A stretch of 39,216 nt of DNA. Source: a bacterium. Lineage in GTDB: Bacteria; Bacillota_I; Bacilli_A; RF39; UBA660. Below, one piece after another: positions 1 through 39,216 of this stretch. The stretch is taken from positions 23,470 to 62,685 of the forward strand of contig JAUNSN010000001.1 of assembly GCA_030539175.1 (NCBI GenBank), read 5' to 3'. Position numbers and translations under genes: made by a program. Numbering within the stretch: position 1 is the stretch's first letter; every line of letters starts with the position of its first letter. The notes under the pieces are model-generated. The model was not told the origin of the DNA. It made no database searches and was given only the letters and a program-made list of their open reading frames with translations.

Positions 1-64
1 GCCAATTACATATTTTAGTAAATACATCTATAAAATGCAGATATTTTCGCACATTAACAGACAA

Positions 65-93
65 ATTATACATTATTTTTTTACAAATGTCAA
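65..93 (-). promoter_or_regulatory. Perfect consensus sigma-A promoter reading off the left edge
   Basis: On the - strand TTGACA (88-93) is followed after exactly 17 bases by TATAAT (65-70). Both hexamers are perfect consensus. The -35 box contains the TGA stop of the EssC-like gene. The predicted start point is near 58. No start codon with a ribosome binding site follows in the remaining bases, so the transcribed gene lies outside the window; a stable RNA operon or a leadered gene are both possible. Confidence 0.7.
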
Positions 94-1688
94 TGTTTTT
101 CAAGATAATTTGATATTTGATTTATTTCGTTAATATTAGTCCCAAAGAAACGAGTTGTCTTTTCGTTGTTCCAGCAATGCGGACAGTGTTTGATATCGTC
201 ATATTTATTTTTGTGAAATGAATTGGTAAAGACTATTATTTTCAAGTCATCGTAACTGTGATATGTGAGCATTTGAAGTATTAAACCATCTAAAAATGTC
301 TTTGTTATATTATAGAGGCCTATTATTGCACTTATGTTATTTTCTGTGAGTGATAAAGAGATGGGTACATCATTCATGATTGTAGATTGATTAATTACGT
401 TTTGTAAAACATCTTTCAATTCGTCTTCCTCTACTTCAAAACGCGGTTTTGGGGATTTTATTTCTATTTCTGGTTCGGAAGTACCATGACCAATTCTTAG
501 CTGTAAAAAGTCTTCGTGTTCTATTTTTCTTTCCCATAAATTCCTTTTTCGTTTGAGGATTATGTTGGCGCATTCTTCTAAGGATGGCATGTTTTCTTCA
601 AGGATGCTTTTTTGTTTCTGAATCTCTGCAGTGATTTCATTTGATTTGTTTTTGATATATTCGGTGTATTTTTTTACTCTTTTTTCTTCTTTTGCCAATT
701 TTTTCCTTTTCATATATTGTTTAGATAAAGCTGGAAAAATTAATGTTCCTGTCATCATAGCAAAAGCCATGATTAACGTGGGAGCGACATTAATCATCGT
801 TGTTTCTCCGTTGATAACTCTTAGAAGGGCGAACAAACCTGTTGTTAGAGATGTTATACCCATGGCTAACATTGGTCCTAGTACATATATTAATGGAGTT
901 TCCTCTGTAGTGTCTTTTGGGGGAATGTCATCTATTTCAATAATTACTTTTTCAATACTATTCTTAAATCTTGGCGGACGAAAAAAATAGTCTTCTGACT
1001 TGTACATTTTCAAAAAATAATCTTGTTCTTTTCTTTCAATGTTAAAATCCATTACTGGAAGAGATCTTGTTGTAAAATTTCTTTGATTACATTGTACTAA
1101 ACCACTAGGGTTGTTTATTAACAAAATATCTCCCACGAGCGAAAATATTAAACCACCTATAAACACTATATCCCCATTAAATAGATATCTATCTGTTGTA
1201 GCAATATTGTTTACATATAAAATAATTGACTTGTGTAAATTACTAACTCGCCAATAGTTGTTTTCAAACACTAACTGAACTTGATTAGCTTCTATTATAG
1301 GATTGTTATAAGAAATGTCTATACTCTCAACTGGGTTATCGCCTCTTTTTATATTTTTTGATTCATTGCCTATAACAATTTTTTTTATTCCTTGTTTAAT
1401 TAATAATTGAATAAAACTTTTATCATAATATTCGCATGTGTATATATAATAACGCAAATTTTCTATGCTATTAACTATCTCATAAAAGGTATATAATTTT
1501 AAATTGCTTGATTGTTCGGCATTAATGATTTTAGTTTCTGAATTTCCTAGTAATTTCCAACTTCCGTTTTGTCCCTCTATACTAACCAATTTGTTTCCTC
1601 GTGAATCAACAACCCAATAATTACCTTTTGTTTCTAGCGGTAGAACAAGGCTAATTATTTTTTCATTATCTAATAACAATACTTTCAT
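90..1688 (-). CDS. EssC/YukB-like type VII secretion protein, N-terminal half only
   Basis: 532 residues from the ATG at 1688, which has GGAGG seven bases upstream; the longer open frame to 1793 runs back through its own promoter (1722-1750) and is rejected. Layout matches the N-terminal third of EssC, the membrane ATPase of Firmicutes type VII secretion: forkhead-associated-like beta domains (about 1-195), an FRPPRF motif at 236-241 (EssC proteins have a similar stretch before the membrane part), two membrane segments (about 267-290 and 299-321), a charged coiled coil, and a soluble segment ending in ISNYLEKH. Whole EssC proteins run to about 1,480 residues and carry FtsK/SpoIIIE ATPase modules; here the frame stops just before the first. 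It could be a split gene, a remnant, or an accessory form. No other type VII gene is visible. Confidence 0.8.
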   Translation of the reverse strand: MKVLLLDNEKIISLVLPLETKGNYWVVDSRGNKLVSIEGQNGSWKLLGNSETKIINAEQSSNLKLYTFYEIVNSIENLRYYIYTCEYYDKSFIQLLIKQGIKKIVIGNESKNIKRGDNPVESIDISYNNPIIEANQVQLVFENNYWRVSNLHKSIILYVNNIATTDRYLFNGDIVFIGGLIFSLVGDILLINNPSGLVQCNQRNFTTRSLPVMDFNIERKEQDYFLKMYKSEDYFFRPPRFKNSIEKVIIEIDDIPPKDTTEETPLIYVLGPMLAMGITSLTTGLFALLRVINGETTMINVAPTLIMAFAMMTGTLIFPALSKQYMKRKKLAKEEKRVKKYTEYIKNKSNEITAEIQKQKSILEENMPSLEECANIILKRKRNLWERKIEHEDFLQLRIGHGTSEPEIEIKSPKPRFEVEEDELKDVLQNVINQSTIMNDVPISLSLTENNISAIIGLYNITKTFLDGLILQMLTYHSYDDLKIIVFTNSFHKNKYDDIKHCPHCWNNEKTTRFFGTNINEINQISNYLEKH

Positions 1689-1721
1689 TTTGTCCTCCAT
1701 ATTTATACTTTTTATATTTAA

Positions 1722-1750
1722 ATCATAGCACAAAATTACTGCTTTAACAA
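1722..1750 (-). promoter_or_regulatory. Promoter of the EssC-like gene
   Basis: TTGTTA (1745-1750), 17-base spacer, TATGAT (1722-1727), with TGC before the -10 (extended -10). Predicted start point near 1715, leaving a short leader to the GGAGG and the ATG at 1688. This position decides the start of the downstream gene. Confidence 0.6.
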
Positions 1751-1796
1751 GATGTTTTTTATTTGAACAAATATAATGTGTATTGAATTTCATTTT

Positions 1797-1832
1797 AAAA
1801 AAGCAACAATTTTTTAATTAACCGTTGCTTTT
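1797..1832 (-). terminator. Intrinsic terminator of the parB-like gene
   Basis: The arms AAAAGCAAC (1799-1807) and GTTGCTTTT (1824-1832) pair over nine bases, and read on the - strand the hairpin is followed by a run of T. The stem overlaps the stop codon of the ParB-like gene. Confidence 0.7.
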
Positions 1833-2466
1833 ATTCCTTTAAATACGGATCCATTGTAAATGGATGTGATTTCATTTTCTCTATTACCTTTAGTGTTTCC
1901 TTAGTACTTAATTGATTATTTAAGGCATTATTAAATACTCTATCTCTAAAAGTTTCATCTTCTATATCTAACAAAATATTAGCAATTTCCTCGGATATTT
2001 TATTATGATGTATCGCATTTAATATCTTACCATTTAAATTTAATATTTTTACTTTAGAATATATATAGTTATTAGATTTACCAGTTATATTAGATAATTC
2101 ATCTATTGTCATACCATTATTTAATTCATTGGAATACACAGTTGCTTCTTCCACTAAAGATAAGTTATTACTTTCGATTATATCCTTTATTTTTTTATCA
2201 TTTGCTTTATTTTCAATATTAGGATTATTAGTTATATAAGCTGGTACCTCTGTTAATTTTGCTAAAATAGCAGCTTTATATAACCTACTACCTGCTACTA
2301 CTTCATATTTATTGCCAATATTACTTAAAACTAGTGGTTGAGTTAAACCATTTATCTTAATAGTATTAACTAATTTATCCATACCTAATTCATCATCATC
2401 TACTTCACTTTGAAATCTATTAGGAATAATATCTTCTATCCTAACTTTGACTATTTTTTTATTCAT
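1831..2466 (-). CDS. ParB/Spo0J/Noc-like protein, short and with a divergent CTP motif
   Basis: 211 residues. The N-terminal part is a ParB-type domain: IxDIxPNRFQ at 10-19, GLTQPLVL at 40-47 and VVAGSRLYKA at 56-65, the place where ParB proteins have GERRxRA, the CTP-binding motif. Here E and the second R are replaced (GSRL). Residues about 115-145 form the helix-turn-helix region (MTIDELSNITGKSNNYIYSKV). Chromosomal Spo0J proteins run to about 280 residues, so the C-terminal dimerisation domain seems reduced or absent. No parA is adjacent and I found no parS consensus, so this is more likely a regulator or a Noc/ParB paralogue than the chromosome partition protein. RBS GGAGGATTAT precedes the ATG. 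Confidence 0.8.
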   Translation of the reverse strand: MNKKIVKVRIEDIIPNRFQSEVDDDELGMDKLVNTIKINGLTQPLVLSNIGNKYEVVAGSRLYKAAILAKLTEVPAYITNNPNIENKANDKKIKDIIESNNLSLVEEATVYSNELNNGMTIDELSNITGKSNNYIYSKVKILNLNGKILNAIHHNKISEEIANILLDIEDETFRDRVFNNALNNQLSTKETLKVIEKMKSHPFTMDPYLKE

Positions 2467-2613
2467 ATAATCCTCCTAAAAATTTGTTACATTAACTTTT
2501 ATTTTATATTTTTCTATACTACTATATATTTGATAAATATCAATTCTCTCTACATTATCCAGCATGATATTGTAATGCAAAAAATTTAAACAAATTTTTT
2601 TTCATTATTGTCA

Positions 2614-2760
2614 TTAATTGGTTAGGCCTATGGTTATATCTTCATTAATAATGGCTTGATAAAACCTATTTAATTGCTTATAATCTTGGTTATCATTATA
2701 ACTTGTTCCATGTTTAGTTATAAAACTACTTTTAAATTCTTTTAAACTGTTTGGTCGCAA
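2614..2760 (-). CDS. Small unknown protein, 48 residues, TTG start
   Basis: The gap between the ParB-like and sigma-factor genes holds an open frame that starts with TTG at 2760, six bases after a perfect GGAGG (2767-2771), and ends in TAA at 2614-2616. The product begins MRPNSLKEFKSSF and ends DITIGLTN; it is polar, has no cysteine and no membrane segment. I recognise no family. The strong ribosome binding site and the mixed polar composition argue that it is translated; it may be a remnant of a longer gene. It is transcribed divergently from the sigma factor. The remainder of the gap (2467-2613) shows only a short inverted repeat, TTGATA/TATCAA. Confidence 0.45.
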   Translation of the reverse strand: MRPNSLKEFKSSFITKHGTSYNDNQDYKQLNRFYQAIINEDITIGLTN

Positions 2761-2827
2761 TATTTTCCTCCTTTTTTCGTTCTAAATTTCATTACTTATC
2801 GATAAAATTATATTGGAAGTGATTATT

Positions 2828-3523
2828 TTGTTTGATTTTTTATTAGAATTAGTTAAGAACCTTTTTTGTTTTACAGGTGCTTATTCTAATAGCATTTTTC
2901 CCGAACCTTTATCAAAAGATGAAGAAGATAAATACATTAAACTAGCAAAATTAGGTGATATTGATGCAAGAAATAAATTAGTAGAGCATAATTTAAGATT
3001 AGTCGCCCACATAGTAAAAAAATTTGATGCGACCAATCATAATATTGATGATTTAATAGGTATTGGAACAATTGGTTTAATTAAGGGTATTGATACTTAT
3101 TCTTTAAAACATAATGTTAGAATTACAACATACTGTGCAAAATGTATTGAAAATGAAATATTAATGTATTTTAGAGCCGATAAGAAAAACAGTAAAAATG
3201 TTAGCATTAATGAGGGGATTGGATTTGATAAAGAGGGTAATGAAATTACTATTTTAGATGTCTTAAGAACACCTAGTGTTGATCCTTTAGATGAAATACA
3301 TAAAAACGATAATATTAAGTTATTGGAAAAATATATGGGAATCTTAACTAATAGAGAAAAAGAAATATTGAAATGGCGCTACGGGCTGGAAAATAATGAT
3401 GAAATTACGCAAAAGGAAATTGCTAAAAAGTTAGGTATTTCAAGAAGTTATGTGTCAAGAATTGAGAAAAGAGCAACTACCAAAATTTTACGTGAATTTA
3501 TTAAGAATAAAAAGACAATTTAA
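2828..3523 (+). CDS. sigK: RNA polymerase sporulation-type sigma factor, sigma-K-like
   Basis: 231 residues from a TTG at 2828, which has GGAAGTGAT upstream; a TTG at 2813 would add five residues. Sigma-70 region 2 is clear (HNLRLVAHIVKKF, then DDLIGIGTIGLIKGIDTY), followed by an IENEILMYFRA block and region 4 with a helix-turn-helix (EIAKKLGISRSYVSRIEKRA). The arrangement, and the sequence FPEPLS before region 2, is that of sigma-K, which in Bacillus directs late mother-cell transcription and is made as a pro-protein. The first about 20 residues here are hydrophobic (FDFLLELVKNLF) and resemble that pro-sequence. No other sporulation gene is in the window; in this lineage it may control something else. 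Confidence 0.85.
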   Translation: MFDFLLELVKNLFCFTGAYSNSIFPEPLSKDEEDKYIKLAKLGDIDARNKLVEHNLRLVAHIVKKFDATNHNIDDLIGIGTIGLIKGIDTYSLKHNVRITTYCAKCIENEILMYFRADKKNSKNVSINEGIGFDKEGNEITILDVLRTPSVDPLDEIHKNDNIKLLEKYMGILTNREKEILKWRYGLENNDEITQKEIAKKLGISRSYVSRIEKRATTKILREFIKNKKTI

Positions 3524-3549
3524 TTTATTACTAGGTATAATGTTTATGT

Positions 3550-3591
3550 CAATTACTCTTTTTATATTATATAATATAAAAAGAGTAATTG
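3550..3591. repeat. Perfect 42-base palindrome
   Basis: The two 21-base halves (3550-3570 and 3571-3591) are exact reverse complements with no loop. The outer part contains ATTACTC/GAGTAAT and the centre is AT only. It lies between the sigma factor and the DUF1653 gene. No T run follows on either side, so it is not a typical intrinsic terminator, although it may still stop transcription or shield the mRNA end. Confidence 0.85.
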
Positions 3592-3663
3592 TAAATAGTT
3601 GTTCGTATAAATACTTGCTATTTTTTATGACTTATTTTATACTGGTTCTTAGGAGGTGGGACA

Positions 3664-3882
3664 ATGGATATTAAAGTTAATTCTATTTACCAACATTATA
3701 AGGGAGATAAATATATTGTTTTAGATATTGCTAAACATAGTGAAACTTTAGAGGATATGGTTATATACCGAGCTTTATATGGCGATAATAAATTGTGGGT
3801 TAGGCCACTTACTATGTTTAATGATACAGTAAACGGCGAAAAAAGATTTAAAATAATAACTATTAGTAGTGTTAAAAGTTAA
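3664..3882 (+). CDS. DUF1653 family protein
   Basis: 72 residues, ATG with AGGAGGTGGG upstream. The pattern YQHYKGDKYIVLDIAKHSET, then YRALYG and LWVRPLTMF, is that of the DUF1653 family, a small beta-rich domain found in many bacteria, usually about 70 residues. The function of the family is unknown to me. It lies downstream of the sigma-factor gene in the same direction, separated by the large palindrome. Confidence 0.85.
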   Translation: MDIKVNSIYQHYKGDKYIVLDIAKHSETLEDMVIYRALYGDNKLWVRPLTMFNDTVNGEKRFKIITISSVKS

Positions 3883-3909
3883 TAATTGTTGCAATAAACA
3901 GAAAACAAT

Positions 3910-3938
3910 TTGACTAGTTTGCCTTTTTGTGGTAAAGT
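3910..3938 (+). promoter_or_regulatory. Probable rpmB promoter
   Basis: TTGACT (3910-3915), 17-base spacer, TAAAGT (3933-3938) with TGG before it, an extended -10. It sits about 30 bases before the ribosome binding site of L28. The -10 matches consensus at four of six positions. Confidence 0.45.
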
Positions 3939-3971
3939 TATATTGCATTTATTACTGAAGGAGGAGATTTT

Positions 3972-4139
3972 ATGGCTAAAAAAATTTCAGGTAAGAAACC
4001 TATGTTTGGAAATAATAGACCTAATTGTTTGAAAGCTACTAGGAAAAAGCAAGGAGTCAACTTACAAACAGTTACTTTAAACGGTAAAAAATACCGTGTT
4101 TCTGCTAGAGAATTAAGAACTATTAAACAATGGATATAA
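3972..4139 (+). CDS. rpmB: 50S ribosomal protein L28
   Basis: 55 residues from an ATG preceded by GGAGGAG. The protein begins MAKKISGKKPMFGNNRPNCL and continues with GVNLQTVTLNGKKYRVSARELRTIK, matching L28: the GKKxxxGNNRxxxxxAxKR start, NLQ, and VSAR at the end. L28 is a small basic protein of the large ribosomal subunit. It has its own promoter and terminator, so it is a single-gene unit. The length is slightly short for the family (about 60). Confidence 0.9.
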   Translation: MAKKISGKKPMFGNNRPNCLKATRKKQGVNLQTVTLNGKKYRVSARELRTIKQWI

Positions 4140-4171
4140 AAAACTTCATATTTTATTATATGAAGTTTTTT
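4138..4171 (+). terminator. Intrinsic terminator of rpmB
   Basis: AAAAAACTTCATAT pairs with ATATGAAGTTTTTT around a six-base loop, ending in a T run directly after the rpmB stop. Confidence 0.85.
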
Positions 4172-4303
4172 ATATGTTTAAAACCTTTGAATTAAGTAAG
4201 AATAAAACTTGGGAATAGATATTTATAGTATAAAAGTGTATCTAACCAACCCCTTAATACATTATATATTTTTTTAAAAAAAATATGAATATATTATAAT
4301 AAT

Positions 4304-4939
4304 TTAAGATATTATTTCTTTTAGTGTTTTTATCGTTTCATTAATATTATTACTATTTGTTATGTAACTTCCCACTACGACAATATCAGCACCATTCTCA
4401 CTTATTTGTTTAATATTATTGCTATTTATTCCTCCGTCTATTTCTATTACAATCTTTTTATTCGCAATCATTTTTTTTACTTCTTTTATTCTATTATAAG
4501 TATTTGTTAAAAATGTTTGTCCAGAAAATCCTGGTTCAACGCTCATAATAAGTATTAAATCTATTTCTTCTAAGTAAGGTTTTAATATATTAATTGGAGT
4601 ACTAGGTTTTATAGCAATTCCACATTTAATATTTTTTTCTTTAATATATTTAATTGATGAAGAGATTTGATTTATTGATTCATAATGAAAGGTAATGTAC
4701 TCAATGTTATTTAAGTCTATATTGTATATATATTCCTTTAATTGATTAGCCATTATATGTATATCTAATGGCTTTTTACATTGCTTTATTATCGCTGTTA
4801 ACTCCCTAGGAGTTAAATTTTTATTATTAACAAACTTACCATCCATAACGTCAAGATGGATATAATCTGCTTGACTATTATTTATTATATCTAATAACTC
4901 ATTGTTTTTTATTCCTAATATTGATATGGATAACTTCAT
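4304..4939 (-). CDS. rpe: Ribulose-phosphate 3-epimerase
   Basis: 211 residues, ATG with GGAGGTAGAT. It interconverts ribulose 5-phosphate and xylulose 5-phosphate in the pentose phosphate pathway. Visible signatures of this TIM-barrel family: ADYIHLDVMDGKFV at 25-38 (metal and substrate residues), ITFHYES, IAIKPSTP, SVEPGFSGQ and EIDGGINSNN near the end with the phosphate-binding VVVGSYI. Length is normal. It is the last gene of the rlmN-prpC-prkC-rsgA-rpe cluster and starts two bases after rsgA ends; this rsgA-rpe neighbourhood is common in Firmicutes. Confidence 0.95.
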   Translation of the reverse strand: MKLSISILGIKNNELLDIINNSQADYIHLDVMDGKFVNNKNLTPRELTAIIKQCKKPLDIHIMANQLKEYIYNIDLNNIEYITFHYESINQISSSIKYIKEKNIKCGIAIKPSTPINILKPYLEEIDLILIMSVEPGFSGQTFLTNTYNRIKEVKKMIANKKIVIEIDGGINSNNIKQISENGADIVVVGSYITNSNNINETIKTLKEIIS

Positions 4940-4941
4940 AT

Positions 4942-5781
4942 CTACCTCCTTAATTGACTAATAAATTTTAAATAGTTTTCATATCGTGTTTTTAAAATTT
5001 TATTATCAGCAACTAACTTTTTTACATAACAACCATCTTCATTTAAATGAAGACAGTCACGATATTTACAGTATTCCAAGTTATCAAACATATCATTCAT
5101 ATTGTCTCTAATGTCGAGTTTAGACATTCCATGAAAATCTACGGAAGAAAAACCTGGTGTGTCAACAATATAACCGCCATTTATTTCGTATAACTCTGTG
5201 TGTCTAGTTGTATGTTTACCTCGTCCTAAAGATTTAGAGATAGTGTCAGTTTTTAAATTTAAATTTTTATCTAGTTTGTTAATTAATGTTGATTTTCCAG
5301 AACCACTTTGACCAGTAAAAACATTAATCTTATTTTTTAATACTTTTGTTAGTTCTTGCTTTTTCGTATTTTCTATAACTTGATAACCAATACTTTTATA
5401 ATAGGATACGATTTTGTTTATTTCTTGTTGTTCTTCTTTATTTAATAAATCTAATTTGGTTAAACATATTATCGGTGTTATATTATTAAAAGAGATAATT
5501 GTTAATAATTTATCAAGTAAATTAGAAGAAAAGTTTGGTTCTTTAACACTTGTAACAATGATAGCTTGGTCGACATTGGAAACAAAGGGGCGAATTAACT
5601 GGTTTTTTCTTCGCTGAATATTCATAATATACTTAGTATCGGGATTAAATGTTACTATATCTCCAACCATAGGTGTTAAACCAATATTTTTAAATTTGCC
5701 TCTTGCTTTACATGTAAATACTTCATTAGTTGTTCTCACTGTATAATCATTACTTATATTTTTCACTATTCTACCTTGCAT
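4942..5781 (-). CDS. rsgA: Ribosome small subunit-dependent GTPase RsgA
   Basis: 279 residues. RsgA is a circularly permuted GTPase that assists late maturation of the 30S subunit. The order of motifs shows the permutation: an N-terminal OB-fold (about 1-65), then G4 (TKLDLL), G1 (GQSGSGKSTLINKL), G2 region (GRGKHTTRHTEL) and G3 (DTPGFSS). The C-terminal zinc site is present (C...C.H...C in EYCKYRDCLHLNEDGC). Length is typical. It is nine bases from the kinase gene prkC, the usual Firmicutes arrangement, so translation of both is probably linked. Confidence 0.95.
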   Translation of the reverse strand: MQGRIVKNISNDYTVRTTNEVFTCKARGKFKNIGLTPMVGDIVTFNPDTKYIMNIQRRKNQLIRPFVSNVDQAIIVTSVKEPNFSSNLLDKLLTIISFNNITPIICLTKLDLLNKEEQQEINKIVSYYKSIGYQVIENTKKQELTKVLKNKINVFTGQSGSGKSTLINKLDKNLNLKTDTISKSLGRGKHTTRHTELYEINGGYIVDTPGFSSVDFHGMSKLDIRDNMNDMFDNLEYCKYRDCLHLNEDGCYVKKLVADNKILKTRYENYLKFISQLRR

Positions 5782-5790
5782 TTTTTCTCC

Positions 5791-7545
5791 TTATGGTAAT
5801 AAACTATTTAGGTTATCGTCATCAGTTGTTGGCTCACTTGTAGATACTTCTTTTGATACAGTTATTTTTAAAGTTACACCCTTAACTATTTTATTTCCCG
5901 CTGGTCTACTTTGAGCTATAACTATTCCTGGTTTATAATTATCATTTTCTTCATAAGTCGTAGTCAAAGTAATACCGTATTCTTCGGCAAATGCTTCCGC
6001 ATCTTCTTCAGTCCAGGCTTCCCCTACCATGTCGGGATATGTATCTTCAACATCAGGTATATATAGTATAATTGTATCTCCTTCACTTAATTTTGTCCCT
6101 GCTTGCGGGTTTTGATCGATTATTTCATCTGTCTTATCAAGATAATCTTGTGGGTTGTCAACTGTTTTTTTCTCTACTAAGACGTGCAACTTCTTAACAT
6201 TTTCTAAAAGAGTTTTTGTTTCAACATTATTTTTTCCAATATAATCTTCTATTTCAATGTAAGCAATGCCGCTTGATTCAATAATAGTAATAGTTGTTCC
6301 TTTTTTAACAGTTCTTCCAATACTAGGAGATGTATCAATAACTTTTCCTTGTTCGATAGTATCGCTACTTTGTTTTTTTACTTCTGTTTCTACATTGAAT
6401 CCTGACTTGGTTAGTTGCTCTTCTGCTTCTATTACTGTCATATTAGAAACATCAGGTATCTTTACATCAGGAACTTTAGTTAATGCGGGTACTACAAAGA
6501 AAATAGTGACAATGGTTGCAAATAAACAAACTAAAGTAATTGATAAAGCTATAACTATTTTTTTGCTGGTTTTCATCTTTGGTTTTTCTTCTATCTGAGT
6601 AATAAGTGGTTCTTCTGTTGGCTCTATAGCACTTTTCAATTCATTTATTTTATGATTATCTATTTCGTTTTCTGGAAATTCAAAAGAATATTTTTTTTCA
6701 TTTTCTCTTTCTAAGGCTGTACTTAAATCCTCTTGCATTTCCCTAACATCATCATATCTATTTTTAGGGTTTTTAGCAGTTGCTTTTATAACTATATTTT
6801 CGATACTTTGTGGAATTAAAGGATTTTGTTTTCTTAAATTAGGAATTGCTTCTTTCATATGTTTAAGGGCGATTTCAACGGCATTTTCTCCTTTAAAAGG
6901 TACTGTTCCAGATAAAAGTTCATACATAACAATACCAAGAGAATATATATCGCTTTTAATAGTTGATGATTGTCCACCAGCTTGTTCTGGTGGTAAGTAA
7001 TGCACACTTCCCATTACTGAATTTGTTTGAGTTAATTGAGTTGCATTTGCTGCCATGGCAATTCCAAAATCAGTAATTTTAACTAAACCATTGTCTAGTA
7101 TAAGTATATTTTGTGGTTTTATATCTCGGTGGATTATATATGCATCATGGGCATGGGCTAACCCTTCTGTTAGTTGACTCATAATATCTATGACCTCAGG
7201 TATCGTTAAAGGGCCTCTCTTTTGAACTAATTGTTTTAATGTTCTTCCCTCAATGTATTCCATGACAATATAGTATTTAGATCCTATACCATCAATATCT
7301 TCTTCTTCACCAACGTCATATACTTCAACAATGTTAGGATGACTCAAATTTGAAACAGCTAATGCTTCTCTTTGAAAGCGCTTTATAAACTTTTCATCAC
7401 TTGACAATTCTCCTCTTAATACTTTTACAGCAACTCGGCGGTTTAGTATGATATCTTGTGCTAAATATACATTTGCCATACCACCTTCTCCGATAGATTT
7501 TAAAATTTCGTATCTCCCACTTATTCTTTTTCCTTTGGATAACAT
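5791..7545 (-). CDS. prkC: PASTA-domain serine/threonine protein kinase
   Basis: 584 residues. N-terminal Hanks-type kinase (about 1-275): glycine loop GEGGMANV, K41 in VAVKVL, catalytic HRDIKPQN (139-146), DFG (159-161) and PPEQ. A basic stretch and one membrane segment (about 329-354) follow, then three extracellular PASTA repeats (about 362-426, 428-500, 501-567), which bind muropeptide or lipid II in the family. The kinase couples cell-wall state to growth and division. The first base of its ATG is the last base of the prpC stop (TAATG), so kinase and phosphatase are translated together. Confidence 0.96.
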   Translation of the reverse strand: MLSKGKRISGRYEILKSIGEGGMANVYLAQDIILNRRVAVKVLRGELSSDEKFIKRFQREALAVSNLSHPNIVEVYDVGEEEDIDGIGSKYYIVMEYIEGRTLKQLVQKRGPLTIPEVIDIMSQLTEGLAHAHDAYIIHRDIKPQNILILDNGLVKITDFGIAMAANATQLTQTNSVMGSVHYLPPEQAGGQSSTIKSDIYSLGIVMYELLSGTVPFKGENAVEIALKHMKEAIPNLRKQNPLIPQSIENIVIKATAKNPKNRYDDVREMQEDLSTALERENEKKYSFEFPENEIDNHKINELKSAIEPTEEPLITQIEEKPKMKTSKKIVIALSITLVCLFATIVTIFFVVPALTKVPDVKIPDVSNMTVIEAEEQLTKSGFNVETEVKKQSSDTIEQGKVIDTSPSIGRTVKKGTTITIIESSGIAYIEIEDYIGKNNVETKTLLENVKKLHVLVEKKTVDNPQDYLDKTDEIIDQNPQAGTKLSEGDTIILYIPDVEDTYPDMVGEAWTEEDAEAFAEEYGITLTTTYEENDNYKPGIVIAQSRPAGNKIVKGVTLKITVSKEVSTSEPTTDDDNLNSLLP

Positions 7546-8285
7546 TATAAATCACCACTTTCTTTAGTTAAATAGGCAATTGAGATATTATCAGTTCCAC
7601 CTCGACTGTTTGACTTTCTTATTAATTTAATAACTGCTTCATCTATAGCAAGATGAGAAAATAAAACTTTTTCAATTTGCTCTACTGTCAACATATTAGT
7701 TAATCCATCACTACAAAGAAGAATTCCTTTTATACTGGTATCAACATCAAAAATATCTATTTCAATTGGATTATTAGCCCCTAATGCTCGCATAAGAACA
7801 TTTTTTCGGGGATGAAATTTTGCTTCTTCAACAGTTAATTCCCCTGTTGAAACAAGCAAATTTACTAGAGTATGATCCTTAGTTACTTTATGCAACTTAT
7901 CATTTTTTATTACAAATCCAGAAGAATCGCCAATATTACCAAACAAAACATAATCATCTGTTTTTAAGGCAATTACCAAAGTTGTTCCCATCCCTTTATT
8001 CTCTGGATTAGCAGCAGTATAATTGAATATTTTTTCGTTTATTTCGTTAACCATTCTCCTCAACCAATTAATCGCATCATTTTTATCGCTAATGTTAGGT
8101 TGCTTATTAAATTCTAATGTCAAGTAATCAATGGCAAGTGATGATGCGACTTCACCTGCTTTATGCCCGCCCATCCCATCAGCAATAGCGAGTAAATATT
8201 GATTTTTATCATTGCTTATTATTGTACCTTTGTCTTCATTGTGAGTTCTTACTTTTCCAGCATCTGTTAAATAAAATGTTTTCAT
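7545..8285 (-). CDS. prpC: PP2C-family serine/threonine phosphatase
   Basis: 246 residues, ATG with GGAGGATAAC. Metal-dependent protein phosphatase that reverses the PrkC phosphorylation. The motifs of the family are in place: TDAGKVRTHNEDKG, ADGMGGHKAGEVAS (metal-binding Asp), GTTLVIAL, GDSSGFVI, LCSDGLTNML and GGTDNISIAYL. The protein is cytosolic. It lies between rlmN and prkC, the conserved order in Firmicutes. Confidence 0.96.
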   Translation of the reverse strand: MKTFYLTDAGKVRTHNEDKGTIISNDKNQYLLAIADGMGGHKAGEVASSLAIDYLTLEFNKQPNISDKNDAINWLRRMVNEINEKIFNYTAANPENKGMGTTLVIALKTDDYVLFGNIGDSSGFVIKNDKLHKVTKDHTLVNLLVSTGELTVEEAKFHPRKNVLMRALGANNPIEIDIFDVDTSIKGILLCSDGLTNMLTVEQIEKVLFSHLAIDEAVIKLIRKSNSRGGTDNISIAYLTKESGDL

Positions 8286-8286
8286 G

Positions 8287-9312
8287 TTATCCTCCCTGCA
8301 AATTATTTGCTCTTAATTGTCCGCATGCAGCATTTACTTTGCTACCAAATTCTTTTCTAATAGTAACATTTATTTTTTCTTTTTTAAGTATATCATAAAA
8401 TTTCATAATTTTGTTATTTTCACTTCGGAAAAATAGATTATTTTCAGTTTGATTATAAGGAATAAGATTTACATAGCAATTTATATTTTTTAATAAACGT
8501 GCTAATTCATGAGCATATGTTGAATTATCATTAACATCTTTTAACATAATATATTCAAATGTTACTCGACGATTAGTTGCCTTTATATATTCTTTTATTG
8601 ATGCAATTAATTTTGATAAATTATAGACTTTGTTAATTGGCATGAGTTCATTTCTTATTTTGTCGTTAGAAGCATGTAAACTTATAGCTAAATTTATTTG
8701 TGTGTTTTCCTCAGTAAATTGCTTTATTTTAGGAACAATTCCACATGTTGATATAGTTATGTGTCGTGAACCAATATTAATTCCTTGAGGAGTATTAATA
8801 ATTTTTATAAACTTCATAACATTGTCGTAATTATCAAAGGGTTCACCTATGCCCATAATAACAACATGGCTTATTTTTTCGCCAATATCTTTTTCAATGT
8901 AAAGGACTTGTTCGACCATTTCATGGGGGGCAAGATTTCTTACTTTTTTTAACTTGCCACTTTGGCAAAAAGCACATCCCATATTACATCCAACTTGACT
9001 AGATATACAAAGACTTCTTCCATAGTCATGATACATTAATACACTTTCAATAGTCTGGTTATCAGATAATGAAAAAAGATATTTTTTCACTAATTTATCT
9101 TCTTGCTTCTGAGCAAGTACTAAAGTGCTAAAGGTAAAGTTTTTTTGTAAATCATTAATTACTTTTTTACTTATATATTGCATATCTTTAGGATTAGTTA
9201 TCTTACTTTTATATAATTGTTCATATATTTGCTTAGCAACATATGGTTTGATTGACATATTTGTAAAGTATTCTTCTAAATCATGTAAAGTATAATTGTA
9301 AATATTATCCAA
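8287..9312 (-). CDS. rlmN: Dual-specificity 23S rRNA/tRNA adenine-C2 methyltransferase RlmN
   Basis: Radical SAM enzyme that makes 2-methyladenosine in 23S rRNA (A2503) and some tRNAs. I prefer the TTG at 9312, which has GAGGGTGA five bases upstream; the GTG at 9319-9321 would place its start inside that site. Cluster-binding C109, C113 and C116 lie in CNMGCAFC, and C330 in NAACGQL is the residue that forms the methyl-carrying intermediate. GIGEPFDNYDN and ISTCGIVP are typical. It is the first gene of the cluster that ends with rpe, and has its own promoter. Confidence 0.95.
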   Translation of the reverse strand: MDNIYNYTLHDLEEYFTNMSIKPYVAKQIYEQLYKSKITNPKDMQYISKKVINDLQKNFTFSTLVLAQKQEDKLVKKYLFSLSDNQTIESVLMYHDYGRSLCISSQVGCNMGCAFCQSGKLKKVRNLAPHEMVEQVLYIEKDIGEKISHVVIMGIGEPFDNYDNVMKFIKIINTPQGINIGSRHITISTCGIVPKIKQFTEENTQINLAISLHASNDKIRNELMPINKVYNLSKLIASIKEYIKATNRRVTFEYIMLKDVNDNSTYAHELARLLKNINCYVNLIPYNQTENNLFFRSENNKIMKFYDILKKEKINVTIRKEFGSKVNAACGQLRANNLQGG

Positions 9313-9338
9313 TTCTTTCACCCTCTTATATTTGTTTT

Positions 9339-9367
9339 ATTATATCATGTTTAATATAAGTTGTAAA
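9339..9367 (-). promoter_or_regulatory. Promoter of the rlmN-prpC-prkC-rsgA-rpe cluster
   Basis: TTTACA (9362-9367), 17-base spacer, TATAAT (9339-9344) with TGA before it (extended -10). It lies 27 bases before the rlmN start and no further promoter of this quality is seen within the cluster. Confidence 0.7.
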
Positions 9368-9427
9368 ATAAAAATTGTTAATAATTAAAGTAATAATAAA
9401 CTTAGAGAATAAGAAATAATAAATACT

Positions 9428-9472
9428 CAAGAATAAAAGAACTAGAATTAGGTGCTAGTTCTTTTATTCTTG
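9428..9472 (-). terminator. Hairpin at the end of tsaD
   Basis: An 18-base perfect inverted repeat (9428-9445 and 9455-9472) with a nine-base loop. It overlaps the last codons of tsaD. Read on the - strand there is no clean T run after it, but the strong stem makes a terminator or mRNA-end function likely. Confidence 0.7.
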
Positions 9473-10474
9473 ATATAAACTTTTAACTGATAAAGCATCA
9501 AGACTTAAATCAGCAGTTTTATTTCTTAAATATGCGTAGTATGCTGCACTTCCGACCATTGCAGCATTGTCAGTACAATATTTAATACTTGGTATAAATA
9601 ATTTTATATTATTATTGGCTGTATATTCACTTAATCTTCTTCTTAATTCTTTGTTAGCGGCAACTCCTCCAGCAACAACTAAGTTTCTTACCTTATATTC
9701 ATTTATTGCATGAATAGTTTTTTTCACGATAATTTCTAGTACTCTATTTTGAAAAGAAGTGGCTATATTTTCTTTAATAATTAAATTATTTTTCATTTTT
9801 TCTTGATTAACTAGATTTAATACAGCACTTTTTATACCACTAAAACTAAAGTTATAAGTATTGTCATTTAAAGGTAGCGGCAACTGATATGTATCTTTTC
9901 CAGTTGATGCTAAAGCGTCTATTAATGGTCCGCCTGGATACGGTAATCCCAGTATTTTAGCTACTTTATCGTAGCACTCCCCTATTGCATCATCCAAAGT
10001 ATTACCTATTTGTTTAAAACTATAATCTTTATCCATATAAATTAACTCTGTATGACCACCACTTACAACTAAAGCAATAAGCGGAAACTCTAATCTTTGT
10101 TCTAAGTTAGCCGCGTATATATGTCCAGCAATATGATGAACAGGAATAAGTGGCTTATTTAATAGCCATGATAGAGTTTTAGCGACTTGCAAACCAACTA
10201 ATAATGAACCAATTAATCCAGGAGCATTAGCAATACCAATAATATCTACATCATCAAGAGTTATAGAAGTTTTTTTTAATAATTCATCTAATACTAAAGT
10301 TATATTTTCTACATGACTGCGACTTGCAATTTCTGGTACTACTCCACCATAATTGGCATGAATATCAATTTGTGATAATACTATAGTAGCCAGTTCTTCT
10401 TCGCCATTTCTTATAAGACTCATACTTGTTTCATCACAGCTAGTTTCAATCGCTAAACATATTATATTCTTCAT
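9464..10474 (-). CDS. tsaD: tRNA N6-adenosine threonylcarbamoyltransferase TsaD
   Basis: 336 residues. TsaD transfers the threonylcarbamoyl group to A37 of ANN-decoding tRNAs, with TsaB and TsaE, both encoded just upstream. Seen: AIETSCDETS at the start, the metal site H114 and H118 in HHIAGH, VSGGHTEL, GxxLDDAIGECYDKVAK, PGGPLID, FSGIKSAV, and VAGGVAANKELR. Length is normal. Its ATG is directly next to the rimI stop, with AGGTGAT inside the end of rimI, so translation is coupled. Confidence 0.97.
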   Translation of the reverse strand: MKNIICLAIETSCDETSMSLIRNGEEELATIVLSQIDIHANYGGVVPEIASRSHVENITLVLDELLKKTSITLDDVDIIGIANAPGLIGSLLVGLQVAKTLSWLLNKPLIPVHHIAGHIYAANLEQRLEFPLIALVVSGGHTELIYMDKDYSFKQIGNTLDDAIGECYDKVAKILGLPYPGGPLIDALASTGKDTYQLPLPLNDNTYNFSFSGIKSAVLNLVNQEKMKNNLIIKENIATSFQNRVLEIIVKKTIHAINEYKVRNLVVAGGVAANKELRRRLSEYTANNNIKLFIPSIKYCTDNAAMVGSAAYYAYLRNKTADLSLDALSVKSLYQE

Positions 10475-10822
10475 TTACATCACCTGCTTTTCCATTAAGA
10501 TACCATTTTCTTTTTCGTAATAATTTTTTCTTAATGCGACTTCGCGAAAACCAAATTTTTTATACAAAGAAATTGCTATTGCATTACTTTGTCTTACTTC
10601 TAATGTAATATTTACTACGTGTTTTTCTATGGCAATACTTACTAAATATGACATTAGTTTAGTTCCTATATGTTTATTTCTATATTCTTTTTTCACTTCT
10701 ATATTATCTAATTCCATTCTATCATAGATGAGAGAATACGATAATGTACCTACTGTTTTATTATCCTTTATATATTCAACGGTATAAGAAAATGGTGGTT
10801 TAAATTCAACTTCTTTAATCAC
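10475..10822 (-). CDS. rimI: RimI-like N-acetyltransferase (GNAT)
   Basis: 115 residues with a GTG start preceded by GGAGAG. The acetyl-CoA binding loop is EYRNKHIGTKLM, followed by LEVRQSNAIAISLYKKFGF, the pattern of RimI, which acetylates the N-terminus of ribosomal protein S18 in some bacteria; in Firmicutes the substrate is less certain. It is shorter than usual (about 150), mainly at the N-terminus. It sits between tsaB (8-base overlap) and tsaD, the common gene order. Confidence 0.9.
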   Translation of the reverse strand: MIKEVEFKPPFSYTVEYIKDNKTVGTLSYSLIYDRMELDNIEVKKEYRNKHIGTKLMSYLVSIAIEKHVVNITLEVRQSNAIAISLYKKFGFREVALRKNYYEKENGILMEKQVM

Positions 10823-11441
10823 TTTTTCTCTCCATTGCTTGTGGCAACTTTAAGTAATTAGGTTTTATACTATGAATATTAGTAGGTGTTTTTTCAGAAT
10901 AATATTGATATATTTTTTCAAAGTTTAATTCTGGTACTTTTGTCTGAATTGCTTCAAGTTGTATTTTTTTATTTGCTACAACAATACTACTAGGATATTT
11001 TTGTTTTAGTTTTAATAGATATTCTAAATTGTTAAATTGTTCTTTTTCTATTTCTTGTTTTTCTTGATCATATACACCAATATAATAATTATCATTTCGT
11101 GCATCAATAATTGAAATTATTATTTCTTCTTCACATGATATGGCCAATATTTTTAAAGATGATACAGTAATAACGGGTATATTAAGTACGTAGCCAATTG
11201 TTTTAGCAACTGTTAACCCAATACGAATTCCTGTAAATGAGCCTGGTCCATTGACAACCATGACTTTATTAATGTTTTTTGGTTCAATGTTATTTTTAGT
11301 TAACATATCTTTTATATATGGGATAAGAATTTTTGAATGTTTATTATTAGTATCCTCTGTTAATTTATCTATTACTTTATCGCCCTTAATAAGTGCAATA
11401 GATACATCTTGATTTGATGTATCTATAAATATAGTTATCAT
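10815..11441 (-). CDS. tsaB: tRNA threonylcarbamoyladenosine biosynthesis protein TsaB
   Basis: 208 residues. TsaB is an inactive-type paralogue of TsaD that forms the core of the t6A-making complex. Seen: IFIDTSNQDVSIALI at the N-terminus, HSKILIPYIKDML, and the family signature VVNGPGSFTGIRIGLTVAKT. The C-terminal part is variable as in other TsaB proteins. It overlaps tsaE by four bases and rimI by eight. Confidence 0.94.
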   Translation of the reverse strand: MITIFIDTSNQDVSIALIKGDKVIDKLTEDTNNKHSKILIPYIKDMLTKNNIEPKNINKVMVVNGPGSFTGIRIGLTVAKTIGYVLNIPVITVSSLKILAISCEEEIIISIIDARNDNYYIGVYDQEKQEIEKEQFNNLEYLLKLKQKYPSSIVVANKKIQLEAIQTKVPELNFEKIYQYYSEKTPTNIHSIKPNYLKLPQAMERKSD

Positions 11442-11887
11442 AAAACGCCCTCACATAAATTTTCGTACTTTTCACCATGTGGCTTTATTATCATTAATCT
11501 AGTATTTTCATCTACTACTTTAAATTTTATATCAAGCCTTTCTTTTGGGAGATAATCTTCTATCATATCAGCCCACTCTATTATAACTACCCCGCCTTTA
11601 GAATAATAGTCATCAACACCAATATTATCGATATTTCCCTCTAGTCGGTACATATCCATATGATATAATGATAACTCACCATTGTATTCTTTTACAATAT
11701 TAAAAGTTGGTGAAGTAATTCCTTCAATTCCCATTGCATGGGCAAAGCCCTTGGTAAAAACTGTTTTCCCACTACCTAAATCTCCTGACAAACAAATTAC
11801 CATGTTAGGAAATTTATCAGATTCAAAATTTTGTGCTACCTCTAGTGTTTCATTTTCGTTGCGCGTTGTTACTTTATATTCGTTCAT
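11438..11887 (-). CDS. tsaE: tRNA threonylcarbamoyladenosine biosynthesis ATPase TsaE
   Basis: 149 residues from the ATG at 11887, which has GAGGGTGATAAA upstream. An in-frame ATG at 11935 would lie inside the promoter and is rejected. Walker A is GDLGSGKT (35-42), followed by SPTFNIVKEY and LYHMDMYRL, the typical switch and metal region, and VIIEWADMIEDYLP. TsaE binds the TsaB-TsaD complex and hydrolyses ATP to reset it. First gene of the t6A operon. Confidence 0.96.
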   Translation of the reverse strand: MNEYKVTTRNENETLEVAQNFESDKFPNMVICLSGDLGSGKTVFTKGFAHAMGIEGITSPTFNIVKEYNGELSLYHMDMYRLEGNIDNIGVDDYYSKGGVVIIEWADMIEDYLPKERLDIKFKVVDENTRLMIIKPHGEKYENLCEGVL

Positions 11888-11905
11888 TTTATCACCCTCA
11901 TTCAC

Positions 11906-11935
11906 ATTATAACAAATATACGATTGTTTATACAA
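11906..11935 (-). promoter_or_regulatory. Promoter of the tsaE-tsaB-rimI-tsaD operon
   Basis: TATAAT (11906-11911) with TGT before it (extended -10) and TTGTAT (11930-11935) after an 18-base spacer. The predicted start point lies about 12 bases before the tsaE ATG, supporting the shorter TsaE start. Confidence 0.6.
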
Positions 11936-11999
11936 GCATTTTTATTTATTTTCAATGAAAAAGAGTAAACTTTCTTTGGCAAAGCTTTTTAAACCTTTA

Positions 12000-12030
12000 T
12001 TAAAATGTAGCCTATATGGTTACATTTTAA
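12000..12030 (-). terminator. Hairpin at the end of truA
   Basis: TTAAAATGTA (12000-12009) pairs with TACATTTTAA (12021-12030), extended inward by three pairs. It overlaps the truA stop codon. The T run is weak. Confidence 0.5.
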
Positions 12031-12770
12031 TAAAAAACATTCCGCAAATATAATCCCTCTGGGTTTGCTGTTTTACCTGCCTTTGTTCTATCCTTTGCTT
12101 CTAAAATATGAATTATTTCCTCACTTTTTATTTTTCCCTCTCCTATTTCTATCAATGTGCCAACAATATTTCTTACCATATAACGAAGAAAACCTGTGCC
12201 AACAAATACTAAGGTTAACTTATTAACATCCTTTAAATCCCTTATAAGATTAGTTTGTGAAAGAGTTCTTACATAATCTTCTTTTTCTTCATCTGTTTTA
12301 GTAAATGATTTAAAGTTATGCGTTCCTTCTAAATATTTCATTGCCCTTTCTATTTCTGCAACATCTAATCTCTTATTGTGTTGGTATATATAATTTCTTT
12401 CTAAAGGATTATATATACCAACATTAATTATATAGACATACTCTTTTCCTTTAGCATTATATCGAGCATGGAAACTTTCGCTTACTTCTTCTACATTCTT
12501 AACATAAATGTCTTTTGGTATTAGCGAATTAATTGCTTTCTTTAAACTTTCTGATGTAATATCTATTTCCATATCAAAATGTGCTTTCTGACTTAAAGCA
12601 TGTACTTTAGCATCTGTTCTTCCCGATGCATGAACTTCTACTTTTTTATTATTATTAATTTCTTTTAGAGCTTTTTCTAGCTCTCCTTGGACAGTTCTAG
12701 TCTTTGGCTGTTTTTGATAGCCATTAAATTGACTTCCATCATAGGCAAACGTAATAAAAAATCTTTTCAT
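12027..12770 (-). CDS. truA: tRNA pseudouridine synthase A
   Basis: 247 residues. TruA makes pseudouridine at positions 38-40 of the tRNA anticodon arm. Visible: AYDGSQFNGYQKQP near the start, the catalytic D53 in ASGRTDAKVHA, FHARY, and FLRYMVRNIVGTLIEIGEGK near the end. Length and motif order are normal. It starts 21 bases after the thioredoxin-like gene and probably shares its promoter. Confidence 0.96.
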   Translation of the reverse strand: MKRFFITFAYDGSQFNGYQKQPKTRTVQGELEKALKEINNNKKVEVHASGRTDAKVHALSQKAHFDMEIDITSESLKKAINSLIPKDIYVKNVEEVSESFHARYNAKGKEYVYIINVGIYNPLERNYIYQHNKRLDVAEIERAMKYLEGTHNFKSFTKTDEEKEDYVRTLSQTNLIRDLKDVNKLTLVFVGTGFLRYMVRNIVGTLIEIGEGKIKSEEIIHILEAKDRTKAGKTANPEGLYLRNVFY

Positions 12771-12791
12771 ACTACTCCTCTTCCTTATCTA

Positions 12792-13400
12792 TTAGTTGCA
12801 AGTATTACAACTATTGATTTGCTTAAATGCTGTTATTAGTGCATTTTCTAGTGGTTCTTTTTTTTCTTTACTCCAATATTCAGTTGGGGTAATATCGTTT
12901 GAAGAAATGGTTGATGTTTCGTTATCATTAAAAATTATAAGACCATTTTTAACAACTGTTACATTTGGAACATAAACACGTGGATTATTATTACTGTCAG
13001 TTGGTAGGTGCTGCTGTAAAATACCTGTTATCTTTTGATAATTCTCAGTATTATCAGCTCTATCTTGTTTTATATTGTAATAATATATTTTTTCTAAGCC
13101 AGCTGATTTGGCTGCTTCATTTAGAATACTAGCATAAGCTTGACACCAAGGACACTCTGGAAAGCTTAAATATACTACACCAGTTCCTGTACTTAAGATA
13201 TCAATTATTTCATCTACTTCTGCATAAACAAAAACATTATCCTTTGATACTTGGGTATATTCATTCCTAAACCTTGTAGCATCGTTTTTTGACATAGCAA
13301 AATATATGCATATGAATGCAACTAATAATACTATAACTACACAGATAGCTACTATCTTTATTGTTTTTTTATTTTTCTTTTTATTTGACTTTTTACTCAT
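12792..13400 (-). CDS. Membrane-anchored thioredoxin-like protein with a CPWC site
   Basis: 202 residues: a lysine-rich cytosolic start, one membrane segment (about 15-35), then an extracellular thioredoxin-like domain. VVYLSFPECPWCQAY holds the C83-P-W-C86 redox site, and VPNVTVVKNG is the cis-proline region of the fold. The C-terminus ends in CNTC, a second possible redox pair. The pattern resembles the bacteriocin-transport accessory proteins and other small extracellular disulfide oxidoreductases. It could form or reshuffle disulfides outside the membrane; the cysteine-rich secreted proteins encoded further right are possible clients (inference). Confidence 0.8.
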   Translation of the reverse strand: MSKKSNKKKNKKTIKIVAICVVIVLLVAFICIYFAMSKNDATRFRNEYTQVSKDNVFVYAEVDEIIDILSTGTGVVYLSFPECPWCQAYASILNEAAKSAGLEKIYYYNIKQDRADNTENYQKITGILQQHLPTDSNNNPRVYVPNVTVVKNGLIIFNDNETSTISSNDITPTEYWSKEKKEPLENALITAFKQINSCNTCN

Positions 13401-13418
13401 CTTTATCCCTCCGTGTAT

Positions 13419-13447
13419 ATTATAACAATTATTAGATACTAAAACAA
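13419..13447 (-). promoter_or_regulatory. Promoter of the thioredoxin-like gene and truA
   Basis: TTGTTT (13442-13447), 17-base spacer, TATAAT (13419-13424) with TGT before it (extended -10). It is 19 bases before the start codon and overlaps nothing on the other strand. Confidence 0.65.
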
Positions 13448-13514
13448 CCCTTAATTTTTTTAACTACTTTCTTTATTATGCTAAAATTAATTATCTATTT
13501 TTCTCTTATTTTTC

Positions 13515-13543
13515 TTTACTTATAGTTAGATTTTGGTTAAAAT
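13515..13543 (+). promoter_or_regulatory. Probable promoter of the dnaB-dnaI-dnaE cluster
   Basis: TTTACT (13515-13520), 17-base spacer, TAAAAT (13538-13543). It places the start point near 13550, just ahead of the GGGGAGG ribosome binding site. Confidence 0.4.
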
Positions 13544-13564
13544 GAAAGTGGGGAGGATGATTGC

Positions 13565-14839
13565 ATGACTATATTGCCAGCGGATACTTTTACTGTTCTT
13601 TGCAAGAGTATATTAGAAGAACAAGATAGGCAAATATTAACTACTCTTTATTTACCTATTATTGGTTCTATACCTGTAATGTTATACTTTTCTTTATGGG
13701 CTGATTTAGACAATGCTAAAATAATGAGTTGTGAATATACTCATCATCATTTAATAACCAATATGCATTTATCATTACAAGAAATTATTGAGGCTAGATT
13801 TAAGTTAGAAGCTATAGGACTTGTTAAAGTTTTTGTTAAAGAGGATAGTGTTAATAATTATATATATGAATTATATTCGCCAATATCTGCTTATGAATTC
13901 TTTCATCATCCAATTTTAAATATTGTTTTATATAATAATGTGGGAAAAAAAGAGTATAATAAGTTAGCTAATTATTATAAAATACCAAAAATTAACTTAC
14001 ATGGTTTTAAAGAAATTACAAAAAGCTTTAATGATGTTTTTTCTTCAATACCATTAACTTCTTATGAAGTAATAAACGATGATATAAAAAAAAGACAGAG
14101 ATTAAAACTAAAAATAGATAGTAACTTTGATTTTGATTTCTTAATTGCTAGTATCGGTAAAGATATAAATGTAACTAAAGATATTAAAGAATTAATTATC
14201 AATTTATCTTTTATATATGAGCTTGATGCTTTAAAAATGAGTAGTATTATTCAAGGTTGTGTTAATGAAAGAGGTAATATTATAAAAGATGATTTGCGAA
14301 AACGAGCAAGAAACTATTATCAATTTGATAACAATGGAGTACTTCCAAGTGTTGTTACAAATATTCAACCAGAGTTTTTAAAAAAACCAGTTGGGGATAC
14401 TTCTAAAAGAGCTAAAATGATCTATACTTTTGAAAATATTTCTCCTTATAATTTTATGAAAAGTAAAATGAATGGTGGGGAACCAATAAATAGAGATTTA
14501 AAGTTAATCGAGGATTTAATTATTGATTATGAACTTAACCCTGGCGTGGTTAATGTCTTGGTCGATTATGTTTTAAAAACAAATAGTAATAAATTAACTA
14601 GAAACTTAGTTGAAACTATTGCTGGACAATGGAAGCGAAATAAAATTGATACTGTTGAAGAGGCAATGGCATGTGCTGAAAAAGAACATAAGAAGTACAA
14701 TAAAAATAAAACTACTATTAGGAGAAAAAGTACTACAAACGTTGAAATACCAGATTGGTTTGATAAAAAAATAGATATAAATAATGCGACTGAACAAGAT
14801 AAGAATGAAATGGAAGAATTATTAAAGGAGTTTAAATGA
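13565..14839 (+). CDS. dnaB: Replication initiation and membrane attachment protein DnaB (Bacilli type)
   Basis: 424 residues, ATG eight bases after GGGGAGG. This is the primosome protein of Bacilli, not the replicative helicase. The N-terminal domain has the expected pattern around LTTLYLPIIG and LYFSLWADLD; the C-terminal DnaD-like domain is clear at about 295-375 (SPYNFMKSKMNGGEP, LNPGVVNVLVDYVL, IAGQWKRNKIDTVEEA). With DnaD and DnaI it loads the DnaC helicase at the origin. The last codons overlap dnaI by four bases (ATGA), so the pair is translated together. Confidence 0.92.
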   Translation: MTILPADTFTVLCKSILEEQDRQILTTLYLPIIGSIPVMLYFSLWADLDNAKIMSCEYTHHHLITNMHLSLQEIIEARFKLEAIGLVKVFVKEDSVNNYIYELYSPISAYEFFHHPILNIVLYNNVGKKEYNKLANYYKIPKINLHGFKEITKSFNDVFSSIPLTSYEVINDDIKKRQRLKLKIDSNFDFDFLIASIGKDINVTKDIKELIINLSFIYELDALKMSSIIQGCVNERGNIIKDDLRKRARNYYQFDNNGVLPSVVTNIQPEFLKKPVGDTSKRAKMIYTFENISPYNFMKSKMNGGEPINRDLKLIEDLIIDYELNPGVVNVLVDYVLKTNSNKLTRNLVETIAGQWKRNKIDTVEEAMACAEKEHKKYNKNKTTIRRKSTTNVEIPDWFDKKIDINNATEQDKNEMEELLKEFK

Positions 14840-15774
14840 TGGATAAAATTGATAACATAGTAGGCAATGTGTTAAAAATTAATAAAAGCAATTTAGTTCT
14901 TAGATTAGAGAAAAGTTTTGATGAAGCCTGCGAAAACGATAATTTTAAGAAAGTTGTTAAAAGAATAAAACTACCTAAAAAAGAATTAATGAAATATACG
15001 ACAAAGTTAGAGAAAACTACTATTGAACTAAATAATTGTAAAAATTGTAAAAATGTGATAGAATGTAAGAATGAAGTAGAAGGTTGTGTTTATTATCCTG
15101 AGGTTAATGGCGATCAATTAATTTTTAACTATGTTACTTGTAAAAAGAAACAAGAATTAGATAAAAAATTAATGTATCAAGATAATATTTCTTGTTTTTG
15201 TATGCCAAAGGAAATAAAAAATGCCTCTATGAAAGATATATTGGTTGATGATAAAGCAAGATTTGAAACGATTAAGTGGTTAAAAAAGTTTATTGATGAT
15301 TATTCTAATAATTTACCAACTAAAGGCTTATTCTTAACTGGCAACTTTGGTTGTGGCAAAACGTATTTAATTAGTGCAATGATGAATGAACTTGCTAAAA
15401 AAGGGCATCGTGTAGTAATTATATACTATCCAGAGTTTTTGCGAAGTTTAAAAGCGTCTTTTTCTAATAATGATGATAATTTTGATTATAAATTTAATTA
15501 TATTAAGAAAAGTGAATTACTTTTAATCGATGATATTGGTGCGGATAGTGTTACTGAATGGAGTCGTGATGAAGTTTTAGGCACTTTATTACAATATAGA
15601 ATGCAGGAAAAATTAGTTACTTTTTTTACATCTAATCTTAATTTAAAACAGTTAGAAGAACATTTAAGTTTTTCTAACAAAGGAATTGATAAAATTAAAG
15701 CAAGGCGAATTATTGAAAGAATTAAACAATTATCTACTGAATTAGTGATGATTGGAGAAAATAAAAGAAAGTGA
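14836..15774 (+). CDS. dnaI: Primosomal protein DnaI, helicase loader
   Basis: 312 residues. The N-terminal domain carries cysteines at 68, 71, 77, 84, 102, 120 and 122, fitting the zinc-binding helicase-contact domain of DnaI. The AAA+ domain has Walker A GNFGCGKT (169-176), Walker B LLLIDDIGAD (about 228-237), a sensor at FFTSNLN and an arginine-rich end (ARRIIERIKQLS). DnaI loads the replicative helicase on DNA. It overlaps dnaB by four bases. Confidence 0.94.
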   Translation: MMDKIDNIVGNVLKINKSNLVLRLEKSFDEACENDNFKKVVKRIKLPKKELMKYTTKLEKTTIELNNCKNCKNVIECKNEVEGCVYYPEVNGDQLIFNYVTCKKKQELDKKLMYQDNISCFCMPKEIKNASMKDILVDDKARFETIKWLKKFIDDYSNNLPTKGLFLTGNFGCGKTYLISAMMNELAKKGHRVVIIYYPEFLRSLKASFSNNDDNFDYKFNYIKKSELLLIDDIGADSVTEWSRDEVLGTLLQYRMQEKLVTFFTSNLNLKQLEEHLSFSNKGIDKIKARRIIERIKQLSTELVMIGENKRK

Positions 15775-15783
15775 GTGATGGAT

Positions 15784-16050
15784 ATGGGAAAAAAAATGAT
15801 TAACTTACAAAGTGATGATGGTGCGAATGTATTTATTGAAAGTGATGGCGTTAAAGAATATGATATGGGGGCATTTTCAATGGGAAGTGGGATGCATAGC
15901 TCTAAGAGAAGTGGAAAAAGCAGGAAAAGTAATAGTATTCTTTTTGGTGAAATAGGACCTGGGAATCAAGGGTTTTCTAAAATGGCTTTTTTGGCAATAG
16001 TTATTGCTTTTGTAGTTATATTGGTTGTATTATTTGCTTGGAGGGTATAA
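15784..16050 (+). CDS. Small C-terminally anchored membrane protein
   Basis: About 88 residues from the ATG at 15784; a GTG at 15775 and an ATG at 15778 are also possible starts. The first 65 residues are polar (INLQSDDGANVFIESDG, then a Ser/Lys-rich stretch) and the last 24 are one hydrophobic segment, AFLAIVIAFVVILVVLFAW, so the protein is probably tail-anchored with its N-terminus in the cytosol. I recognise no family. It sits between dnaI and dnaE in the same direction and is probably co-transcribed with both. Confidence 0.65.
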   Translation: MGKKMINLQSDDGANVFIESDGVKEYDMGAFSMGSGMHSSKRSGKSRKSNSILFGEIGPGNQGFSKMAFLAIVIAFVVILVVLFAWRV

Positions 16051-16074
16051 ATAGATTAAATGGTGGTGGTTTGA

Positions 16075-18999
16075 ATGATTGATTATTTTGCTTTAGAAGT
16101 ACATAGTTGTTATGAAATGCTTAGTAGTTTAAACCATGTTTTTGATTTAATAAATCGGGCTAAAACTTTGAATTATCCAGCTATTGCTATTACTGATAGT
16201 AATATGTTTGGTGTTTTAGAATTTTATTTTGAATGTAAAAAGAATAATATTAAACCTATTATTGGATTACAAGTTAAGATAAATAATGGTTATATTTTAT
16301 TGTATGCTAAAACTAATAAAGGATATAAGAATTTAATTAAATTGTCTACCCTTTCTTATGAAAGTGATTTGACAGTTAGTAATTTACAAAAATATCAAGA
16401 AGATTTAATTCTAATTATACCTTCTTCTTTTTATAGTGATGAGATATTTAATATCTATGAAGATGCTTTTGTCGGTTATAACGATAAATTATCTATCACA
16501 AATGATAAAAAACATGTTTTTATTAATAATGTTGCTTATATAGATAAAGATGATGATATTTATTTAGATTATTTACAAATGATAAGAGATAATAAAAATG
16601 AAGGAAATATGACATTAGGTTTAAATAAGGGAAGATACTTATTAAGTAATGAAGAATATATTGTCAAAGTAAGGGATAAAGATATAATAAATTATAAATA
16701 TATTCTTGATAATTGTAATGTTGATATTGGTTATACTGACTCTTTATTACCAGTTTATGATGAAAGTATTGATGCTGATGAGTATTTGACTTATCTATGT
16801 AATAAAGGTCTAAAGAGACGTCTTAAAGGTAATGTGGATACTAATTATCAAGAAAGACTTAATTATGAATTAGATGTAATTAAAAAAATGGATTTTGGAA
16901 ATTATTTTTTAATTGTTTGGGACTATGTTAAGTTTGCTAAAACAAATAATATTTTAGTTGGTACAGGAAGGGGTAGTGCACCTAGTTCTTTAGTAAGTTA
17001 CTGTTTGGGAATTACAGATATTGATCCAATTAAGTATAATTTATTATTTGAAAGGTTTTTAAACCCAATGCGTGTTACTATGCCAGATATTGATATTGAC
17101 TTTGATGCCGATAAAAGAGAAGAAGTTGTTAACTATGTTAAACAAAGATATGGAGAAAAAAGAGTTGTAGGAATCGTTACTTTTTCTACTTTAAAAGCTA
17201 AACAAGTTATTAGAGATGTAGCTAGAGTATTAAATATTGATGTTTCTTTAATAGATGCGATTAATAAAAACTTAGATAATATGAGTTTAAAAAAAGCCAT
17301 TACTAGTAATAGCGAAATTAAAAGTTTAATTAAATCTTCTTATAGATTAAAAAAGTTATTTAATATAAGTCAGAAGTTAGAAAATCTTCCTAGACATACT
17401 TCAGTACATGCGGCCGCGATTGTTATGAGCAGATTAGATTTAGATGATATTATACCACTATATAAAAATGAAATGGGCGTATATTTATCAGCGTATAGTA
17501 TGAATTATTTAGAAGGACTTGGCTTATTAAAAATGGATTTTTTAGGATTGAAAAATTTAACATTGATTGATGAAGTTATAACTAATATTAGGCAAAAGGA
17601 AAACTTAAATATTACTTTTAATAATATTTTGTTAAATGATAAAGCGACATTAAAGCTATTTTATGATGTTAAAACTGATGGAATTTTTCAATTTGAATCA
17701 GCGGGAATGAAAAAGTTTTTGGAAAAATTAAAGATAGAAAGATTTGAAGATATTGTTGCGGCTATTGCTATGTTTAGACCTGGACCAATGGATAATATAG
17801 ATAGTTATGTTAAAAGACGTCATAAAGTAGAAAAAATAGATTATATAGATAATAGTTTACAAGAAGTATTAGAGGAAACTTATGGAATTATTGTTTATCA
17901 AGAACAAATAATGAAAATAGCTAGTATAATGGCAAAATATAGTTATGGAGAAGCAGATATATTACGAAGAGCTATGTCGAAGAAAAAAGAAGAAGTTTTA
18001 TTAGAAGAAAGAGAAAAGTTTATTACTAGAAGTATTAATAATCAATATAGTTTAGAAGTAGCTGATAAAGTATATAATTTGATTTTAAAGTTTGCTAATT
18101 ATGGATTTAATAAATCTCATGCGGTAAGTTATAGTGTTATTGCTTATAAATGTGCTTTTTTAAAAACTCATTTTTATAAATACTTTATGTGTAGTTTACT
18201 TAGTAATTGTATAGGAAGTGAAATAAAAACTAAGAATTATATTTTAGAAATTAAAAAATCTCATGTACTTCTCCTTCTACCTAATATTAATAGTAGTAAT
18301 AAAGGATATTGTGTCGAAGATAAAGGAATTAGATGTGGACTTGCTATTATTAAGAATATTGGAGCGATGACATGTGGTGACATATTAAAAGAACGGGAAA
18401 AAGGATTATTTAAAGGGTTTATTGACTTTGTAGTTAGAATGAAAAAAAGTTGTAATATTGGTAATAAAATTATTGTCAATTTAATTAATGCTGGTTGTTT
18501 TGATGATGGTGAATTTAATAGAAAAACTTTAATTAATAATTTAGATGTTGTAGTAAATTATGCCGAGTTAGTAGATGAAAATAGTTTGTTTGATGTAATG
18601 GAACCAACTATAATAATTGAAGATGAATATAATAAAAACGAACTTATAAATATGGAATATAATAGTTTTGGATTTTATTTAAGTAATCATCCCGTTAGTA
18701 AGTACAAAGGTGATGGTATAGTGGACTGTTGTAATATTATGAACTATTTTGATAAAAGAATAACTATTGTTGGTATAGTTGATCGAGTTAAAGAAATTGT
18801 CACTAAAAATGGTGAAGCAATGGCTTTTGTCTTGGTAAGTGATGAGTTTTATAATATTGATACAGTATTTTTTCCAAAAATATATAATAAGTTTGGTTTT
18901 ATTAAAAGGGGTAATATTTTAAAAATTACTGGCGTTGTTGAAAAAAGATATGACAAGTATAAGATTATTGTCAATAAATACGAAATTAAGAATAACTAG
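16075..18999 (+). CDS. dnaE: DNA polymerase III subunit alpha
   Basis: 974 residues, ATG after GGTGGTGGTTTGA. The catalytic aspartates lie in PDIDIDFD (D338, D340, D342); GTGRGSAPSSLVSY and FRPGPMDNIDSY are also typical. A C-terminal OB-fold (ITIVGIVDRVKEIVTKNG) is present. DnaE is an essential replicative polymerase subunit; in many Firmicutes it works beside PolC. The protein is shorter than the usual 1,100. The N-terminal PHP domain has lost metal ligands: the usual LHVHS reads LEVHS and the usual TDHGNM reads TDSNM, so the PHP active site is probably dead. Confidence 0.95.
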   Translation: MIDYFALEVHSCYEMLSSLNHVFDLINRAKTLNYPAIAITDSNMFGVLEFYFECKKNNIKPIIGLQVKINNGYILLYAKTNKGYKNLIKLSTLSYESDLTVSNLQKYQEDLILIIPSSFYSDEIFNIYEDAFVGYNDKLSITNDKKHVFINNVAYIDKDDDIYLDYLQMIRDNKNEGNMTLGLNKGRYLLSNEEYIVKVRDKDIINYKYILDNCNVDIGYTDSLLPVYDESIDADEYLTYLCNKGLKRRLKGNVDTNYQERLNYELDVIKKMDFGNYFLIVWDYVKFAKTNNILVGTGRGSAPSSLVSYCLGITDIDPIKYNLLFERFLNPMRVTMPDIDIDFDADKREEVVNYVKQRYGEKRVVGIVTFSTLKAKQVIRDVARVLNIDVSLIDAINKNLDNMSLKKAITSNSEIKSLIKSSYRLKKLFNISQKLENLPRHTSVHAAAIVMSRLDLDDIIPLYKNEMGVYLSAYSMNYLEGLGLLKMDFLGLKNLTLIDEVITNIRQKENLNITFNNILLNDKATLKLFYDVKTDGIFQFESAGMKKFLEKLKIERFEDIVAAIAMFRPGPMDNIDSYVKRRHKVEKIDYIDNSLQEVLEETYGIIVYQEQIMKIASIMAKYSYGEADILRRAMSKKKEEVLLEEREKFITRSINNQYSLEVADKVYNLILKFANYGFNKSHAVSYSVIAYKCAFLKTHFYKYFMCSLLSNCIGSEIKTKNYILEIKKSHVLLLLPNINSSNKGYCVEDKGIRCGLAIIKNIGAMTCGDILKEREKGLFKGFIDFVVRMKKSCNIGNKIIVNLINAGCFDDGEFNRKTLINNLDVVVNYAELVDENSLFDVMEPTIIIEDEYNKNELINMEYNSFGFYLSNHPVSKYKGDGIVDCCNIMNYFDKRITIVGIVDRVKEIVTKNGEAMAFVLVSDEFYNIDTVFFPKIYNKFGFIKRGNILKITGVVEKRYDKYKIIVNKYEIKNN

Positions 19000-19020
19000 G
19001 ATATAATTCTTAGTTATTTT
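18989..19020 (+). terminator. Intrinsic terminator of dnaE
   Basis: AATAACTA (18991-18998) pairs with TAGTTATT (19011-19018), with inner pairs and a six-base loop, then TTTTATATTTGTTT. It overlaps the dnaE stop. Confidence 0.75.
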
Positions 19021-19113
19021 ATATTTGTTTGCTTACTTTATTACAATTAATAACCGATACAAAATATCATATGTTATTTTTTTAAACTTTAGTGAATATT
19101 TTTGTTATTTTTA

Positions 19114-19122
19114 TGATATAAT
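19114..19122 (+). promoter_or_regulatory. Extended -10 promoter before the 126-residue unknown gene
   Basis: TGATATAAT with a perfect -10 (19117-19122) and an extended TG. I see no good -35 at the normal distance. Confidence 0.5.
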
Positions 19123-19152
19123 AAGTTATCGTTACGGAAAGAAGGCGATAAT

Positions 19153-19533
19153 ATGAACGAAAAACAAGTATATATAACTTTAAGAGATTTATTTTCTGAT
19201 ACGACTAACTGTTTGTCTTTGGACAATGTACTTTCAGCTCTTAATTTTGATAATGATATTACATCTGAGGAATTAATAAAAATAATTAATGAAAGTTGTT
19301 TTTTTTCCTATTCACCTAAAACAAATTATGTTATTTTAAAACCAACAAAAAAAATGACTGAGTTGGCAAAAAAGATTTTTGAATTGCAAGTTAATGGTAA
19401 TGATGATAAAACAAATTATTATAGAATTCAACTAACTGAATTAAGAGATAACAACAAAAAGCTAATAATTGCAAATTTAGAAAAATGGATTGATGAAAAT
19501 AGTAAAAAAAATATTAAGAGTTTATCTAAATGA
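19153..19533 (+). CDS. Unknown protein, 126 residues
   Basis: ATG preceded by GAAGGCGATA, with its own promoter and terminator, so it is a single-gene unit. The protein is charged and has no membrane segment. The first half (LRDLFSDTTNCLSLDNVLSALNF, then SEELIKIINES and a beta hairpin around FFSYSPKTNYVILKPT) suggests a winged-helix-like fold; the last 50 residues look like helices. I do not recognise a family, and DNA binding is only a possibility. Confidence 0.75.
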   Translation: MNEKQVYITLRDLFSDTTNCLSLDNVLSALNFDNDITSEELIKIINESCFFSYSPKTNYVILKPTKKMTELAKKIFELQVNGNDDKTNYYRIQLTELRDNNKKLIIANLEKWIDENSKKNIKSLSK

Positions 19534-19554
19534 AATGGTGTTTACCATTTCATT
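19529..19554. terminator. Bidirectional terminator between converging genes
   Basis: An 11-base perfect stem (19529-19539 and 19544-19554) with the loop GTTT. It follows the stop of the unknown + strand gene and ends 18 bases from the pseudouridine synthase stop on the other strand. Confidence 0.75.
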
Positions 19555-19572
19555 CTTATTCTTAATATTTTT

Positions 19573-20247
19573 TTAATGCAATGTTTTGTTATTAAATAAA
19601 GTAAAAGGATATCTATTTGGTAGTGGTATATCAAATATCATCTTCTCTTTTGTTGTTGGATGTATGAAGCTTAGTCCTTTAGCAAATAAAGCAATATTAT
19701 CCTTTGTTTTAGAAAAATTATATTTATAGTCGGCATATAAAGGATTATTTCTTGATGAAAATTGTACCCTTATTTGATGAGAACGACCAGTTATAAGGTT
19801 TATTTCTAATAAAGATAAGTTATTGATAGTTGCAACTTTTTTATAGTTTAATATCGCTAATTTCCCTTTATCTTTACTAGTAACATAACTAATATTATCT
19901 TTCTTATTTTTTATTAAATAATCTGTTAAAGTACCCTCATTAGCAATATTATTTTGTACTACGGCGTAATAAGTTTTTATAAATGTCTTTTCCCTAATTT
20001 GTTTTGATAAGCGTGCTGCAGCTTTAGAAGTTTTTGCCAACACCATTAATCCACCTACTGGCCTATCAAGGCGATGAACTATTGCTAAATAAACATTGCC
20101 TGGTTTATTATACTTATCTTTTAAATACTGTTTTAATATTGTTTGTATATCTTTATCATTACTTATATCGGCCTGAACAGGAACATTTGGAAGTTTGTCA
20201 ATAACAATTATGTGATTATCTTCGTATATTATTTTCAATTCTTCCAT
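19573..20247 (-). CDS. RluC/RluD-family pseudouridine synthase
   Basis: 224 residues from the ATG at 20247; a GTG at 20256 is also in frame. The catalytic signature is AIVHRLDRPVGGLMVLAKT, with D61, and the later GRSHQIRVQFSS is the typical RNA-binding motif. There is no N-terminal S4 domain, so it is of the short type that acts on rRNA or tRNA; the exact target cannot be read from sequence. Its start overlaps the end of the upstream methyltransferase gene by 32 bases, so the two RNA-modification genes are co-expressed. Confidence 0.9.
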   Translation of the reverse strand: MEELKIIYEDNHIIVIDKLPNVPVQADISNDKDIQTILKQYLKDKYNKPGNVYLAIVHRLDRPVGGLMVLAKTSKAAARLSKQIREKTFIKTYYAVVQNNIANEGTLTDYLIKNKKDNISYVTSKDKGKLAILNYKKVATINNLSLLEINLITGRSHQIRVQFSSRNNPLYADYKYNFSKTKDNIALFAKGLSFIHPTTKEKMIFDIPLPNRYPFTLFNNKTLH

Positions 20248-21085
20248 AAATCCCACACGGTAAAATTAAATCGCCATCTGTTACTGGTAACCCTATTTCT
20301 CCTGCTGTTATACTTGCTTCTTGAAATGTTAATTTCAAAAGATTTGATAAAGATATTGAGGAAAATCCAGTTGTATAACAATTAATTAATACGAAAAGGT
20401 AATCATCTGCTAGTATTTCTTTAATTTTCTCTAAGATATTGACTAAGTTATTTTCTAACTTCCATACTTCTTTGTTAGGTCCTCTTCCATAACTAGGTGG
20501 ATCTAATATTACTACTTGATATTTTCTCTTTCTTCTTTTTTCTCTTTCAATAAATTTAATAGCATCCTCAGTAATATATCTAACTGTCTTACTACTTAGA
20601 TTATTTAACTTGATATTTTCCTTGGCCCATTCATTAATTTTCTTTGAAGCATCAACGTGAACTACTTCTGTAGCTTTAGTTGAAGCTAATGCTACAGTCG
20701 CCGCACCTGTATAACCAAAAAGATTTAAGGCATTTATTTCTTGTAAATTACTAGCATTAATTTTCTTAATAATATAATCCCAATTGGTAGCTTGTTCGGG
20801 AAATAGCCCAACGTGTTTAAAGTTAGTTGGATACACCCTAAATTTTAAATTCTTATAATTCACAATCCAATGTGAAGTAGGTTTATTTTTAAATTCCCAA
20901 TATCCCCCACCCTCTTTACTTCGATGGTAATAGCCATCATATTTATTCCATTGGTTACTCTTTTTTATTTTCCATATTATTTGTGGATCAGGCCTTACTA
21001 ATATAATATTATTAAATCTTTCTAGTTTTTCTCCATTACTTGTTGATATACATTCATAATCTTGCCATTCATCACTTATTATCAT
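20216..21085 (-). CDS. Class I SAM-dependent methyltransferase, RlmI/RlmK type
   Basis: 289 residues. The SAM-binding motif I is LNLFGYTGAAT (120-130), an acidic residue follows in VVHVDAS, and LDPPSYGRGP (194-203) is the motif near the active site in the rRNA methyltransferases of this group. The N-terminal 90 residues are beta-rich (WVxxY-like pattern around GGGYWEFKNKP) rather than a PUA domain. The likely target is rRNA, but the base is not predictable. It is followed directly by the pseudouridine synthase. Confidence 0.85.
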   Translation of the reverse strand: MIISDEWQDYECISTSNGEKLERFNNIILVRPDPQIIWKIKKSNQWNKYDGYYHRSKEGGGYWEFKNKPTSHWIVNYKNLKFRVYPTNFKHVGLFPEQATNWDYIIKKINASNLQEINALNLFGYTGAATVALASTKATEVVHVDASKKINEWAKENIKLNNLSSKTVRYITEDAIKFIEREKRRKRKYQVVILDPPSYGRGPNKEVWKLENNLVNILEKIKEILADDYLFVLINCYTTGFSSISLSNLLKLTFQEASITAGEIGLPVTDGDLILPCGIYGRIENNIRR

Positions 21086-21120
21086 AATTATCTTTCCTTT
21101 CTATGGATGGAATCGTTTAT

Positions 21121-21150
21121 ATTGTAACACGTTTTTTTCTTTAAAGTCTA
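21121..21150 (-). promoter_or_regulatory. Probable promoter of the methyltransferase/pseudouridine synthase pair
   Basis: TAGACT (21145-21150), 18-base spacer, TACAAT (21121-21126) with TGT before it (extended -10). Confidence 0.45.
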
Positions 21151-21233
21151 TATTTTTATAATTTATATGTAAACTAGTTGTATAGATGATTTATTTTTTA
21201 TTCTTTTTGTATTATACTTATTATGGTGATGAT

Positions 21234-22250
21234 ATGAACGATAGTGATAGTGAGTTAGTATTAGTAGTTGATGATAAGACGGATTTTAATACCATTAGTG
21301 ATGATGTTAAATATATTAAATTTAATATTGATGTAATTAATAAAGAAATAATTAAATACTTTATAAATAATGGAAAAGATTATTATTACTCTGATGGGTA
21401 TGTGTATGTTAGTTATGATACTTTTGTTTTAGGTAATGAAAAAATTAAAAAGATATTAGAGGGAATTGATAATAATTTTAATGAACTAGAAATTGTTAGA
21501 TATTTATATATTCGTATTGGAAAATTAATTAACTATGATATTAATAATGATTTTTATAAAAATGATAAATTTTCTTTTAATAAGATGACTACAGCTAATA
21601 ATATTTGGGGATGTATATCTAGTGGATCTGCTTCTAATTATGGGGTTGCTCATTTATTTAGATATCTTTGTTTGCTTTGTAATATTAATTGTGAGGTAAT
21701 TACTGTTGATGATAAAGGTACTTTAGCAAATAAGCTAAATATTATAATTAATAATAAAAATAAATGCTTATTAGTTAATTTAATGAAAGATATTCACTTA
21801 ATACAAGCTAACTTTAAGACAAAATACTTTGGAGCATTTAATAATGATATTCAGTTAGATACAAAAGTAGGTTATATTGTCGATAACTATAATGATGATA
21901 AAATACGTTATGTTATAGAGGATTCTCCTGAATATGATATTTTATCTGTTCTAAATAAAATTAAAAGTTCTATTGATATGATTGGTATTGGTCAAGTAGA
22001 ATTAGGTTCTATATGTTCTAATATATTAAATAGTTGTAACTTTTTTGATGTTACTGTTAATAATTTATATATGATTGATATATATAATGGCCAAAGAGAA
22101 CACTTTGTTATGTTTACTCATTGTGGAAAACATTATAGCTTAAGTTATTCTAAAGGAAGATTTGTTGAATTAACTAACGATGATATAAGAAGTAGTATTG
22201 ATAAAATGCGAATTGGTATTTATCTTAATGAAGAAATACCTGGTATATAA
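21234..22250 (+). CDS. Transglutaminase-like protein, active site uncertain
   Basis: 338 residues from the ATG at 21234, which has GGTGAT just upstream; the open frame extends to 21186, but those codons are a T-rich stretch likely to be promoter. The pattern IVRYLYIRIGKLINYDIN, then GCISSGSASNYGVAHLFRYLCLLCNINCEVITV, resembles the start and the catalytic-cysteine helix of transglutaminase-like proteins (papain-fold). The following His and Asp motifs are not clear (LVNLMKDIHLIQANF), so catalysis is doubtful. There is no signal peptide, so it is cytosolic. It stands alone between converging and diverging neighbours. The fold assignment is moderate. Confidence 0.6.
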   Translation: MNDSDSELVLVVDDKTDFNTISDDVKYIKFNIDVINKEIIKYFINNGKDYYYSDGYVYVSYDTFVLGNEKIKKILEGIDNNFNELEIVRYLYIRIGKLINYDINNDFYKNDKFSFNKMTTANNIWGCISSGSASNYGVAHLFRYLCLLCNINCEVITVDDKGTLANKLNIIINNKNKCLLVNLMKDIHLIQANFKTKYFGAFNNDIQLDTKVGYIVDNYNDDKIRYVIEDSPEYDILSVLNKIKSSIDMIGIGQVELGSICSNILNSCNFFDVTVNNLYMIDIYNGQREHFVMFTHCGKHYSLSYSKGRFVELTNDDIRSSIDKMRIGIYLNEEIPGI

Positions 22251-22288
22251 AAAATAAAGGTTTTATTAAAATACCTTTATTTTTTATA
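22246..22288. terminator. Bidirectional terminator
   Basis: A perfect 16-base stem (22246-22261 and 22273-22288) with A runs on the left and T runs on the right, lying between the converging transglutaminase-like and galU genes. Confidence 0.9.
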
Positions 22289-22290
22289 TA

Positions 22291-23109
22291 CTATTTAATT
22301 TCTTTGCTGGCAAAATAATTAAATGCATTGAAGTAGCCCTTCTTACTTCCCGTATCAAAATATGTGGCTTTTATTTTGCAAGCATAAAATGGATAATTAT
22401 CTTTCATCATTAGATGCATTGCATCAGGTAATTGATATTCTCCTTTAGCAGGCTCGACTATATCAATATAGTCAAATATTTCTTTAGTTAAAATGTATCG
22501 ACCTAATCCAGCAGTTGTTGATGGTGTCTCTTCCATTTTTGGTTTTTCAACTATTTGCTTTATTCTTCCTGCCTTTTTATCAGAATATTCAATTATGCCA
22601 TATTTACTAACATCTTCTTTTTTTACTTCTTGTGTACCAATAATACAACTATTAGTTTTTTTATATAATTCAATTAATTGCTTTAATGCGGGATTTTCTT
22701 CACTTTCCATTACATCATCACCAAACATTACAGCAAATGGCGAAGTGCCTACAAAGCTTTTGGCAAGTTTTATTGCATGTCCACTTCCTAATGGTTCTCC
22801 TTGACGAATAAAATAGATATTTAAATTAGGTTTTATATTTTTTATAATTTCTAATTCTTTAACTTTATTTCTTTGTTCTAAAGTAGTCTCTAATTCAAAG
22901 TTCTTATCAAAATAATCCTCAATACATTTTTTATAACTACTAGTAATTAAAAGTATATCAGTTATTCCTGAATTATATGCTTCTTCTATTATGTATGCTA
23001 ATGTAGGTTTACTTCCCAAAGGTAACATTTCCTTAGGAATACTTTTCGTTATTGGTAACATTCTTGTTCCAAAACCAGCAACAGGTATTATCGCTTTAGT
23101 TATTTCCAT
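22291..23109 (-). CDS. galU: UTP-glucose-1-phosphate uridylyltransferase
   Basis: 272 residues, ATG after GAAAGGAAGAA. The nucleotide-binding N-terminus is canonical: PVAGFGTRMLPITKSIPKEMLP. GSGHAIKLAK, FGDDV, KYGIIEYS, VEKP, GRYILT, GEYQLPDA and YFDTGSKKGY complete the GalU pattern. It makes UDP-glucose for cell-surface glycans and glycolipids. Length is near the usual 290. The gene directly upstream is a paralogue, 22 bases away, and the two are probably one transcript. Confidence 0.93.
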   Translation of the reverse strand: MEITKAIIPVAGFGTRMLPITKSIPKEMLPLGSKPTLAYIIEEAYNSGITDILLITSSYKKCIEDYFDKNFELETTLEQRNKVKELEIIKNIKPNLNIYFIRQGEPLGSGHAIKLAKSFVGTSPFAVMFGDDVMESEENPALKQLIELYKKTNSCIIGTQEVKKEDVSKYGIIEYSDKKAGRIKQIVEKPKMEETPSTTAGLGRYILTKEIFDYIDIVEPAKGEYQLPDAMHLMMKDNYPFYACKIKATYFDTGSKKGYFNAFNYFASKEIK

Positions 23110-23131
23110 TTATTCTTTCCTTCTTTCTTTT

Positions 23132-24034
23132 TTAGGGGAGCTTTCTTACAAGAGATTTGTGAGATTCTTTTTTTCCATATACTTCATTCAATACTCTAAT
23201 CATAGTTTCTGATGGAATTGTTTTAATCGCCTCGGTTAATAATAATTCTGCATCTTCAAGGTTTTGCATGGCAAATATTAAATATGCTTTAGCATATGCA
23301 TATGGATTGCCAGTATCAAGATATGTTACTCCTTTATATGGGTATGCCATAAAGTTAAAGCCTTGAAGAATCAATTCTTTTATTGCATCGACAATTTGAT
23401 ATTCACCTCCAGCTCCTTTTGGTAAATTTTCCATAACATTAAAAAATTGTCTTGGTACAATATATCTACCGATACCTGCTAAATTCGATGGTGCTTCACT
23501 GGGTTGTGGCTTTTCGACAAAGTCTACGATATCACCATTTTCATTAGTTTTTGCTATACCATATTTAGATATATCTTTTGTTTCAACTCGCAAACAACCA
23601 ACTGCACATTTCTTAGTTGTTTCGTGTTGATAAATTAATTGTTGTAGTGGTAATTCTAAACAATCTGAATCAAACAAATCATCTGGGAATGCAACGGCAA
23701 AGTTTTCGTCATCACCTACAAAATTTTTAGCTAAGTTTATAGCATGCGCATTACCTTTCTTCTCTTTTTGAATGATATATGTAAAATTAACTGTTTCATA
23801 ATTTCCTTTTTCTTTTTCTCTTATAAAATATTCTTCTATATTTTCTTTATTACTGTCATTAACTATTACACATATATCAGTAATTCCTGCTTGAATTGCT
23901 TCTCTAACTATTAAGCCAATAGCGGGAAGAATTGTTCCTTCTATAAAAAACGGCATCATTGGTTTTGCTACCCAATGTACCCCTAACCTAGTTCCATTTC
24001 CAGCCGCAGGTATTATTAATTTTGTAATTGTCAT
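23132..24034 (-). CDS. GalU-like nucleotidyltransferase, divergent paralogue
   Basis: 300 residues, ATG after AAAAGGAG. The fold and order of motifs follow GalU (IPAAGNGTRLG, GNAHAINLAKNFVG, FPDDL, KYGIAKTN, VEKPQPSEAPS, GIGRYIV, GEYQIVDAI, YLDTGNPYAYAKAY). But the segment that in GalU reads PxTKxIPKEMLP is VHWVAKPMMPFF, so the sugar-phosphate-binding loop differs. It may use another sugar 1-phosphate or be a regulatory partner of the neighbouring GalU. Confidence 0.85.
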   Translation of the reverse strand: MTITKLIIPAAGNGTRLGVHWVAKPMMPFFIEGTILPAIGLIVREAIQAGITDICVIVNDSNKENIEEYFIREKEKGNYETVNFTYIIQKEKKGNAHAINLAKNFVGDDENFAVAFPDDLFDSDCLELPLQQLIYQHETTKKCAVGCLRVETKDISKYGIAKTNENGDIVDFVEKPQPSEAPSNLAGIGRYIVPRQFFNVMENLPKGAGGEYQIVDAIKELILQGFNFMAYPYKGVTYLDTGNPYAYAKAYLIFAMQNLEDAELLLTEAIKTIPSETMIRVLNEVYGKKESHKSLVRKLP

Positions 24035-24173
24035 AATATAAATTCATCTCCTTTTTCTATATGGCAATTATTTTAACATATTCTTAATAAAAAGTACAGT
24101 TTTTATATTAAAACCCTCTGTTTCAATTATACTATATTTATTTTGATAAAGATAGGTTTTATACTATATTAAA

Positions 24174-24202
24174 AGTAGATAGATTATATTAACCTATCTA
24201 CT
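24174..24202 (-). terminator. Hairpin at the end of the dehydratase-related pair
   Basis: AGTAGATAG (24174-24182) pairs with CTATCTACT (24194-24202), extending inwards with one mismatch. It overlaps the stop of the gene ending at 24194. Confidence 0.55.
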
Positions 24203-25261
24203 ATTTCTTTTATTTATTAACATATCATAAAATGCTTCTATTCTAGTTATCATACCAGTTTCAGAATCACTAGCATCAAAACTAAAATGAACTACAGGTA
24301 TATCATAATCACTAGATATTTTATCTAAAATACTAGTCGCATTCAATTCTGGTGTACATCCAAATGACTTTATATGGACAATCCCATCATATTTCTTTTT
24401 AGCATACTTAAGAGTTAAAGCTACACTTTCAGTCGCATCTGCACCTAAATGATATTTAATATAATGTCTTGCTTTATATAAATAATATCTTAATTTAAAT
24501 TTCTTTTGAAGTAATAAATAAGTCATAGTTGTATGCCTTGTTATTTCCACATTATAATCCATTAACTTTTGTTCTATATTATAACTACTGTATGGTTCCA
24601 TTAAGGAATATAACTCGCCTAACATTACTACTTTTAGATGATTACTAGGTTTGTTTATTTTTATATTCTTATATATTTTCTTATATTTAAAATATAAGCT
24701 TATTGTTTTTATTATTCCTGTTGTTTGTAATAACTTCTTTTCATATATTGTTTTTTGTTGTTTAAAGCTACTTTTCACTTCTTCAAAAGGACTTAATTTA
24801 CGATAATACTTGTCAAGTAAATCCATAGTTACTAAAATTGTTAATGCACTTATAAGATAATAAAAATATTTAAAAATATTTAATTTATGGTTTTGCTGTT
24901 TAGCAAACTTATATATTTTAAATATAGATACATGGTTATTATGAATAAAATTAACAAAAGTAAACTTATAACCTAAATCACGTAATATTTGTTCTTGTAA
25001 TTCTGCATAATATCCATATCTACATCCTCCTCCAGCTTGTACTAAAATATTAGCTTTTTGTTCTAATGCTTCAATGTAATTTCCTAAATTATATTTAAAA
25101 GGAACACAGACAAAGTCTGGTGAATATTTACAACCAAGATTTTTTGTTTTCTTTGTTATTGGTGGGGGGACTAGTATTTCTTGATTAGTAATATTAGAAA
25201 AAAAGTATTTAACGGGGATATAGTAAGAGCCAATATGGGGAAAACTAATAATCTTACTCAT
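24194..25261 (-). CDS. 2-hydroxyacyl-CoA dehydratase-related protein (CoA protein activase type)
   Basis: 355 residues, ATG after AAGGAGAAAC. Recognisable blocks are ISFPHIGSYYIPVKYFF, PPPITKKTKNLGCKYSPDFVCVPFKYNLGNYIEALE, VQAGGGCRYGYYAELQEQILRDLGY and, near the end, IVHIKSFGCTPELNA and HFSFDASDSETGMITRIEAF. These are shared with the radical-chemistry (R)-2-hydroxyacyl-CoA dehydratase family; the cysteines in CVPFK, GGGCRYG and SFGCTPE are likely iron-sulfur ligands. Function in Firmicutes pairs like this is not established. It overlaps the next gene upstream by eight bases. Confidence 0.8.
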   Translation of the reverse strand: MSKIISFPHIGSYYIPVKYFFSNITNQEILVPPPITKKTKNLGCKYSPDFVCVPFKYNLGNYIEALEQKANILVQAGGGCRYGYYAELQEQILRDLGYKFTFVNFIHNNHVSIFKIYKFAKQQNHKLNIFKYFYYLISALTILVTMDLLDKYYRKLSPFEEVKSSFKQQKTIYEKKLLQTTGIIKTISLYFKYKKIYKNIKINKPSNHLKVVMLGELYSLMEPYSSYNIEQKLMDYNVEITRHTTMTYLLLQKKFKLRYYLYKARHYIKYHLGADATESVALTLKYAKKKYDGIVHIKSFGCTPELNATSILDKISSDYDIPVVHFSFDASDSETGMITRIEAFYDMLINKRNSR

Positions 25262-26165
25262 AATGTTTCTCCTTAGTATTGATAATATCTAAAAAACTTT
25301 CTAATCTTGTTTCTAATCCAGCTGTACTAGTAGATTCATCTATTATTAAATTAAGTGTTGGTTTATCTTCTATTTTTCTAATCATTAATTCATTAACTAA
25401 AGAATCTGGACCACAAGGAAATGTAGTTAAAAATATAATACCATCTATATGTTCATAGTAATATTTAATCGCGCCAATTAACTCTTTGCTATAAGTCCAA
25501 TAAAGAGTTGGTGATATTGATAAAGATAACTTTTTAGCGATTTTATGATGGAGTTTATATGCATGAAGAATAGTTATATTATTATTTGTTAAATAATTTA
25601 TTATTTCTTTAGAAAAATACGGTTCTTCAATCAAATATGGATGAGCGACTAGTAATACTTTTTTATTGGTTATACTTAATAATTGTTCTTGATAATTATG
25701 ATTATTCTTATTATATTTTTTTTGAATAATTAAAGCTTTAATATAACTATTTATTACTTTAAAAATATTTTTATTTATTTTTAATCCCATTTTTATAAAT
25801 GATAAATATGATAATTTATTCTTCTTTTGATCAATATTATAAGTTAGAATATTATTAGTTTTAAAACAATTAACTACATTATCATATAAACCATTAAAAC
25901 GAACACAAACATTTTCTTTATTATTATAACTACATATTCTTGGTACGACAATATAATTACACTTATCTAATAATTCATATATTTGTCCCATATATATTTT
26001 ATATGGTAAACATGTCTCATCAGGTGAATAAATATTTCCTAAATTAATTGTCTTTATGGTTGTTGGACTTGGCTTTACTATTTTACAATTTAGTTTTGTG
26101 AAGTATGTAATCCATAAGTATTTATAGCGATAATACAATAATGACGTCGGTATACCTACTTTCAT
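25254..26165 (-). CDS. DUF2229-type 2-hydroxyacyl-CoA dehydratase activase-related protein
   Basis: 303 residues, ATG after AAAGGAGCC. KVGIPTSLLYYRYKYLWITYF and NLGNIYSPDETCLPYKIYMGQIYELL fit DUF2229, the domain that in large clostridial proteins lies between the ATPase activase and the dehydratase-like part. Conserved cysteines in ETCLPYK, RICSYN and FPCGPDS are candidate cluster ligands. Together with the downstream gene it looks like a split form of that multi-domain protein, but the ATPase (BcrAD/BadFG) part is missing from the window. Very AT-rich. Confidence 0.8.
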   Translation of the reverse strand: MKVGIPTSLLYYRYKYLWITYFTKLNCKIVKPSPTTIKTINLGNIYSPDETCLPYKIYMGQIYELLDKCNYIVVPRICSYNNKENVCVRFNGLYDNVVNCFKTNNILTYNIDQKKNKLSYLSFIKMGLKINKNIFKVINSYIKALIIQKKYNKNNHNYQEQLLSITNKKVLLVAHPYLIEEPYFSKEIINYLTNNNITILHAYKLHHKIAKKLSLSISPTLYWTYSKELIGAIKYYYEHIDGIIFLTTFPCGPDSLVNELMIRKIEDKPTLNLIIDESTSTAGLETRLESFLDIINTKEKHYE

Positions 26166-26267
26166 GTAATGGCTCCTTTCATATAATGATATGTGATTAG
26201 AAAAATTTTTATGAAAGAAAGTGAAAGTTGTTTATTACAAAAATTTATTAATATATTATTCTGTTTA

Positions 26268-27086
26268 TTATCCTAACTTTTTTGATATAAAAAAACCTAA
26301 TATAAAAATTGGTAAAGATATAATTATTTTCCATAATGATAATGAATAACTTAATGTATTAATAATAAGTATTAATATTGTTGATATAGTTATTCCATTA
26401 ATAAAAGAAAATGTTTTACTATTATGATGAGTTAAGAAAAAAGATATAATTTTAGTTATAATTATTATTCCTATAGTTAATCCTGCTGTAAAGGGTATTA
26501 TAATGTTTAAATTAGTTAAAGTTATAGTAAGTGATGATAAATTACCTAAAGCCGTTATAATAGCATTATAATAGCCAAATAACATTAACATAGCCGTCCC
26601 ACTTATTCCTGGTATTACTGTTGATGATGCATCAATAAGTCCAGCAAAAAAGAAATGAAAATAATCATTGTAAGTATTAGTAATATTATATGTATTATTA
26701 GTATTTATTAATGAAAAAAGAATTATAATTATAAATGATATTATAAAAATAATATTATTAGATAGTTTAAATTGATGTTTTTTTATTAATGAAGGGATTC
26801 CCCCTATCATTAATCCTATAAAAAATATCATAGTTATAAAATAATGATTATTTAAAAGATAAGCAACTAACTTACTAAACGTTACTATTGATAATAATAT
26901 CCCTAATCCTATAAAAAATAGAAATTTAGCATTATCTTTTATATCATCAAAAAACTTAGTTATTGATGATATTCCTTTATCATAAACATTTAATGTTATA
27001 GCTATTAATGCTCCACTTACTCCTGGTATTATTTTACCTATCCCTATTAAAAAACCTTTTATTAATAATATAAAATTATTCCTCAT
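26268..27086 (-). CDS. DUF368 membrane protein, undecaprenyl phosphate flippase family
   Basis: 272 residues, ATG after AAAGGATGAT. About eight hydrophobic segments. The family signature is GIGKIIPGVSGALIAITLNVYDKGIS at the N-terminus, repeated in the second half as DASSTVIPGISGTAMLMLFGYYNAII, showing an internal duplication. DUF368 proteins have been shown to recycle undecaprenyl phosphate across the membrane for wall polymer synthesis. A single-gene unit as far as can be seen. Very AT-rich, with codons almost all ending in A or T. Confidence 0.9.
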   Translation of the reverse strand: MRNNFILLIKGFLIGIGKIIPGVSGALIAITLNVYDKGISSITKFFDDIKDNAKFLFFIGLGILLSIVTFSKLVAYLLNNHYFITMIFFIGLMIGGIPSLIKKHQFKLSNNIIFIISFIIIILFSLINTNNTYNITNTYNDYFHFFFAGLIDASSTVIPGISGTAMLMLFGYYNAIITALGNLSSLTITLTNLNIIIPFTAGLTIGIIIITKIISFFLTHHNSKTFSFINGITISTILILIINTLSYSLSLWKIIISLPIFILGFFISKKLG

Positions 27087-27141
27087 ATAATCATCCTTTA
27101 TACTAGTTTATTATTTTATATAAAAAATATTATTATTTATT

Positions 27142-27172
27142 AAAAGCACCCTACAAATTGTAGGATGCTTTT
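27142..27172 (-). terminator. Intrinsic terminator in the gap before the DUF368 gene
   Basis: AAAAGCA (27142-27148) and TGCTTTT (27166-27172) with an inner CCTACA/TGTAGG pairing, one mismatch and a tight loop. A and T runs on both sides allow it to work in either direction. Confidence 0.75.
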
Positions 27173-27269
27173 ATTGTGAAATATTGTTATTAGTTTAAAG
27201 TGAATGGATAAAAATGATGATAACTTAAACGATAGATTAAGAACGCATTCAAAATTTTTAATAATTATT
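27142..27269 (-). ncRNA. Possible small RNA between two terminators
   Basis: The 27087-27404 gap has no convincing gene. It contains a promoter-like TTGCAT-N16-TATTAT (27276-27303) and, about 130 bases further, the terminator at 27142-27172. A transcript between them would carry no ribosome binding site with a proper open frame. I see no match to tmRNA, 6S, SRP or RNase P RNA. It may equally be leader sequence of the DUF368 gene. Confidence 0.2.
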
Positions 27270-27275
27270 AAAAAT

Positions 27276-27303
27276 ATAATATGTTTAGTAAAAAATAATG
27301 CAA
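27276..27303 (-). promoter_or_regulatory. Promoter-like sequence in the 27087-27404 gap
   Basis: TTGCAT (27298-27303), 16-base spacer, TATTAT (27276-27281). It lies between the pilus-locus terminator and the next terminator. Confidence 0.35.
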
Positions 27304-27326
27304 CTAGCGTTTTTGAAAAACTTTGC

Positions 27327-27375
27327 AAAAAAAAAATCTACAAATTTATTTTAAGCAATATTTTATAGATTTTTT
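27327..27375 (-). terminator. Intrinsic terminator of the pilus locus
   Basis: AAAAAATCTA (27331-27340) pairs with TAGATTTTTT (27366-27375); read on the - strand the stem is followed by ten T residues. It lies 30 bases after the last pilus-locus gene. Confidence 0.85.
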
Positions 27376-27404
27376 CATTTTACATTAATTTGCTCTTTTT
27401 AACT

Positions 27405-27845
27405 TCAGCAATTACTGTTATAATATTGTCTAGTTTCCCCATTAATAGATATTGGAAATTCAATTCCAAATATAGGGAAATTAAATACTAAATAAGTAGA
27501 TACTGAATAATAATACGTATTAGGGTCGGTAGATATCTTTTTGATACAAACTCCATTATTTCCCAATGTTGAACCTTCCATGCAATCAGAGTTTGTAATG
27601 GTATGTTGACTAACATTTGGATTATAATGCACTGATGATAAATACTCTTTAATTATGGCGTCAGTATCTGTTTTAACAGCACAATTTTCATTTATGTATC
27701 CATACGTATCTATTATGCTTATTACTTTATTTTTTACTCTAAATGCTTTTGCATAATTAATAGCAATTCCAATAAATATAATATATATACCTAGAAATAT
27801 TAAAAACCATCTTATTAAACCTGCTCCGCCAAAAGCATCTCTCAT
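27405..27845 (-). CDS. TadE-like minor pilin
   Basis: 146 residues, ATG after AGTAGGTGAT. One membrane segment near the start (about 11-30, WFLIFLGIYIIFIGIAINYA), then a soluble extracellular domain with four cysteines, the last being the C-terminal residue (NSNC). The layout of a short N-terminus, one membrane helix and an exported domain is that of TadE/TadF minor pilins of Tad pili, and the position at the end of the Tad-like locus agrees. Sequence identity to TadE is not obvious by eye, so the name is by context. Confidence 0.65.
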   Translation of the reverse strand: MRDAFGGAGLIRWFLIFLGIYIIFIGIAINYAKAFRVKNKVISIIDTYGYINENCAVKTDTDAIIKEYLSSVHYNPNVSQHTITNSDCMEGSTLGNNGVCIKKISTDPNTYYYSVSTYLVFNFPIFGIEFPISINGETRQYYNSNC

Positions 27846-27853
27846 TATATCAC

Positions 27854-28000
27854 CTACTTACCAGTCCTTTTACAGTAGTCTTCTTTTTTATCATGTATTG
27901 TAACTATTGTAATATTTGTATCCCTTGCACTTGCAATAGCTAACCCTGGGTTTGTCCCACAATATGCTCTATTATAACTATTGTAAGTGTGGTTATTCTG
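27854..28000 (-). pseudogene. Probable remnant of a second pilin gene
   Basis: Between the pilin gene and the TadE-like gene lies an open stretch of 48 codons without any ATG, GTG or TTG start. It contains NRAYCGTNPGLAIASA and ends EDYCKRTGK followed by TAG. The pilin upstream ends in GYCKKITE, and this stretch ends in DYCKRTGK, so it looks like the C-terminal end of a duplicated pilin whose N-terminal part was lost. A single-base shift in the poly-A tract at the pilin end does not join the two frames. Confidence 0.4.
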
Positions 28001-28226
28001 TTATTTTTTTACAATAGCCCGTTGGTTTATTGTTATTTTTCTGACATATGTAGTTAGACCCCAGCTTATCCGTGCAATCTGTATCCGTGGTGCAGCCACC
28101 CCCACCCCATGCATTACCAATGGCTGCCTCTATGTCATCCCAAAACGCCCATAATAATGCTCCTATTGCCGCTATTGCAACTACAGTAATTACTGTCATA
28201 TTTAATTCTCCTGATGCTTCTTTCAT
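27993..28226 (-). CDS. Flp-like major pilin with a four-cysteine C-terminal module
   Basis: 77 residues, ATG after a perfect GGAGG. Short polar start MKEASGELNM, then one hydrophobic helix (about 11-30, TVITVVAIAAIGALLWAFW), as in Flp pilins of Tad systems; a G before E (ASG|ELN) is a possible prepilin peptidase site. After a GGGG linker comes a compact module with cysteines at 45, 51, 61 and 72 (CTTDTDC...NYIC...GYC), which probably forms two disulfides. Most Flp pilins are about 50-70 residues and lack such a module. It has its own strong promoter. Confidence 0.75.
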   Translation of the reverse strand: MKEASGELNMTVITVVAIAAIGALLWAFWDDIEAAIGNAWGGGGCTTDTDCTDKLGSNYICQKNNNKPTGYCKKITE

Positions 28227-28277
28227 TAATTATCATTCCTCCTTTTTTATTATGATACTCTTTGTACCCTTATATAG

Positions 28278-28305
28278 ATTATATCACAGTTTTGTATTAT
28301 TTCAA
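28278..28305 (-). promoter_or_regulatory. Strong promoter of the pilin gene
   Basis: TTGAAA (28300-28305), 16-base spacer, TATAAT (28278-28283) with TGA before it (extended -10). The -35 lies inside the right-hand end of the hairpin that separates tadC from the pilin. Confidence 0.65.
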
Positions 28306-28332
28306 GTTTTTTCAAATAAAACTTGAAATAAT
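28296..28332 (-). terminator. Hairpin between tadC and the pilin gene
   Basis: A perfect 15-base stem (28296-28310 and 28318-28332) with a seven-base loop, beginning 16 bases after the tadC stop. The T run on the - strand is poor, so it may only attenuate or protect the upstream mRNA. Confidence 0.6.
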
Positions 28333-28347
28333 TTTAAATCTAATTTT

Positions 28348-29127
28348 TTACATCATTGTCATTGCTATAGCAATAATCATAAATAACATGGATGCGGCTC
28401 CAGTACATAACAACATTGTCATGGTCTTACTTTCCATTTTTTCAAGTCTTGATTTGTATTTTTGTTCTCTGGCTTTTTGTTGTAAATTAGATACTGACCT
28501 TGAGAAAGCTATTAATTGAGATTGTTTCTTGTCTTGCGATCCTATTCCTAAACGATATAATAATCTCATCATTCGCATTGAATCTCTTACTGGATATTCT
28601 TTAGCAAAATCCATGTATGGATTAATGCTTGAATCTCCAGCGTTAATTTTGTCTATTAAAGTTTTTAAACCAGGTCTAAATACATCTGGTGCATCTTTGA
28701 CAGATTTAGCTAAGGCAACTGGGACAGTATAGTGCTGTGCTAGTATTTCTAATGTTTTTAAATAGTAAGGCAGTAAAGAATTTATTTGTGATAAATGAAC
28801 TTTGTAAAATTTTTTAAGATTCATATAACTTGATTTATAGACGAACGCTCCAATACCAATAGATATTAAAACAGTAATAACAGAAAAGTTAGTGATAAAG
28901 GCTAATAGGATAACTATCGTTACTAATAGACCATTCTTAACTCTTTTCATATACAAAACTTCTGGTTCGACTGTATCGCCATATTTTAATCTTACTAAAA
29001 ATTCATAATCCTTTTCTTTCATCTTGTTAAATAGAGCTTTATTGTCGGCGACTAATTTATCACTACTGATAATATTATTATATTCAAAGAGAAATAAAAC
29101 TAAAGCGGCAACAATTACCATTTCCAT
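28348..29127 (-). CDS. tadC: TadC-like type II secretion F-domain protein
   Basis: 259 residues. Membrane segments at the N-terminus (MVIVAALVLFLF), in the first third (VTIVILLAFITNFSVITVLISIGIGAFVY) and at the C-terminus (MTMLLCTGAASMLFMIIAIAMTMM), with a helical cytosolic domain between, as in the GspF/TadC family. This protein forms the inner-membrane platform of the pilus with TadB. Its ATG shares one base with the tadB stop (TAATG). Confidence 0.85.
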   Translation of the reverse strand: MEMVIVAALVLFLFEYNNIISSDKLVADNKALFNKMKEKDYEFLVRLKYGDTVEPEVLYMKRVKNGLLVTIVILLAFITNFSVITVLISIGIGAFVYKSSYMNLKKFYKVHLSQINSLLPYYLKTLEILAQHYTVPVALAKSVKDAPDVFRPGLKTLIDKINAGDSSINPYMDFAKEYPVRDSMRMMRLLYRLGIGSQDKKQSQLIAFSRSVSNLQQKAREQKYKSRLEKMESKTMTMLLCTGAASMLFMIIAIAMTMM

Positions 29128-30023
29128 TATTCCGCACCTACATTCTCGTTATAATATTTTTCTCCGCTAAGGAGAAAATAACTATTTATTAGTATAATTC
29201 CATGAACTACTATCTTTACATACCATAAATCTATCATTCCTAGGTAACTTTCATTACCTAAAACTAGTTGAACAACCATTATTAAGGAATATAATGCCAA
29301 TCCAAATGTTAAGAACTGCTTATGAAATTGCGATCTTTCCATTTGATCTCTGTATACTCCCTCAACTAATCCATCAATATCGGTTAACATGTTTTCGAAT
29401 GTTTCGGCTGTATCTTTTGCCCCTTCTTTAGTAACTTGTAAAAATAATTGGTGCATATTTAAAACTATATTAAAAGGATATCTAGCATTCATATAATCAA
29501 TTGATTCTTGAACATCACCTTTTTCATAAGATAGTTTTATCATCATTTTAACATCTGATAATACTGGATCTTCTAATACACCTGACTCTACGACACCCTC
29601 TAATGATTTAACAAAGGCATTAGTTGTATTAAACTCCATTATAGTATTAGTTACATATACTTGTATTTGTTCAAATATAAATTCACTGTATAATCTTTTA
29701 TATTTTAAATAAGCAAGATAAGGTATTATTAATATTGCTGCTATAACATAGACAATTGATATTATTATGTTATAAAAGTAAAAATATGATATAACTGCTG
29801 CTACAGCACCAAATATTACTACTTGCATTGTATAATCTTTTACTGAATAATCTTGTCCCAATTCAGCAACTTTTTCTCTTACCTTTTGAAAAGAATATGG
29901 CATATATTTGCCATATGCATCACTTACTTTCTTTACAGCAAACTTATATACATTATCTCCTTGATTAGCTCGATATAGTACTATAAATAGTATAACTACA
30001 CCGATTATTATTATCTCTATCAT
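29127..30023 (-). CDS. tadB: TadB-like type II secretion F-domain protein
   Basis: 298 residues, ATG after GGTGAAAC. N-terminal membrane segment, a pair of segments at about 63-105 (VVIFGAVAAVISYFYFYNIIISIVYVIAAILIIPYLAY), a helical T2SF domain and two C-terminal segments. Same family as the following tadC, and the two are adjacent in Tad loci. It is the platform protein that the ATPase CpaF works on. Confidence 0.85.
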   Translation of the reverse strand: MIEIIIIGVVILFIVLYRANQGDNVYKFAVKKVSDAYGKYMPYSFQKVREKVAELGQDYSVKDYTMQVVIFGAVAAVISYFYFYNIIISIVYVIAAILIIPYLAYLKYKRLYSEFIFEQIQVYVTNTIMEFNTTNAFVKSLEGVVESGVLEDPVLSDVKMMIKLSYEKGDVQESIDYMNARYPFNIVLNMHQLFLQVTKEGAKDTAETFENMLTDIDGLVEGVYRDQMERSQFHKQFLTFGLALYSLIMVVQLVLGNESYLGMIDLWYVKIVVHGIILINSYFLLSGEKYYNENVGAE

Positions 30024-30038
30024 GTTTCACCTACTTTC

Positions 30039-31151
30039 TTAATTAGTAGTATTCATTTCATTATTCATTTGATTTTCTATTGGCTCATGAAATACTTCCT
30101 TTACTAAAATATCTGGTGGCATAATAATGCCTTGACTCTCAAGATAACCTAGTAAATACTTAGATGGGTTATTAACTATTACTTTACCATCGGGAGTTTT
30201 TTTGTAAAGTGTTTTTTCTTTTGGTTCGTTAGTATCTTCAGTAACATAAAACTCAACTACTTCTGCTACTTCACGATGAAATCTTTGATACTTATTACTA
30301 TAATAACCCTTAATATGAACACCTAATTGAATATATCGATATACACTTCTTAAAAACTGGTCAATATCTAAATTAGTTTCAAGCAGACTGTACATACGAC
30401 TTGGTATAGATGCGGCCTTATCGGCGTGAATTGTCGAGAGAATGTTATGGCCTGAAGAAATGGAATTTCTTACGGCCATAACTGCTTCAGCACTTCTTAC
30501 TTCGGACAAAAGTATCCATCTTGGGTTTTGTCGCATACATGTTACTAATATTTCGCTATAACTAGCGATGTTATTAGTTTTCATAGCAACTATATCGCGA
30601 TGGGGAAATATTTTATCTAAGTGAAGTTCTAAGGTATCTTCAACGGTAATAATTTTTTCATTTTCTTTGGTATGAGCGGCTAAATATTTTACAAATTCCG
30701 TTTTCCCAGACCCAGTTTCTCCACTTACAATGATGTTACAGTGTCCTGTAACACATTGTAAGAGAAAATCATGAATATCAAGTCTTATGTAGTCTTCTTC
30801 AATTATCTTGTCTTTTTGCAATCTAATTTTAGCTGGTGTTTTACGTATTAATACTGCTATTCCATTTCTAGCAATTGAATCATGAACGAAGTTCATTCTT
30901 AATTCCGCACTTTCAGCATCAAGAAATGGACTTGCCATATTAAATGTTTTCCCCATAACATTAGAGCATTGAAAGGCAATTTTTTCCATGAGAGCATTAT
31001 CTATGACATTATTTTCTAAACGAAAGACTCCTTTTGATAATGTCTTAACCCATAATTGGCCGTTATTATCATATGATATATCGGTAACATCATCATTATC
31101 TAACAATTGTTTTAATGGACCAAAATCTATTTGGGAAAACATATTATCCAT
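30039..31151 (-). CDS. cpaF: CpaF/TadA-type pilus assembly ATPase
   Basis: 370 residues, ATG after AAAGAGGGAT. Walker A is SGETGSGKT (143-151), the Asp box ITVEDTLEL follows, Walker B is ILLSEVRS, and the His box GHNILSTIHAD is complete. CpaF powers pilin extraction and pilus assembly on the cytosolic face of the membrane. The N-terminal domain (1-130) includes LRMNFVHDSIARNGIAVLIRK, typical of the family. Fifteen bases separate it from tadB. Confidence 0.92.
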   Translation of the reverse strand: MDNMFSQIDFGPLKQLLDNDDVTDISYDNNGQLWVKTLSKGVFRLENNVIDNALMEKIAFQCSNVMGKTFNMASPFLDAESAELRMNFVHDSIARNGIAVLIRKTPAKIRLQKDKIIEEDYIRLDIHDFLLQCVTGHCNIIVSGETGSGKTEFVKYLAAHTKENEKIITVEDTLELHLDKIFPHRDIVAMKTNNIASYSEILVTCMRQNPRWILLSEVRSAEAVMAVRNSISSGHNILSTIHADKAASIPSRMYSLLETNLDIDQFLRSVYRYIQLGVHIKGYYSNKYQRFHREVAEVVEFYVTEDTNEPKEKTLYKKTPDGKVIVNNPSKYLLGYLESQGIIMPPDILVKEVFHEPIENQMNNEMNTTN

Positions 31152-31168
31152 ATTATTATCCCTCTTTT

Positions 31169-31960
31169 CTATCCTATTTCTGGCAACATATCAGAACTTA
31201 TATTAGCAGTTCGACTTAATATAAACTCTTTTAATTCTTGGTTTACTTCTAATGTATAATTATTAGCTGCTTCTTCACTAGCTGTTTGTGGTACTGGCTC
31301 TAATGATGTATTTGACAAATATAGTGCTTTTCTAACTAATAAATGTATTTCTTCTGGTAAAGCAATAATTAAATATGCTGGTGTTCTTGATTCATCAGTA
31401 TTTTCAAAAACGTGTCTACCACTTGAATCTTTTACGGCTAATATTTTAATGTTATTAAGTAATTTTCCATAAACTAGTTTATTATCATCATCATTTGTTT
31501 TTAAATAAAGATTAATATAATCGCCTGGGTACATTGAATTACCATATGTACTTTGTAAAGTAACTGGAAAATTAATAACTGTATATCCATCTTCAATACC
31601 AGCAAATGCTGAATTAGGTAGTTCTTTACTATCTATAATGGCCTCTTTGTAAAAAGGGCTTCCCTTGGGTATCATCGTATTGTAATTAGCAACTTTATCA
31701 GTTATATCTTTTACATTGGTTAGAATACCTTCTTGTATAAAACTAGCTGGTACAGGCATGTATGATATCTTGTCTATTGTAATTGTTTCAGTTGGTTGAA
31801 TTGTTGTATTGGCATATGGAATATTAACTGGTTCGGTAGCTGCATTAATTCTCCAGTTATAACCAATGTATAATACTACAATGGCTCCAATTACCCCTAA
31901 TATAGTTACTGTGTTTTTGTTTGATAAGAACTTTTTAATTGATTTGCTTAAACTATTCAT
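31169..31960 (-). CDS. CpaB/RcpC-like SAF-domain protein
   Basis: 263 residues, ATG after GGAGGATAG. One N-terminal membrane segment (about 17-34, TVTILGVIGAIVVLYIGY), then an extracellular part with a SAF-like stretch (KISYMPVPASFIQEG, MIPKGSPFYKEAI) and a second domain (MYPGDYINLYLK, ILAVKDSSGRHV). This layout is that of CpaB/RcpC proteins, which in Gram-negative Tad systems sit next to the secretin; no secretin is found here, so in this Gram-positive it may organise the pilus base in the wall zone. Confidence 0.8.
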   Translation of the reverse strand: MNSLSKSIKKFLSNKNTVTILGVIGAIVVLYIGYNWRINAATEPVNIPYANTTIQPTETITIDKISYMPVPASFIQEGILTNVKDITDKVANYNTMIPKGSPFYKEAIIDSKELPNSAFAGIEDGYTVINFPVTLQSTYGNSMYPGDYINLYLKTNDDDNKLVYGKLLNNIKILAVKDSSGRHVFENTDESRTPAYLIIALPEEIHLLVRKALYLSNTSLEPVPQTASEEAANNYTLEVNQELKEFILSRTANISSDMLPEIG

Positions 31961-31975
31961 TTACTATCCTCCTTT

Positions 31976-32389
31976 TTAACTTTTCATATATAGTATAGCA
32001 TCTAATTGATTTACTATATCAAATTGATCATTTTCTGATGTTTGATACTTAGTTGTAACATTAGTTTTATTTATTATTCTAATACTTACCTTAGGTGGTG
32101 ATTCTATTATATCATAAAATTCTATACTGTAACCAGTAAAATCGTAAGTTGCCGATGCAATATATCGTCGTGTAAAGTTTTCTACAAATTTTTCTTGCGA
32201 AATCTTTAATTCACCAGTACTTCTATAATAGGCTTTATCTACTGCCTCAAGCATTGATGCCTCTGTTACTTCTTTTATTAAATAGTAGTCTTGTTCATTT
32301 TTTGTTGTTAAATTTTGAAATAAGACAATAACTGATAACCCTGTTAGTCCCAACATAATAGCACCAATAGTTGCAAAAGACCATTTCAT
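31976..32389 (-). CDS. Small membrane protein, DUF5411-like
   Basis: 137 residues, ATG after AAGGGAAGTGA. A hydrophobic N-terminal segment (about 5-26, FATIGAIMLGLTGLSVIVLFQN), then a soluble domain beginning NEQDYYLIKEVTEASMLEAVDKAYYRSTGELKISQEKFVENFTRRY. I recall this pattern from DUF5411 proteins of uncultured Bacilli; the assignment is from memory. The layout resembles TadE-like minor pilins and it lies directly before the CpaB-like gene. Confidence 0.7.
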   Translation of the reverse strand: MKWSFATIGAIMLGLTGLSVIVLFQNLTTKNEQDYYLIKEVTEASMLEAVDKAYYRSTGELKISQEKFVENFTRRYIASATYDFTGYSIEFYDIIESPPKVSIRIINKTNVTTKYQTSENDQFDIVNQLDAILYMKS

Positions 32390-32409
32390 ATTCTATTCAC
32401 TTCCCTTCT

Positions 32410-35376
32410 TTATGAACAACCAATTAAAGTATTATTTGACAACCCACAACCTAATGAGTATAATGGATCAGTTCTCACGATGGATGTAAACCTTTCAATA
32501 GCTATTCCATTTTTTTCGTTTAAAAAGGTACTTAGAAATCCATTATTATCCATGTCAAATGTTAAATAATTATTGTTTTTATTACGATTATATGCCAAGA
32601 CTTTACTTGCATCTGTAATTTTTACACTGTATTCTAATTTTTTTAGCTTTGATTCGTACGTATTAGCAATTCTATTTTGATTGGATGTATCTTCCCACCA
32701 ATCAGACCAATTAGTTGGTGCGGATGAAAATTGATCGTTATTAAATGTTGAGGTAATGTCTGTTGTTATAGGGGCATATTCAAAGTTGTAATCTATTATT
32801 TTTTCTTCTTTTTCCTCATAAAACTTTTGTTCTACATTAACTGAGCAACTATAGTTAACATTCCATATTCTTGTAGAGTTCCAACTAATTTCATTACTAG
32901 AATTTGAGTGGGATGCTGACAAATTTTTTAGTTCCGCCTTAACCTCAAATGTATCTTTTGTCCATGTAAGTGGAGTATATATTTTAGCCCCGCCAGAAAA
33001 ATATTGTTTTGTATTTTGAACAATATAAGAAATATTGGAAGTGGTCCTGTCAATATATGATTGCGGCAAAGTATAAACGTATTTAAAATTCAATTGATTT
33101 TCATCACCTGGAAGCCATAAGTTTTGATTTGTAATCCCATCTTTTTTGTAACCGATTTTTTCTGTTGAAGTTGGTTCCAACTTCCAACTTGCATCATCAT
33201 TGTATTTATTAGTATCTGTGCCGCTATTAACATCGACTGTTATTACATTAGCTTTACTATTATTGATTTTTTCTATTGCTGTATCCGTTGTTGCTTCAAT
33301 GCATCTTGATATTGCCTCAGGATTGCCTGTTATAGAATTATTGTTATTTGAATCACAATTGTTTGGCGCCAATGTATAGTCATAACCAGTACATTTATAA
33401 CATGTGTATGGTTGCCATATCCTGAATGTGGTTGTATATTCGTATTCAGGTTTAGTCGCTATGGTCGTTGTGCTAGTTGTAATACCTGTTTGATTTGAAT
33501 TTGGACACTCATATCTATAATAAGTTGTAGTTTTAGTTCCGCACGAAATTGAACTTGTGGTACTACGAAATTCGGTACAATTGCATGTATTGCAAATTGG
33601 GGCATTAATTTCTTTATTAGCAGATATATCGGTGCAACCCTTGAATCTTTTTCCATAACTTACATATTCGGCATATCCTGTTTTAGTCTCATTCCTTATA
33701 GTTTGTGTCCTAAAAGTAGTTTCACTATTAATCCTATTTTCAGCTATAGATTTGTTGTACGTCGTTCCTGAAGTTACAACTTCTTTTATAGATTCTACTT
33801 CTAAACAAACATGATCTTGTGATTTATAACTCCTTTGTGCCGCTGGACAAGATGGCATTGCTTCAGAATTAAATGTATATGAAGTTTTATAATCATAATC
33901 AAAACCAAACTCAAATCCTGTTCCGGCAGTTATCGTAGTTAATTCTGATATGTCGCTTTCTGTTTCACTTTTTTGTGTGTTTATATTTTTTTGATATAAG
34001 GAGTGAAAATTTACTTTGCCACTTTCATACCTAGTAATATTACATTTTTGTTTTATGGAATCAGTGGAACACACTACATTTGTGTTTGAAACTTTGCCAG
34101 TGCCACTGCTATTGTATGGCCGGTATTGATTTTTAACGTTTGTTGCAGTTATATTCCCGCTTGCATCCATTTTATTAAATTTAAGTTTATTAGTTATCTC
34201 TACCTCATCGTTGTAAAAGGCACAAAAATCTGTCGATGAACATGATACATCTTTAGTTGTTGAATTATTATCAGTTGAAGCATCATTAGGACAGTCTTTA
34301 AGTCCAGGTGGTATGTATATACTAGTCGATCCCTCTTCAGGTATTGTTTGAAAATATGAGCCATAAGCATAAGCACATCCGTATTCAGAGCCGTTGCATT
34401 GATTTAACGTTATTCCTGTTGGCTTTTCGTATGGTTCAACGTACATTCTACCACCAGAGCAAGCTTTAGTTATTTCACCACTATAACAGTAATAAGCTGT
34501 ACTTTGACAAAATCGGAGGTCTCCAGTGCCATTGCCACACGTTGTAGTGGAGACACTAGCATTCAGAGCTAAGTTTGTGGTTTTATATGCTAATAAGTAT
34601 GCGGCAGGAGACGTTGTTGTAGCCTCAACTTTCTTTCCTTCTGCCATATAATAATATATACTATTTTCTGATCTGCTATATTGCCAACTCAACCCTAACT
34701 GTAGCCGTAGTAATACGTTACTATTCAAATACCTTAAATGAGCATTACTTGCTGTCATTTTAACTTTATCTTTTAAACCATTTACGGTTATTCCCGATGA
34801 TATTTTATTATTGATACTATAAACTCCTATATCAGCTTCTTTAAATCCACCTATATCTGCGCCTGCCTCCCCTTCTGCGCGACTTGTTGTGTAAGCTTTA
34901 GTTTCTCCTTTTAAATCGTCATAGTCATCGCCTTGTGAATTACAACCTTGATATGTTCCTGTTCGATTGTCGTTTATTCTTATCTTAAATTCAATGTCTT
35001 TTCCTTGGTATTTAGTCGCATCTATAGTTGCTTTAAAACCAACATCATAGTAAATGTATGCTTCTCCGTTTTCTTTTTCTAACATCTTGTCAAAAAAATT
35101 TCGTTTGTCAACTCCCCCATTATACCCTTGATTAATGGCGTTTACATAGTCAAGCTCTATATCATTTTCAACTACTATTATTTGAATTTGAGGACTGCAA
35201 TTATCATATTTATGGATAAAAGCCCATCCTTCAAATACTATATTATTTCCCTCCATTGACAATTCTTCTATCTCGTATATTAAGTCTCCTGCACCTGCAT
35301 TTACCTGTTTTGGTAATATAACCATAAGTGTAAGTAAGGTTAGTAGGCTTACAAGATATATGTTTTTTTTATTCAT
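32410..35376 (-). CDS. Large secreted cysteine-rich protein, copy 2 of a duplicated module
   Basis: 988 residues. Signal peptide of about 27 residues (cleavage after VNA), no C-terminal membrane segment and no LPXTG. Mature part has 28 cysteines and many Asn, Thr and Ser. It shares blocks with the 789-residue protein encoded upstream: GDLIYEIE...VFEGWAFIHKYDNCSP near the N-terminus, IYYDVGFKA, IGVYS...GLKD, GTGFEF, then YxLPxxxIxRxT, PLTW, FYEE, DYNFEYAPITTD and TSTFNND, ending in LGCG...GCS. The middle (about 230-640) is different. Probably a surface or pilus-associated adhesin; function unknown. Its ribosome binding site GGAGG lies inside the Arg codons at the end of the preceding gene. Confidence 0.8.
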   Translation of the reverse strand: MNKKNIYLVSLLTLLTLMVILPKQVNAGAGDLIYEIEELSMEGNNIVFEGWAFIHKYDNCSPQIQIIVVENDIELDYVNAINQGYNGGVDKRNFFDKMLEKENGEAYIYYDVGFKATIDATKYQGKDIEFKIRINDNRTGTYQGCNSQGDDYDDLKGETKAYTTSRAEGEAGADIGGFKEADIGVYSINNKISSGITVNGLKDKVKMTASNAHLRYLNSNVLLRLQLGLSWQYSRSENSIYYYMAEGKKVEATTTSPAAYLLAYKTTNLALNASVSTTTCGNGTGDLRFCQSTAYYCYSGEITKACSGGRMYVEPYEKPTGITLNQCNGSEYGCAYAYGSYFQTIPEEGSTSIYIPPGLKDCPNDASTDNNSTTKDVSCSSTDFCAFYNDEVEITNKLKFNKMDASGNITATNVKNQYRPYNSSGTGKVSNTNVVCSTDSIKQKCNITRYESGKVNFHSLYQKNINTQKSETESDISELTTITAGTGFEFGFDYDYKTSYTFNSEAMPSCPAAQRSYKSQDHVCLEVESIKEVVTSGTTYNKSIAENRINSETTFRTQTIRNETKTGYAEYVSYGKRFKGCTDISANKEINAPICNTCNCTEFRSTTSSISCGTKTTTYYRYECPNSNQTGITTSTTTIATKPEYEYTTTFRIWQPYTCYKCTGYDYTLAPNNCDSNNNNSITGNPEAISRCIEATTDTAIEKINNSKANVITVDVNSGTDTNKYNDDASWKLEPTSTEKIGYKKDGITNQNLWLPGDENQLNFKYVYTLPQSYIDRTTSNISYIVQNTKQYFSGGAKIYTPLTWTKDTFEVKAELKNLSASHSNSSNEISWNSTRIWNVNYSCSVNVEQKFYEEKEEKIIDYNFEYAPITTDITSTFNNDQFSSAPTNWSDWWEDTSNQNRIANTYESKLKKLEYSVKITDASKVLAYNRNKNNNYLTFDMDNNGFLSTFLNEKNGIAIERFTSIVRTDPLYSLGCGLSNNTLIGCS

Positions 35377-36094
35377 ATATGTTGTTCCTCCTACGCCTTT
35401 TTCTATATAGAATTATAAAAATTATTATCATGGATATAATTATTACTAGTGATATTATTACTGCATAATTTTTTTTCAAAAAACTGATTATATTATTTTC
35501 TTTTATATCTAAAATATTGTCTTGTTCTAAATCATCTTGCTTAGTTAAATATTCTTCATATAGTTTATTGTAATACTCTTCTAATTTTAAATTAAACGTT
35601 TCTTCATCAATAGAAAATTGATACCATGGATCACAGTAAATGAATTCTTTCGTTTCTATTCCCTCACACCTTTCATCTAAAGAATATTCATTAAAATTTG
35701 GTATTGATAAATATATTGTTCTTAGTACTTGATGGCAAATGCCCATTCCGTAAATTTTAAATGTGTATTCTCCTTCCGTATAATTATTAAGGATTGTAAC
35801 TCCTTGGTATGTTTCTTCATAACTAATTGTTGTAAAGACTCCTGTCTCTATCATTACTTCCTCTGTAAGACCACTTATATTAACGTTAAAGCCACCATGT
35901 ATAATATTACCATCTTCATCTTCTATATCCCCCACATATTCATACTCTATAGTTATTTGTGAGGCAATATCTTTTAATCTAGCTATTTCATCTGCACTAC
36001 ATTCATATATTATATCTTCTTCTGCATATACTGCATTAGTATTAATTAGAAAACTACTAATTAATACTAATACCAATAATGTTATTTTTTTCAT
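35369..36094 (-). CDS. Membrane-anchored partner protein, copy 2 of a duplicated module
   Basis: 241 residues, ATG after AAAGGAGGTAAT. Signal peptide (cleavage after VYA), an extracellular domain with four cysteines, a charged linker, one C-terminal membrane segment (about 210-230) and the basic tail KRRRRNN on the cytosolic side. The domain shares with the 227-residue protein: ITIEYE, GGFNVNISGLT, ET at the strand end, YTFKI, LSIPNFNEYS, RCEGI and CDPWYQF. I recognise no named family. It overlaps the large secreted gene by eight bases, so the two are made together. Confidence 0.8.
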   Translation of the reverse strand: MKKITLLVLVLISSFLINTNAVYAEEDIIYECSADEIARLKDIASQITIEYEYVGDIEDEDGNIIHGGFNVNISGLTEEVMIETGVFTTISYEETYQGVTILNNYTEGEYTFKIYGMGICHQVLRTIYLSIPNFNEYSLDERCEGIETKEFIYCDPWYQFSIDEETFNLKLEEYYNKLYEEYLTKQDDLEQDNILDIKENNIISFLKKNYAVIISLVIIISMIIIFIILYRKRRRRNNIYE

Positions 36095-36114
36095 TAGATA
36101 TTACCTCCTTTGAT

Positions 36115-38484
36115 TTATGGTTTATTAATTATGTTACTGTCGCATCCTTCAATATCATTATTTTCTGGTCCACAACCAAGTTCAAATTGATTAGCGTTTG
36201 TTCTGGTGACAGCATCGGTAGCATTATTCAACGTTGTACTTGTTCCAGTTTTTTGTATAGTATTGAAACTAGCATAACTGTCATCAGGATGAGTTGATTT
36301 ATTCAATTTGACAATAGTATCTTGTAATGTCGGCGATAGTGTTAATTCATACTCTATATTACTATAAGTATCTTGTATCCTTTGTCTTCTTCCTGCTATA
36401 TTAATATCGCTTATTATGATTTCTCTAGCATCACCCCAATAAGTTTGCCAATTTATTGGTACTCCCGTTTCAGGAAAGGTTGTTACATTAAAGAAGTCAT
36501 TATTAAATGTTGATGTTGGATCCGTTGTTATAGGCGCGTATGCAAAATTATAATCTATTAGTTCTTCACTAGGGGGATCTTCTTCATAAAAATTTTGCTT
36601 TGTACTTACACCGCATGTATAGGTAAAAGATGAGCTATATGTATTGAGGGGGATATCTGTACTAGGATAATGGAGTGTATCTACTGATAAAACGTATTTA
36701 AACTGATTATTACCGATACCGTATTTACTTGTTTTCCAAGTTAGTGGAACAAAGATATTGTTGCCACCGGAAATACCATCATCGACTAACTCAGATACGT
36801 ATGTAACCTTTGCAGTTTGGCGATTAATTTCTGCTAATGGTAAATTATAGTTGCATTCAGTTTTTATTTCTTCTCCTTCTTCGAAACTATTGCTTACCCT
36901 TTTGCATTCCCATTTTGAATTAGGTTGATTAGCTGGTTCAGATGTTTCACTATTTGGGTCGGGGGTAAAAAGGGCTGTATTGGTTGGAGTTATTTCCTTA
37001 TTCTCATATGCTGTTCGCAATGCTTTTTTACATAAATTTTCTGCATCAGCGTCATTTTTACAAACATCGGAGTAAACTTTGTTTCCAGATGAGTCTATTT
37101 CATATGGACACTGTGGTCTCAACTCATTTGAGTTGTACTCTTTCCCATCAATATGAACCGTGTCCACGCCTAATTTACCATACAAATTGTATTTGACTGT
37201 ATTTGTATACTCCACGTCATCACTAGTAAATGTAAATCCCATACCAGAAATAATTGGATTAAGCTCAGTTGAATGTTTGGTATCATCAAATTGAAAGAAA
37301 TAAGTTTCTGTTCTTTGGATTTGACAATGTATATTTTTCACTACATCTTTAGTACTTGTTTCAATAGTGGTTTCATATATTGCATTACCTTCTTCATCTA
37401 CTTTTTCAGTGTCAACTTCTTTAATTTGTTCTTTAGTAACATTCTCTATAGTAACTGGTATTTTTAGCGTTTGGCTACATGTTGTTGTTTTACTTAAAAT
37501 TGATTTTTCTAAGTCACCTGAACATGTTAACTCTGAATTTTCAGTGGCGCACTCTGTTGCTGGTGGACTATATGGTTTTTCTATCTTTATAGGGTCTATT
37601 TCTGTATTAATCCACGACGTTATTATTCCTCCCCATTGGTCTGATTCTGTACATTCCTTGCTTGATGGGTTGCAGGTACTTATAGCCGAGTACCCTCCAG
37701 TAGTGGAAGTAAATCCATCTATGTACGCAAAATATTCCTTGGGTTTATTTTCTGTGGCGGAATAATACTTATTATCAACCAATTTATATCTTGTTTCGTT
37801 TCCCCACCAATAGTAGTCTTTCCTACTGTAGTTAGCACTCTCCTGTACGTGTGAGTGTGTTGCTGTAACGTTAATATAATCTTTCATTCCAGTTACACCA
37901 ATTTCTCTTGCCGATGCCTCAACACTATTACTGTATACTCCTATTGCTTTTGTTTTTGAATCCGAAATTGATTTTCCTGGTTTCCCATCCGCTTCTTCTG
38001 TAGTTTTGACGTATTTACTTTTACCTGTTTTAAATTTGCTAGAACTATCAAGAGTTGAATTACATTGAGATACATCAGTTAAGTTTTCATCCGTTTGGAT
38101 GTTATTACTAATAGTTATCTTAAAACTAATATCACTTTTTTCGTCAAAATCAGATAAATTAAATTTCGCCTTAAACCCTACATTATAATACAGATAGTTT
38201 TCTTTAGCAGCGTCCTCTTTCATCCACGCATAAAAGTTCCTTTGTTTTCTTTCTAAAGCAGCGGTTGCTATATAGTTATCTCCTTCATAAGCTGTTAAGC
38301 TTATTGCTGGCGAACAATTATCGTACTTATGGATGAACGCCCATCCTTCAAATACAAGGTTACCCTCTTCTACTCTTAAACTTTCAATATCATATATTAA
38401 ATCACCTTCGTTAGCCAATACTTTAGTAGTAGGTACAAAACATAAAAGGATAAATAATAATAAAATAATCAATTTCTTCTTCAT
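36115..38484 (-). CDS. Large secreted cysteine-rich protein, copy 1 of a duplicated module
   Basis: 789 residues. Signal peptide (cleavage after VLA), no C-terminal anchor. Mature part has 16 cysteines. N-terminal block GDLIYDIE...LVFEGWAFIHKYDNCSPAI and LYYNVGFKAKF; C-terminal blocks YNLPLAEINRQTAKVTYV, FVPLTW, NFYEE and IDYNFAYAPITTDPTSTFNNDFF, ending LGCGPENNDIEGC. These match the 988-residue paralogue; the central part (about 230-560) is unlike it. The ATG overlaps the stop of the 227-residue gene (ATGA). Likely a surface protein acting with its membrane partner; function unknown. Confidence 0.8.
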   Translation of the reverse strand: MKKKLIILLLFILLCFVPTTKVLANEGDLIYDIESLRVEEGNLVFEGWAFIHKYDNCSPAISLTAYEGDNYIATAALERKQRNFYAWMKEDAAKENYLYYNVGFKAKFNLSDFDEKSDISFKITISNNIQTDENLTDVSQCNSTLDSSSKFKTGKSKYVKTTEEADGKPGKSISDSKTKAIGVYSNSVEASAREIGVTGMKDYINVTATHSHVQESANYSRKDYYWWGNETRYKLVDNKYYSATENKPKEYFAYIDGFTSTTGGYSAISTCNPSSKECTESDQWGGIITSWINTEIDPIKIEKPYSPPATECATENSELTCSGDLEKSILSKTTTCSQTLKIPVTIENVTKEQIKEVDTEKVDEEGNAIYETTIETSTKDVVKNIHCQIQRTETYFFQFDDTKHSTELNPIISGMGFTFTSDDVEYTNTVKYNLYGKLGVDTVHIDGKEYNSNELRPQCPYEIDSSGNKVYSDVCKNDADAENLCKKALRTAYENKEITPTNTALFTPDPNSETSEPANQPNSKWECKRVSNSFEEGEEIKTECNYNLPLAEINRQTAKVTYVSELVDDGISGGNNIFVPLTWKTSKYGIGNNQFKYVLSVDTLHYPSTDIPLNTYSSSFTYTCGVSTKQNFYEEDPPSEELIDYNFAYAPITTDPTSTFNNDFFNVTTFPETGVPINWQTYWGDAREIIISDINIAGRRQRIQDTYSNIEYELTLSPTLQDTIVKLNKSTHPDDSYASFNTIQKTGTSTTLNNATDAVTRTNANQFELGCGPENNDIEGCDSNIINKP

Positions 38485-39164
38485 TTCTTATCACTTTCCT
38501 TTTTATTATTTTTAAAATATACTATTATACCAATAGCAATTATAACTATACCAATAATATAGACATAATAATTTAATATAAAGTCTAGTATACTATTACC
38601 TGCTTCTTCTATTACTAGTGCTGCTCCTTGATTACTAGAATTACTACTATTTTGATATTCAGCTAATCTAGTTGAAAATTGTTCTTCGGAAATAGTAAAT
38701 TGATACCAGGGATCACATAATGTAAATTTAGTTGTATCTATTCCTTCACATCTTACATCTTCTGAATAATAATTATATTTAGGAATTGATAAGGCTAATG
38801 TCTTTATTTCATATATACAGTTACTATCAGATATTACTTTAAATGTATATGAACCTCCTTGAAAGTTAGATTGTGTTACAGTACCTTGATTTTTATCTGT
38901 ATAGCGAAATATTGCAAAAGGACTTGTATTTGTCTCTACATATACATCTGGTGTTAAACCAGATACTATAACATTAAAGTTTCCATTATCTGTTTCATCT
39001 ATTTCTTCTTCATATAAAGGGGCATGTTCGTAGGTTATAGTTACTTGATTAGCAAGATTATTTAATCTTGTTTTTTCTTCTGTTGTACAATAGTTTGCTT
39101 TTACTGGTATAGTTATAAAGAATAATATTGTTGTTAGTAATATATAGTTAATTTTATTTTTCAT
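38481..39164 (-). CDS. Membrane-anchored partner protein, copy 1 of a duplicated module
   Basis: 227 residues, ATG after GAGGAGGTAAAG. Signal peptide (cleavage after VKA), exported domain with four cysteines (in NYC, SNC, RCEGI and LCDPWYQF), a Ser/Asn-rich linker, one C-terminal membrane segment (about 197-216) and a basic tail. Shares with the 241-residue paralogue VTITYE, GNFNVIVSGLT, YTFKV, LSIPKYNYYS, RCEGIDTTKF and CDPWYQF. It is the first gene of the pilus locus in the window. I recognise no family. Confidence 0.8.
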   Translation of the reverse strand: MKNKINYILLTTILFFITIPVKANYCTTEEKTRLNNLANQVTITYEHAPLYEEEIDETDNGNFNVIVSGLTPDVYVETNTSPFAIFRYTDKNQGTVTQSNFQGGSYTFKVISDSNCIYEIKTLALSIPKYNYYSEDVRCEGIDTTKFTLCDPWYQFTISEEQFSTRLAEYQNSSNSSNQGAALVIEEAGNSILDFILNYYVYIIGIVIIAIGIIVYFKNNKKESDKK

Positions 39165-39189
39165 CTTTACCTCCTCTTATTATAAGGTG

Positions 39190-39195
39190 ATTATA
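39190..39195 (-). promoter_or_regulatory. -10 of the pilus locus promoter
   Basis: TATAAT with TGA before it (extended -10), 26 bases before the start codon of the first pilus-locus gene. The -35 would lie at or beyond the window edge. Confidence 0.55.
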
Positions 39196-39216
39196 TCATT
39201 TTTCACAATTATAATA

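Follow-up and report, generated by a model that had tools for sequence, protein, structure and literature searches.

A two-gene unit of fast-evolving exported proteins in the Tad pilus operon of uncultured Bacilli: candidate pilus tip or surface adhesin

Here, we show that a Tad pilus operon of an uncultured member of the Bacilli (lineage UBA660) carries two copies of a gene pair, in which a small membrane-anchored protein (Sm) precedes a large secreted protein (Big). On sequence grounds, the approximately 90 positional equivalents of Big are a single protein family, defined by a C-terminal domain of ~170 aa. Our best reading, drawn from this architecture, is that Big is a Sec-exported tip or surface adhesin of a Gram-positive Tad pilus. 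We would give an even chance to the fuller proposal that Sm and Big constitute a two-gene accessory unit of the pilus, with a docked C-terminus and outward-facing variable parts that serve as tip or adhesin.

Results

Operon layout and Tad apparatus

The window, by which we mean the whole stretch of 39,216 nucleotides analysed (G000:C10:23470-62685), lies at a contig end. The host species is uncultured; its genome (1.29 Mb, 79 contigs, 96% complete) is a metagenome assembly, as are those of the relatives. On the minus strand, reading from the contig end, the genes run Sm1-Big1-Sm2-Big2-DUF5411-CpaB-like-TadA-TadB-like-TadC-like, followed by a small gene (Table 1). From Sm1 to TadC, they overlap or lie no more than about 20 nt apart, so a single transcript is likely. 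A promoter-like TTGTGA-18-TATAAT, recognized by consensus match only, is present 5′ of Sm1 on the same strand (39208-39179).

Table 1. Features of the Sm-Big units and the adjoining Tad genes (positions within the window)
Feature	Position	Strand	Remarks
Sm1 (227 aa)	38481..39164	-	signal peptide, extracytoplasmic domain, C-terminal TM helix, basic tail; opens the operon on this contig
Big1 (789 aa)	36115..38484	-	large Cys-containing secreted protein; signal peptide, without C-terminal anchor
Big1 N-module, aa 26-143 (GDLIY...FEGWAFIHKYDN...GFKAKF...FKI)	38056..38409	-
Big1 middle, aa 291-540	36865..37614	-	collinear with relatives; conserved Cys312, Cys321, G414/Y426
Big1 C-terminal family domain, aa 620-789	36115..36627	-	YAPITTD...NW, a variant of YRPIDLxNPFP...GxNW
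Sm2 (241 aa)	35369..36094	-	paralogue of Sm1
Big2 (988 aa, 28 Cys)	32410..35376	-	paralogue of Big1
Big2 N-module, aa 30-147	34936..35289	-
Big2 middle, about aa 300-767	33076..34479	-	~214 residues absent from Big1; Cys/Thr-rich
Big2 C-terminal family domain, about aa 820-988	32410..32919	-
DUF5411 protein	31976..32389	-	PF17424 E=9e-47; N-terminal TM, minor-pilin-like; adjoins Big in nearly all relatives
CpaB/RcpC-like SAF protein	31169..31960	-	TIGR03177 E=6e-7, PF16976 E=1e-4, both under curated cut-off
TadA/CpaF secretion ATPase	30039..31151	-	PF00437 E=7e-27; TIGR03819 E=8e-31, under cut-off
TadB-like membrane protein	29127..30023	-	position and conservation in relatives; no family match of its own (Pfam, NCBIfam)
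TadC-like membrane protein	28348..29127	-	position and conservation in relatives; no informative family match (Pfam, NCBIfam)
Small protein at the place of the relatives' TadE-like genes	27405..27845	-	position; no Pfam match

The locus contains a TadA/CpaF ATPase, a CpaB/RcpC-like protein recognized through two matches that both fall under the curated cut-off, and, beside TadA, two co-linear membrane proteins that are conserved in relatives and individually have no Pfam or NCBIfam match. Far from the operon, the genome encodes a 73-aa Flp-type pilin with the motif GQTLVEYILII (L163:1725-1946, G000:C67), which matches PF04021 (E=3e-5) and PF04964 (E=2e-4) and scores under the Pfam Flp_Fap cut-off; similar weak Flp matches are seen only in genomes of the host's family. 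An A24 prepilin peptidase is encoded as well (PF01478 E=1e-15, G000:C38). The presence of pilin and prepilin peptidase in one genome leads us to expect a filament. A search of the host genome for TadZ returned no match, a weak test in that its sole query was a relative's protein of ~330 aa at the TadZ position, the gene for which itself has no Pfam match. An RcpA secretin is not expected in a cell that lacks an outer membrane.

The DUF5411 protein takes longer forms in some relatives. In L037:7051-8577 and L042:3646-5349, it carries a D-Ala-D-Ala dipeptidase (PF01427) as a C-terminal fusion, joined by SH3_3 in the case of L042, making a pilus-linked protein with a peptidoglycan peptidase (M15). 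In other loci (L069, L072, L076, L078, L080, L082, L083, L086, L087, L089, L091), it measures ~300-340 aa and has an extra C-terminal domain; Big is mostly short in these species (545-684 aa; 802 aa in L080).

In relatives, the gene for a 528-aa RKPYAF-like membrane protein usually lies just upstream of Sm. The host has this gene on a separate contig, followed by a tRNA-like stretch (L164:4364-5950, G000:C68), the window ending at a contig edge. A gene for a thioredoxin-like membrane protein is located a few genes upstream of it, which is not enough to claim disulphides in Big; no VKOR-type disulphide catalyst was found in the host genome.

The Big family in relatives

Relatives were sampled as 32 stretches of DNA and 80 named loci reached through TadA, which was used as the anchor instead of Big1 after a direct search of genome contigs with Big1 gave no match. 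The named loci are, by title, metagenome assemblies of uncultured Bacilli, Tenericutes or Clostridiales, many of them from gut or rumen. In nearly all of ~105 loci of related genomes, the order is Sm-Big-DUF5411-CpaB-TadA-TadB-TadC, and downstream of TadC there are usually one or two TadE-like genes and the ~330-aa gene. Big ends a median of 11.5 nt before DUF5411 starts. The shortest complete Big has 543 aa and the longest 1566 aa; cysteine makes up 1.5-5.7% of the residues. The N-terminus is signal peptidase I-like in 79 of the 85 complete Bigs, none of which carries LPxTG, and a C-terminal hydrophobic run is found in only one.

Big and Sm are by far the fastest-evolving genes of the operon. 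In loci where TadA is 77-84% identical to that of the window, identity is only 23-30% for Big and 27-36% for Sm. BLASTP with the window Bigs (E=1e-3) found no Big in the family sample, and only the nearest loci among the named ones. By contrast, an iterated HMM of the last ~170 residues, built on the nearest loci, matches 84 of 93 Bigs. The ORFs that it matched among 1242 controls (L048, L056, L067, L099, L113) are themselves unlabelled Bigs, and hence no unrelated ORF was matched. The domain bears the signature [YF]R[PT]I[DS]L-x-NPFP-xx-R-xx-G-x-NW, located ~80-160 residues from the C-terminus, of which YAPITTD is the variant in the window. A scan of 392 genomes from the phylum gave 19 matches to the domain, of which 18 lie within the host's family. 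The family was represented by 36 sampled genomes, 33 of which encode DUF5411 (PF17424); no genome from outside it scored above cut-off, in one count of 23 genomes and another of 24. Among 60 relatives, the C-terminal domain is missing from all three family genomes that have no DUF5411 and from each of the 24 outside-family genomes; two further family genomes (G013, G017) carry a Big that has diverged beyond the reach of the profile.

Sequence searches of the Bigs against Pfam, NCBIfam and PDB gave nothing significant, and no enzyme domain was found with Pfam or NCBIfam. AlphaFold models of Big1 (pLDDT 57; the better-predicted stretch, 310-645, covers most of the middle) and of its C-terminal 290 residues (pLDDT 67) had no PDB fold match below E=0.001. 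Weak matches to RIFIN, adenovirus and YjeF, all under cut-off, were dismissed as low-complexity or TM artefacts.

Sm and the duplicated unit

Over a stretch of 147 residues, Sm1 and Sm2 share 44% identity. Since each Big is preceded by a paralogous Sm, the duplicated unit consists of two genes, Sm and Big, a point missed by the preliminary description, which dealt with the two Bigs. An N-terminal hydrophobic segment is present in 70 of 78 Sm members and a C-terminal TM in 75.

Big1 and Big2 are sisters (support 99/95), as are Sm1 and Sm2 (93/83). Clustering by genome is also seen for the three Bigs in G030 and for the two in G035; tandem duplication has therefore occurred at least three times independently. 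Second copies of Big are found at other sites in G004 and G034.

Some loci depart from the common arrangement. One lineage is without Sm (L054:8988-11640, L055:8737-11337, L058:8149-10786, L066:7802-8596) and has a sortase-like protein directly upstream of Big; in L054, L055 and L058, an Ig-like/DUF6273-type surface protein is upstream of Big as well. In G022 (L063, L074), Sm directly precedes DUF5411 with no Big between them, and the Big domain of this genome is found on contig G022:C13.

Comparison of Big1 and Big2

The preliminary description had proposed that the 988- and 789-residue proteins share a scaffold, conserved at both ends, with a swappable region in the middle. Its genes, coordinates, lengths and motifs are accurate, and the conserved ends are readily seen. 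BLASTP of Big1 against Big2 gives two blocks only, one N-terminal (Big2 24-297 versus Big1 21-278, 35% identity, E=3e-33) and one C-terminal (Big2 768-987 versus Big1 546-781, 32% identity, E=1e-26), with nothing significant between them. In a forced global alignment, identity is 43% over Big1 residues 1-290, 30% over 291-540 and 37% over 541-789. Opposite Big1 291-540, Big2 has 214 additional residues, in agreement with the proposed variation in middle length. The score of a direct local alignment of the two middles is reached by 51 of 500 shuffles and hence does not stand out from chance. Two further features have no value as evidence. The cysteine count of 28 is correct for Big2, but Big1 has 17, which becomes 16 only after the signal peptide; and the evenness of these numbers is attributable to chance, as cysteines are even in number in 48 of the 85 complete relatives. 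The window proteins share the LGCG...GC ending only with one sub-clade (L075, L077, L079, L084, L085, in variants).

A profile of 23 relatives, from which the window proteins were excluded, matched both Big1 (1-783, E=6e-58) and Big2 (1-985, E=1.4e-53) collinearly, and three cysteine columns in the middle are common to 22-24 of 25 sequences. These observations imply that the middle is not a swapped cassette. Big2 differs from Big1 mainly by added residues. A conserved scaffold with variable exposed parts is the best description of the family; a swappable middle is at odds with this collinear homology. Nor is there any sign of recombination or of phase variation. Where residues are identical, their third positions agree at 0.48, versus 0.51 expected from codon usage, and this holds inside the conserved blocks too; such synonymous saturation indicates that the blocks are old and kept by selection, rather than products of recent conversion. 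No third or silent copy of Big was found in the host genome. Apart from the two conserved coding blocks, long repeats are absent from the region, and it has no repeats or tracts suited to inversion or slippage.

Variable zones

Fifteen pairs of close species, with TadA at least 90% identical, stood in for strains. Mean identity across these pairs is 0.48 for the N-terminal third of Big, 0.56 for the middle and 0.67 for the C-terminal third. The N-terminal third is less conserved than the C-terminal third in 14 of the 15 (Wilcoxon p=0.0002), as is the middle (14/15, p=0.001), but the N-terminal third falls below the middle in only 10 (p=0.14). Hence, on mean identity, it is the N-terminal third and not, as previously suggested, the middle that diverges most between close species. 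Identity rises from 27-55% to 64-94% past ~350 alignment columns in the pair L050/L139, and from 17-30% to 58-88% past ~300 columns in L124/L125.

The GDLIY...FEGWAFI block corresponds to a discrete N-module straight after the signal peptide, detected in 12 Bigs at E<1e-11 and more weakly in two others (L049, L111). It is present in L070/L073 and absent from the sister lineages L068/L071. A likeness of this module to beta-sandwich domains of some surface enzymes was unsupported by Pfam and PDB searches. Tandem paralogues within a genome (in the window, G030 and G035) hold their ends while the middle changes length. Together with the data on close species, this places two variable zones in Big, an N-terminal head and a middle insert.

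Discussion

Judged by their architecture, the Bigs most likely form the exposed, variable part of the system that touches other surfaces. With its type I signal peptide, Big would be exported unfolded by Sec. The conserved C-terminal domain of ~170 aa would then dock it onto the pilus machinery or tip, the partner being most plausibly the neighbouring minor-pilin-like DUF5411 protein, or else membrane-anchored Sm. The N-terminal third and the middle insert would be displayed outward and may bind surfaces, mucus, the host or other bacteria; disulphide bonding may occur in Big. With two Sm-Big units, the cell would have a choice of tips or adhesins. Evidence in favor of a tip includes the family-wide linkage to DUF5411 and Tad genes, the pilin and prepilin peptidase of the genome, the signal peptidase I-like N-termini of Bigs that hardly ever have an anchor, the low identity of Big where TadA is still 77-84% identical, the gradient of conservation from a least conserved N-terminal to a most conserved C-terminal third, and the independent duplications. 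Other observations count against it. To our knowledge, the Tad tips described so far are minor pilins of the TadG type, and soluble proteins secreted by Sec are not among them. Big has no sequence or fold similarity to PilY1 or adhesin domains, the models being weak; the TM anchor of Sm is equally compatible with a complex at the cell surface and with a pilus tip; in one lineage Sm is replaced by the sortase-like gene and the Ig-like surface protein; and the weak test for TadZ gave no match in the host genome. Of the roles suggested previously, that of an adhesin is the likeliest reading of the architecture, while no features of switching were found to go with a phase-varied antigen.

It is conceivable, though unlikely, that Sm and Big make up a platform on the cell surface from which the pilus rises. 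In it, Sm would hold Big at the membrane, and Big would provide the exit of a monoderm Tad machine or its passage through the wall, with variable regions facing the wall or the outside. The N-terminal hydrophobic segment and C-terminal TM of most of the 78 Sm proteins would suit such a platform, as would the pairing of Sm and Big in most loci and their joint duplication, the fusion of DUF5411 to the M15 peptidase in L037 and L042, and the sortase-like gene in place of Sm. However, a structural base should evolve slowly, like TadA-C, rather than fastest in the operon, as Big and Sm do, and several copies per cell are more easily explained by interchangeable tips. We consider it still less likely that Big is cargo that a Tad-like secretion machine releases as an effector or exoenzyme, and no part of the fibre. 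The lack of a C-terminal anchor is consistent with release, and PMC9523054 predicts from gene context that a DUF5411 operon is secretion-related. Yet a protein with its own Sec signal peptide has no need of a second export route in a monoderm, the conserved part of Big is C-terminal, its co-occurrence with DUF5411 is strict, and no enzyme domain was found in it.

A slightly weaker case can be made for Big as an obligatory factor in pilus assembly or sensing, with no binding function and with variability due to loops under relaxed constraint. A priming role in assembly is known for PilY1 itself (PMC7541494), and gaps and divergence coincide in place in Big, but a whole N-module that one sister group has and the other lacks (L070/L073 versus L068/L071) exceeds loop drift. 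Finally, it is very improbable that the Bigs are surface antigens that vary in phase or recombine, with a middle open to swapping, as the preliminary description had it. Conserved ends and a middle of variable length, in the window paralogues and in G030 and G035, are what one would look for in such antigens, but the middle is collinear with relatives and just two copies exist in the genome. Saturated synonymous sites, even in conserved blocks, and the lack of silent copies and of repeats suited to inversion or slippage leave the idea unsupported.

The tip reading invites comparison with known systems. PilY1 of type IVa pili, which occurs in three clusters in M. xanthus, has a type I signal peptide, a poorly conserved N-terminal region and a conserved C-terminal domain that binds minor pilins (PMC7541494). 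PilY1/PilC (PF05567) and Big have in common the signal peptide, the variable N-terminal and conserved C-terminal parts, the proximity of minor-pilin-like genes and the presence of several copies in some genomes. They differ in that Big goes with a Tad pilus, not T4aP, in Gram-positive-type Bacilli; its C-terminal domain is of ~170 aa with another motif, and it has a membrane-anchored partner, Sm. No match to PF05567, the PilY1 beta-propeller, was obtained in 50 Big members, and no fold match either. The Kil Tad pilus has variable large tip proteins, with several interchangeable sets per genome (PMC12075869). TadE/TadF/TadG and the Kil tips thus resemble Big as variable large proteins encoded with a Tad system; TadG and KilN, however, are pilins with an N-terminal alpha1 helix, whereas Big carries a cleavable Sec signal peptide and its start does not resemble that of a pilin. 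Neither a TadE/G domain (Pfam) nor a pilin alpha1 segment was found in Big, in keeping with the signal peptidase I-like N-terminus of 79/85. As far as sequence can tell, Big is not a member of the PilY1 or TadG family. The tip of the Streptococcus sanguinis T4P (PilA-PilB-PilC), as cited in PMC12075869, is an adhesive modular tip on a Gram-positive pilus; its subunits are of pilin type with lectin and vWA modules, and no such modules were found in Big.

The secretion-related prediction in PMC9523054 concerns a DUF5411-CpaF-PilC operon of Roseburia, Ruminococcus and Eubacterium, the large protein of which is reported there to have a weak Internalin-B likeness. Likened by description, that operon and the window share CpaF, DUF5411, a large secreted protein and probably a GspF-like protein. 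In the portion of the paper considered here, the large protein is assigned neither a family nor a domain architecture, and no partner gene or evolutionary pattern is described for it. Relative to that description, the Big family, its signature, the Sm partner, the variable head and the repeated duplication are new.

We tentatively propose, at somewhat less than even odds, that Big represents a family of Sec-exported, often Cys-rich tips, in which the plan of PilY1 evolved independently for the Tad pili of gut Bacilli, and that duplicable Sm-Big cassettes provide several tip specificities per cell. Close species with near-identical pilus machinery and different Big heads offer ready test pairs. 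If the proposal is true, a type IVa-like tip strategy would exist in Tad pili of Gram-positive-type bacteria. Most of what is known of small-genome Bacilli of the host's kind comes from metagenomes of the human and animal gut; the proposal would put a name to their main device for attachment in the gut, together with a sequence signature for it, YRPIDLxNPFP...NW beside DUF5411.
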